Source: Myxococcales bacterium (lineage in GTDB: Bacteria; Myxococcota_A; Polyangia; Polyangiales; Polyangiaceae). Taken from it: DNA of 46,267 nt. This document shows positions 1-46,267 of the stretch, one piece after another; positions within the stretch are counted from its first letter, which is position 1; each line of letters opens with the position of its first letter. A model generated the notes under the pieces. It searched no databases. It was not told the DNA's origin and saw only the letters and a list, made by a program, of their open reading frames with translations. Location of the stretch: NCBI GenBank assembly GCA_020430845.1, contig JAGQJA010000110.1:1-46267 (forward strand), in the 5' to 3' direction. The position numbers and the translations under genes are program-made.

Positions 1-69
1 TTCCACCCCGAGAAGAGCCAGCGCGCCGGGCTCGAGCTCCTCTCGCGCGCGCTCCGGAGCCTCCGATGA
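1..69 (+). CDS. hisH: Imidazole glycerol phosphate synthase glutaminase subunit HisH, C-terminal end only
   Basis: Partial gene, cut by the window start; 22 codons and a TGA remain. The frame opens with FHPEKSQ, the conserved block holding the His and Glu of the Cys-His-Glu triad of class I glutamine amidotransferases, as found near the C-terminus of HisH. HisH hydrolyses glutamine and passes ammonia to HisF in histidine biosynthesis. The stop overlaps the hisA start (ATGA), so the two genes are translationally coupled. Family assignment rests on the short motif plus the hisA neighbour. Confidence 0.85.
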   Translation, partial: FHPEKSQRAGLELLSRALRSLR

Positions 70-800
70 TCGTCATCCCCGCCATCGATCTGCTCGACGG
101 CAAGGCCGTGCGCTTGCACCAAGGCAAGTACGACGAGGTCACGGTCTTCCACGACGATCCGCCTCGGCTCGCCGCCGAGCTCGCCGCGCGCGTGCGCCGC
201 CTCCACGTCGTGGACCTCGAGGGCGCGCGACGCGGGGCGCTGGCGCAAGAGGGCCTCGTCCGCGAGGTCGTGGCGGCCTTCTCCGCGGGCGGGGGCGAAG
301 TGCAGGTCGGAGGGGGCGTGCGCACGCGCGAGCACGTCGAGGGCTACCTCGCGGCCGGCGCGCGTTGGGTCGTGCTCGGCACCGCCGCCGTACGCACCCC
401 CGAGCTGGTGCGCGAGATCGCCCGCGCGCACCCCGACACCGTCATCATCGCGGTCGACGCCAAAGACGGCCTCGTCGCGACCGACGGCTGGCTCGAGGTG
501 AGCACCAAGCGCGCCGACGCCCTCGTGCGCGAGCTCGCGGACGCGCCGCTTGGAGGTGTACTCTACACAGATATCGCGCGAGACGGCACCGGCGTGGGGC
601 CCAACGTCGAGGCGACGATCGAGCTCTCTCGCGGCGCCCCCTTCCCCGTCATCGCGTCCGGAGGCGTGGGCAACGCAGACCACATCCGCGAGCTCGCCGC
701 GCGAGGCGCGTACGCCGCCATCGTGGGGCGCGCGCTCTACGACGGACGCCTCTCGCTCGACGACGCGCTCCTCGCAGCGCAGACGACGGCGCGCCCCTGA
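66..800 (+). CDS. hisA: ProFAR isomerase HisA
   Basis: 244 residues, the usual HisA length. It isomerises the aminoaldose ProFAR to the aminoketose PRFAR, the fourth step of histidine biosynthesis. The (beta/alpha)8 barrel begins MIVIPAIDLLDGKAVRL, with catalytic Asp8. The second catalytic Asp fits D131 in the AVDAKDG strand, and the half-barrel phosphate sites are visible as GGGVR (82-86) and ASGGVG (197-202), with YTDIARDGT at 168-175. The ATG overlaps the hisH stop (ATGA), which fixes the start. Unlike many his operons, hisF does not follow; the next gene is convergent and unrelated. Confidence 0.96.
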   Translation: MIVIPAIDLLDGKAVRLHQGKYDEVTVFHDDPPRLAAELAARVRRLHVVDLEGARRGALAQEGLVREVVAAFSAGGGEVQVGGGVRTREHVEGYLAAGARWVVLGTAAVRTPELVREIARAHPDTVIIAVDAKDGLVATDGWLEVSTKRADALVRELADAPLGGVLYTDIARDGTGVGPNVEATIELSRGAPFPVIASGGVGNADHIRELAARGAYAAIVGRALYDGRLSLDDALLAAQTTARP

Positions 801-815
801 CGCGGCCGCGGCCGT

Positions 816-1289
816 TCAGCCGAGCGCGGCTTCGATCGCCGAGACGAGCTCGGCCGACGTGGGCTCGACGGCGGGCTCGAAGCGTCCGAGCACCGCGCCG
901 TCCTTGCCGACCAAGAACTTCGTGAAGTTCCACTTGATGTCGCCGCCCGTCGACGACGTCAGGTGCGCGAAGAGCGGCGAGATGCCTGCGCCCTTGGCGA
1001 CGATCTTCGAGAACATCCCGAACGTGACGCCGTAGCGCTCCTGGCAGAAGCGCTGGATGCGGTCGTCGGTGCCGGGCTCCTGCGCGCCGAACTCGTTGGC
1101 CGGAAAGCCCAGCACCGAGAGCCCGCGCGCATCGTAGCGCTCGTGCAGCTCTTGCAGCCCCTTGTACTGCGGCGTGTACCCGCACTCGGACGCGACGTTG
1201 ACGATGAGCAGCACGCGGCCCGCGTAGCCCTTCATGGACTTGTCCGCGCCCATGATCGTCTTGACGGTGAAGTCGTGCACGCTCGCCAT
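816..1289 (-). CDS. Glutathione peroxidase family thiol peroxidase
   Basis: 157 residues, normal for bacterial GPx. It reduces hydrogen or lipid peroxides using thiols; many bacterial members use thioredoxin rather than glutathione. The tetrad is complete: Cys36 in NVASECGYTPQY (Cys, not selenocysteine), Gln70 in FGAQEPG, and Trp120-Asn121 in KWNFTKFLV. The start follows a GAGGG-type ribosome site. It is the last gene of the deoC-ALDH run, 11 bases after the truncated ALDH gene, suggesting co-transcription with acetaldehyde-producing steps. It is convergent with hisA. Electron donor unknown. Confidence 0.9.
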   Translation of the reverse strand: MASVHDFTVKTIMGADKSMKGYAGRVLLIVNVASECGYTPQYKGLQELHERYDARGLSVLGFPANEFGAQEPGTDDRIQRFCQERYGVTFGMFSKIVAKGAGISPLFAHLTSSTGGDIKWNFTKFLVGKDGAVLGRFEPAVEPTSAELVSAIEAALG

Positions 1290-1300
1290 GGTCTGCCCTC

Positions 1301-2290
1301 TCACACACCCATCGGGTGCCACACGGTCTTGGTCTCGAGGTGGCGCTCGATCCACGACAGACCCTGGCCGCGCCGTTCGTCGAGCCAGCTGTCGGGGTCC
1401 ATCGGGACGCGAACCTTGACGCGCTTGACGTTGTCGGCGCCCTCGGCCTGCACCTTGGCGCGCAGGTCTGCGTCGACGAGCCACGCGTCGATGGCGATGA
1501 CCTCGCGGTGCTTGGCCATCACGGGGGCGAGCTCGTCGGCGTGGCCGGTGAGCACGTTGAGCACGCCGCCGGGCAGATCGCTCGTGGCGAGGCACTCGCT
1601 GAACACGATGGCGGTGCGGGGGTCTTCGGCGCTCGCGAGGGCGACGCACGTGTTGCCGCCGGTGATCACGGGCAGCGTCGTGGACAGCAGACCGAGCAGC
1701 GAAGGACGCTCGGGCGCGAGCACGCACACGACGCCCATGGGCTCGGGGAGGCTGAAGCCGAAGTGGGGTCCGCTCACGGGGTTGTGCGACGCGACCACGC
1801 CGCTCACCTTGTCGGCCCACCCGGCGTAGTACACCGCGCGATCGATGGCGGCCTCGACCTCGCGCTCGGCGTCCTCGAGCGCGCCGCCCGCGCGCGCGAT
1901 CGACTCGACGAGCTCGGCGCGCCGCGACTCCATCACCTCGGCGAGGCGATAGAGGATCTGACCGCGGTTGAAGGGCGTGCGCTTCTCCCAGCCACCGAGC
2001 GCGTTCTTGGCCGCGAGCACGGCGTCGCGCACGTCCTTGCGCGAGCCGCGCGGCACGTTGACGACGTCGGCGTCGGCGTCGGCGTGGCCCTTGGCGCTCT
2101 CGACCTGGAAGTAACGGCCCGACTCGCTGCGGACGAACGCTCCGCCGACGTACATCTTGTAGGCCTTGGCGACCCGCAAGCGCGCCTTGGCCTTGCCGCG
2201 CGACTCGCCGCGCGTCATCGGCGCGTCGCCCGTCACGCTCGGCCTGTCGGAGGTGCGCTCGGCCTCTTGCGTCTTCTTCTTGCCTTCCAT
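1301..2290 (-). CDS. Truncated aldehyde dehydrogenase-like protein, probably catalytically inactive
   Basis: 329 residues against about 480-500 for an active ALDH. Residues 45-265 follow the ALDH nucleotide-binding half (YVGGAFVRSESGRYFQVESA, YYAGWADK, PGGVLNVLTG), but key positions are gone: the PWNFP block reads APERPSL (192-198), the VVLKPAE lysine site reads VALASAE, and neither the catalytic Cys nor Glu segment exists. The last ~65 residues end WHPMGV and do not look like the ALDH catalytic domain. The frame is intact, so this resembles a kept pseudoenzyme. It sits 5 bases after an active ALDH gene; the pair resembles ALDH16, in which an ALDH is fused to an inactive ALDH-like domain. A role as a partner subunit is inferred. 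Confidence 0.8.
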   Translation of the reverse strand: MEGKKKTQEAERTSDRPSVTGDAPMTRGESRGKAKARLRVAKAYKMYVGGAFVRSESGRYFQVESAKGHADADADVVNVPRGSRKDVRDAVLAAKNALGGWEKRTPFNRGQILYRLAEVMESRRAELVESIARAGGALEDAEREVEAAIDRAVYYAGWADKVSGVVASHNPVSGPHFGFSLPEPMGVVCVLAPERPSLLGLLSTTLPVITGGNTCVALASAEDPRTAIVFSECLATSDLPGGVLNVLTGHADELAPVMAKHREVIAIDAWLVDADLRAKVQAEGADNVKRVKVRVPMDPDSWLDERRGQGLSWIERHLETKTVWHPMGV

Positions 2291-2295
2291 CGCCG

Positions 2296-3801
2296 TCACT
2301 CCACGTCCGTGTAGGCGAGGAGCCCCTGTCGGCCGCCCTCGCGACCGAAGCCGCTCTCTTTGTAGCCACCGAACGGCGAGCTCGGATCGAACTTGTTGTA
2401 CGTGTTGCCCCAGATGACGCCGGCCTTGAGGCGCGTCGCCATGTGGAAGATCTTGGAGCCCTTGTCGGTCCAGATACCCGCCGAGAGGCCGTACATGGTG
2501 TTGTTGGCCTTCTCGATCGCCTCGTCGGGCGTGCGGAAGGTCATGATGGTGAGCACCGGGCCGAAGATCTCTTCGCGCGCGATGCGGCACGACTGACCAG
2601 CCCCGGTGAAGAACGTGGGCGGGAACCAGTAGCCCTTCTCGGGGAGCTTGACCGGCGCGCTGTAGCGCTCGGCGCCCTCTTGCTCGCCGGCCTCGACGAG
2701 CTCGCGGATCTTCCCGAGCTGCATCTTGGAGTTGATGGCGCCGACGTCGGTGTTCTTGTCGAGCGGATCACCCAGGCGCAGCGTCATCATCCGGTCCTTG
2801 AGCTTGCGGACGATGACGTCGTGGACCGACTCTTCGACGAGCAGGCGCGAGCCGGCGCAGCACACGTGCCCCTGGTTGAAGTAGATGCCGCGGACGATGC
2901 CCTCGACGGCCTGGTCGAGCGACGCGTCGCCGAAGACGATGTTCGCGGCCTTGCCTCCGAGCTCGAGCGTGAGGCGCTTGGTGGTGCCGGCGATGGACTT
3001 CTGGATGCGCTTGCCGACGCCCGTAGAGCCCGTGAACGCGATCTTGTCGACGTCGGGGTGCGACGCGATGGCAGCGCCCGTGGCGCCGGCGCCCGTGAGG
3101 ATGTTCACGACGCCGGGCGGCAGCTCGCACTCCTCGATGATCTGCGCGAGGAGCAGCGCCGTGAGCGGCGTGGTCTCGGCGGGCTTGAGCACCACGGTGT
3201 TGCCGCACGCGAGCGCGGGCGCGATCTTCCACGCGGCCATGAGCAGCGGGAAGTTCCACGGGATGATCTGGCCGGCGACGCCGAGCGGGCGATGCGGGCG
3301 CCCCTGGAACGCGTAGTCGAGCTTGTCGGCCCAACCCGCGTGGTAGAAGAAGTGCGCCGCGGCGAGGGGCACGTCGACGTCGCGCGACTCCTTGATGGGC
3401 TTGCCGCCGTCCATCGACTCGACGATCGCGAGCTCGCGCGCCTTCTCCTGGATCGCGCGCGAGATGCGAAAGATGTATTTTGCACGCTCTGCGCCGCGCA
3501 TCTTCGACCAGACGTTGTCGTACGCCTGGCGCGCGGCCTTCACCGCGTCGTCGACGTCCTCGGCGCCGGCCTCGGCCACCTCCGCGAGCACCTGCTCGGT
3601 GCTCGGGCTGATGGTCTGGAAGTACTTGCCGGCTCGCGGCGCGCGCCACTTACCGCCGATGAACAGCTCGTACTTCGGGTCGATGCGGATGTGGTCGGTC
3701 GCCTCGGGCGCCGGCGCGTACTCCCACGCGGCGCCGAAATCGAGCGCCGCGCTCGAGCGCTTCTCCACGCTGTCCTTCTCGGAACGGGTGATCTGGCCCA
3801 T
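2296..3801 (-). CDS. NAD(P)-dependent aldehyde dehydrogenase, full length
   Basis: 501 residues. It oxidises an aldehyde to the acid. All hallmarks are present: PWNFP (Asn183), VVLKPAE (203-209), FTGST (256-260), LELGGK with general base Glu280, nucleophile Cys314 in NQGHVCCAGSR, and EEIFGP. The start chosen is the MGQITRS ATG, preceded by GAGGG; an upstream ATG overlapping the deoC stop (TGATG) would add seven residues. With deoC upstream, the likely substrate is acetaldehyde from deoxyribose-5-phosphate cleavage; this is inferred from context. The next gene is an ALDH-like pseudoenzyme that may be its partner. Confidence 0.93.
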   Translation of the reverse strand: MGQITRSEKDSVEKRSSAALDFGAAWEYAPAPEATDHIRIDPKYELFIGGKWRAPRAGKYFQTISPSTEQVLAEVAEAGAEDVDDAVKAARQAYDNVWSKMRGAERAKYIFRISRAIQEKARELAIVESMDGGKPIKESRDVDVPLAAAHFFYHAGWADKLDYAFQGRPHRPLGVAGQIIPWNFPLLMAAWKIAPALACGNTVVLKPAETTPLTALLLAQIIEECELPPGVVNILTGAGATGAAIASHPDVDKIAFTGSTGVGKRIQKSIAGTTKRLTLELGGKAANIVFGDASLDQAVEGIVRGIYFNQGHVCCAGSRLLVEESVHDVIVRKLKDRMMTLRLGDPLDKNTDVGAINSKMQLGKIRELVEAGEQEGAERYSAPVKLPEKGYWFPPTFFTGAGQSCRIAREEIFGPVLTIMTFRTPDEAIEKANNTMYGLSAGIWTDKGSKIFHMATRLKAGVIWGNTYNKFDPSSPFGGYKESGFGREGGRQGLLAYTDVE

Positions 3802-3821
3802 GGTGCTCTGCCCTCTTGCCA

Positions 3822-4787
3822 TCAGTCTTTGGAGAAGTCTTCGGACGCCTGGTACGCGCCCGTGCGCTCCTTTTCGAGCTGCATGAGCACGTCGTTGAGG
3901 AGCGCGCTCGCGCCGAACCGGAAGAGGTCGGGCGTGAGCCACGCGTCGCCGAGCGTCTCGCGCAGGAGCACGAGGTACTGGAGCGACTGCTTGGCGGTGC
4001 GCACGCCGCCGGCGGGCTTCATGCCGATGCGGCGGCCCGACGCGTAGTAGTAGTCGCGGATGGCCTCGAGCATCACGAGCGTGACGGGCAACGTGGCCGC
4101 CGGCTGGATCTTGCCGGTCGACGTCTTGATGAAGTCCGCGCCGGCGGCGATCGCGAGATCGCTCGCGCGGCGTACGACGTCGTACGACCCGAGCTCGCCC
4201 GTCTCGAGGATCACCTTGAGGTGGGCCGCGCCGCACGCCTCCTTGGTCGCCGCGATCTCGTCGAAGACCTTGGCGTAGTCGCCGGTGAGCATCGCGCCGC
4301 GGTCGATCACCATGTCGATCTCGTCGGCGCCGAGCTCGACAGCCCGCCGCGTGTCGTCGAGCTTGATCGACAGGGGCGACTGTCCGCTGGGGAACGCCGT
4401 CGCCACGCTCGCCACCTTGACCGTCGACCCCGCGAGGGTCGCCTTGGCCACGGGGACGAGGTTCGGGTAGACGCAGATGGCCGCGCACGGGCCGATCGAC
4501 GGGTCGCTGTCGAGCGGTCGCATCGCCTTCTGGCAGAGCTGACGGACCTTGCCGGGGGTGTCTTTGCCCTCGAGGGTCGTCAGGTCCATCATCGAGACGG
4601 CCAGCTTGAGGCCGGCGACCTTGGCGGCCTTCTTGATCGATCGCGTGGCGAGCGCCGCCGCGCGCTCCTCGACCGCAACCTTGTCGACCGGGGGAGGGTT
4701 GAACAGCGCGTACGCGCTCGGCCCGCGGCCGCCCCCGCTCCCCGCGCGGAAGAGCGAAAGCCCGCTGCCGTTCTGCTCGGTGCTCAT
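3822..4787 (-). CDS. deoC: Deoxyribose-phosphate aldolase
   Basis: 321 residues, the long DERA type (closer in length to animal DERA than to the 259-residue E. coli enzyme). It cleaves 2-deoxyribose-5-phosphate to glyceraldehyde-3-phosphate and acetaldehyde in deoxynucleoside catabolism. The Schiff-base lysine is K221 in DFIKTSTGK and the second lysine K257 in GMKPAGGVR; ADEIDMVID carries the conserved Asp158. The first ~30 residues (Gly/Ser-rich) are variable. Its stop lies next to the ALDH start, and ALDH, truncated ALDH and GPx follow on the same strand, pointing to a deoxyribose-to-acetate module. Confidence 0.94.
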   Translation of the reverse strand: MSTEQNGSGLSLFRAGSGGGRGPSAYALFNPPPVDKVAVEERAAALATRSIKKAAKVAGLKLAVSMMDLTTLEGKDTPGKVRQLCQKAMRPLDSDPSIGPCAAICVYPNLVPVAKATLAGSTVKVASVATAFPSGQSPLSIKLDDTRRAVELGADEIDMVIDRGAMLTGDYAKVFDEIAATKEACGAAHLKVILETGELGSYDVVRRASDLAIAAGADFIKTSTGKIQPAATLPVTLVMLEAIRDYYYASGRRIGMKPAGGVRTAKQSLQYLVLLRETLGDAWLTPDLFRFGASALLNDVLMQLEKERTGAYQASEDFSKD

Positions 4788-4806
4788 CGCGCTGAACGTA
4801 TCAGAG

Positions 4807-4822
4807 ACCGGCCGGGGCCGGT
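4807..4822 (-). terminator. GC-rich hairpin after the thioredoxin-like gene
   Basis: ACCGGCC and GGCCGGT form a perfect inverted repeat separated by two G's. It lies 7 bases past the stop of the thioredoxin-like gene and about 20 bases upstream of the deoC start. There is no U-tract, so it may only slow polymerase, or separate the first gene from the deoC run. Confidence 0.35.
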
Positions 4823-4829
4823 GGGGAAG

Positions 4830-5360
4830 TCACTTCCACTTGACGCTGCAGCCGAAGGCGACGGTCTCCGCGACGGGGGGCTCGGCCCCGGCGAGCAGGG
4901 CGTCGAGCGCGGCCCGGAGATCGTGCGACGAGACCCGGGAGGCGTCCCGGTGGTTGTCGTCGATGCGGCCGTGGTAGCGGAGCTTTCGGGCCTCGTCGAA
5001 GACGAACACTTCGGGCGTGAAGCGGGCGCCGAGCGCGCGGACGAGCTCCTGGCTGTCGTCGCGGACGTACGGGAACGGGAAGCCCTTCTCGCGAGCGCGC
5101 ACCTTCATGGGCTGCATGGCGTCGTCGGGGTAGCGCGTCGCGTCGTTGGCGTTGACGGCGATGAAGCCGACGCCCTTGGCCCCGTACTCTCGGCCGAGCG
5201 CCACCATGCGGTCCTCGTACGCGATGACGTACGGGCAGTGGTTGCACGAGACGAGCACGCAGAGGAGCTTGGACGACGCGAAGTCGTCGAGCGTGTGGGT
5301 GCGGTCGTCGGTACCGGGCAAGGAGAACGGGGGGCAAGGCGCGAGGAGCTCGAGGGCCAT
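4830..5360 (-). CDS. Thioredoxin-fold family protein (AhpC/TSA or TlpA-like)
   Basis: 176 residues. The fold is recognisable from APCPPFSLPGTDDRTHTLDDF (substrate-side start), the redox motif VSCNHCPYV with Cys39 and Cys42, and the cis-Pro region RFTPEVFVF (113-121). A conserved tail TVAFGCSVKW with Cys171 is typical of this soluble thioredoxin-like family. No signal peptide is evident, so it is probably cytoplasmic. The start gives a natural beginning at MALELLAPCP; in-frame upstream starts would extend it into the divergent promoter region. It may be first in the deoC operon, though a hairpin lies between. The exact reaction is unknown. Confidence 0.85.
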   Translation of the reverse strand: MALELLAPCPPFSLPGTDDRTHTLDDFASSKLLCVLVSCNHCPYVIAYEDRMVALGREYGAKGVGFIAVNANDATRYPDDAMQPMKVRAREKGFPFPYVRDDSQELVRALGARFTPEVFVFDEARKLRYHGRIDDNHRDASRVSSHDLRAALDALLAGAEPPVAETVAFGCSVKWK

Positions 5361-5451
5361 GATTTGCGGCACGCTAGCACGGAGACCGGTCGAGCCGAGC
5401 CTCCGATTCACCCCGCCCTTCGGGCGCGCGCGGCATACCATCGGTCGCCTC

Positions 5452-6609
5452 ATGACCACGCTCGTCGTCGGCGCAGGGATCTTCGGCGTGACGGCCGCGC
5501 TCGCGCTCCGCCGCCGTGGCCGCGCGGTCACGCTGCTCGACCCTGGACCGCTCCCCCACCCGCTCGCCGCGTCGACCGATATCAGCAAGGTCGTCCGCCT
5601 CGAGTACGGCGCCGACGAGACGTACATGCAGTGGACGGAGCGGGCGCTCGACGGGTGGCGCCGCTGGAACGCGGCGTGGGATGCGCCGCTCTTCTACGAG
5701 ACCGGCGTGCTGTTCCTCTCTCGCGGCGTGCTCTCCCCGGGCGGCTTCGAGCACGACAGCCTCGAGGTGCTGACGCGGCGCGGTCACGCGGTCGAGCGCC
5801 TCGACGCGAGCGCCGTGCGCGCCCGGTTCCCCGCTTGGAACGCCGAGCTCTTCGTCGACGGCTACTACAACCCCGCCGGCGGGTGGGTCGACAGCGGCGC
5901 GGTGGTCGCGCGGCTCGTGGCCGAGGCGGTCGACGCGGGCGTGGCGCTCGCGCCGCGATCGGCCGTCACGCAACTGATCGAGAGCGACGGCCGCGTCACC
6001 GGCGTGGTGCTCGCGGACGGCACCCGCCTCAACGGCGACGCGGTGCTCGTCACGTCGGGCGCGTGGACGCCCCACCTCTTGCCTTGGCTCGCGCCGCACC
6101 TGCGCGGCGTGGGTCAGCCCGTCTTCCACCTGGCGCCCGCGGACCTCGGGGCGTTCGACGCGCGCGTGTTCCCGGTGTTCGGAGCCGACATCGCCCAGAC
6201 GGGGTACTACGGCTTTCCGGCGACGGGCGGCGTCGTCAAGATCGCGCATCACGGACCGGGGCGAGAGATGCACCCCGAGTCGGGCGAGCGCCAGGTCACC
6301 GACGCCGAGCTCGACGCGATGCGCGCGTTCGTCGCCCGCGCGTTCCCGCCGCTCGCGGCCGCCCCGATCGCCAAGACGCGCGTGTGCCTCTACTGCGACA
6401 CGGCCGACCAACACTTCTGGATCGCGCCCGACCCCGACCGCGACGGGCTCGTGGTCGCCGCCGGCGGCTCGGGCCACGCCTTCAAGATGGCGCCGCTCGT
6501 CGGGGAGTGGTGCGCCGACGCGCTCGAGGGCCGGATCGAGCCGCGTTTCGGCTGGCGTCCCGACGCGCGGGCTGACTCGGGCGAGGAGGCCACACGCTGC
6601 AAGCTGTGA
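5452..6609 (+). CDS. FAD-dependent amine oxidoreductase (monomeric sarcosine oxidase / N-methyltryptophan oxidase type)
   Basis: 385 residues, matching MSOX-type enzymes. The N-terminal dinucleotide-binding motif is VVGAGIFGVTAA (5-16). Near the C-terminus, RVCLYCDTADQHFWI places Cys312 where MSOX enzymes attach FAD covalently, and GGSGHAFKMAPLVGE (338-352) matches the conserved flavin-contacting segment. It should oxidise a secondary or N-methyl amino acid, giving peroxide; the substrate cannot be read from sequence. The start after a 91-base divergent gap gives a clean MTTLVVGAG N-terminus. It is divergent from the thioredoxin-like gene and apparently monocistronic. Confidence 0.88.
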   Translation: MTTLVVGAGIFGVTAALALRRRGRAVTLLDPGPLPHPLAASTDISKVVRLEYGADETYMQWTERALDGWRRWNAAWDAPLFYETGVLFLSRGVLSPGGFEHDSLEVLTRRGHAVERLDASAVRARFPAWNAELFVDGYYNPAGGWVDSGAVVARLVAEAVDAGVALAPRSAVTQLIESDGRVTGVVLADGTRLNGDAVLVTSGAWTPHLLPWLAPHLRGVGQPVFHLAPADLGAFDARVFPVFGADIAQTGYYGFPATGGVVKIAHHGPGREMHPESGERQVTDAELDAMRAFVARAFPPLAAAPIAKTRVCLYCDTADQHFWIAPDPDRDGLVVAAGGSGHAFKMAPLVGEWCADALEGRIEPRFGWRPDARADSGEEATRCKL

Positions 6610-6628
6610 CGCTCGCCGAGGTCGACGA

Positions 6629-6862
6629 TCACTGCGGCTTGTCGCGGCTCCCCGGGTAATACGCCGACGCGTCGCCCTTGGTGCTCGCGCCGCTCGCGCC
6701 GGCATCGTCGCCACGCGTGGCCGCGGGCTCGGGCGCGCCCGCGTCTGCCGCGGCGGGAGGCGTGGGCGCGGGGGCCTCCGGCGGCGTGGACTTGTCGCAC
6801 GCGCAATAGAGGAGGGCGGAGGCGACGACGGCGGCGGTCGCGAAGGAGCGGGGCGCGATCAT
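6629..6862 (-). CDS. Small Pro/Ala-rich putative lipoprotein
   Basis: 77 residues: a hydrophobic signal segment (residues 7-19) with Cys20 and Cys22 in LLYCACD, then a low-complexity Pro/Ala/Gly/Asp stretch ending YYPGSRDKPQ. Cys22 is the likelier lipidation site, but the lipobox is imperfect. Such short disordered lipoproteins are common in myxobacteria and have no assigned role. It is convergent with the FAD oxidoreductase (19 bases between stops). Confidence 0.6.
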   Translation of the reverse strand: MIAPRSFATAAVVASALLYCACDKSTPPEAPAPTPPAAADAGAPEPAATRGDDAGASGASTKGDASAYYPGSRDKPQ

Positions 6863-7198
6863 GGCGCGAGCCTGACACGTCGAGGACGACGTCGCCAGGC
6901 CGCGCCGGGGCCCAAAACCCTTGTATCTACATGTATCTTCGCGCGCGCGCGCCGCACCTCGTCCGATGCGTCGACGACGGCGTGATGTGCATGATGCACG
7001 CGGGCCGCAGGCACCGACGCCCTGGTGCGTCGCTCGCGCCGCAGGAGCGCACGTAACCTACCGACACGTTGCGCGAGGTCTCAGCTCCCGCGATCCCGCA
7101 TGTAGGCAAAAGTGAGAAAAGTAGGCCTCAGTGGGGGTTTAGCCTTTGACATGCCGGTCCGTATGACGAAAGACGCCGCGGCATTTCGGGGGTGCCCA
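6863..7198. other. 336-base intergenic region, no gene
   Basis: This is the promoter space for the minus-strand mini-lipoprotein and the plus-strand exported protein. It is less GC-rich than its surroundings. It contains a tandem TGTATCT (6922-6928 and 6932-6938, one helical turn apart) followed by alternating GC, an inverted repeat GTGCAT-G-ATGCAC at 6987-6999, two GTAGGC copies at 7102 and 7121, and a consensus-like TTGACA at 7146-7151 with no clear -10 box. Short frames here show no protein-like composition. Confidence 0.5.
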
Positions 7199-8020
7199 TT
7201 GCGTCGAACCATCTCGTCATCGTTTCTCTTCCTCTGCGCGGCCCTCGCCGCCTCGCTCGCGGCGCCCGACGCACGCGCGGACGACGCCGCTGCGCCCGGC
7301 GAGCCGGACCAAGCGCCGCGCGCCTCCGCGACCGCCGCGGCGCGCCCCACGGGTGAGGAGCCGGCGACGAGCCAAGGCCCCGCGACGAGCGACGCGCCCG
7401 CGGAGCCCGCGAAGAGCCAAGCCCCCGCGACGAGCGAAGACCGGCCCGCGCGCGACGCCGACGATCTCACCGTGAAGCTCCACGTCGAGTCGCCCAGCGT
7501 CGTCGCGATCGAGCGCGTCGACACGGGCGAGCTGGTGTGCACGTCGCCGTGCGATGTGTCGGTGTCGGCCGCCGTGGCGTATCGCGTCGCGGGGAGTCGT
7601 CCGTCGAAGGCGTTCTACCTCGACGCGTCCCGCAAGACCGACCTCACCGTCACCGTCCGGCCCGCGAGCAAGCGCGGGAGCGTGATCGGCTGGACGCTCC
7701 TCGGCGGCGGCATCGCGGCGCTCGGCGCTGGCGTCGCGACGCTGGCCGTCGGTCAGGCCGACCGAGGGCCGATGCCCGACGACGGCGTCACGCACAACGG
7801 CTTCACCGACGCGATGATCATCGGCACCGCGCTCACGCTCGCGGGCACGGCGCTCGGCATCGCCGGCGGCTCGATCGTGCTCGGCAACCGCGAGACCAAG
7901 GTGCGCGGCAACGTCGCCCCTGCCCGCCCGTCGAAGGGCCTCGCACCGCAGCCCACCATCAAGGCCGCCGCCCCGTCGGCGCCGGCGCTCTTCGTTCCGA
8001 TTCTGGGGGGAACCTTCTGA
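7199..8020 (+). CDS. Exported protein with PEGA-like segment and two membrane helices
   Basis: 273 residues from a TTG start. That start is preferred because it follows GGGGGTG at ribosome-site distance and yields a clean Sec signal (RRTISSSFLFLCAALAASL, cleavage after ARA27); in-frame ATGs at 7151 and 7163 are alternatives. After a low-complexity linker with repeated PATS units (about residues 35-85), a small beta domain carries GELVCTSPCDV, the shape of PEGA-like domains in myxobacterial envelope proteins. Two Gly/Ala-rich helices lie near residues 161-184 and 205-228. Function unknown; the position upstream suggests a link with the envelope operon that follows. Confidence 0.75.
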   Translation: MRRTISSSFLFLCAALAASLAAPDARADDAAAPGEPDQAPRASATAAARPTGEEPATSQGPATSDAPAEPAKSQAPATSEDRPARDADDLTVKLHVESPSVVAIERVDTGELVCTSPCDVSVSAAVAYRVAGSRPSKAFYLDASRKTDLTVTVRPASKRGSVIGWTLLGGGIAALGAGVATLAVGQADRGPMPDDGVTHNGFTDAMIIGTALTLAGTALGIAGGSIVLGNRETKVRGNVAPARPSKGLAPQPTIKAAAPSAPALFVPILGGTF

Positions 8021-8153
8021 CGCACTCTTTGACGACGGCCTGAGCACTCCGAGCACCTCTCGCGCGTGACGCGCAGGAGGCAACGGCGCCCCTTCCCTCT
8101 GGGGGCGACCGCGACGGCACACGTGTTCCATCGACACGAACCACGAGGACTCC

Positions 8154-11012
8154 ATGCGAAAAGTCAGCCTCTGCCTCGCCACCACCCTCGCCTTCGCGCT
8201 CAGCGGATGCGAGGACGGCCCCGACCAGATCTACGACCCCGCGCCCGAGGGCGCCGGCGATCGCTGGAACAACGGCGAGACGCCCCCGGCCGTCGATCCG
8301 TCGAAGAACGGCTTCGGCGACGACTTCGGCGGCACGTCGCGCCAAGAGCTCTGCTCGGGCGCCGACAAGCAGAAGGCGTGGGCGCAGATGGTCAACGAGG
8401 AGCTCAAGCCGCCGCGCTTCCTCGCGGGCCTCGACGTCGCGGGCGGAGACCTCTGGCCGGGCCTCACGTTCCAGGCGGCCGAGAAGAAGCTCTGTCAGAG
8501 CGACGCGCTCGGCACCGACGGTGAGGGCAGCGCCTACGCGGCGTGGGGCGACGCCCAAGAGGTGCTCGTGGGCTACAGCCTCACCAACTACAAGATCAAC
8601 TTCGTCCAGCTCAACCAGGGCTACAAGGGCAAGATCAAGTTCAACAGCCGCCCGGGCTCGCGCTTCAGCGCCGACGGTCCGCACACCTACGAGATGGGCA
8701 TCGGCACCCAGCTCCAGAAGGACGGCAAGCCGTTCGAGCTGCACTGGCTCGAGCGCAACCGGCTCGACGACGAGGGCACCGAGCTCTTCGACGGGCTGAT
8801 GTACACGTTCGCCCCCGAGCTGCCGAGCGACGCGGTCAACTGCCGCGCATCGGGCGCGTGCCGCCTGCTCGCCGACGGCACGGGCGGCGGCGGCTTCGGC
8901 GCGCGGAACGTGGGCTTCTACATCCACATCCCGTCGATCAACAAGCCGCAGCCGATCCCGAGCACGCCGGACTACATGTACCTGTTCCCGGTGAAGGTGC
9001 TCCCGTTCTCGAACGCGGAGATGTTCCTCAAGCTGGATCAAGAGGGGCCGATCGCGCTCGCGCGTGACCTCGGCGACCGCCCGCAGCGCGCGCAGTGCCG
9101 CATGCGCATGGGCATCCCCTACAGCGAGTTCTTGCACAACTGCGTCGAGGTCCTGCAGAACCCGCAGAACAACCAGCTCGCCAAGAACAAGCTCCTCGGC
9201 AACCTCACGCACACGAGCGAGAACTACATCTTCGACGTCGCGGGCGTGAACCTCGACTTCTCGAGCGAGCGCATCGGCGACTTCGACGTCATCCACGACG
9301 ACTGGCTGCCCGATCCCGTGGACGTCGCGACGGAGTACATCGTCGACATCCGCGCCAACGGCAAGCTGCTCAACGAGTACTCGCCCGACGGCAACACGTT
9401 CACCATGGGCGCGACGGCGGCGATCTACCGCGAGTACGCGCGCCTGGTGCAGGCCGAGCTGCACAAGCGCATGAGCCCGTCGCTGCCGCGCCACCCGCTC
9501 GGCGCGCCCGAGTGCATGCTGCCCGAGAACCCGCCGCCCAACTTCAACGTGGCCGCGTGGCGCCCGGCGCCCGGCTGCACCGGAATGGAGCAGTTCATCA
9601 CGCCGGCCGCGCCCGACACCAACGACCCGCTCGTCAACAAGATGAGCGTCGGCCCCGGCGTCGCGCGCGCGCTCGGCTTCACCACGGTGCTCAAGCCGGG
9701 CGATCCCGTCGCCATCTTCTGCGCCGACCCGGGCACGTTCGACCACTGCGGCTACGGCGACCATACCGGCTTCGCCAGCTCGCTGTGGGACGGGACGTAC
9801 AAGCGCGTGCTCGACTACCTGGGCGACGGGAACGTGTTCGCCCTGCCCGCCGAGGCGCGCGACCGCAAGTACTACTTCAAGATCTGGGCGCACGCGTACG
9901 TCAAGTACCTCAAGGCCGCCCACCTCTACCCCAAGGACCTCTCGAAGCCGGAGTACGACGGGTACGAGCCCGAGCTCGACCACCTGCTCTTCGACGACCT
10001 GGGCGCCGAGAACGAGAAGTTCGAGTACATCGATCGCCGCTTCGTCACGCACGACCTCGAGCCGGTCAAGTTCGAGTACGAGGCGCTCATCACCGCGGGC
10101 AACCAGCGCGACTCCAAGTTCCACCGCCGCATGACGCGCGCCGAACGCACGCTCTACAAGGCGATGGCGACCGACAAGACCAAGGCGCCGGGCATCGAGG
10201 ACAACGTCCACCTCTCGAACGTCGTCGGCAGCACCGTGCTGCGCGAGGGCTGGGTGGGCGTCAGCGCGAGCAAGGACGCGTACTACTGCGCCACCACGGA
10301 GGACGCCGAGTGCACGTCGGTCGGCGGACCGCGCAACGCGCCGCCCAAGGAGAAGGGGCAGCTGCTCAAGGACGACCACGGCAGGCCGCTGCTCTACTCG
10401 TACAAGGGCGCCTTCGGCGAGACCGCCTTCACGCTCGGCACGGCGTACATGCGCGTGACGCAGACGATGCCGTTCATCCGCTCGGCCAAGGTCGAGGTCC
10501 CGAGCTTCGTCGACCCGTACAACCCCAAGCTCCAGACCGTCGCCGGCCCGCCCGTCATCACGACGATCGCCGACTGGCGGCCCGAGATGCCGAACAACGG
10601 CTTCCGCATCCCGATCAACGGGCAGCGCGACCGGTTCATCCCCTCGGCGTCGATCGACTTCACCGGCACGAGCCTCTCGCTCAACCTCGACTACCGCGAG
10701 CAGCCGAACGGCTACGCGAAGCTCGAGGCGGTGCAGTCCAACGACTACATGGGCGAGGTCTTCTTGTGCCGCGACCCGAACACCGGCGACCTGCTCCACG
10801 TCGAGCAGTACGAGTCGATGGCCGAGGTCATGGAGTGGATCAACGCGCACCCCGGCTCGACCGATTCGTGCGGCCTCATCGTCCGTTACAGCCCGTTCAA
10901 CAACTACCCGATGATGCTCGCGTCCACGCGCGCCGGCATCGTCTTGACCGTCAACCAGGGCAGCGGCTTCGGCCGCATCTCGTCCGTCGAGATGTACGAC
11001 CCCAACCTGTGA
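8154..11012 (+). CDS. Large surface lipoprotein of unknown function
   Basis: 952 residues. The signal peptide ends in the lipobox ALSGC (Cys19) followed by EDGP, so outer-membrane lipidation is likely. The rest is soluble and Tyr-, Asp- and Asn-rich with scattered Cys (for example CADPGTFDHCGYGDH around residue 523), and no domain I recognise. No HExxH motif or transmembrane segment was seen. It ends 14 bases before the gene for an even larger lipoprotein with a metalloprotease site, and a beta-barrel gene follows, so the three probably form one envelope unit. Confidence 0.85.
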   Translation: MRKVSLCLATTLAFALSGCEDGPDQIYDPAPEGAGDRWNNGETPPAVDPSKNGFGDDFGGTSRQELCSGADKQKAWAQMVNEELKPPRFLAGLDVAGGDLWPGLTFQAAEKKLCQSDALGTDGEGSAYAAWGDAQEVLVGYSLTNYKINFVQLNQGYKGKIKFNSRPGSRFSADGPHTYEMGIGTQLQKDGKPFELHWLERNRLDDEGTELFDGLMYTFAPELPSDAVNCRASGACRLLADGTGGGGFGARNVGFYIHIPSINKPQPIPSTPDYMYLFPVKVLPFSNAEMFLKLDQEGPIALARDLGDRPQRAQCRMRMGIPYSEFLHNCVEVLQNPQNNQLAKNKLLGNLTHTSENYIFDVAGVNLDFSSERIGDFDVIHDDWLPDPVDVATEYIVDIRANGKLLNEYSPDGNTFTMGATAAIYREYARLVQAELHKRMSPSLPRHPLGAPECMLPENPPPNFNVAAWRPAPGCTGMEQFITPAAPDTNDPLVNKMSVGPGVARALGFTTVLKPGDPVAIFCADPGTFDHCGYGDHTGFASSLWDGTYKRVLDYLGDGNVFALPAEARDRKYYFKIWAHAYVKYLKAAHLYPKDLSKPEYDGYEPELDHLLFDDLGAENEKFEYIDRRFVTHDLEPVKFEYEALITAGNQRDSKFHRRMTRAERTLYKAMATDKTKAPGIEDNVHLSNVVGSTVLREGWVGVSASKDAYYCATTEDAECTSVGGPRNAPPKEKGQLLKDDHGRPLLYSYKGAFGETAFTLGTAYMRVTQTMPFIRSAKVEVPSFVDPYNPKLQTVAGPPVITTIADWRPEMPNNGFRIPINGQRDRFIPSASIDFTGTSLSLNLDYREQPNGYAKLEAVQSNDYMGEVFLCRDPNTGDLLHVEQYESMAEVMEWINAHPGSTDSCGLIVRYSPFNNYPMMLASTRAGIVLTVNQGSGFGRISSVEMYDPNL

Positions 11013-11026
11013 CCAAGGCAGCCATC

Positions 11027-14000
11027 ATGAAGAAGCACAACCTTCGAGCCTTCGCCTGCCTGGGCGTCCTCGCCGTGGCCACCAGCGCCCTCTACGGGTG
11101 CGCGCAAGACCGCCCGGCACGCACGGGCGTCTTCAACGAGAACGTCTACCTCCGCAAGGCGTTCCTCACGCGCGCGCCCGAGGGCGACGCGACCGACACG
11201 GGGTGGATCCTCAAGGCCACCGTCCTCCAGACGTCGACGCCCAACCCGCTCGCGCCCACCGTCCTCTGGACGGGCGCCGAGAACAACGGGTCGTACGTTC
11301 GCTTCGTCGCGACGCAAGACAAGCTCCAGCTCGTCAACATCCGCGAGATCTCGAGCGACCCGCGCGTCGCCGACCAGGGCACGCGTACGCCCGAGATCGT
11401 CGACGCGTGGTCGGCCGAGCACGTCGACATCAAGTACCGCGTCAACCTCGACGGCGAGAAGACCAACTTCCTCGAGGAGAACCAGGAGATCGACTGGAAG
11501 AAGCGCCAGTGGGTCAAGGTCAACCTCGCCAAGAACGACCTCAGCGACCTGACCGCGTTCGGCGCGCAGACCCGGTACATCCTCGAGCGCTGCGCGAACG
11601 AGAGCCAGTCGTCGGCGACGCTCGTGCCCAACAGCGTGCTCGTCGACGAGGCCAACGACTACATGGAGTGGAAGGTCAGCCTCACGGTGCCCGTCCGCTT
11701 CGACGACGAGGCGTGCGTGCAGGCCTTCGGCGACGACGGCGTCAACTTCCAGCGCATGGACCGGCAGAACGTGTCGATGACGCTCAAGTACTCGATGGTG
11801 CGCGCCAAGCCGCCCGAGGAGATCACCTACCGCACGATGGAGATCGGCGAGAAGGACCCGATCCGCCGTAAGTACGGCCCCATCACGATGACGGCGTACG
11901 CGCGCGACAACGACAGCGGCATGCTCGCCGCGCGCGAGATGGTCATCCGGTTCGACCCGAACAAGGAGATGACCTGGTACTTCGCCAAGGGCTACCCCGA
12001 GCAGTACAAGAGCCTCTTCCTGGGGCCCAACGGCATCGTCAAGCAGACCAACGAGATCTTCGAGAAGGCGGGCGCCAAGGTGCGCCTCGTGGTCAAGAAC
12101 TACGACGCCGACATGCCCGAGACGGCCACCGACGAAGAGAAGAAGCGCGGCCGCGAGTACGGCGACGTCCGCTACAACTTCATCCGGTGGGTCAGCGACC
12201 TCGACGCGGGCGCGCCCTTCATCGGCGTCGCGCAGTTCGTGCCCGACCCGCGCACCGGCGAGGCGCTCAGCGCGTCGATCAACATCGCCGACTTCCCGCT
12301 CAAGGAGTTCGTCGCGCAGCGCATCGACGCCTACCTGCAGACGATCGGCTGCCGCGCCTCGGGCGCCGACGGCGCGTGCCTCAGCATGAACGCCAACGAG
12401 CCGTGGGGACCGCCCATGGAGGAGTACGAGGGCCCGAACGGCGTGGTGAAGCTGCGCCCGATGCCCGCCACGTGCACCGACGGCGACATCGCCCCGCTGC
12501 TCCCGAGCGTGGTGCAGAAGGCGCACAACGGCCGCTCCACCCTCTTCTCGAAGATGCAGGAGTACCTCAACCGCCCCGTGTCGCAGTACGGCAACGAGGG
12601 CCCCAAGGACTGGATCGCCACCGGCACCGAGGACGAGGACTTCTTCAAGGCCTACTTCCAGATCCTGCCGTACTACGTCTTCGCCGACCCCGACACGAAC
12701 CAGTTCGTGACGCCCGAGGGCGGACAGGGCGTCTTCGGCCCCGAGGCGCAGCTCGCGGCGTTCAAGGACGCGGCGAGCTTCCACAAGGCGGCGAGCGCCA
12801 TCGACCGCGGCTTCGCGCCTTACAACGAGCAGTCCGGTCCGCAGTTCGTCAAGAACGCCGCGGCCTTCCTCGACACGATGAAGGGCCTGCAGCTCGGCCA
12901 CCGCGACCAGCAGTACAAGCAGATGCACATGCACAAGTCGACCACCAAGGCCGACGCCGCAGGTGACGTCATCAGCTTCCAGGGCGTGATGGCCAAGGCC
13001 ATGCGCCGCTGCGTGGGCGGCCGCTGGGAGACCAAGGAGGAGTGGCTCCAGAGCCTCGTCGAGACCTACCACTCGCTCACCGTCTGGCACGAGTTCGGCC
13101 ACGTCATCGGCCTCGACCACAACTTCATGGCCTCGGTCGATCGGCCGAACTACCCGGTCTACGAGCGCAACGGCAAGAAGTTCGTCGGCATGTACCAGTC
13201 GAGCGTCATGGAATACAACTCGACGCCCGACCGCATCTTCTGGGCGAACGAGAGCGGCCAGGAGGGCTGGGGCCCGTACGACCGCGCCGCCGTCGCGTGG
13301 CTCTACGCCAACGAGGGCACGCTCCCGCGCGAGACGCAGGACAAGTACGCCGAGATGCTCAAGAAGCAGCGCCCCGCGGGCGTGTCGGGCCAGTACACGG
13401 CCGACTTCCCGTGGAAGGACCCGCTCGGCTTCGTGGGCGGCAAGGAGCGGCAGTTCCTCTACTGCAATGCTTCACATGTGAAGTATTCGCCGCTCTGCCG
13501 CACGTTCGACCTCGGCTCGACGCCGAGCGAGATCATCGCCAACGAGCTCGACGCCTACGAGTGGCAGTACGCGTGGCGCAACTTCCGCAAGTACCGCAAG
13601 GTCTGGGACAACTCGCAGTACGCCGGCGTCCCCGCGCGCGAGATCTACGAGATGCGCCGCTTCCTCTCGATGTGGGGCTTCGACTGGTCGGGCGCGACGC
13701 TCATCGACGACTTCCGCCGCCTCGGCATCGAGCCGCCGGCCGACGCCGCGCACGTGGGCCGCTACTACGGTCAGCTCGCGCAGAAGTTCGACAACGAGAT
13801 GAGCGAGACCGGCCAGATGGTCGCGGCCTTCCACAAGGCCGTCATCCAGCAGGCGTCGGGCGAGCGACCGTACAAGACGATCTACGACAAGTACTTCGGC
13901 GACGTGACGCAGCAGGGCATCATCCTCGACAAGCTCTTCGCGATGCAGGGGTGGGTCGGCATGTGGCCCGCCGACAACTACGACCCGAACAAGGCCGGCT

Positions 14001-14578
14001 CGTACATCGCGTCGTTCACGTCGATCGGCGACGAGGAGTACCAGGCCCTCGCCGAGGACGCCGTCACGTCGATGATCGGCGAGCAGTATTACGACGCGTT
14101 CCCGTACTTCAAGCCGCTCGCGGTGGTGCAGTTCGCGCAGGACACGCACTCGGCGAACTTCAACGGGCGCATCGAGATCCGCGACTGGGTCGGCGGGCGC
14201 GTCTTCAGCCGGGAGCGTGACATGCTCGAGTTCTTCCGGTCGCTCGCCGTCAAGCACGGCAAGCTCGGCTGCACCAACGTCGAGACCTGCAGCTACGACC
14301 CGACGCACAAGCGCGTGGTCGCCGCCGACACGCACCTCTCGGACGAGTACCACGAGTTCGTCGCGCCCGACGGACGGCGCTACTCGTGGGTCTACGTGCA
14401 GGACCGCAACACCTGGGTCTTCGCCGACCGCGATCGCAACACCGCGACCTACAAGATCCTCAACGACTACAACGTCGACGTCATCAAGGGAGAGGACGAC
14501 GGGATCAGCCCCGGCCGCGCCTACTCGCGGCAGCTGCCCGTGAAGTACTTCCTCGACTCGTACAGCTACTACAACTGA
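11027..14578 (+). CDS. Zinc-dependent metalloprotease lipoprotein (metzincin, DUF4953/DUF5117-like)
   Basis: 1183 residues. The signal peptide ends ATSALYGC (Cys25), a lipobox. The protease site is HEFGHVIGLDHN: His688, Glu689, His692 and His698 match HExxHxxGxxH, and QSSVMEYNSTPDR further on supplies the Met-turn. The surrounding NFMAS...NYP...GPYDRAAVAWLY pattern fits the large bacterial DUF4953 metzincin family. The ~640 residues before the site and ~440 after carry no domain I can name. A start further upstream is excluded by the preceding stop and the clean signal peptide. Codons 814-820 are unusually A/T-rich and contain a perfect palindrome. Its substrate may be a surface or prey protein; this is inference. 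Confidence 0.88.
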   Translation: MKKHNLRAFACLGVLAVATSALYGCAQDRPARTGVFNENVYLRKAFLTRAPEGDATDTGWILKATVLQTSTPNPLAPTVLWTGAENNGSYVRFVATQDKLQLVNIREISSDPRVADQGTRTPEIVDAWSAEHVDIKYRVNLDGEKTNFLEENQEIDWKKRQWVKVNLAKNDLSDLTAFGAQTRYILERCANESQSSATLVPNSVLVDEANDYMEWKVSLTVPVRFDDEACVQAFGDDGVNFQRMDRQNVSMTLKYSMVRAKPPEEITYRTMEIGEKDPIRRKYGPITMTAYARDNDSGMLAAREMVIRFDPNKEMTWYFAKGYPEQYKSLFLGPNGIVKQTNEIFEKAGAKVRLVVKNYDADMPETATDEEKKRGREYGDVRYNFIRWVSDLDAGAPFIGVAQFVPDPRTGEALSASINIADFPLKEFVAQRIDAYLQTIGCRASGADGACLSMNANEPWGPPMEEYEGPNGVVKLRPMPATCTDGDIAPLLPSVVQKAHNGRSTLFSKMQEYLNRPVSQYGNEGPKDWIATGTEDEDFFKAYFQILPYYVFADPDTNQFVTPEGGQGVFGPEAQLAAFKDAASFHKAASAIDRGFAPYNEQSGPQFVKNAAAFLDTMKGLQLGHRDQQYKQMHMHKSTTKADAAGDVISFQGVMAKAMRRCVGGRWETKEEWLQSLVETYHSLTVWHEFGHVIGLDHNFMASVDRPNYPVYERNGKKFVGMYQSSVMEYNSTPDRIFWANESGQEGWGPYDRAAVAWLYANEGTLPRETQDKYAEMLKKQRPAGVSGQYTADFPWKDPLGFVGGKERQFLYCNASHVKYSPLCRTFDLGSTPSEIIANELDAYEWQYAWRNFRKYRKVWDNSQYAGVPAREIYEMRRFLSMWGFDWSGATLIDDFRRLGIEPPADAAHVGRYYGQLAQKFDNEMSETGQMVAAFHKAVIQQASGERPYKTIYDKYFGDVTQQGIILDKLFAMQGWVGMWPADNYDPNKAGSYIASFTSIGDEEYQALAEDAVTSMIGEQYYDAFPYFKPLAVVQFAQDTHSANFNGRIEIRDWVGGRVFSRERDMLEFFRSLAVKHGKLGCTNVETCSYDPTHKRVVAADTHLSDEYHEFVAPDGRRYSWVYVQDRNTWVFADRDRNTATYKILNDYNVDVIKGEDDGISPGRAYSRQLPVKYFLDSYSYYN
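13470..13483. repeat. Perfect 14-base palindrome inside the metalloprotease gene
   Basis: CTTCACATGTGAAG lies in codons 815-819 of the metalloprotease. The surrounding codons AAT GCT TCA CAT and TAT end in A or T, which is very rare elsewhere in this gene. It could be a protein-binding site or a slow-translation patch; it may also be chance. Confidence 0.6.
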
Positions 14579-14586
14579 GCCCGGCG

Positions 14587-15567
14587 ATGCGACGCACCAG
14601 CACCGCCAGCGCGCTCACCGCAGCGCTCGTGCTCGGCACGGGGATCTTCCTCGCGCCGGGCGCCGCGCGCGCCCAGAAGTCGGCGTTCATCGATCCCGAT
14701 CGATCCGCCGACGAGGACACCAAGAAGCCCTGGACCGTGGGCGCGATCTTCGAGACGCACCGCCTCGTCCGCCAAGAGGACCTGAACGGGGCCGCGCGCA
14801 ACAAGGCGCTCAACTACCTCTACCTGTACGCGGGGCTCGACCTCTCCAAGTACGACACGGTCCAGCTGCGCGGCGGCGTCTACCAGCGCTTCCTCGCCGA
14901 CGAGACCGAGACCGGCGTGCGCGCCGACGATCTGTCCGCGGCCTACATCCGCCAGATCCCGCTGCCCGCCAAGCTCGACCTGCGCCTCACGGGCTCGCTG
15001 CTCGCGCCGCTCTCGTACCAGTCGCAGAAGCAGATGGGGCTCATCACGGTGCCGCGCCTCACCGCGTCGCTCGAGCGCCAGCTCGGCGACTTCAGCGTGT
15101 CGCTGCGCGGCTCGGGCGCGTACTACATCGTGCGCTACAAGCAGGAGGCCGGCGGCGGCGCCAACGCGCGCGCATCCACCGTCGTCGGCCTCAACGCCGA
15201 GTACACGGTGCCGATCCACAAGCCGCTCCAGTTCGGCATGAACCTCATGACCGGCTGGTACTGGCTCTACGACGCGGCCGACGGCAACAACTCCACGTTG
15301 CGCGACCAGTTCCAGAACGCGCCCGTCACGCCGGCGCGCGATCCGCAGTTCACCGAGCCTCCCGCCAACCAGACGTACGGCGGCGAGATCTACGCGCGCT
15401 ACACGCTGCCCGAGCTGCTCAAGGCGCGCAGCGACGTCACGCTGTCGTTCGCGCAGGGCGACTCGACGCTGGGCTACCCGGGCGTCATCCACGACGGCCG
15501 CACGCACCTCTACTGGATGTTCCGGCGCAGCGCGCAGGTGTACCTGGCGCTGGGCGTCCGCTACTGA
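14587..15567 (+). CDS. Putative outer-membrane beta-barrel protein
   Basis: 326 residues. A Sec signal peptide (RRTSTASALTAALVLGTGIF, cleavage probably after AARA29) is followed by alternating polar/apolar strands, many ending in Tyr or Trp, and the chain ends VYLALGVRY, the terminal aromatic residue typical of outer-membrane barrels recognised by BamA. No helix or enzyme motif is present. It starts 8 bases after the metalloprotease stop, so it is almost certainly co-transcribed with the two large lipoproteins, and may be their membrane partner or exporter. The last 7 bases overlap the convergent LysR gene. Confidence 0.78.
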   Translation: MRRTSTASALTAALVLGTGIFLAPGAARAQKSAFIDPDRSADEDTKKPWTVGAIFETHRLVRQEDLNGAARNKALNYLYLYAGLDLSKYDTVQLRGGVYQRFLADETETGVRADDLSAAYIRQIPLPAKLDLRLTGSLLAPLSYQSQKQMGLITVPRLTASLERQLGDFSVSLRGSGAYYIVRYKQEAGGGANARASTVVGLNAEYTVPIHKPLQFGMNLMTGWYWLYDAADGNNSTLRDQFQNAPVTPARDPQFTEPPANQTYGGEIYARYTLPELLKARSDVTLSFAQGDSTLGYPGVIHDGRTHLYWMFRRSAQVYLALGVRY

Positions 15568-16493
15568 CGGGGCGGGCGTCCGCGCCTCGGCCGCGGCGGG
15601 GCGACGGGCTCGAGGGCTCGGGGCGCGCCCGTCACACCCGCGAGCCAGCGATCGAGCGCGCCGACGTGTGAGCGCTGCTCGACGACCACCGCCCAGCACC
15701 CCTCGGTGACCCCGTCGAGCGGTCCGACGCGCACGAGCGACCCGGCGGGGTCGAGGCCGTCGTCTCGTGACGGCATGAGGCCGACGCCGCTCGCGGCGAG
15801 CGCGCGCATCATCGCGGCGTCGTCGACGACCGCGGCGATACGCGGTCGCACCCCCGCGCGCTCGGCCCAGCGGTCGACGGCGCTCCGGAGCTCGGTGCCC
15901 GCCGCCGGCAGCAGCACCGGGGCGCGGTCGAGCGACCGAGGATAGGTCTTGGCGTGGCGGCGAGCCGTGACCGCGCGCGCGTACCAGGAGACGGGCGCCG
16001 AGCCGAGCGCGTGGCTCACGAGGCGCCCCTCGGCGACGCGCGTGACGGGAGCGTCGGTGAGGACCGCGTGCAGCCGACCGGTCACGAGCTGATCGAGCAA
16101 GACGTGCGTGGAGCCGTGCCGCACCGTGAGCGCGGCGCTCGAGCGCACGCCCCCTGCGGGCGCGAGCAGGCGCGCCGCCACGAAGGACGAGACGCCCGGC
16201 GCGACGCCCACGCGCAGCTCGCCGGCCTCGCGCGCGCCCCGCCCCTCCGCGAAATCGCCGAGCGCCCGGCCCAGCCTGAAGATCTCGTCCGCGTAACCGA
16301 GCACCTCGCGGCCGAACGCCGTGAGCACGAGCCCCCTACCCCGCCGGTGGAAGAGGGCGCCGCCGAGCTGCCCCTCGAGCTCCTTGATCTGCACGCTGAG
16401 CGACGAGTGCGACACAGCGAGCTGCTCGGCCGCGGCCGACAGCCCGCCCGCGTGCGCGACGCGCCAGAAGTAGAAGAGGTGGTGGTAGTTCAC
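15561..16493 (-). CDS. LysR-family transcriptional regulator, NhaR-like
   Basis: 310 residues from a GTG start. The N-terminus NYHHLFYFWRVAHAGGLSAA is the winged-helix HTH of the NhaR branch, and SHSSLSVQIKELEGQLGGAL is the recognition/dimerisation helix (about 28-48). Residues ~90-290 form the effector-binding domain, and the last ~15 residues are Pro/Arg-rich. NhaR in E. coli senses Na+; here no Na+/H+ antiporter gene adjoins, so the ligand is unknown. The 3' end overlaps the barrel gene tail-to-tail. A CTGT-N11-ACAG site lies 49 bases upstream of the start. Confidence 0.92.
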   Translation of the reverse strand: MNYHHLFYFWRVAHAGGLSAAAEQLAVSHSSLSVQIKELEGQLGGALFHRRGRGLVLTAFGREVLGYADEIFRLGRALGDFAEGRGAREAGELRVGVAPGVSSFVAARLLAPAGGVRSSAALTVRHGSTHVLLDQLVTGRLHAVLTDAPVTRVAEGRLVSHALGSAPVSWYARAVTARRHAKTYPRSLDRAPVLLPAAGTELRSAVDRWAERAGVRPRIAAVVDDAAMMRALAASGVGLMPSRDDGLDPAGSLVRVGPLDGVTEGCWAVVVEQRSHVGALDRWLAGVTGAPRALEPVAPPRPRRGRPPRQ

Positions 16494-16541
16494 GACGCCC
16501 CCCGATCGCCGGCGTACGCGCGCGGTCGGCCGCTGCGCACG

Positions 16542-16560
16542 CTGTCGCTTTTGTCTACAG
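16542..16560. promoter_or_regulatory. Candidate LysR-type operator (CTGT-N11-ACAG)
   Basis: A dyad of CTGT and ACAG with an 11-base spacer matches the T-N11-A rule for LysR-family sites. It sits in the gap between the minus-strand LysR gene (start at 16493) and the plus-strand His-rich gene (start at 16692), as expected for autoregulation. A short ATTTCGAAAT palindrome follows at 16572-16581. Not tested. Confidence 0.45.
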
Positions 16561-16691
16561 CTTAGGTCCAGATTTCGAAATGCACCACAGGAGCTCCGAG
16601 GCCATCATTCAGAGGCCGCGTCGGTCACGATGGCTCGGCGTGTCTGAAGCGCGGCACCGAACGCCCCGGGGGGGCAGGAAGGCAGGCGGTC

Positions 16692-16898
16692 ATGAGCAAG
16701 AAGATGCGTCACACCACGTGGGTACCGCTGGGGGCTGTCGGCGTGCTGCTCTTCATCGCAGCACCGTGGCTCCTCATCTTGGCGCTCCCGTTCCTGGTGC
16801 CGCTGGCGGTGTACGCGATGTATCGCGTACACCGCCAGCACCGGGACCGACACGACGACCACGGCCACGACCACGGCGGGCACCACCACCACGCATGA
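16692..16898 (+). CDS. His-rich mini membrane protein
   Basis: 68 residues. A short basic N-terminus is followed by a long hydrophobic segment (about 12-42: LGAVGVLLFIAAPWLLIL then FLVPLAVYAMY) and a tail packed with His and Asp (HDDHGHDHGGHHHH). GGAAGG lies 12 bases before the ATG. The tail could bind Zn2+, Ni2+ or Cu. No family recognised; the small size lowers certainty. It is divergent from the LysR gene and may be its target, which would give a metal-handling link, but this is speculative. Confidence 0.55.
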   Translation: MSKKMRHTTWVPLGAVGVLLFIAAPWLLILALPFLVPLAVYAMYRVHRQHRDRHDDHGHDHGGHHHHA

Positions 16899-16924
16899 TC
16901 GGTGGGCGCGCGACGGCCGCGCCG

Positions 16925-17452
16925 CTACTGGTTTCGTTTGATGACGTGGAAGCCGAACGGCGTCTCGACGGCGCCGCTCACCTCGCCCACGCGCAGCTTG
17001 AAGGCCGCGTCGCTGAACGGCGCGACCATCTTGTCGCGCGTGAACTTTCCCACGCTGCCCATGCGCTCCTTCGAGCCCGGATCGTCGGAGTGCTCGCGCA
17101 CGAGCGCGGTGAAGTCCGCGCCGCCCTTGGCCTTGTCGGCGATCTCTTCGGCGCGCTTCTTGGCGTCGGCCTTGGTGCGCTTGACGCTGGCCGGCGCGTT
17201 CTTGGCGCCCTTGTAGGCGACGAGCACGTGCTGGGCGGCGACGGCCGCGGGGGCCTCCTCTGCCGCCGACGCGGACGGCGCGGGCAGCGCAGACGCAGTC
17301 GGCGCGGGCTCGGACGTCGCGGGTGCGGCGGACGGGACGATCGCGCTCGGCGCGGGCGGATCCGCGGGCGCCTTCTTGTCGTCACACGCGAGGCTCGCGA
17401 CCGCGAGCGCCACGAGCAAGCTCGCCCCCCACGCCGCGTAGAGCCGGCTCAC
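16925..17452 (-). CDS. Parvulin-type peptidyl-prolyl isomerase lipoprotein
   Basis: 175 residues from a GTG start that overlaps the upstream stop (GTGA). A signal segment ends ASLAC (Cys23), a loose lipobox, followed by a Pro/Ala/Ser linker to residue ~70. The rest is a parvulin rotamase domain: AAQHVLVAYKGAK, the helix with DFTALVREHSDDPGSK, GSVGKF, MVAPFSDAAFKLRVGEVS and PFGFHVIKRNQ. It should assist folding of periplasmic or outer-membrane proteins, in a window full of such proteins. It is translationally coupled to the FTR-type gene. Confidence 0.88.
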   Translation of the reverse strand: MSRLYAAWGASLLVALAVASLACDDKKAPADPPAPSAIVPSAAPATSEPAPTASALPAPSASAAEEAPAAVAAQHVLVAYKGAKNAPASVKRTKADAKKRAEEIADKAKGGADFTALVREHSDDPGSKERMGSVGKFTRDKMVAPFSDAAFKLRVGEVSGAVETPFGFHVIKRNQ

Positions 17453-17817
17453 GCGCCCCCGCCCTTCTTCTTGAGGCGCTCGGCGCTCACGAAGTCGGGA
17501 GACGCAAAGAGCGCGCAGTCGCAGTAGCCCTGGCGCGTGATGTCCTCGTGATGCGGCTTGCACGGACAGACCATCTCCGATCCCTTCTGTTTGCTCTCTT
17601 CGACCGGCGCGCACGGGCAGTACATGCGCCCGTGCGCGACGAGGTTGTCGGCGAGACCGCGCACGACGTTGTCGACGACCTCGGCCTCGGGGTAGAGCTC
17701 GTACGGGCCCTTGGCCACGTACGTCTCGACGAACTTGCGCGCGCGAGAGAGCGCCTTGGCGCGCGCCGGATCGTCGGGCGGCGGGGGCGGGTCGGCAGCT
17801 CGGGGCGCGTCGGTCAC
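17449..17817 (-). CDS. Ferredoxin:thioredoxin reductase catalytic (beta) chain-like protein
   Basis: 122 residues from a GTG; an upstream ATG would give 167 residues, but FtrB proteins are ~110-120 long and the extension is not conserved-looking. Six cysteines lie in three pairs: CPC (67-69), CPC (84-86), CDC (99-101), followed by ALF, as in FTR beta chains, which hold a [4Fe-4S] cluster next to a redox disulfide (likely Cys69/Cys101) and reduce thioredoxin from ferredoxin. Spacing is 14 and 12 residues, against 16 and 8 in cyanobacteria. No variable (alpha) subunit or ferredoxin is nearby. Coupled by GTGA overlap to the parvulin lipoprotein. Confidence 0.85.
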   Translation of the reverse strand: MTDAPRAADPPPPPDDPARAKALSRARKFVETYVAKGPYELYPEAEVVDNVVRGLADNLVAHGRMYCPCAPVEESKQKGSEMVCPCKPHHEDITRQGYCDCALFASPDFVSAERLKKKGGGA

Positions 17818-17896
17818 GCGCGTCAGCGTAGCGACGGCGGCTCCAGGCGAGAAGAGCGGCCGCGCGTGGACGGTCGAACGTTGGTAAGACTGGCGC

Positions 17897-19387
17897 ATGC
17901 CGCCGCGCCACCGGCTCGCCCTCCCGCTCGCCGCCGCGCACGCGCTCTTCATGTTCGTGTGGTGTGCGCTCCGGCACGCGGCCTACGGCTCGCGCGCGCA
18001 CGATCTGGGCGCGTATCACCAGATCTTCTTCAACGCGTCGCGCGGCACGCTCTACAACGAGATCGAGGGCTTTCACCAGTGGTCGGCGCACTTCGAGGTG
18101 GGCCTACTCTGGCTCGCCGGCCCCTACCGGCTCCATCCCACGCCGCTCTGGCTGCTCGCCACGCAGGCGATCGCGTGCGCCGCCTCGGGCCTCGTGGTCG
18201 AACGGCTCGCGCGCCGTGCCCTGGCAGACGCTCGGCTCGCGGTCTTCGCCATGGCGGCCGCGCTCGTCACGCCGCAGCTGCTCTTGGCCGAGCACTACGA
18301 CTTCCACAGCATCACGGTGTGCACCCTCCCGCTCGCGGTGATGGCGCTGGGCGTCGAAGAGGACCGGCCGATCACGCTCGCGCTCGGCGCCCTCGTCGCG
18401 ATGTCGATCCGCGAGCAGATGGGGCTCGCGCTCGTCGCCGCGTGCGTCGCGTGGTGCGTCCGTCACGGCCTCACGCGTCGGCGGGCGCTCGTCGCCGCGG
18501 CGCTGTCGGCGCTCGGGCTCGGCGTCTTCGCGGCCGAGGTGCTCTGGATCATCCCGTCGTACGCAGGCCCCGGACCTCGCGTGTTCCGGTACGTCGCCCA
18601 CTACCGCCGCCTCGGGGACACGCCGGCCGCCGTCTTGCGCTTCGCGCTCACGCACCCACTCCGGACGCTCGGGCTCGCGCTCGACGGCGAGCGAAAGACC
18701 TACCTGCTCGAGCTCGCGAGCGGCGCCGCGCTGCCGACGGCGTTCGGCCTCTTCTACTTCGGGGCGAACGATCCCGTGCGCGCGCGGATCGCGCGCATCT
18801 GGGCCGCGGCGCGCCGGTGCCTCTGGCCGCTCGTCCTCGCGACGCCCTTGCTCGCGATCCAGCTCCTCAGCGCGCACCCGCCCACGTTCAGCATCCACTT
18901 CCAGTACGGCGCGCCGCTCGTGCCCCTCGTCGCCGCAGGAGCCGTCGCGGGCGCGCGCGAGCTCGAGTCCCGCGCGCGAGGCGGCGCGCGCCTGGCCGTG
19001 CTCGCGTGGCTCGTCGCGACCTCGCTGCACGCGCTCGTCACCTTCGTGCCCGAGGCGTGGGACCGCGGCGGCCCGCTCGACGTCGCGTTCTTTCGCTCCC
19101 CTCGCGCGGCAGCCCTCGCGCGGGCCACGTCGCTCGTCCCCGTCGGCGCGTACGTGTCGGCCCAGGACGCCGCCACCCCTCACCTCTCGGGCAGGGTGCG
19201 CCGCTGGCCCGACGCCGCCGACCTCGCGGACTACGTGCTGCTCGACGAGCGCGGCGATCCGCTCGCCTCTCCCACCGAGATCCGCGCCGCCGCCCAGGAG
19301 CTGCGCCGCGAGCCGGGCGTGCGCGTGCTGGTCGACGAGGCGGGCGTGATGCTCGCGCAACGCCGCGCGGGCGACGCCGATCTATAG
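17897..19387 (+). CDS. DUF2079 polytopic membrane protein
   Basis: 496 residues with about nine to eleven hydrophobic segments. The N-terminal part (LGAYHQIFFNASRGTLYN, HFEVGLLWLAGPYRLHP, AEHYDFHSI) matches the DUF2079 family, thought to resemble polyprenyl-phosphate-dependent GT-C glycosyltransferases. The C-terminal ~110 residues are a soluble tail. It is followed after 8 bases by an NDP-sugar epimerase gene, which supports a role in surface glycosylation. Substrate unknown. Confidence 0.82.
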   Translation: MPPRHRLALPLAAAHALFMFVWCALRHAAYGSRAHDLGAYHQIFFNASRGTLYNEIEGFHQWSAHFEVGLLWLAGPYRLHPTPLWLLATQAIACAASGLVVERLARRALADARLAVFAMAAALVTPQLLLAEHYDFHSITVCTLPLAVMALGVEEDRPITLALGALVAMSIREQMGLALVAACVAWCVRHGLTRRRALVAAALSALGLGVFAAEVLWIIPSYAGPGPRVFRYVAHYRRLGDTPAAVLRFALTHPLRTLGLALDGERKTYLLELASGAALPTAFGLFYFGANDPVRARIARIWAAARRCLWPLVLATPLLAIQLLSAHPPTFSIHFQYGAPLVPLVAAGAVAGARELESRARGGARLAVLAWLVATSLHALVTFVPEAWDRGGPLDVAFFRSPRAAALARATSLVPVGAYVSAQDAATPHLSGRVRRWPDAADLADYVLLDERGDPLASPTEIRAAAQELRREPGVRVLVDEAGVMLAQRRAGDADL

Positions 19388-19395
19388 TGCGGGCG

Positions 19396-20514
19396 ATGGC
19401 AGACAAGGTCCTCGTCACCGGCGGCGCGGGGTTCATCGGCTCACACCTCGTCGACGCGCTGCTCGCGGCGGGCCGCGACGTGCGCGTGCTCGACGATCTG
19501 CTCCCGCAGGCGCACCCGACCGGGACCGCGCGCTTCTTGTCGAAAGACGCGGAGCTCGTCGTCGCCGACATCCGCGACCGGGGCGCCGTCGATCGCGCCC
19601 TCGACGACGTCACCAGCGTCTTCCACTGCGCGGGCATGGTCGGCAACGGGCAGTCGATGGTCGAGATCCGGCGCTACACGGACGTCAACGCCGTGGGCAC
19701 GGCCACGTTGCTCGAGGCGATGCTCGCGCGCCGAGAGCAGTTCGCGCGGCTCGTGGTCTCGTCGTCGATGGTCGTCTACGGCGACGGCGCGTACGCGTGC
19801 AAGACGCACGGAGTCGTGCGCGCGCTCCGGCCCGAAGCGCGGCTCCGTGCCCGCGCGTGGGAGCCCGTGTGCCCCACGTGCGCCGAGGAGGTCTCGCCCG
19901 TGGCCACCCACGAGGATCAGCCGCTCTATCCCACGAGCACGTACGGGATCTCCAAGCGTGACCAAGAGGAGCTGTCGCTCGTGATCGGGCGCGCGTACGG
20001 GCTGCCCACCGTGTGCCTCCGGTACCTCAACACGTACGGCTCGCGGCAGGCCCTGTCGAACCCGTACACCGGCGTCGCGGCGATCATGACGACCCGCATG
20101 CTCTCCGGCAAACCGCCCACGCTCTTCGAGGACGGCGGGCAGCTGCGTGATCTCACGCACGTGTCCGACGTCGTCCGCGCGAACCTGCTCGCCGAGGTGG
20201 CGCCCGACGCGGCGCTCTACCTGCCCTTCAACGTGGGCACGGGTCGCTCGGTCCCCATCCTCCAGATCGCGCGGATGCTCGCGCGGGCCCTCGGCGTCGA
20301 CATCGAGCCCGACGTGACGGGGCTCTTTCGCGACGGCGACATCCGGCACTGCTTCGCCGACGTCTCGCGCGCGAGGGAGCTCTTGGGCTACGAGCCGCGG
20401 ATCACGCTCGAAGAGGGCGTCGGCGAGCTCGCGGCCTGGGCGCGCGGCGAGTCGCCCGAGGACCTCACCGAGCGGGCGAACCAGGAGCTCCGCGACAAAG
20501 GCTTGATTCGATAG
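19396..20514 (+). CDS. NAD-dependent epimerase, dTDP-L-rhamnose 4-epimerase-like
   Basis: 372 residues, an extended SDR fold. NAD site TGGAGFIGSHL (8-18), Ser cluster VSSSMVVYG (121-129), catalytic Tyr183 and Lys187 in YGISK. Between them lies an insertion with CKTH (C135, H138) and CPTC (C159, C162), a likely zinc knuckle; from memory this insert is seen in enzymes annotated as dTDP-L-rhamnose 4-epimerases. It would convert a dTDP-6-deoxysugar for surface glycans. The start follows the DUF2079 stop by 8 bases. Its stop codon lies inside a terminator-like hairpin. Confidence 0.88.
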   Translation: MADKVLVTGGAGFIGSHLVDALLAAGRDVRVLDDLLPQAHPTGTARFLSKDAELVVADIRDRGAVDRALDDVTSVFHCAGMVGNGQSMVEIRRYTDVNAVGTATLLEAMLARREQFARLVVSSSMVVYGDGAYACKTHGVVRALRPEARLRARAWEPVCPTCAEEVSPVATHEDQPLYPTSTYGISKRDQEELSLVIGRAYGLPTVCLRYLNTYGSRQALSNPYTGVAAIMTTRMLSGKPPTLFEDGGQLRDLTHVSDVVRANLLAEVAPDAALYLPFNVGTGRSVPILQIARMLARALGVDIEPDVTGLFRDGDIRHCFADVSRARELLGYEPRITLEEGVGELAAWARGESPEDLTERANQELRDKGLIR

Positions 20515-20531
20515 GCCTTTTCTGTTTTCTT
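20497..20531 (+). terminator. Likely intrinsic terminator overlapping the epimerase stop
   Basis: AAAGGC (20497-20502) pairs with GCCTTT (20515-20520); two wobbles and one more pair extend the stem to 10 base pairs with a 6-base loop. A T-rich run (TTTTCTGTTTTC) follows. The stop TAG (20512-20514) is within the 3' side of the loop/stem, so ribosomes reaching the end would cover it. Confidence 0.5.
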
Positions 20532-20662
20532 CCGCCCTCCCCCGGCGCCACACGACGTGGGGCCCTCGCCGAGCGCTGCGCCTGGCGACCGAGGATTTTG
20601 GGTGGAAGCTGCCCGAGCCACGTGGTAAGTGGCCGAGCCTTCTCGAGAAAGACATTTGAACG

Positions 20663-20902
20663 ATGCCCAGTGATGCCGTCCAGTGCAAGCCGCTCGAAGT
20701 CGTGGTCTCCGACCGCGGTATCGAGCGCGCCATCAAGATGCTCAAGCGCAAGCTCGCCTCGGAGGGTGTCCTCCGCGAGCTCAAGATGCGCCGCCACTAC
20801 ATGAAGCCGAGCGTCAAGCGCCGGAAGAAGCAGGCCGAGGCCGCCCGTCGTCGTCGCAAGCGCGCGAAGATGGACGCGGCGCCGCCGTCGCCCAAGGGTT
20901 GA
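20663..20902 (+). CDS. rpsU: Small ribosomal subunit protein bS21
   Basis: 79 residues. The core is typical: VVVSDRGIERAIKMLKRKL, then LRELKMRRHYMKPSVKRRKK, with a very basic C-terminus. It belongs to the 30S platform near the anti-Shine-Dalgarno region. A GAGAAAG ribosome site precedes the ATG. The 148-base leader after the terminator probably holds its promoter. Convergent with the glycosyltransferase gene (16 bases between stops). Confidence 0.95.
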   Translation: MPSDAVQCKPLEVVVSDRGIERAIKMLKRKLASEGVLRELKMRRHYMKPSVKRRKKQAEAARRRRKRAKMDAAPPSPKG

Positions 20903-20918
20903 GCCGGCTCGCGTAGGG

Positions 20919-21650
20919 TCAGGCGTGGCGCGTCGTGCGCCGCGCCTCGGCCCCGTGCCGCGCCACCAAGTAGAGGATCTTCGCGCCCGCTCGCACGGTG
21001 CCGCGGAGCGTGCCCGAGACCTTCGACTCGCCAGCGACGCGGGGTCGACAGGTCACGTCCACCTCCCGCACCCGCAGCCCGCGCGCGTGCGCCTGGAGCA
21101 TGAGCTGGATCGTGAAGCCGTGGCCGGTGTCGGTCAGGTCGAGCCGGTCGAGCGCGGCGCGTGACAGCGCCTTGTACGGTGGCATGTCGGTGTACCGCGC
21201 GCCGATCGCCGCGCGCATCGCCAGCGGCGCGAGCCAGTTGCCGAACCGCTGCACGGGCGTCATCGCGCCCGCGGCCGGCCGTCGCCGCGCGCCCAACGCG
21301 AGGTCCACCTCGCCGGCGCGCACCGGATCGACCAGGAGCGGCGCCTCCTCCGGCACGTCGCTCCCGTCGGCGTCGAGGAACAAGAGCACGTCGGCGCCGA
21401 GCTCACGCGCGCGCGCGAGGCCCGCGAGCATCGCGCGCCCGTAGCCGCGCCGCGGCTCGGAGACGACGTCGGCCCCCGCCTCACGCGCGACCCGCGCGGT
21501 GCCGTCGGTGCTGCCGTTGTCGACGACGACGACGCGATCGACGAACGGCGCGATCCCGCGGACCACGCCGCCGATCGCCCCCTCTTCGTCGAGCGCGGGC
21601 AGCACCGCGCAGACGCAGGCAGACGTCGTCACGTCGCGCGCGTCCGTCAC
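20919..21650 (-). CDS. Family 2 glycosyltransferase (dolichyl-phosphate-sugar synthase-like)
   Basis: 243 residues from a GTG that overlaps the upstream lipoprotein stop (GTGA). GT2 features: AVLPALDEEGAIGGVV, VVVVDNGSTDGTARVA, and the metal-binding FLDADGSD. TDMPPYKALSRAAL and GHGFTIQLMLQA fit DPM1/UDP-glucose:undecaprenyl-type enzymes that load sugar onto a lipid carrier. There is no C-terminal membrane pair, so it should be peripheral. Coupling with a lipoprotein gene is unexplained. Confidence 0.88.
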   Translation of the reverse strand: MTDARDVTTSACVCAVLPALDEEGAIGGVVRGIAPFVDRVVVVDNGSTDGTARVAREAGADVVSEPRRGYGRAMLAGLARARELGADVLLFLDADGSDVPEEAPLLVDPVRAGEVDLALGARRRPAAGAMTPVQRFGNWLAPLAMRAAIGARYTDMPPYKALSRAALDRLDLTDTGHGFTIQLMLQAHARGLRVREVDVTCRPRVAGESKVSGTLRGTVRAGAKILYLVARHGAEARRTTRHA

Positions 21651-22450
21651 TGGACCGTGACGGTGACCGTGAGGCGGCGGCTCGTCACGCACTTCTCGCT
21701 CGTCGTGACGGAGTAGTACGTGTACGTGCCCGGCACCGTCGGCGCGGCGATCGAGCGCGTCCACTTGCCGTCGGGGTATCCCTTGCCCTGCACGCAGCCG
21801 GTCGTCGCGCACCCCTCGGGGGGCGGCGTCATGGCGCCGGTCCACGAGAGCACGGGCTGCACGACGAGCACCTCGTCGCTCATCACATCGTGCTGCTCGG
21901 CCAACGGGCCCGAGCCCGCCTTCACCACGACCGAGAAGTCGAGCATCGCGCCCGGCGCGACCGTGATCGCCGGCGCCGGCGCGATCGCGCCCGAGCCCAC
22001 CAAGAAGTCGCTCGCCGTCGGCTCGAACTCCGCCTCCTTCACGGTCGCCGGGTCGACGCCGTCGGGCACCAAGAAGTGTCTGCGCGTCGTGACGATCGCG
22101 TTGCCGTCGCGCAGCTTGAACTTGAGCGCGCCGTAGCGGTAGCCGTCGCTGAAGGAGTGGATGCCGACCTGGTCGACGTCGTCGGGGACGTCGACGTCGA
22201 AGTTGCCGTTCGCGTCGGTCATCGTGCCGATGACGTACGCCGGCGCGAACTTCGTCGGGTCGGGGTTCTTGACGTAGATGTCTCCGAGCTCGACGACGAC
22301 GAGGGCGCTCGCGAGGCCACGCCCTTCGTCGCGTGAGAGCACCGTGCCTCGGAGCCGAAATCCCCCGGGCTTGGCCGGTTCCCCGGTGTCGCAGCCGGCG
22401 AGCCCGACGAGGGCGACGGCGACGGCGGTGGTGACAAACGCGCGTCTCAT
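21647..22450 (-). CDS. Lipoprotein with carboxypeptidase-regulatory-like beta domain
   Basis: 267 residues. Signal peptide with lipobox GLAGC (Cys20). Residues ~30-100 (FRLRGTVLSRDEGRGLASAL ... GTMTDANGNFDVDVPDDV) resemble carboxypeptidase-regulatory or cna-B-like domains, which are immunoglobulin-like folds. The C-terminal part has a two-Cys loop (CATTGCVQGKGYPDGKW) and ends in beta strands (TYTYYSVTTSEKCVTSRRLT). Enzyme activity is not expected. Translationally coupled to the glycosyltransferase; divergent from the two-CxxCH lipoprotein. Confidence 0.8.
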   Translation of the reverse strand: MRRAFVTTAVAVALVGLAGCDTGEPAKPGGFRLRGTVLSRDEGRGLASALVVVELGDIYVKNPDPTKFAPAYVIGTMTDANGNFDVDVPDDVDQVGIHSFSDGYRYGALKFKLRDGNAIVTTRRHFLVPDGVDPATVKEAEFEPTASDFLVGSGAIAPAPAITVAPGAMLDFSVVVKAGSGPLAEQHDVMSDEVLVVQPVLSWTGAMTPPPEGCATTGCVQGKGYPDGKWTRSIAAPTVPGTYTYYSVTTSEKCVTSRRLTVTVTVQ

Positions 22451-22532
22451 GGCTCGCGATCATACGCGACAAAGGGCGCCGCGGTTTCATCTCCCGAAAC
22501 CGGGTCGACGCCGCGGGCGTAGAATGGAGGCC

Positions 22533-23039
22533 ATGGCCCGCGCCGCGCATACGTCCACGCGCCTCGACGCGACCCGCGCCACGCTGTCGCTGATCGCGCT
22601 CGCCTGCGCCGCGGCGATCGTGGCCGCGTGTGGCGGCGAGAGCGTCGGCGCGGGCGAGCCGGGGGCGTCGGCGCGCGCGGCTCCACGGCTCGTGCCCGTA
22701 GAGGAGCAGTTTCCCACGTGCGCGCTCGGCGACGAGAAACGCGAGCGATGGGGCACGGCCTGCCTCTGCTGCCACGCCGACACGTTCGGCGTCGGCGGCT
22801 CCCTCTCGCGTGAGCGCAACGTCGCGCGCATCGTGGTGCGCGACGGATTCGGGGACGTGGCCGACATGACGCCCAACCCGTTCTCGAACTTCTTCCAGCA
22901 CCTCAAGCTGCGCGGTGAGCTCGACGCCGAGATCCACATGAAAGACGGACAGGTGCGGCGGATGAAGGGCAAAGCGCCGCACGGCGACTGCAACCAGTGC
23001 CACGGCGAGGGCGGCGCAGCGGGGCTTCTCGGCGACTGA
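22533..23039 (+). CDS. Small lipoprotein with two CxxCH haem-binding motifs
   Basis: 168 residues from the ATG next to GGAGG; an ATG 9 bases upstream is an alternative. Hydrophobic signal with lipobox IVAAC (Cys33). Two haem c motifs: CLCCH (77-81) and CNQCH (153-157), so it may be a di-haem periplasmic cytochrome; the sequence between (for example DMTPNPFSNFFQHLKLRGEL) is not a classic cytochrome c. CLCCH has an extra Cys, which is unusual. No oxidase or reductase gene adjoins. The Ser/Thr kinase follows on the same strand. Confidence 0.72.
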   Translation: MARAAHTSTRLDATRATLSLIALACAAAIVAACGGESVGAGEPGASARAAPRLVPVEEQFPTCALGDEKRERWGTACLCCHADTFGVGGSLSRERNVARIVVRDGFGDVADMTPNPFSNFFQHLKLRGELDAEIHMKDGQVRRMKGKAPHGDCNQCHGEGGAAGLLGD

Positions 23040-23063
23040 TCGGTCCGGCCCGGGAATGTGTGC

Positions 23064-23091
23064 GCGCGCCGGGCGTTCATCCCGGGCGCGC
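23064..23091 (+). terminator. Strong GC hairpin between the cytochrome-like gene and the kinase
   Basis: Bases 23064-23073 pair with 23081-23091 (ten pairs, one bulged G) around a 7-base loop, 25 bases after the cytochrome-like stop and 50 bases before the kinase ATG. No U-tract follows, so termination would need Rho or pausing. Confidence 0.35.
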
Positions 23092-23141
23092 TTCCGGTAG
23101 GCTATGGGCGTCGCGCCGCTCCGGGTCGCGGCCCCTCCGCC

Positions 23142-25811
23142 ATGCTCGAGAAAGGACAGCGCGTCGGCCCCTACGAGATCCGAGCCTTCGTCGGGCAAGG
23201 TGGCATGGGTCAGGTGTACGAGGCGTTCGACCCTCGCCTCGAGCGGCGCGTGGCGCTCAAGGTCATCAGCGTGCCGGCCGGCGCCGAGCAGAAGCGGAGC
23301 GACTCGGGCGGCCTCGTCACCGACTTCGCGGCGCGGCTGCTCCGCGAGGCGCGCGCCGTCGCCGCGCTCAACCACCCCAACGTCGTCAACATCTACGACG
23401 TGGGCGAGGACGAGGGCCGCCTCTACCTGGCGATGGAGTTCGTCGTCGGACACACGCTCCGCGCGCTCGTGGGCCAAGAGGTGCCGCTCGAGCGCAAGCT
23501 CCGGTGGATGATCGACGTGGCGCGTGCCCTCGAGGCGGCGCACCGCGCGGGCATCGTCCACCGCGACGTCAAGCCCGAGAACGTGATCGTGCGCGACGAC
23601 GGCGCGGTCAAGGTGCTCGACTTCGGCATCGCGCGCCGCACCGTGAGCGCTTCGGCCGACGACCAGCACAAGGTCGACACGATCACAGGCGGTGGCGCCA
23701 TCGCCGGCACGCCCGTCTACATGTCTCCCGAGCAGATCAAGGGCGGCGACGTCGACGCGCGCGCCGATCAGTTCGCGTGGGGCGTCACCGCGTACGAGCT
23801 GCTCGCCGGGCAGCGCCCCTGGCCCGACCACGGCGAGGTCCTCGCGATCGTCGCGCGCATCCTGACCGACCCTCCTACGCCGCTGTCCGAACGAGCCGGA
23901 TCCATCCCCAAGGCCGTCGAGCAGACGATCGCGCGCGCCCTCGCAAAGTCTCCCGACGCGCGGTTCGCCTCGATGAGCGACGTGGCCGACGCGCTCGAGC
24001 CCTTCGCCGCGACGTCGACGTCGCGCGATCGCGTCACGGTCACGCCGCGGAGCGACGATCCCTCTGCGTTCGCGGCGACGACGCGCGTCCCGACGACCTT
24101 GCCCGTCGTCAGCAAGCCAGACCTCGAGGAGCCCGACGTTCCGCCGCCCGCCAAGCGGTCGGGCCTCGCGCGCCTGGCCGTGCCGGTGACGTTGACCGCG
24201 GCGGTCTTGCTCGGCGCGTACTGGGTGAGGACACGCCCGGCGACGCCCCCCACGCCTCCGACGCCGCCGTCCGCGATGCCGATCTCGACGGTACCGGAGG
24301 CCGCCGCGGCGTTCGCGGACGCCAAGCGCCTGTGGCGTGACGGCGCCGAAGCGCGCGCGTTCGCGGCGTTCGCCAAGGCGATCGACCGCGACCCCTCGCT
24401 GTCGGCCGCGCACCTCATGCTCGCGATCCTCACGTACTCGCAGGACCCGACGGGCGCACAGTCCCACTTCCAGAGCGCATTCCAGCACCGCGAGCTGCTC
24501 TCCGAGCGCGACTTCGCCCTCCTCGAGGCCGCCGAGTCGTACGTGCGCCCTCGGCCCGACCTCGAAGAGTGGGAGACGCGCCTCATGTCCGTCGCGTTCC
24601 GTTTTCCCAAGGATCCCGAGGTGCAATACCTGCTCGGCCTCGCGCGCATGCGCCAGGCCAACGACGACGGCGCGCGGGCGGCGCTCGAGACCGCCGTCAA
24701 GCTCTCGCCCCAGCTCGCGCCCGCCATGAGCGCGCTCGCACGAGCGCGTCGCGCGATGGCCGACGAGGAGGGCGCGCTCGCCGTGGCCGACCAGTGCATG
24801 CGCGTGTCGCCGGTCGCGACGGTCTGTGTCGAGGCGCGCTACGACATCCTGAGCGGGAGCGGTCAGTGCGCCCTCGCGCGCGAGGCGGCGACGCAGTGGG
24901 TCGGCCTCGAGCCCGCGTCTGGCGACGCGCTGGGCTCGCTCGCCAACGCGCTCTTTGCCACCGGCGCGCCTCGGCCGGCGATCGAAGAGATCCTGCAGCG
25001 GCGCTGGGCGGCGCTCGGCGAGGACCGCAAGAAGTCCGAGCTCTCCGACCGTCTCTGGCTCGAGATCGTCGACGGTCACCTCGACGACGCCGCGGCGCAG
25101 GCCGAAGCCCTCAGCCGCGCGTTGCCGCAGACGGCCGACGCGTTCGATCACTCGCGGCCCGCGCGCCTGCGCGTCGCGATCCTCACCGAGGCCGGCCGCG
25201 TCGACGACGCCGCCAAGGTCGCGCGCGACTACCTCGATCGTATGGCGGCTTGGGCCACCTACCCGCTCGCCCCCGACCCGAGCATCTCGTTCCAGGAGCC
25301 GCTCTATCGCGCCGGCAAGCTCTCGCGTGCAGACCTCGAGCGCGCCCGCGAAGCGTGGCTCACCGCCGAGGACGCGAGGGTCAAGGGCGACGAGCGCCAG
25401 CGCCGGCGCCTCGCCTGGCTCCGCTGGTCGTACGTCTGGGGCGGCTTCGCCGAGACGCGCGCCGAGGCCCTCGAGGCTCTGGGACACGCCCCCGAGACCC
25501 CGCCCGAGCAGGGCCGGCGCGGGCAGAGCTTCGCGTTCGACCTCGGAAAGGCCGAGCTGCTCGCGGGCCAGACCGACAAGGCCCTCGGACACCTCACGCA
25601 GTCCGTCTCGGGCTGCCCGTCGCTCGCCGACGCGATGATCCACACCCGCGCGCGGCTCTATCTGGGCCGCGCCCTCGAGGCTTCGGGCGACCGCGCCGGC
25701 GCCCGCCGGGAGTACCAGCGCGTCATCGCCCTCTGGGGCAAGGCCACGCCGCGCTCGATCACGGCCCGCGAGGCCGAAGATCGCCTAAAACGTCTCCCGC
25801 GTGAGAATTGA
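23142..25811 (+). CDS. Membrane Ser/Thr protein kinase with C-terminal TPR-like repeats
   Basis: 889 residues. A Hanks-type kinase domain fills ~11-280: glycine loop VGQGGMGQVYEA (17-28), Lys40 in VALKV, Glu69, catalytic Asp142 in HRDVKPEN, DFG Asp160, and GTPVYMSPEQ. One membrane helix near 345-363 (VPVTLTAAVLLGAYWV) is followed by a Pro/Thr linker and ~500 residues of helical TPR-like repeats (AFAAFAKAIDRDPSLSAAHL, VQYLLGLARMRQANDDGARA). Thus the kinase is cytoplasmic and the repeats probably periplasmic. All catalytic residues are present. The ATG gives a standard short N-tail; an in-frame upstream start would add 28 residues. Confidence 0.93.
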   Translation: MLEKGQRVGPYEIRAFVGQGGMGQVYEAFDPRLERRVALKVISVPAGAEQKRSDSGGLVTDFAARLLREARAVAALNHPNVVNIYDVGEDEGRLYLAMEFVVGHTLRALVGQEVPLERKLRWMIDVARALEAAHRAGIVHRDVKPENVIVRDDGAVKVLDFGIARRTVSASADDQHKVDTITGGGAIAGTPVYMSPEQIKGGDVDARADQFAWGVTAYELLAGQRPWPDHGEVLAIVARILTDPPTPLSERAGSIPKAVEQTIARALAKSPDARFASMSDVADALEPFAATSTSRDRVTVTPRSDDPSAFAATTRVPTTLPVVSKPDLEEPDVPPPAKRSGLARLAVPVTLTAAVLLGAYWVRTRPATPPTPPTPPSAMPISTVPEAAAAFADAKRLWRDGAEARAFAAFAKAIDRDPSLSAAHLMLAILTYSQDPTGAQSHFQSAFQHRELLSERDFALLEAAESYVRPRPDLEEWETRLMSVAFRFPKDPEVQYLLGLARMRQANDDGARAALETAVKLSPQLAPAMSALARARRAMADEEGALAVADQCMRVSPVATVCVEARYDILSGSGQCALAREAATQWVGLEPASGDALGSLANALFATGAPRPAIEEILQRRWAALGEDRKKSELSDRLWLEIVDGHLDDAAAQAEALSRALPQTADAFDHSRPARLRVAILTEAGRVDDAAKVARDYLDRMAAWATYPLAPDPSISFQEPLYRAGKLSRADLERAREAWLTAEDARVKGDERQRRRLAWLRWSYVWGGFAETRAEALEALGHAPETPPEQGRRGQSFAFDLGKAELLAGQTDKALGHLTQSVSGCPSLADAMIHTRARLYLGRALEASGDRAGARREYQRVIALWGKATPRSITAREAEDRLKRLPREN

Positions 25812-25860
25812 GCAAAATCAGGGTTGCCCCGATATGCCCAGTTGGCGTAATTGGCAATCA

Positions 25861-26367
25861 ATGGCAAATCTCAAGTCTACGATCGAGACCCTGTCCGAGG
25901 AGTTCGCGCGAAACGTCCTCGCGGCCCTCAAGCACGCGTCCATCGAGGAAATCATGGGCGTCCAGGGCAGCGCAGCCCGCGCCGCGCGTGCGTCGACGGG
26001 GGCCCCGACGGCCCGCGCCAAGGGCCCTTCGGCGCGCAAGCCGCGCCCCGCGGCCAAGCGCAAGGGGCGCCTGCCGCGTCGTTCGCCCGACGCGCTCGCC
26101 AAGGTCGTCGACGACATCGAGCAGCTCCTGCGCAAGCACGCCGACGGGCTCCGCGCCGAGCAGATCCGCGCCGAGCTCGGGCTCGAGGCGCGCGAGATGC
26201 CGCGACCCCTGGCCGAGGGCCTCAAGACCGGCCGCCTCACCAAGACCGGTGACAAACGCGCCACGACGTACTTTGCAGGCGCCACGAAGGCGGCCTCGGG
26301 CAAGAGCACGGCGAAGGCCAAGGGCTCGTCGCGCAGCAAGCGTGGCGCCCGCCGCGCGCGCAAATAG
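25861..26367 (+). CDS. Basic DNA-binding protein with histone H1-like linker and C-terminal winged-helix-like domain
   Basis: 168 residues from MANLKSTIETL; an in-frame ATG at 25834 would add nine. Order: helical N-terminal segment (1-36), an Ala/Lys/Arg/Pro-rich linker (about 40-75: SARKPRPAAKRKGRLPRR), a compact domain (VVDDIEQLLRKHADGLRAEQIRA ... LKTGRLTKTGDKRATTYF) that resembles winged-helix modules, and a Lys/Arg/Ser tail. The layout suggests a nucleoid-associated protein. No close family was named. Convergent with the next gene with no gap between stops. Confidence 0.75.
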   Translation: MANLKSTIETLSEEFARNVLAALKHASIEEIMGVQGSAARAARASTGAPTARAKGPSARKPRPAAKRKGRLPRRSPDALAKVVDDIEQLLRKHADGLRAEQIRAELGLEAREMPRPLAEGLKTGRLTKTGDKRATTYFAGATKAASGKSTAKAKGSSRSKRGARRARK

Positions 26368-28455
26368 TCAAACAAGCTCTGGACTTACGGATGGCGCAGG
26401 CGCACCCCGCCGGCGCCATACGAGCACGAACGCGAGGCCGTACATCAAGCCGACGAGCGGCAGGAGCCGACGGTAGCCGACAGCGAGCGATGCATACTCG
26501 GCGAGGCCGCCCACGAGCGAGCCCAGCAGGTTCGACGCCAAGCTCCGCGTCGTCTCGCGGCTCTCGCCGAGAAGCCTGGCGAAGATGACGTTGGCGAAGA
26601 GCACCGGCGAGAGCGTGCAGGCCGCCGCGACGGCGTAACGCAGCACGGGGCTCGGGAGCACCATCGTCTCGGGCGGCACGACGTACACGAGCACGAGCGC
26701 GCCCACGAGGCCGGCGGCCCAAGGCGTCATGCCCACCCGATGGCCGAGCCGCTGCGTGGCGAAGACCGCGGCGAGCACCATCGCGAGCAGGCCGGCGATC
26801 ACGAGGGCCGTGGTGAGCCACGTCGTTCCGAAGAGCAGCCCGAACGTGACGATGCTCTTGGCCTCGAGCAGCATGAACGCAGCCCCCATGCAGAACATCG
26901 GGCCGTCGACGGCGAACGCCTGGCGCGGGCCCGCCCCCGGCGGTCGGCCGACCCACGCCAGCGCGCCGATGAAGAGGAGCGAGGCCGCGCACACGATGCC
27001 GAGCGACCGCAAGTAGATCGCGGGCACGTGCGGCGACGTGAGGTAGAGGAAGGGCCAGTCGTCGGTCGCGGGCTCGCTCCGGTCGAAGGTCGGCTCGCGA
27101 TCCGTCGTGCGGATCTGCGCGACCCCGGGCCCCGCGACGAGCACCGCTGGCACGTACGGCCCCTCGAAGAGCAGCACGAGCGGAGGACGATCGAACGCCC
27201 GCTCGAGCATCGTCGCGACCTTCCGCACGAGCCAGCGCTCGCGGTAGAAGTTGTAGACCGCGAAGACGCCGTCGGGCTCGAGGTGCTGGCGCACCGCACG
27301 GAACGCCTCGACCGTCGCCAAGTAGCTCTCGGTGCGCATGTTCGCGTTGGCGCCCGTGTTGCTGGGAGAGTCGGGTAGCGCGTAGACGATGAGGTCGTAC
27401 TTCTTGTCGGTGCTCCGCAAGAACGCGCGGCCGTCGTCGACGAACACGCGCACCTTCGGCGAGGCGTAGGGCCTCTCGGGGTGGAGCTTCTTGCCGAGCT
27501 CGATCGCGAGCGGGTTGATCTCGACGGCGTCGACGCTCTCGGCGCCGTAGTGGAGCGCGACGTTGACGTCGTTGCCGCCCCCCGCGCCCACCACGAGCAC
27601 GTTCTTGTAGGACCGCGGCTTGACGAGGCCGCCTTCACCGTGGACGGCCGTGAAGAGGTTCAGGCGTCGCCGAAAGCGCAGGAGCTCGATCCCGGCCGCG
27701 CCGTTTCCCTCGAGCGCGTACTCGCCGTCGGGTCGGGCGAGCACCTCGGCGCGCGAGTACGGTGACCAGACGCTCCCGTCGTTCATCGACGCGACGAGGA
27801 CCAGCAGCGCGACGGACGAGAGCGTCGACGCGACCGCGAGCGGGCGCCGCGCCTCCCACACGAACGGCGCGAGCGCCCCGAGCACCAGCCCGAACCAGAC
27901 CACGGGCGAGGCCAGCACGAACGAGCCCGCCGCGAAGACCACGATGCCGAGGAGGCTCCCCGCGACGTTGACGGCGTAGCCGCGGAGCGCAGGCACGCGT
28001 GAGAACGCCGCCCCGATGGGTTGCCCCACGAGCACGAAGAGCGCCGCGACCACGACGAACGTGATCGCGATGAACGTCTCGGGAGACAGGAGCAGCTCGT
28101 GCAGACCGGGCGCGCTCGTGTCTCCCCAGAAGACGGCCCCTGCCTTGTGATCGAGCGACAGCCTGGGCCGCGCGACGTCGACGAGCGCCGCGAACCCGAG
28201 CACGGCCGGCGGGAAGAAAGCCACGAGGCGCGCGCGCACGCCCGCGAGCAAGAAGCCGGCGCCGAGGCCCACGAAGCTCGCGAGCACGAGAAAGTTCGTG
28301 AAGAAGCCGACGTTCGTGACGTAGGCCGTCGTCCAGCGCACCACGAGCAGCTCGAAGTATAGCGAGACCGCGCTGAGCACGAACAGTCGAGGGAGCGGCG
28401 CCTCGTGCCACGCGCCGCGGCTCGTGCCGAGTGCGTCGGCGTCACCTTCCGCCAC
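26368..28455 (-). CDS. Membrane protein with spermidine synthase-like methyltransferase-fold domain
   Basis: 695 residues from a GTG. About seven N-terminal and six C-terminal membrane segments flank a soluble Rossmann domain: VLVVGAGGGNDVN (about 284-296), VDAVEINPLA, VFVDDGRAFL (about 340) and YDLIVYALPDSPSNT. This is the architecture of multispanning SpeE-like proteins. The aminopropyl-transfer Asp expected after the YDLI strand is replaced by ALPDSP, so true spermidine synthesis is doubtful; it may bind SAM or dcSAM for another reaction. Confidence 0.82.
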   Translation of the reverse strand: MAEGDADALGTSRGAWHEAPLPRLFVLSAVSLYFELLVVRWTTAYVTNVGFFTNFLVLASFVGLGAGFLLAGVRARLVAFFPPAVLGFAALVDVARPRLSLDHKAGAVFWGDTSAPGLHELLLSPETFIAITFVVVAALFVLVGQPIGAAFSRVPALRGYAVNVAGSLLGIVVFAAGSFVLASPVVWFGLVLGALAPFVWEARRPLAVASTLSSVALLVLVASMNDGSVWSPYSRAEVLARPDGEYALEGNGAAGIELLRFRRRLNLFTAVHGEGGLVKPRSYKNVLVVGAGGGNDVNVALHYGAESVDAVEINPLAIELGKKLHPERPYASPKVRVFVDDGRAFLRSTDKKYDLIVYALPDSPSNTGANANMRTESYLATVEAFRAVRQHLEPDGVFAVYNFYRERWLVRKVATMLERAFDRPPLVLLFEGPYVPAVLVAGPGVAQIRTTDREPTFDRSEPATDDWPFLYLTSPHVPAIYLRSLGIVCAASLLFIGALAWVGRPPGAGPRQAFAVDGPMFCMGAAFMLLEAKSIVTFGLLFGTTWLTTALVIAGLLAMVLAAVFATQRLGHRVGMTPWAAGLVGALVLVYVVPPETMVLPSPVLRYAVAAACTLSPVLFANVIFARLLGESRETTRSLASNLLGSLVGGLAEYASLAVGYRRLLPLVGLMYGLAFVLVWRRRGAPAPSVSPELV

Positions 28456-28522
28456 GCGCGGAATCTACAGGACACGCAAACGCTTGTCACTCGCGCGCAC
28501 GCGCGCATGATGGGAGGCGACG

Positions 28523-30415
28523 ATGACGAAACCCGTCGTGCCCGCGCCCGCGCCGCCGGACGCCCCGCATCTGTTCTTCAAGCGCGGCCGACGCTTCCCG
28601 CGCGCGATCGCGTGGTTCGGCTTTCGCTCCTTCTGGGGCCACCTCTGGCACCTGCTCGCGAGCGTGATCGCCACCGAGGACATCGACTCGCGCGACTGGA
28701 TGCTCGCCGACGAGCCCGAAGAGCTCACCCGACGCATCGCGCGCGTGCTCCGGGCCCCGCGGCTCGACGCGCCGTCGCTCACCGAGGCGCTCGACCGCGA
28801 CGTCTGGATCGACTTCGTCGCCGACACGGGCGACGACATCAGCGTGAGCGAGGCCGTCGCCCGCATGGTCGCCTCGATCTACGAGGTCGACGATCCGTCC
28901 GAGCCCGGGGCCCGACTCGAGCTCCCGCGGGGCGACGTGCTCGTCTTCGGCGGCGACACCGCGTACCCCGTCGCGACCGACATCGAGATCCACAACCGCG
29001 TCATCGTCCCCTTCAACGACGTGCTGCGCGATCTCGACGACGGCCACGAGCGCGTCCTGCTCGGGATCCCCGGCAACCACGACTGGTACGCCGGGCTCGA
29101 CGGCTTCGGGCGCATGTTCAGGCGGCGCCGCAGCACGCTCGGGCGCGCAGACGGCCCCACGTCCAAGGGAGCGCAGACCGACCGCGTCGACCGGCTCGGG
29201 CAGATCGGGCACGTCATCGAGTGGATCGAGGCGTTCCGTGTGGGCCGGTACGTCGTCAAGCGCGCGGCGCTCGTGCTCACCGGCTACACGCCGGTGCAGA
29301 GCGCGAGCTACTGGGCGCTGCGCCTCGGCCCCGCGCTCGACTTCCTGGGCGTCGATCGACAGCTGCGCGTGGTGGACTTTCGGCAGCGAGGCTTCATGGC
29401 CGAGCGCATGGATCCGGGCCGCGGCGTGGTGCTCTGCCTCGCCGACCCGGTGCACGCGTTCCTCGAGCCCAACGCGCCCGGCGTGGCCACCCTCGAGGCG
29501 CTCGACCTGTCGCTCGAGCGAGACGGCCTGCTCGTGCTCACAGGAGACACGCACCACTACTGCCGTCAGGAGATCGGGACCTCGATGCACGTCATCGCGG
29601 GCGGCGGCGGCGCTTTCTTGCACCCCGCGTGCATCGCGCGCGGTCGGCTCCCGGCCCCCGCGGGCGAGTTCCCCGGCCCCAAGGCCACGCTCGCGCTCGT
29701 GCTGCAGGTGCCGTGGCAGATCGTGCACGGCCGGTCGGGCTTCATCGTGCACGCGGCAATGGCGCTCGTGTACCTGCCCGCGTTCTTCGTGCAGTCGCTC
29801 ACGCCGCGCTCGAGCCTCCTCGCGAGCGCGATCACGGCCGTCGTGGCGGTGCTCGCGTGCGTCGGGCTCGCGGGGTGGCGGCAGCGCCTCGTGCCCATCG
29901 CCTCGCTCGCGCTGCTCGCCGGCGTGGTCGTCGGCTTCTTGCCCTACGGCGTCACGGAGCTGCTCTCGTACGCGGGCGACCGCGCGGGCCTCGACCTGTC
30001 CGACCAGACCAACGCGATGGCGGGCTACGCCGCGTCCATCTACTTGGGCACGCTCGCCCTCGGCACCTACCTCATGCTCCTCAACATCTTCGGCCTCGAG
30101 CAGCACCAGGCCATGAGCGCGCTCGCGCACCCGGGCTACAAGCACTTCGTTCGCCTGCGCGTGCGACGCGACGGCACCGGCGTCGACGGGTGGGTGCTCG
30201 GGCGCGTCGACCCGCTCGACCCCAAGGGCAGCGTGGTCCTTGTCGACCGCTTCCACTGGCGCAACGCGAAGGCCGCCGCCGCGACGGCCGAGGAGGCGAC
30301 CCGCGAGGAGACGTCGCGCGAGGAGACCGCGACGGCCGAGGCGAGCGCTTCGCGCGAGGAGACCGCGACGGCCGAGGACACGCCGACCCGCGAGGACGCC
30401 ACGACGGCGCCGTGA
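28523..30415 (+). CDS. Metallophosphoesterase with C-terminal membrane segments
   Basis: 630 residues; GGGAGG five bases before the ATG sets the start. The calcineurin-like domain has DTGDD (Asp101-Asp105), GGDTAYP (Asp145), GNHDW (Asn185, His186, Asp187) and GDTHHY (Asp342-His345), so the di-metal site looks complete. Residues ~405-520 hold three or four hydrophobic helices, then a small soluble domain and a Glu/Thr-rich tail with a perfect 28-base direct repeat. Substrate unknown. Divergent from the SpeE-like gene across 67 bases. Confidence 0.87.
   Translation: MTKPVVPAPAPPDAPHLFFKRGRRFPRAIAWFGFRSFWGHLWHLLASVIATEDIDSRDWMLADEPEELTRRIARVLRAPRLDAPSLTEALDRDVWIDFVADTGDDISVSEAVARMVASIYEVDDPSEPGARLELPRGDVLVFGGDTAYPVATDIEIHNRVIVPFNDVLRDLDDGHERVLLGIPGNHDWYAGLDGFGRMFRRRRSTLGRADGPTSKGAQTDRVDRLGQIGHVIEWIEAFRVGRYVVKRAALVLTGYTPVQSASYWALRLGPALDFLGVDRQLRVVDFRQRGFMAERMDPGRGVVLCLADPVHAFLEPNAPGVATLEALDLSLERDGLLVLTGDTHHYCRQEIGTSMHVIAGGGGAFLHPACIARGRLPAPAGEFPGPKATLALVLQVPWQIVHGRSGFIVHAAMALVYLPAFFVQSLTPRSSLLASAITAVVAVLACVGLAGWRQRLVPIASLALLAGVVVGFLPYGVTELLSYAGDRAGLDLSDQTNAMAGYAASIYLGTLALGTYLMLLNIFGLEQHQAMSALAHPGYKHFVRLRVRRDGTGVDGWVLGRVDPLDPKGSVVLVDRFHWRNAKAAAATAEEATREETSREETATAEASASREETATAEDTPTREDATTAP
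30314..30377 (+). repeat. 28-base direct repeat in the phosphoesterase tail
   Basis: Bases 30314-30341 and 30350-30377 are identical (period 36 bases, 12 codons) and each encodes SREETATAE. In-frame copies suggest slippage or unequal exchange in a disordered tail, which could vary in length between strains. Confidence 0.85.
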
Positions 30416-30430
30416 TCTCCGGCCCTTGCG

Positions 30431-30454
30431 CTTGGTAACGAATATGTTACCAAG
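30431..30454. promoter_or_regulatory. Perfect 9-base inverted repeat upstream of the SRPBCC gene
   Basis: CTTGGTAAC and GTTACCAAG flank a six-base AT-rich spacer (GAATAT). The dyad ends 5 bases before the ATG of the SRPBCC gene, leaving no room for a ribosome site. GGTAAC-N6-GTTACC symmetry is typical of TetR-family operators. No TetR gene lies in the window, so the regulator would act from elsewhere. Confidence 0.65.
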
Positions 30455-30459
30455 TCTCC

Positions 30460-30921
30460 ATGCCGAACGACGCGCCCCGGGTGCGCCACGCCCGCTCCGC
30501 CTTTCGCATCGAGTACTCGGTCGAGGTGACCATCGACGCGCCGCCCGCGCGCGTGTGGGAGCTGCTGACCGACGCAACCCGCTTCACGCGCTGGAACTCG
30601 ACGGTCTCGTCGGTCGAGGGCACGATCGCGGAGGGCGAGACGATCGCCCTCAAGGCCAAGGTCGCGCCCGATCGCACCTTCAAGCTCAAGGTCGGCGACG
30701 TGGTGCCCGCGAAGGCGATGACGTGGAGCGACGGCATGGCGCCGTTCTTCCGCGGCGTGCGCACGTTCGCGCTCGACCCCGACGGCGAGGCCACGCGCTT
30801 CTCGATGACCGAGGTGTTCAAGGGGATCATGCTGCCGATGATCGCCGGCTCGCTCCCCGACTTCGGGCCGGTGTTCGAGCAGTACGCGCGCGACCTCAAG
30901 AGCGCGTCCGAAGCGGCCTGA
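30460..30921 (+). CDS. SRPBCC (START/polyketide-cyclase-like) family protein
   Basis: 153 residues. The fold starts with IEYSVEVTIDAPPARVWELL and TRFTRWNS, typical of SRPBCC helix-grip proteins, and continues ETIALKAKVAPDRTFKLKV to the C-terminal helix FEQYARDLK. Such proteins bind hydrophobic ligands in a deep cavity; the ligand here is unknown. The ATG follows an operator-like palindrome almost directly, so the transcript may be leaderless and repressor-controlled. Convergent with the GH13-radical SAM gene. Confidence 0.85.
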   Translation: MPNDAPRVRHARSAFRIEYSVEVTIDAPPARVWELLTDATRFTRWNSTVSSVEGTIAEGETIALKAKVAPDRTFKLKVGDVVPAKAMTWSDGMAPFFRGVRTFALDPDGEATRFSMTEVFKGIMLPMIAGSLPDFGPVFEQYARDLKSASEAA

Positions 30922-30934
30922 CCCAAGCCCGCCT

Positions 30935-33900
30935 TCAGTCGACGCACACCACCGGACCCGACGGGCCGCACAGGCGCTCGAGCATCGAACGGTCGCGCTC
31001 GGCGACCGCCGCCGGAGAGCGCCACACCGACGACATGGGCTCGAGCGTGAGGTTGCCGAGCACCGGCCCGTGGAAGTCGCCGATGCGCACGTCGCCGTTG
31101 GGCTCGATGAACGCGCTGTCCCAGGGCGCGCGGCACGGGTGCAGGCCCACGCCGTTGGCGCGCTCGTCGGCCTCGAGGAACGCGCGTGTGTCGTCGTCGA
31201 GCCTGCACCGCCACACGGACCGCGGCGCGGTGTGATCGACCACCACGAGCCCCAGCTCGCGCCCCCGACGGGCCGCCGCGTCGACCTGCGCCCGCACCTC
31301 GGGCCGCGACATCGACACGAGGGAGCGCTCTGCGAAGGCCGTCGCGCCCACGCCCTCTTCGAGCTTGACCCAGTCGACGCCCAGCTCGCGCGCGAGCTCC
31401 ATGAGGCGCACGAGCTCGTGCAGGTTCTGACGGAGCACCACGAACGACAGCCCGAGCGTGAGCGGCGCGCGCTCCCCTTCGCGCCAGCGCACGACGTCGC
31501 GGACGTTGGCGATCACCCGCTCGAAGCTGCCTCCGGCGCGGATCTCGTCGTTGGTCCGCCCGCTCGCGCCGTCGAGAGACACGCTGACGCTCGTGACGCC
31601 GAGCCCCGTGAGGCGCGCGGCCGCCGCCGGACCGAAGAGCATCCCGTTGGTGAGCAGGTGCGCGGCGTACGGCTCCCCTCCCCTGGCCTCGCGGATGGCC
31701 GCGAGCAGCGCGTCGAATGCGCGCGCCGTGAGCGACTCACCGCCGTGCACGAAGGCGAAGTACTCGGCGAACGCGAGCGACGGGCGGAGCGCGTCGAGCA
31801 CGGCCGGCGTCATCGTCCGAGCCTCACCCGACGCCGTGCGCTCGGGCGCGCGCGTGATGCAGTGCCGGCACGCGAGGTTGCAGCGCTCGGTGACCGAGAA
31901 GTAGAGCCGCGTCGGCAGCGCGCTCCCCACGGGCTCGCACGCCCGGAGCTCTTGGTCGACGAGCGCGAGGTTGCGCTTGGCGGCGAGCGTCGGCATCGAT
32001 CGCCCGAGCGCGCTCTCGCGTCGGAGCAGCGCGTAGCCGGGGCCGGTGAACGACACTGTGACGTCCGCCACGCGCGCGGCGTGCGAGAGCGCGATCGACG
32101 TCGCGCACGGAAGCTCGTCGTCGTCGAGCGACACCGTGAGCGGCTCCGCGCCGAAGCACACCACGACGTCGACCACCTCTCCCTCGTGCGCGCGCCGGAG
32201 CACGGCGAGCGAGGCGTCTGCGTGCAGCACCTCGAGGCGACCGCGACGCAGGGCCGGCGACGACGCGCGCGCCGACAAGAGCGCGCGAAGAGACGCGCGC
32301 AGCCCCTCGTCTCGCTCGTGCGCGACGAACGGCATGGGTCGACGGTCGGGCCACACGTCCTCGGGCGTGGCCTCGGCGCCCATCGAGCGGAGCCCGATCT
32401 CCTCGCCGTAGAGGAGCATCGGCACGCCCGGGAGCGCCACCATGAGCGCGTACGCCGGGACGAGCCGGGCCTCGGTGCCTGCGCGCGCGGCGAGCGTCGC
32501 GAGGCGAGGGTGATCGTGCGTCGAGAGCACGCGCGCTGCCGTCGCGCGCGCATCGCCGCCCCGGCAGAGATCACTCTCGGCGATCGCGTCGAGCGCGCGC
32601 GCGAGGCTCGCCTCGGGCCTCACCACGAGGTCGGTCACCGTCTCGTGGAAGGCGAAGTCGTACGACGCGTCGCACACGCCCTCGGCGCGCCACCTCCACG
32701 CGTGCCGTGGCACGATCTCGCCGAGCACGATCCCGTCGCGCGCGACCTCGAGGAACGCGTCGCGGACGGCCCGCCCGAGCTCGAAAGGCACCTCCGCGGC
32801 CATGTCGAGGCGCAAACCCGACGCGCCGAGCTCCGCCCACCGGCGCGCCGCGCGCACCATCAGATCGCGCACGGCCGGGTGATCGAGGTCAAGCAGCGGG
32901 GCGTCGGTGCGCTTACCGTAGTGCGCGAGCTCGCCGTCGCGCCACTGGAACCAACCGGCGTACGCCGACGCCCGGCCGCGCGCGCGCACGTCCTCGTACG
33001 GCTCGAAGCCCCGCCCCGCGTGCGCAAAGGACAGGTCTTGGATGATCCGCATCCCGCGCGCGCGAGCCGCCTCGGCGAGCCGACGGTACGCCTCCTCGCC
33101 GCCGAGCTCGGGGTCGACCGCGAGCGGCTCGACGAGATCGTAGCGGTGCGCGCTCGCGCCCACGTGGACGGGCGTGAGATAGAGCGCGGTCGCGCCCAGG
33201 TCGGCGAGCTCGCCGAGGCTCCGCCGGACGCCGTCGAGGTGACCGCCCGCGCGCACGCCGCGCCCGGGATCACGCTCCCAGTCGGGCCGATCCTCCGCGG
33301 GACGGAAGCGGTCGACGAAGACCGTGTAGATACATGCGTCCTGCCACCACGCCGGAGGCGACCGGGTCGGCCGCGGCGCGTCGCACACGAACGGGGCCCC
33401 GGTGCCCGCGTGGAGCTCGAGCTCGAGGCCGCGGGACGACGACGGCAGCTCGCAGACGAAGAAGGTGTGCTCGTCCTCGTCGAAGGCCGGCCGCGCCGCG
33501 ACCTCGGACCACGGCGCGTCGGACGCCTCTCGGTAACGCACGCGGAGCGACGCGGGAACGCCGGGTGAGCGGCGCACGCCGGCGAGCACGCGCACGCCCC
33601 CGTCGACCAGCGGCTCGAGCCAGGGCGCCGCGGGGGCGAAGAGGAGGGGCTCGGGCGCGCCGCCGACGACGAGCAGCGAGTTGACGTTGCCGCCGGCCGA
33701 CCGCGTGCGCGCGAGCGACGGGTCGAGCTGCCACGTCGCGCCGTCGAAGAGCAGCTTGGTCTGGTAGACGCCCGGGGGCAGGTCGACGTCGCGCGCGAAC
33801 GCGCCCTCTTCTGTCGCGCGCAGCTCGAGGCCACGAAGCCAGTCGACGAGCTCTCCCATCACCTGCACGCGCGACGTGCCGCGCGGTGCGCGCACCGACA

Positions 33901-33949
33901 GCTCGACGGTCTCTCTCACGACGCCCTCGGCCGGCGCCGCCTTGCGCAT
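30935..33949 (-). CDS. GH13 alpha-amylase-type enzyme fused to a radical SAM/SPASM-like domain
   Basis: 1004 residues in one open frame. 11-97: AMPK/CBM48-like glycogen-binding fold (LPPGVYQTKLLFDG). 107-192: second beta domain. 200-560: GH13 barrel (IYTVFVDRFRP, GHLDGVRRSL), with nucleophile Asp382 in GLRLDMA, acid Glu411 in VLGEI, Asp479 in STHDHPR, His310, and LLYGEEIGL. 560-645: C-terminal beta domain. 680-1004: radical SAM domain with the [4Fe-4S] motif CNLACRHC (Cys690, 694, 697) and GGE at 736-738; the tail has Cys915, 939, 994 and 1002 and FIEPNGDVRIGDF, a SPASM/Twitch-like region lacking the usual PC after GDV. An internal ATG at codon 652 has no visible ribosome site, so separate translation is unlikely. 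I know of no such fusion; the joint function is unknown. The start may instead be a GTG at 33967. Confidence 0.88.
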   Translation of the reverse strand: MRKAAPAEGVVRETVELSVRAPRGTSRVQVMGELVDWLRGLELRATEEGAFARDVDLPPGVYQTKLLFDGATWQLDPSLARTRSAGGNVNSLLVVGGAPEPLLFAPAAPWLEPLVDGGVRVLAGVRRSPGVPASLRVRYREASDAPWSEVAARPAFDEDEHTFFVCELPSSSRGLELELHAGTGAPFVCDAPRPTRSPPAWWQDACIYTVFVDRFRPAEDRPDWERDPGRGVRAGGHLDGVRRSLGELADLGATALYLTPVHVGASAHRYDLVEPLAVDPELGGEEAYRRLAEAARARGMRIIQDLSFAHAGRGFEPYEDVRARGRASAYAGWFQWRDGELAHYGKRTDAPLLDLDHPAVRDLMVRAARRWAELGASGLRLDMAAEVPFELGRAVRDAFLEVARDGIVLGEIVPRHAWRWRAEGVCDASYDFAFHETVTDLVVRPEASLARALDAIAESDLCRGGDARATAARVLSTHDHPRLATLAARAGTEARLVPAYALMVALPGVPMLLYGEEIGLRSMGAEATPEDVWPDRRPMPFVAHERDEGLRASLRALLSARASSPALRRGRLEVLHADASLAVLRRAHEGEVVDVVVCFGAEPLTVSLDDDELPCATSIALSHAARVADVTVSFTGPGYALLRRESALGRSMPTLAAKRNLALVDQELRACEPVGSALPTRLYFSVTERCNLACRHCITRAPERTASGEARTMTPAVLDALRPSLAFAEYFAFVHGGESLTARAFDALLAAIREARGGEPYAAHLLTNGMLFGPAAAARLTGLGVTSVSVSLDGASGRTNDEIRAGGSFERVIANVRDVVRWREGERAPLTLGLSFVVLRQNLHELVRLMELARELGVDWVKLEEGVGATAFAERSLVSMSRPEVRAQVDAAARRGRELGLVVVDHTAPRSVWRCRLDDDTRAFLEADERANGVGLHPCRAPWDSAFIEPNGDVRIGDFHGPVLGNLTLEPMSSVWRSPAAVAERDRSMLERLCGPSGPVVCVD

Positions 33950-34853
33950 GGCTGATCCATCGGTCACGCTCTGCCGCCTAGTGTACGTCTCTACCGATCT
34001 CCACGGGCACACGCTTTACTCGGACGGGCGCGCAACCCCGCAGGAGTACGTCGAATTCCGCCGTGCGCGCGGCATGAAGGCGATCGCCATCGCAGACCAC
34101 GACCTCATGGCGGGCGTGCGCGCGGGCGCGGCCGCCGCGGCCGAAGCGCAGATGTTGTTCATCCCCGCGATGGAGATCACCGCGCACCTTCATTACGGCG
34201 GCGAGCGCGAAGAGCAGTTCCACGTGCTCGCGTACTACCCACACTCCGTCCTCCAGGGAGTCGAGCTCGAGCACAAGGCGCTCTACCGACGCGGGCTCGC
34301 CGTACAAGAGCGCTGGAAGGCCTTCGTGCTGTCGTGGATCGACTCGCGACCGCTCGACGAGCAAGCGGCGCTCGGTCGCGACGAGCTCGAGGGGCTCTCG
34401 CCGGCCGACTTCCCTGCGCTCCAGTCGACGATCCTGCGCATCATCGACAAGAAGCGCGAGCTGTTCGAGCCGTTCCGCGACCACCACGTCCGGTTCTGGT
34501 CGTCGGCGGGGTCCAACGGCGATCTCTTCGGCTGGACGCCCGAAGAGGTGATCGAGGCCATCCGCGACGACGGCGCGGTCGACATCGTCGCGCACCCCGC
34601 CCGCTACCGCGACAAGGAGCGCACGCTCGCCGTGCTCGAGCTCGCCAAGGGCGTCGAGGTGTACACGTCGCGCCACAAGGCCGAGGTCGCGGCGTTCTAC
34701 CGTGATTTTGCGGAGTCGCGGCGCAAGTACTGGACGTCGTCGTCGGACGATCACCAGAACGCGCGCTACATCGACCCGCCGTGCGGCACGCCCGCGCGCA
34801 CGCTCGAGCGCATCTGCCGGCGTACGTTCGACCTGTCGGCGCTCGTCGCCTGA
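33948..34853 (+). CDS. PHP-domain phosphoesterase
   Basis: 301 residues from ATG (GTG at 33981 would give 290 and fits the family equally well). PHP motifs: DLHGHTLYSDG, IADHDLMAGV, the Glu in MEIT, VDIVAHPAR and SSSDDHQ. Together they make a metal-dependent phosphoesterase site as in the PolX/HisK family; the substrate is unknown. The ATG overlaps the opposite-strand start of the GH13-radical SAM gene by two bases, so one start must lie elsewhere or the shared promoter is extremely compact. Convergent with the GIDE-domain gene (7 bases between stops). Confidence 0.87.
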   Translation: MADPSVTLCRLVYVSTDLHGHTLYSDGRATPQEYVEFRRARGMKAIAIADHDLMAGVRAGAAAAAEAQMLFIPAMEITAHLHYGGEREEQFHVLAYYPHSVLQGVELEHKALYRRGLAVQERWKAFVLSWIDSRPLDEQAALGRDELEGLSPADFPALQSTILRIIDKKRELFEPFRDHHVRFWSSAGSNGDLFGWTPEEVIEAIRDDGAVDIVAHPARYRDKERTLAVLELAKGVEVYTSRHKAEVAAFYRDFAESRRKYWTSSSDDHQNARYIDPPCGTPARTLERICRRTFDLSALVA

Positions 34854-34860
34854 CGCCGCG

Positions 34861-36408
34861 TCAGAAGCTCGCGGCCCAGGCCCACGTCGCGAGCACCGCG
34901 ACGACGGCCACGGCGGCGCCCACCGCGTGTCGAAAACGCGCGGCCGCCTCGCGCTCGAGCGCGTCGACGAGCCCCCGCTCGGTGCCCGCGTACACGAGCA
35001 GCGGCGCGTGCGAGCCGCCCAGCGTCGGCGATCCCGCCACCGTGCGGTAGCCGAGCTCCGAAGGAGAGAGCGTCATCCCGCTCACCTCGCCGAGCACGTA
35101 GAGCTCTTCGCCGGGGCGGATCACCTTCTCGGTCACCTCGAAGCGCTGGTGTCCGGGCTGCGGAGTGAGCTCGACGCGGCGTGCTCCCAGGCCGGGCACG
35201 CTCGACACCCAGCTCTGCTCGTGGGTCGAGAGGTCGAGGACGGCGTGGCGCAGGTCGAGCGTCCCGTGCCCGCTCTCGTCCGAGATGCGGACGGCGTCGC
35301 GGTTGCGCGTGACGACGCGATCGACGGTCGTGGTCGACTTGCCTTCGCGGATCGTCTCGCGGACCGTGGCCTCGGCGAAGACGACCGGCTCGGTCACGAC
35401 GATGGGCGCGGGCGCGGCGTCGTGCTCCGCGATCGCCGCGGCGCGCACGTGCAGCTCGACCGTGCCCTGCGCGCGCGACAGCAAGCTGCGTGGGGTCGAG
35501 AGCACCGGGAGCGTGGCCGCGCGGAGCTGCCTCGCGCGCGCGAGGGCGACGAGGCCCGAGATGGCCCACGCCGCCATGGCCACCGACGCGAGCACGTAGC
35601 CGCCGCGCCCCCAAGACCACGTGCTCTCGGGGGCCCCGTTGCGCGCGAGCAGGTGCCACATGAGGAACGCGACGGGCGCGAGCCCGATGCCGAGGAGCAG
35701 AGGCCAGCGCTTCTCGACCTTCTCCCCCGCCCGCGTGGCCAGCGCGTCGGCGAGCAGCTCGGTCCGAGGCAGCGCCACGAGGGCGATGATCCATGCGAGG
35801 AGGGCCGCGCCGCCGAAGCGATACATGAGCAGGTTGGCCGCGTCGTCGAGCGCCGGCTGCGCGCTCGGGCCGACGACGACGGCGTACGGCGTGTCCGTCG
35901 CGCACGCGTCGAGGCTGTCGGCGCCCGCACTGCCCGTGACGCAGCCGTCGACCGTGATCTCGTCACCGTCGGCCACGCAACGCTCGAGCGCGCGGTACGG
36001 ATACGACGGACGCCACGCGCTCCCCCAGTCGTGCGACGTCCCGGTGCTCCACGCCGAGCTCGGGGGCGACGTCGGCGTCATCTCGAAGCGCGGCGTCAGG
36101 AGCAGCGGCGAGGGTCTCGACGCGAGCTCGATCTGCCCTTGGGCGCGGGTCTCGACGCGCACCGTCCGCCAGCACTTGCTCTTGCCGCAGCTCTCGTAGT
36201 GCTGGAGCGTCAGGACGCAGAGCGGCGGGTGGCTCGCGCGGATCGCGCGCACCTTGCCGGTCTCGCGCACCCTGTCGCCGCCGACCGGCCCGCGCAGCCG
36301 CTGCAGCGGCGCGTGTGGATCGAAGAACGCCGAGGCCGCGCTGAAGAGGCAGCCGGCGAGGCCGAGCGCCGCCGCGCACGCGATGAGCAGCCGGAGCCAC
36401 CCAGCCAT
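34861..36408 (-). CDS. Membrane protein with a GIDE-type domain
   Basis: 515 residues; a GTG nine codons upstream is an alternative start. A signal-like N-terminus has GLAGC (Cys20), which may be lipidated. A Cys-containing soluble region (40-190) precedes three hydrophobic helices (~188-300). The C-terminal part VRISDESGHGTLDLRHA ... FEVTEKVIRPGEELYVLGEV ... LLVYAGTERGLVDALERE and a final helix match the GIDE domain known from mitochondrial E3 ligase MUL1 and from bacterial homologues; no RING domain is present. Function unknown. Confidence 0.75.
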   Translation of the reverse strand: MAGWLRLLIACAAALGLAGCLFSAASAFFDPHAPLQRLRGPVGGDRVRETGKVRAIRASHPPLCVLTLQHYESCGKSKCWRTVRVETRAQGQIELASRPSPLLLTPRFEMTPTSPPSSAWSTGTSHDWGSAWRPSYPYRALERCVADGDEITVDGCVTGSAGADSLDACATDTPYAVVVGPSAQPALDDAANLLMYRFGGAALLAWIIALVALPRTELLADALATRAGEKVEKRWPLLLGIGLAPVAFLMWHLLARNGAPESTWSWGRGGYVLASVAMAAWAISGLVALARARQLRAATLPVLSTPRSLLSRAQGTVELHVRAAAIAEHDAAPAPIVVTEPVVFAEATVRETIREGKSTTTVDRVVTRNRDAVRISDESGHGTLDLRHAVLDLSTHEQSWVSSVPGLGARRVELTPQPGHQRFEVTEKVIRPGEELYVLGEVSGMTLSPSELGYRTVAGSPTLGGSHAPLLVYAGTERGLVDALEREAAARFRHAVGAAVAVVAVLATWAWAASF

Positions 36409-36493
36409 GAGTCGACGCGGCCGCGTGACCTGCACCCCTTCAGGATTTCACCTCCGGCGCGCGGAGGCCAGCGAAGAGCACAAGCCTATGAGA

Positions 36494-36583
36494 TCATGAA
36501 TGAATCACAGAATGCGCGGCCGCCGCCTTGCGCGAGGTCGGATTACATCCTACACCGTCGCCCGTCACTCATGCATGAGTGAC
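36494..36583. promoter_or_regulatory. Palindromic operator-like sites upstream of a lipoprotein gene
   Basis: At 36564-36583 GTCACTCATG is followed directly by its reverse complement, a perfect 20-base palindrome ending 19 bases before the next ATG and just before its GAGGAG ribosome site. A related site, TCATGAATGA, lies at 36494-36503; the palindrome core is TCATGCATGA. The two centres are 75 bases apart, about seven helical turns. The stretch is AT-rich for this genome. Probably a regulator-binding region. Confidence 0.5.
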
Positions 36584-36602
36584 TCTTAGAGGAGCAGCCC
36601 AC

Positions 36603-37727
36603 ATGGTGAAGATTCGAGTGACGCGCGGTGTTCGAGCAGGCTTTGCGGGGGCGTCCGGCCTCCTGGCGCTCTCGGGCGGTGTGGCGGCGTGCGCGGCGCC
36701 CGGGCAGGGCGAGGACGTCGGCGAGACCGACGAGGCGCTCACCATCCAGGACCCCGGCACCGGCGTCCTCAAGCTTGGCTGGGTCTACGGCTCGCCGCGC
36801 GGCCAGACCTTCGTCGCGCACAACTCGACGGACGAGTACGTGCGCGCCCGCGAGCAGATGAGCTTCGAGCTCTCCGCGAGCTACCTCTGGTCGCAGCTCT
36901 ACCCGAACCGCACCATGCCGAACGACGTCGACCGCTTGAAGAAGCTCTCGGCCGAGGTGAAGGTCCACTACGTCAAGGGCGGCGCGGTCTACGCGTCGAC
37001 GCAGGTCGCGACCAAGACCTGGACCGGCACGAGCGCCTGGAGCCTCTTGGCCACGACGGGCACGTTCGTCGTGAGCCGCCGCGCGCAGGGCATGCGCTTC
37101 GAGGTCGAGATCTCGGACGCGGACGAGCCCGCCAACAAGGCCGTCGTCGGTCAGGCGGACTTCATGGAAGTGAGCGTCATCGGCGGCACGCTGCCGACCA
37201 AGACGCTGCTCTTCGACAACCTCGGCGGCGCGATGCGCAGCCGCGTGCTCGAGGGCGGGCTCCCCGTGCGCGGCGCCGACCTCGACGTCGCGTACACCGA
37301 CTGGCGCGCGGCCACGGTCGTCGACAGCTCGGCGATCGATCGGCAGATCGGCACCGCCACGAGCTACGGGCGCTTCGGTCCGGTGGAGATCCCGATCTTC
37401 GGCGAGCTCCAGTACGAGATCACCTACGGCTACGCGGTCGACGGCGCGTGGCACGCCGAGGCGCCGCTCACGGCGAACGCCGCCTCACGCCTGCTCTCGA
37501 GCCGCGGGCGCACGGCCTACGAGGCCAAGCTCGCGCTGCCCGAGGACGCGCAGAAGCTCGAGCTGTTCTTCCACGTGAAGACGTTCCTCAAGGTCGACTA
37601 CTCGCGCGCGGGCGACGTCCGGTGGCGCAAATACCAGGACGGCGAGCGCATCCTCGTCCGCGAGAAGTGGGACAACGAGAACGGCGTCGTGTTCGACAAC
37701 TACGACTTCGTCACCGAGCAGCGCTGA
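36603..37727 (+). CDS. Putative lipoprotein, myxobacterial type, unknown function
   Basis: 374 residues; GAGGAG nine bases upstream fixes the start. The signal peptide ends GGVAAC (Cys30), followed by a short acidic spacer with GETDEALT, then two regions of beta strands with many aromatic residues (LGWVYGSPRGQTFVAHN, QLYPNRTMPNDVDRLKKL, RSRVLEGGLPVRGADLDVAY). No enzyme motif was found. It may belong to DUF6209, recalled only tentatively. A strong palindromic site precedes it, so regulated expression is likely. Confidence 0.72.
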   Translation: MVKIRVTRGVRAGFAGASGLLALSGGVAACAAPGQGEDVGETDEALTIQDPGTGVLKLGWVYGSPRGQTFVAHNSTDEYVRAREQMSFELSASYLWSQLYPNRTMPNDVDRLKKLSAEVKVHYVKGGAVYASTQVATKTWTGTSAWSLLATTGTFVVSRRAQGMRFEVEISDADEPANKAVVGQADFMEVSVIGGTLPTKTLLFDNLGGAMRSRVLEGGLPVRGADLDVAYTDWRAATVVDSSAIDRQIGTATSYGRFGPVEIPIFGELQYEITYGYAVDGAWHAEAPLTANAASRLLSSRGRTAYEAKLALPEDAQKLELFFHVKTFLKVDYSRAGDVRWRKYQDGERILVREKWDNENGVVFDNYDFVTEQR

Positions 37728-37830
37728 GAGGCGCGGCGTCGCGCTCGCGGTGGTCCGCCGTCGATCCACCCCGAGAAAGAATTTCGCGAAGACGCTGCCC
37801 ACCCCGTCCGCTCGGGCTATTCTTCTATGG

Positions 37831-38529
37831 ATGGGTCGGAAGACGCTCCTCGGTGGCGCGCTCGGCGCCGTCGCGGCGATCGCTGCGGCGTGCGCGTCGT
37901 ACCCCAGCATCGAAGATCCCGATCTGGCGACGCCCCTGCCCCCGCGGACGGCGGCGACGGCCACCACAAGCGCGCCCACGAACGACACCCCACCGCCTCC
38001 TCCGCCCCAGGACTCGGGCGGCACGGACGACGGCGGCGCGGATGGTGGGGCAGACGCGGGCGGGCCGCGTCGCGTGTTCGTGTCGTCGGCGCTCAAGACG
38101 GGCAACCTCGGCGGCGTCGCGGGCGCAGACGCGCTGTGCAACCAGCTCGCGACCGCGCAAGGCCTCGGCGGGACGTACCGGGCGTGGCTGTCGGTCGCCG
38201 GCGCCCCCGCGATCGATCGCATCACGAGCAACGGCCCGTTCCAGCTCGTGACCGGCGAGGTCGTCGCCGCCACCAAGGCGCAGCTCGCGAGCGGTCAGCT
38301 GCAGCGCCCGCTCAACAAAGACGAAAAGGGCGCGACGCCGCCGGCGGCGGAGGACCGCGTCTGGACCGCGACCAACGGCCAAGGTCAGCCCGCGGGCCCC
38401 GACTGCGGGCAGTGGACGGGCGCCGGCAGTGGGCGCGTGGGCGAGGCCGAGCACGCGAGCTCGCAGTGGACCTCGCTCGTCGACGAAGCGTGCGGCGAGG
38501 TCAACCGCGTCTACTGCATCGAGCTCTGA
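37831..38529 (+). CDS. Lipoprotein with a DUF1554-like C-terminal domain
   Basis: 232 residues from MGRKTLLGG; longer starts are possible. Lipobox AIAAAC (Cys20) is followed by a Pro/Thr/Gly-rich spacer to ~80. The C-terminal domain (RVFVSSALKTGNLGGVAGAD, CNQLATAQGLGGTYRAWLSV, paired Cys near the end, CGEVNRVYCIEL) resembles DUF1554, an endostatin/C-type-lectin-like fold seen in Leptospira surface proteins. Likely a surface binding protein; ligand unknown. It ends a few bases before the opposite-strand tRNA-Leu. Confidence 0.75.
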   Translation: MGRKTLLGGALGAVAAIAAACASYPSIEDPDLATPLPPRTAATATTSAPTNDTPPPPPPQDSGGTDDGGADGGADAGGPRRVFVSSALKTGNLGGVAGADALCNQLATAQGLGGTYRAWLSVAGAPAIDRITSNGPFQLVTGEVVAATKAQLASGQLQRPLNKDEKGATPPAAEDRVWTATNGQGQPAGPDCGQWTGAGSGRVGEAEHASSQWTSLVDEACGEVNRVYCIEL

Positions 38530-38534
38530 CGCGC

Positions 38535-38620
38535 TGGTACCGAAGGAGGGACTCGAACCCTCACGGGGGGGACCCCGGCGGATTTTGAATCCGCTGCGTC
38601 TGCCATTCCGCCACTTCGGC
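38535..38620 (-). tRNA. tRNA-Leu (anticodon CAA)
   Basis: 86 bases with encoded CCA. Acceptor GCCGAAG pairs with CTTCGGT (first pair a G-U wobble), the anticodon arm is GCGGA-TTCAAAA-TCCGC with CAA at 38587-38585, the long GC-rich variable arm marks class II, and the T arm is GAGGG-TTCGAGT-CCCTC. It decodes UUG, which is rare in this GC-rich genome. Confidence 0.95.
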
Positions 38621-38712
38621 TAGTGAGTGCGCGAGGCTCATAACAGGTTCGTGCGCCGCAAACCAGCCTCGGCTCTTCTCTAACGGGCCCCGGCCCGGTA
38701 TACGAGTCGCTG

Positions 38713-39582
38713 ATGGTCCGTCTCGCTCGTACGGTGGCGCTGGTGGCCTCCCTCGTGGCCCTCGCGGCCGGCGGGGCGGGCTGCAAAGACAAGGGCAAGC
38801 TCAGCGCGGACGGGGCGAGGGCGAGCCTCGACACCCTCACGGCGCTCACCGTCAAGGACGTCGAAGAGGTCGAGCGAGGCCTGCCCGAGGGCAGCAAGCG
38901 CATCGCGTCGGCCTTCGCCAAGGACGGCGACCCCAAGAACGACCTCGCCCAAGTGCGCCGGTCGCTCCTCAAGATCCGTCGCGAGGTGCCCGACCTGCTC
39001 GTCGCCAAGTCGACGTTCTTCGCGCTCGTCGACGACAAAGGCATCGCGATCCGCAACGATCTCGAGCAGGACGCGATGGCCGGCAAGGACGTGGTGGGCG
39101 CCTACCCCGCGCTCAAGAAGGCGCTCGAGGGCGAGTCGTTCGTCACGACCACGGGCGTCTTCCCCAGCGCCAACCCGCCGCCCCAGCCCGACAAGGAGTG
39201 GGTCGCGGCCGTGCCGGTCAAGCGCGACGACGGCAAGCTCCTCGGCATGCTCGTCACGGGCTGGACGTACCGGCGCTTCGCGTACCACCTGCAGGAGTCG
39301 ATGCGGCGCGACATCTCGGAGGCCCTGATGAAGGGCGGCGACAAGGGAAAGTTGCCTGTACTCTACACGTTCGTCTTCGACGCCTCCGGCGTCTACGGCG
39401 CCCGCGGCACGCCCGACGTCAACGAGAAGGCGATGCGCGAGCTCGACGTGCTCGGCAAGACGGCCTCGGGCCCGCAGGGCGGCGTCATCACCATCACCGA
39501 CCGCCAGTACGGGTGGGCCGCGGCGCGCACGCCCAAGCTCGGCCCCGACATCGGCATCGCGGTGCTGCGCAGCGAGATCTGA
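38713..39582 (+). CDS. Lipoprotein with sensor-like (Cache-type) domain
   Basis: 289 residues. Signal peptide with GGAGC (Cys24). The rest is one domain: a helix-rich N-part (SLDTLTALTVKDVEEVERGL), then strands such as STFFALVDDKGIAIRND, an aromatic TGWTYRRFAYHLQESMRRD and LYTFVFDASGVYGARG ... GVITITDRQYGWAAAR. The strand pattern resembles periplasmic Cache/PAS-like sensor domains, but there is no membrane helix or output domain. Stop and next start overlap (TGATG), so it is coupled to the mini-TM protein and then Ppx. Confidence 0.75.
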   Translation: MVRLARTVALVASLVALAAGGAGCKDKGKLSADGARASLDTLTALTVKDVEEVERGLPEGSKRIASAFAKDGDPKNDLAQVRRSLLKIRREVPDLLVAKSTFFALVDDKGIAIRNDLEQDAMAGKDVVGAYPALKKALEGESFVTTTGVFPSANPPPQPDKEWVAAVPVKRDDGKLLGMLVTGWTYRRFAYHLQESMRRDISEALMKGGDKGKLPVLYTFVFDASGVYGARGTPDVNEKAMRELDVLGKTASGPQGGVITITDRQYGWAAARTPKLGPDIGIAVLRSEI

Positions 39583-39809
39583 TGGACCGCGCGCGCCCCG
39601 CATTCGAGTCGTCGAGGACGGCGCTCTTGCTGGCCGCGGGCCTCATCGCCGGCGGGCTCGCGCTCGCGGGCTCGGTCAGCCGCACCGCGGGCGGCGCCAT
39701 CGTGACGCTCGGGTGGGTCGTCGCCGTCGCGTCGCTCCACCGCCTCGGGAGGGCCGGTCCGGAGCCGCCGCCCCCGCGCTCGGCGGGGGCCGACAAAGGG
39801 GCCGCCTGA
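39582..39809 (+). CDS. Small two-helix membrane protein
   Basis: 75 residues. Two hydrophobic helices (13-30: TALLLAAGLIAGGLALAG; 36-53: GGAIVTLGWVVAVASL) and a Pro/Ala-rich cytoplasmic-type tail. It is joined by TGATG overlaps to both neighbours, which fixes start and reality. No family recognised; it may anchor or regulate the adjoining proteins. Confidence 0.72.
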   Translation: MDRARPAFESSRTALLLAAGLIAGGLALAGSVSRTAGGAIVTLGWVVAVASLHRLGRAGPEPPPPRSAGADKGAA

Positions 39810-41431
39810 TGCCTCGCTTCGCCGCGATCGACGTGGGCTCGAACGCGATGCGCCTCGCGATCGTCGAGGCCACGCCCGCCGTCGGCAGCCGCCCGCCCGC
39901 GCCGACGATCGCGCGGCGCGAGGTGCTGAGCACACGCGCCTCGGTGCGTCTCGGTCAAGAGGTGTTCGTCACGGGTCGGCTCGCCGCGTCGTCGATCGGC
40001 GACGCCTGCGCCGCGCTCAAGGAGTTCCGCGAGGCCATGGACACGGCCAAGGTGGACTCCTACCGCGCGACGGCCACGAGCGCCGTCCGAGAGGCGCACA
40101 ACCGGTCGACGTTGGTCGAGCGAGCGCAGCGCGAGGCGGGGATCGAGCTCGAGATCATCGAGGGCGTCGAAGAAGCTCGCCTCATCCAGCTCGCGGTGAC
40201 GCGCCGGCTGGGCCTCGAGGGCAAGCGCGCGCTGCTCGTCGACGTGGGCGGCGGGTCGACCGAGCTGACCGACCTCGACGGCGGCCACGCGCGCTTCTCG
40301 ATGTCGTTGCCCATCGGGACCGTGCGCTTGCTCGAGATGTACCTGCGCGGGGTCGACGTGGTCGACAGCGGACGACAGAAGCTCCTGCGCGAGGGCGTGG
40401 ACCGCGCGCTCAAGGAGGCGCTGCCGCACCTGCGCAAGACGGCCTTCGACCTCATCGTCGGCACCGGCGGCACCATCGAGACCCTCGCCGACCTGGTGCC
40501 CGTCGCGGGCGGCTTCGGCGGCTATCCGCGCGCGGTCGACGTGGCGCCGGCCCGCGCGCTCCTCGACGAGCTCTTCTCGATGACGCCCGACGAGCGCCGC
40601 GCCGCGTACAGCCTGCGCCCCGACCGCGCGGACACGATCGTGACGGCCGCGCCCATCTTCTTGCGGGTCGCGGAGCGCTTCAAGGCGACGGCCATCGTCG
40701 CGGCGGGGGCCGGGCTCAAGGACGGCATCCTCGAAGAGCTGATCGACAAACACTTCGACACGTGGGACCGCGAGGGCGCGGCGCGCGACGTGCTCGACGC
40801 GTGCGTGCGCCTCGGTCGTCGGTACGGGTTCGACGAACGGCACGGCGCGCTCGTCGCCAAGCTGGCCGCGCAGCTCTTCGACGCGACGGCGCAGGTGCAC
40901 GGCCTCGGTGATCGCGACCGCCTACTGCTCCGCGCCGCGGCCCAGCTGCACGACATCGGCGACTACGTCCGGTACGACGGCCACCACAAGCACAGCTACT
41001 ACCTCATCTCCCACTCCGACATCATGGGCCTGCCTCCTGCGGACCGCGCGATCGTCGCCAACGTCGCCCGCTACCACCGCAAGAGCCCGCCCGACACCGC
41101 CCACGCCAACTTCCGCGAGCTCGACAAGACCTCGCGCGCCAAGGTGCGCAGCCTCGCGGCCATCCTGCGTATCGCCGACGCGCTCGACCGCGAGCACCTT
41201 TCGAAGGTCGAGGACGTCTCGGCGCACGTCGACGGCGGAAAGCTGGTGCTCACCATCTCGGGCGACGAGGACCGCGAGCTCGAGGAGTGGACCGTCCGCG
41301 CCAAGAGCGATCTGCTGCGCGACGTCCTGGCGCTCGACGTGTCGATCGCCTCGTCCACCGCGCGCACCTCGGTCCGGGCCGAGGCGCTGGCCGCGGCGCG
41401 AAAATCGAGCCCGCCGAGCGGCGAACGGTGA
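39809..41431 (+). CDS. ppx: Exopolyphosphatase / guanosine pentaphosphatase family protein
   Basis: 540 residues, the full length for Ppx/GppA. The ASKHA fold is seen as MPRFAAIDVGSNAMRLAI, TATSAVREAHN, IEGVEEARLI, LVDVGGGSTEL and TGGTIETLADL; the C-terminal HD-type region includes LHDIGDYVRYDG (His381, Asp382) and ISHSDIMGLP. It would hydrolyse polyphosphate and perhaps pppGpp. Last gene of the TGATG-coupled run that starts with a sensor-like lipoprotein. Confidence 0.92.
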   Translation: MPRFAAIDVGSNAMRLAIVEATPAVGSRPPAPTIARREVLSTRASVRLGQEVFVTGRLAASSIGDACAALKEFREAMDTAKVDSYRATATSAVREAHNRSTLVERAQREAGIELEIIEGVEEARLIQLAVTRRLGLEGKRALLVDVGGGSTELTDLDGGHARFSMSLPIGTVRLLEMYLRGVDVVDSGRQKLLREGVDRALKEALPHLRKTAFDLIVGTGGTIETLADLVPVAGGFGGYPRAVDVAPARALLDELFSMTPDERRAAYSLRPDRADTIVTAAPIFLRVAERFKATAIVAAGAGLKDGILEELIDKHFDTWDREGAARDVLDACVRLGRRYGFDERHGALVAKLAAQLFDATAQVHGLGDRDRLLLRAAAQLHDIGDYVRYDGHHKHSYYLISHSDIMGLPPADRAIVANVARYHRKSPPDTAHANFRELDKTSRAKVRSLAAILRIADALDREHLSKVEDVSAHVDGGKLVLTISGDEDRELEEWTVRAKSDLLRDVLALDVSIASSTARTSVRAEALAAARKSSPPSGER

Positions 41432-41469
41432 TGGCGGATCGCGCCGGGGTCGACTACCGTGGGGCGGCC

Positions 41470-42108
41470 ATGGGCGCCTTCTACCCACGAGCAACGAGCC
41501 TCGCGCTCGCCGTCGCGCTGACGTTCGCGTGCGGCTGCTCGACGCGGACCATCCCCGACCCGAAGGTCGCGGCCGACGACTACGCGCGCGCGGCGGCCCG
41601 CGGCGACGCCGACGCCATCTACGACATGATGACGACCGGCGCCCAGCGAGAGCGCTCCAAGGCGGACGTCAAGCGCCTGGTGTCGGAGCAGCGCAAGGAG
41701 CTCGCCGACCAGGCGCGCGAGATCAACGCCAAGGACACGCGGCTCGAGGCCACCGCGCGGCTGCGGTTCGACGACGGCGAAGAGGCCCACCTCGAGCTCC
41801 GCGACGGCCGCTTCTGGGTGACCGCGTCGGGCGCGCTCCCCGGCGGCGCGCGCACGCCCGAGCAGGCGCTCGATCAGCTCCGACGCGTCGTCGCCAGGCG
41901 CAGCTACGCCGGGCTCATGCGGGTGCTCACGCCGCAGACACGCGCGGCCGTCGAGCGCGACCTCCGCTCGCTGGTCGAGGGGCTCGAACGCCCCGAGACG
42001 CTCCAAGTCGAGGTCCAGGGCGACGCGGCCACGGTGGCCGTCCCCGGTGGTCACGTCGTCAAGCTCAAGCGCGACGCGGGCGTCTGGCGCGTCGACGACT
42101 TCGACTGA
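41470..42108 (+). CDS. Putative lipoprotein of unknown function
   Basis: 212 residues from the ATG behind GGGGCGG. An ATG at 41431 overlaps the ppx stop (TGATG) and would extend the N-terminus by 13 residues, which spoils the signal peptide. Lipobox FACGC (Cys22). Helical N-part (DDYARAAARGDADAIYDMM) then two alpha/beta repeats with LRFDDGEEAHLELRDGRFWV and VAVPGGHVVKLKRDAGVWRV, resembling NTF2-like folds. Function unknown. Confidence 0.75.
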   Translation: MGAFYPRATSLALAVALTFACGCSTRTIPDPKVAADDYARAAARGDADAIYDMMTTGAQRERSKADVKRLVSEQRKELADQAREINAKDTRLEATARLRFDDGEEAHLELRDGRFWVTASGALPGGARTPEQALDQLRRVVARRSYAGLMRVLTPQTRAAVERDLRSLVEGLERPETLQVEVQGDAATVAVPGGHVVKLKRDAGVWRVDDFD

Positions 42109-42133
42109 GCGCGTTTTTCGCTACCCTCTCCTC

Positions 42134-42937
42134 ATGCTGTCTGGTTGGCGTTCCTGGGCTCGCGCGATTTCTGTCGCCTCGATGGTCGTGGCGCCCGCGC
42201 TGCTCGTGCTCACCGCGCCGCGCCCGGCGCGCGCGTTCGGCGACGTGGGCGCGTTCGATCCTCGCGCGCTCGTCGTCAGTGGCGCCGAGGGCCCTGCCCA
42301 CCCGTCCGCGCCGAGCCGTTGGTCTTGGGAGCTCATCCAGCGCACGAGCGCGCCCGCACGCGCCAAGCCGTCGTCGGTCCGCGCCGACGACCCGCACATC
42401 GTCGACGGCCCCTTCCTCTTCTTGAGCGGCACCCGTCCCCTGCCCGCGCTCTCCGCGGCCGAGATCGCCGGGCTCCGCCGCTACTTCGCGCTCGGCGGCC
42501 TCTTGCTCGTCGACGACAGCGCGGTCGACGCAGGCGGACAGCCGAGCGAGTTCGGCAAGAGCGCGCGCCGCGAGATCGCGCGCGTGCTGCCCGATCAAAG
42601 CCCGATCCCGCTAGGTCCCGAGCACGTGCTCTTTCGCACGTTCTACCTGCTCAAGCGCGCCGAGGGGCGCGTCGCCGGCCCCAAGACGCTCGAGGCGATC
42701 GTGCGCTCGGGCAGCGCGCAGGTCGTCTTCACCAACCACGACGTCACGGGCGCGCTCGCGCGCGGCGTCACGGGCGCGTGGGAGCTGCCCGTCACTCCCG
42801 GTGGCGACGTGCAGCGCGAGCGAGCGATCCGCCTGGCGGTGAACATCGCGATGTACGTGCTCTGCTCCAACTACAAAGACGATCAGGTGCACGCTCCGTT
42901 CTTGATGCGACGACGCGCGCTGAGCCCGAGACCCTGA
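42134..42937 (+). CDS. DUF4159 exported protein
   Basis: 267 residues with a Sec signal (about 1-34, ending RPARAFG). The body carries FLFLSGTRPLPALSAAEI, LRRYFALGGLLLVDDS, SPIPLGPEHVLFRTFYLL, and VNIAMYVLCSNYKDDQVH, typical of DUF4159, a GATase-like fold. Such genes usually stand in clusters with MoxR ATPase, DUF58 and VWA proteins. Stop and next ATG are adjacent. Confidence 0.82.
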   Translation: MLSGWRSWARAISVASMVVAPALLVLTAPRPARAFGDVGAFDPRALVVSGAEGPAHPSAPSRWSWELIQRTSAPARAKPSSVRADDPHIVDGPFLFLSGTRPLPALSAAEIAGLRRYFALGGLLLVDDSAVDAGGQPSEFGKSARREIARVLPDQSPIPLGPEHVLFRTFYLLKRAEGRVAGPKTLEAIVRSGSAQVVFTNHDVTGALARGVTGAWELPVTPGGDVQRERAIRLAVNIAMYVLCSNYKDDQVHAPFLMRRRALSPRP

Positions 42938-45148
42938 ATGCACTCCCGGCTCGCCAGCTCCGGCGACCTGCCCCCGTGGGCGGCGGTCCTCGCGTGCGTG
43001 CTCGCGCTCGTGAGCCTGGGCGTGCTGCTCGCGCTCGAGCTGCGGCGGCGTGAGCGCGGCGGTCCGTCCATCGTGGCCACCGGCGTCGTGGCGGTCGCCG
43101 CGTTGGTCCTCGCCGTCCTACGCCCGGTGCGCGTCGCGGCGCGCGAGAGCGTCGTCGGCGCCAAGGTCGTGGTCCTCGTCGACGGATCGCGCTCGATGGA
43201 CCTCCCGGGAGACGACGGTCCGCGTCACGTCGCGCGTGACCGGGCCGCCAAAGAAATCGCGGGGTTGGCCAAGGAGGCGCGCCTCGTCACCATGTCGTTC
43301 GGTGACGGCGCGCCGCGCGTCGTGTCCGACGGCGCGCCCATCGGCTCCGACGCGCGCAGCGATCTCGCCGCGGCGCTCCGCGCGCTCGGGACCTCGGCCG
43401 AGGAGCGACCACGCGCGCTCGTCGTGATCTCCGACGGACGCCTCGACGAGCCGTCGGCCGAAGCGACCGAGGCCGCGCTCCGCGCGCTGGGCGAGACCCT
43501 CCGCGTCCCCATCCACACGGTCGCCACGACGCGACGCGTGCTCGCAGACGCGAGCGTCCGGCGCGTGTCGACGGCGGGCGCCGCGGTGGCGCACGTGCCG
43601 CTGCCGCTCCGCGTCGAGATCGGCTGCGAAGGAGCGCTCGCGTGCGACTCGCTCACGGTCACGGCGCGCGAGCTGCGCGAGGACGGACCGCCGGCCGTGC
43701 TCGCGTCTGGCCTCGCCAAGGTCAAGGACGGCCGCGCGGTCGTCGACCTGTCGGTCACGCTCGATCGCGCGGGCACGCGCATCGTCGAGGTCGCCGTCAC
43801 GCCGCCCTCGGGCGACGAGCTGCCCGACAACGACCGACGGCTGCTCACGCTCAACGTCGCGCGCGAGCGCGTGCGCATCCTGCACGTCGCCGGACGCCCC
43901 ACGCATGACACACGCGCACTGCGCCAGTGGCTCAAGAGCAACGCCTCGGCCGACATCGTCGCGTTCTTCATCCTTCGCACGTCGTCCGACAACCCGAACG
44001 CGCGCCAAGAGGATCTGTCGCTGATTCCCTTCCCGGTCGACGAGCTCTTCACCGAGCACCTGCCGAGCTTCGACGCGATCGTCCTGCAAGACTTCGACGC
44101 GCAGCCCTACGGCCTCGAGCGCCACTTGCCTGCGGTCGCACGCTACGTGCGGAGCGGCGGCGGGCTCATCATGGTCGGCGGACCGAACTCCTTCGTGGCC
44201 GGCGGCTACGCCGACACGCCGCTCGCAGGCGTGCTGCCGGTGGCGCTCGACGGCACGCCCGGCGCGACCGCCGCCGACGTCGCGCCGTTCGTCCCCAGCT
44301 GGACCGACGACGGCCGGGCCGCGCCGCTGCTCGAGCCGCTGCGCTCGCTGGCCGGCGAAGAGCTGCCGCCGATGCCAGGCGCGAACGTCGTGGGCGACGT
44401 GCGCGAGGGCGCGATCGCGCTCTGGACACACCCACAGCGCAAGACGAAGGCGGGCGCGCCCATGCCGATCCTCGCCATCGGCGACCAGGGCGACGGGCGC
44501 TCGGTCGCGCTGGCGGTCGACGGCGGCTGGCTCCTCGAGTTCTCGCAGCTCGGCGCGCGCACGGGGGGCCGGGGGCACGGCGCGCTGTGGGACGGGCTGG
44601 TGGGATGGCTGATGCGCGATCCGCGCTTCGAGCCCGCGCAGCTCGAGCTCGTGGGCGGGTGCGTCGCCGACGTTCCCGCGCGCCTGCGCGTCCGCGTGCC
44701 ACCGTCGGGGGCGAGCCCCGACGCGCCGCTCGTCGTCGAGCTCAGGCGCCTCGACGACGACTCGCCACCCGCGCGCGTCGAGCTCAAACGCCCCACGGGC
44801 GGCGGCGTCGCAGAGGCCAAGCTCCCGCCGCTCGCCGCGGGCGGGTACACCGCGCGCGTGCGCCTGGGCACGGGCCCGACCACGCGCCGCGACTTCGCGT
44901 GTGAGCGCGGCGGTGACGAGTGGGCCGACTCGCGTCCCGACGCGGAGCGGCTCGAGCGACTCGCGGGCGCGACCCGCGCCACGTTCCGATGGGCCGGGGG
45001 CGACATGCGCGTGCCGCTGCCGCCGCCGACGGTCGTGAGCGCCGAGCGCCACGTCGTGCCCTTCGCGCCGTCTTGGGTGTGGACGCTCGCGGCGGCGATC
45101 GCGCTCGGCGTGCACTGGGTGGCGCGACGGCGCGGCGGCCTCTCCTGA
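42938..45148 (+). CDS. Membrane protein with VWA domain and glutamine-amidotransferase-like domain
   Basis: 736 residues. Two N-terminal helices (~13-33, 45-62) and one near the C-terminus. Residues ~76-250 form a VWA domain with the MIDAS start VDGSRSMD (Asp82, Ser84, Ser86). About 360-450 is GATase-like (FDAIVLQDFDAQPYGLERHL, GGGLIMVGGPNSF), without an obvious catalytic Cys. This is the family of BatA-cluster membrane proteins. Directly follows the DUF4159 gene. Confidence 0.85.
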   Translation: MHSRLASSGDLPPWAAVLACVLALVSLGVLLALELRRRERGGPSIVATGVVAVAALVLAVLRPVRVAARESVVGAKVVVLVDGSRSMDLPGDDGPRHVARDRAAKEIAGLAKEARLVTMSFGDGAPRVVSDGAPIGSDARSDLAAALRALGTSAEERPRALVVISDGRLDEPSAEATEAALRALGETLRVPIHTVATTRRVLADASVRRVSTAGAAVAHVPLPLRVEIGCEGALACDSLTVTARELREDGPPAVLASGLAKVKDGRAVVDLSVTLDRAGTRIVEVAVTPPSGDELPDNDRRLLTLNVARERVRILHVAGRPTHDTRALRQWLKSNASADIVAFFILRTSSDNPNARQEDLSLIPFPVDELFTEHLPSFDAIVLQDFDAQPYGLERHLPAVARYVRSGGGLIMVGGPNSFVAGGYADTPLAGVLPVALDGTPGATAADVAPFVPSWTDDGRAAPLLEPLRSLAGEELPPMPGANVVGDVREGAIALWTHPQRKTKAGAPMPILAIGDQGDGRSVALAVDGGWLLEFSQLGARTGGRGHGALWDGLVGWLMRDPRFEPAQLELVGGCVADVPARLRVRVPPSGASPDAPLVVELRRLDDDSPPARVELKRPTGGGVAEAKLPPLAAGGYTARVRLGTGPTTRRDFACERGGDEWADSRPDAERLERLAGATRATFRWAGGDMRVPLPPPTVVSAERHVVPFAPSWVWTLAAAIALGVHWVARRRGGLS

Positions 45149-45209
45149 GCTCGTGCTCGACGGCGCGACGCGCCTGCAGCCCGGACGCGAGGAGTGATAG
45201 GGTATCCGT

Positions 45210-46267
45210 CGATGAGACGGGCCTTGCTCTTCGCGTGCATCGTCAGCCTCGCGGCGCCAGCGCGCGACGCGAGCGCCCTCGTGTGGCCCGACGTGCCCGA
45301 GCGCGTCGAGCGCGCGCTGGCGTCGCCGGACGCCGCCACCCGACGCGCCGCGGCGCGTGAGCTCACGTCCCTGGGCCCCGCGCGCGGCGCCCCTCTCGTG
45401 CTCAAGGCGCTCGGCGACTCCGACGCCGAAGTGCGCGTAGCTGCTGCACAATCCGCGGTTCGGCTGCGCGTCCAGGGCGCGACCGACATCGTCCTCGCGT
45501 GGCTCGCGGAGCGCGACGCGCGGCTCCGCGTCGCCGCGTGCGAGGTGGCGGGCGCGGCCCCGTCCCCGCGCGCCGTCCCTGCCCTCGCGCGAGCCCTCGC
45601 CGACGCCGACCAAGCCGTGCGCGCCGCGGCGGCCGAAGCCCTCGGCGCGCAGGAGTCCGCAGAGGCCGTGGCCCCGCTCGCCGGCAAGCTCGACGATCCC
45701 AGCCCGCCCGTGCGCGTGCAGGTCGCGCGGTCGCTCGCGCGCCTCGGCTTCTCCAAGGCCGTCGTCCCCCTCGTCGGCAAGGTGCAGGACTCGGTCCCCG
45801 AGGTCCGCCAAGCCGTCGCGCGCGCGCTCGGCGACCTGCGCGACGCGCGCGCCGCGCAGGCGCTGCTGCTGCTGCTGCGCGACACCGTGCCCGAGGTCCG
45901 CGTCGAGGCCCTCGCGGCGCTCGGGCGCTTGCGCGCCACCGAGTCGGTGGACGCGATCGCGCCCCTCGCGCTCGACCGCAACCCGTCCGTGAGGCACGCC
46001 GCGCTCGTCGCGCTCGGGCGCATCGGCGACGCCAAGGCCGTGCGCGCGCTCGTCAAGGCGCTCGGCGCCCACGAGGACGGGCGCGGCTCGCTCGGCCCCA
46101 CGCCCGTCCGCGAGGCGCTCGTCGCCGCCGGTCCGGCCGCCGTCGACGAGCTCACCAAGCTCCTCGCGCGACCGGCGAGCCCCGAGATCGCCACGAGCGC
46201 GGCGTGGGTGCTCGGCGCGCTCAAGGCCACGTCGAGCGCGCCGGCGATCGTCGCCGCGCTCCGGCGC
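45210..46267 (+). CDS. Exported HEAT-repeat protein (partial)
   Basis: Cut by the window end; 352 codons are present. A signal-like N-terminus (MRRALLFACIVSLAAPARDA) is followed by tandem HEAT/PBS-lyase-type repeats of ~30 residues, for example DSDAEVRVAAAQSAVRL, DADQAVRAAAAEALGAQ, DSVPEVRQAVARALGDL, DTVPEVRVEALAALGRL and DRNPSVRHAALVALGRI. These make a protein-binding solenoid. No catalytic domain is visible so far. Confidence 0.85.

Follow-up and report, generated by a model that had tools for sequence, protein, structure and literature searches.

Whether a glycoside hydrolase of family GH13 and a radical SAM enzyme can form one protein, and what the two would do together, is the question raised by a gene in a 46,267 nt stretch of DNA (the window; G+C content 71%) from a Myxococcales draft genome of 8.56 Mb in 806 contigs. 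The gene occupies positions 30935..33949 on the minus strand and belongs to the lineage called type A below. A preliminary description, made from the letters of the window alone, had reported a continuous frame of 1004 codons that joins a GH13 part to a radical SAM/SPASM-like part. The frame was confirmed: it begins with the ATG at 33949, runs for 1004 codons with no internal stop and stays open upstream to 34012. The presence of both parts in it was also borne out, with four Pfam domains found in order in the 1004 aa product (P0001), and the overall architecture is CBM48, CBM34-like, GH13 and radical SAM/twitch.

Domain organisation of the fusion protein

Pfam matched AMPK1_CBM at residues 23-95, Alpha-amylase at 211-522 (E 2e-30), Radical_SAM at 685-852 (E 3e-15; 57 bits against a cut-off of 29.5) and, weakly, SPASM at 939-985 (E 3e-5). 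The predicted structure of the protein was confident (mean pLDDT 90, pTM 0.84). All the parts described here are on the minus strand. The N-terminus, previously noted as resembling a glycogen-binding domain, is an AMPK-beta/CBM48-type domain (aa 13-95, 33665..33913) recognised by the AMPK1_CBM match and by its nearly invariant binding residues. It is followed by an amylase N-terminal, CBM34-like beta domain (aa 99-190, 33380..33655), which was identified by superposition on neopullulanase and from relative L085, matched by the Pfam Alpha-amylase_N profile with a score just below the cut-off. The GH13 catalytic barrel and C domain (aa 195-646, 32012..33367) were delimited using Pfam, alignment and superposition, and alignment of the junction defined a linker (aa 647-680, 31910..32011). 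Pfam and residue conservation place the radical SAM core at aa 681-905 (31235..31909), with the motifs CNLACRHC at 690-697 and GGE at 736-738. The remainder (aa 906-1004, 30938..31234), assigned from Pfam, the junction alignment and cysteine conservation, is a truncated SPASM-like (twitch-like) auxiliary-cluster domain carrying C915, C939, C994 and C1002.

Residues 99-646 superpose on complete neopullulanases, N-domain included (Z 44, 3.4 A over 530 residues, 26% identity), and the list of structural matches for the whole fusion was filled by GH13 chains (VIA). In the alignment D382, E411 and D479 correspond to D325, E354 and D421 of the neopullulanase TVA II, which we take to be its catalytic residues. 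These three acids had been picked out before, together with CNLACRHC, GGE and four further cysteines, and all are present as stated. The NCBIfam radical SAM models nearest to the fusion are those of maturases and cofactor enzymes, with scores far below their cut-offs, and the homology of this domain does not point to sugar chemistry. Pfam detected no PqqD or RRE domain in the protein at E<1, a search that may overlook distant RREs. The fusion shows no evident signal peptide and should therefore be cytosolic.

Distribution and conservation

The earlier description had proposed a search for the same domain order in other genomes. Whole-genome searches found one-frame homologues with 36-58% identity in approximately 29 genomes from seven families of Myxococcota. 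They include the genus and family of the source genome (f1), two families of the same order (f5 and f8), three elsewhere in the class (f14, f15 and f73), and a single genome outside the class (G326, family f31). A scan of genome contigs used exact patterns and matched close relatives only, so that members outside Myxococcota may exist. The fusion was absent from the plasmid collection, where the matches were to GH13-only proteins.

Among 22 aligned full fusions, and in every sequence that covers the region, the GH13 residues D305, H310, R380, D382, E411, H478 and D479 are invariant. As the catalytic residues are all among them, the GH13 barrel itself is probably catalytically active. The position before the first conserved histidine of GH13 enzymes is usually Asn; here (position 309) it is Ala, Ser, Thr, Val or Leu, a trait of the family. 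In the radical SAM part C690, C694, C697, G736, G737, E738, C915 and C939 are invariant in the same 22 proteins, with CxxxCxxC and GGE unchanged in every sequence that covers them, and C1002 is missing once among the relatives (L080). The CBM residues K65, W73 and N90, presumably equivalent to K126, W133 and N150 of AMPK-beta judged from their spacing, are each retained in 33 of the 34 sequences compared, and none is missing from the six stand-alone radical SAM halves described below.

Three observations that would have spoken against a genuine fusion had been named: a stop or frameshift at the junction, homologues that are always split, and loss of the iron-sulfur cysteines. The homologues contain no stop at the junction and have retained the cysteines, and they are split in only one derived lineage, apart from a break within the radical SAM part in genome G328. 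There the type-B fusion (L088:8543-11745) is in two overlapping frames, with the break near residue 775, and this is either an assembly frameshift or a decaying gene.

Two lineages of the fusion

Trees were built separately from the N-terminal, GH13 and radical SAM parts. All recovered the same two groups, A, which contains the window protein, and B, with supports of 99/95, 100/100 and 100/98. Because the three trees agree, the fusion must predate the split between A and B, and its parts have been passed on together. One genome (G033) encodes both types complete, and another (G100) has type B complete but type A only in fragments.

An origin of the window gene as an artefact or pseudogene, in which two genes became joined by chance read-through or misassembly, might be suspected given the 806 contigs of its draft genome. 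Fusions in one frame in many genomes, at the identities given above and including the single-contig assemblies G049 and G042, exclude chance or a local assembly error, and together with the congruent domain trees they reduce the probability of this explanation to practically nil. Judged from its sequences, the fusion is an old protein family under selection.

Cysteines of the auxiliary domain

It had been noted that the cysteine found after the GDV stretch in most SPASM domains is missing from the window protein, so that only one auxiliary cluster may form. The relevant position (957) is not a cysteine in the window protein or in any of the 31 sequences checked. The full SPASM cysteine set, including Cx9-15Gx4C, was likewise absent from these 31 sequences, which have four auxiliary cysteines only. 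C915, C939 and C1002 are common to both types, and the fourth is C994 in type A (14/14) and C913 in type B (17/17), never both. Each lineage therefore has its own set of four (C915, C939, C994 and C1002 in A; C913, C915, C939 and C1002 in B), which supports a single auxiliary cluster. The different location of the fourth cysteine is suggestive of one four-cysteine cluster, with the change possibly a single event on the tree. A twitch domain is a truncated SPASM domain with one auxiliary cluster, which has four cysteine ligands in BtrN and three in MoaA (PMC9012708). The domain of the fusion agrees with the twitch type, a truncated SPASM with the ligand number for one cluster, in its cysteine count only.

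Predicted partner lipoproteins

When neighbourhoods of approximately 20 kb were compared, there was one constant companion of the fusion, a predicted lipoprotein that belongs to a different family in each lineage. The preliminary description had not noted these conserved partner genes. The type-A partner in the window (36603..37727, plus strand) is 374 aa long, starts with MVKIRV, has the lipobox cysteine at position 30 and contains two predicted beta-sandwich domains. It is 2.7 kb from the fusion gene; elsewhere it is often 19-231 bp away in divergent orientation or 49 bp upstream. The type-B partner is usually directly upstream of the fusion on the same strand. It matches CBM_21 (E 1.5e-12 in L086), with a similar motif pattern in its N-terminal half, and its nearest solved chains are glycogen-targeting subunits of PP1, 2eef (PP1 subunit 3B) being the closest.

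No Pfam match, to CBM_21 or any other family, was found for the type-A partner in the window, and in one relative the only match was DUF6209 (E 0.005). Fold searches with Foldseek and VIA-align returned generic Ig-like matches only and no clear fold. Since the type-B partner has a CBM_21 domain and both families share a WDNxxG...NY tail, we infer that the type-A partner may also bind glucan. Profile comparison between the two families gave only a weak match. Several type-A partners (L075:5418-7220, L077, L081, L082, L083 and L110) have an extra C-terminal domain of approximately 200 residues, containing LDWYG and WMLDVDMDC, for which Pfam gave no match.

The co-occurrence of partner and fusion is close to perfect. 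All but one of the type-A genomes of the family (17 of 18) have the type-A partner, which was found in none of the 90 others; the exception, G004, has a completeness of 72% and a contig of 3.3 kb. In the class sample the figures were 17/17 and 0/273. In the sample of 290 genomes the type-B partner was present in 17 of 19 genomes with a fused type B and in one other draft genome (G543). Hypergeometric probabilities for co-occurrence in the family were 7e-19 for A and 5e-6 for B, values that are uncorrected and ignore relatedness.

The stretch preceding the lipobox is conserved in each family, M(I/V)K(V/I)RV in A partners (36603-36690 in the window) and TFGEAxE in B partners, which is unusual and atypical of plain lipoprotein signals. 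These stretches, together with the constancy of the lipoprotein gene as a neighbour and its nearly perfect co-occurrence, could indicate that the fusion is a protein maturase. Its radical SAM domain would modify the cytosolic form of the co-encoded lipoprotein ahead of export, much as anaerobic sulfatase maturases treat sulfatases, and its CBM and GH13 domains would bring client and glucan together. Many SPASM enzymes do act on peptides (PMC9012708), and one type-B locus carries a second radical SAM/SPASM protein in its operon. However, the two partner families have no recognisable leader motif in common and Pfam detected no PqqD or RRE domain in the fusion at E<1. Together with the distribution of the partners in the split lineage (see below), this makes such a role, the foremost alternative to modification of the glucan, on the whole unlikely.

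PHP hydrolase and other neighbouring genes

Divergent from the fusion gene in the window is a gene for a 290 aa PHP-family hydrolase (33981..34853, plus strand), identified by a Pfam PHP match and considered a conserved neighbour from adjacency, which is frequent, and co-occurrence. It was found in 13 of the 108 genomes of the family, each a type-A genome. Among type-B loci, several form tight operons in the order lipoprotein, PHP and fusion, with junctions that overlap or are a few bases long. In G049 (C1:5084242-5085534) a second PHP gene lies by a type-A partner that is shorter and interrupted by one TAG, in a location with no fusion.

Downstream of one type-B fusion (L078:11557-13604), genes for a further CBM21-like protein, which lacks a signal sequence, and for a 404-aa radical SAM/SPASM protein form one apparent operon. 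A PqqD domain considered for the downstream protein was not confirmed by Pfam and it is called radical SAM/SPASM only. The window by itself does not lend itself to a RiPP interpretation: it has no obvious cluster of modifying enzymes and Pfam gives no RRE. Two further genes in the window, for a membrane protein with a weak GIDE match (34861-36408) and an SRPBCC-like protein (30460-30921), were rejected as parts of the system since neither is a conserved neighbour. A tRNA-Leu (caa) gene is at 38535-38620 on the minus strand. The source genome encodes a glycogen phosphorylase, and its branching-enzyme-like matches fall below the family cut-off.

A natural split in one genus

All six genomes of genus g14 (10.8-13.4 Mb) have two genes located far apart instead of the fusion, which was found in none of them. 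The first encodes a stand-alone CBM and GH13 protein of approximately 620-660 aa that groups in type A. The second, of type B, encodes approximately 540 aa in which the AMPK-type CBM and amylase N-domain are joined directly to the radical SAM part, and Pfam still detects AMPK1_CBM and remnants of Alpha-amylase_N there. The most parsimonious history is that A lost its radical part and B its barrel. Values of dN/dS (about 0.2-0.36) show that purifying selection acts on both halves. As both persist at distant loci, covalent linkage is dispensable and both activities have been kept.

The radical half has dropped the barrel and kept the AMPK-type CBM and amylase N-domain. It follows that the binding domains do the targeting and that the radical half still needs its capacity to bind glucan. 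The preliminary description had suggested that the GH13 part might localise the radical enzyme to glycogen. That the radical enzyme works at glycogen remains supported, and it is the barrel as anchor that must be given up in favour of the binding domains.

The split also bears on the alternatives. The type-B partner was found in 0/6 of these genomes, where the radical half of type B survives after loss of its barrel, so the lipoprotein goes with the barrel rather than with the radical domain. The type-A lipoprotein gene adjoins the GH13 half and not the radical half. Neither arrangement is expected of a maturase acting on the lipoprotein. The presence of the halves at distant loci would be compatible with two independent steps whose fusion serves co-regulation or channelling, in which GH13 feeds carbon from glycogen and some unrelated metabolite or cofactor is made or matured by the radical SAM domain. 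Against this, the free radical SAM half has kept the CBM and amylase N-domain with glucan-binding residues intact, and we consider the proposal improbable. Even less credible is a non-catalytic role for the radical SAM part as a redox or SAM sensor that regulates GH13. An auxiliary domain smaller than SPASM would suit a sensor, but CxxxCxxC, GGE and the shared auxiliary cysteines are invariant or nearly so, and the stand-alone radical SAM halves persist under selection.

A possible role in glycogen modification

We favour, with a probability of roughly one half, a bifunctional enzyme bound to glycogen, with the glucan as the most likely target of its radical domain. This reading is supported by the invariant residues, retention of the CBM, co-occurrence of GH13 and lipoprotein, the CBM_21 domain, the tight type-B operons, the BtrN-like four cysteines, the glycogen phosphorylase and the purifying selection. 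The binding domains would dock the cytosolic protein on intracellular alpha-glucan, and the GH13 barrel would cut or transfer alpha-glucosidic bonds to give maltooligosaccharides or chain ends. In the next step the radical SAM/twitch domain would abstract hydrogen from a glucosyl unit, the outcome most likely being a BtrN-like two-electron oxidation or an epimerisation in which the auxiliary cluster accepts the electron. The PHP enzyme would remove a phosphate, and the lipoprotein, located in the cell envelope, would bind the altered glucan. In g14 the two halves may act in trans on the same glucan. The outer lipoprotein and the cytosolic enzyme could share a glucan only if this is exported, or is bound by the lipoprotein before export.

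Radical SAM enzymes are known to act on peptides, nucleotides, cofactors and small aminocyclitols or aminoglycosides. Tentatively, at somewhat less than even odds, the fusion may be the first to act on a storage polysaccharide, trimming glycogen and oxidising or epimerising glucosyl units in a product recognised by a dedicated lipoprotein. Action on the glucan would open C-H chemistry on a polysaccharide and be of a new kind; action on the lipoprotein would mean that carbohydrate-binding surface proteins have a maturation system of a new type. The family and its partner genes point to unexplored radical chemistry on, or beside, glycogen. The split lineage provides natural single-activity proteins, and the A and B pairs with their own partners are a built-in comparison of specificity.

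Comparison with known systems

The individual domains are known. No description of a GH13/radical SAM fusion was found in the open-access literature searched, and the combination, the reciprocal fission and the partner genes appear to be undescribed. The closest relatives of the GH13 part are in the neopullulanase, cyclomaltodextrinase and maltogenic amylase group (GH13_20; TVA II, 1jib), where N-domain, barrel and C domain superpose and the catalytic residues are kept. The CBM34 N-domain and GH13 fold of this group are both present, with superposition from residue 99, but the fifth conserved region, MPKLN in GH13_20, reads APLLDLDHP. Compared with these enzymes the fusion adds an AMPK-type CBM in front and the radical SAM/twitch module behind.

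Like the twitch-type enzymes BtrN and MoaA, the fusion has a radical SAM core and one probable auxiliary cluster, and its four cysteines resemble the four-cysteine auxiliary set of BtrN, an aminocyclitol dehydrogenase (PMC9012708), a likeness of cysteine count. It differs from both in being joined to a glycosidase and glucan-binding domains. The weak SPASM match recalls anaerobic sulfatase maturase, PqqE and the mycofactocin enzyme MftC, and the exported partner protein encoded next door recalls the first of these. In contrast to the SPASM maturases, the fusion family lacks the cysteine after GDV and has four auxiliary cysteines only, and Pfam detected no RRE in the window protein. The AMPK-beta/CBM48 and CBM21 glycogen-targeting modules are represented by AMPK1_CBM in the enzyme and by CBM_21 in the type-B partner, but here they are joined to, or in an operon with, a radical SAM enzyme, and the partner is a predicted lipoprotein.
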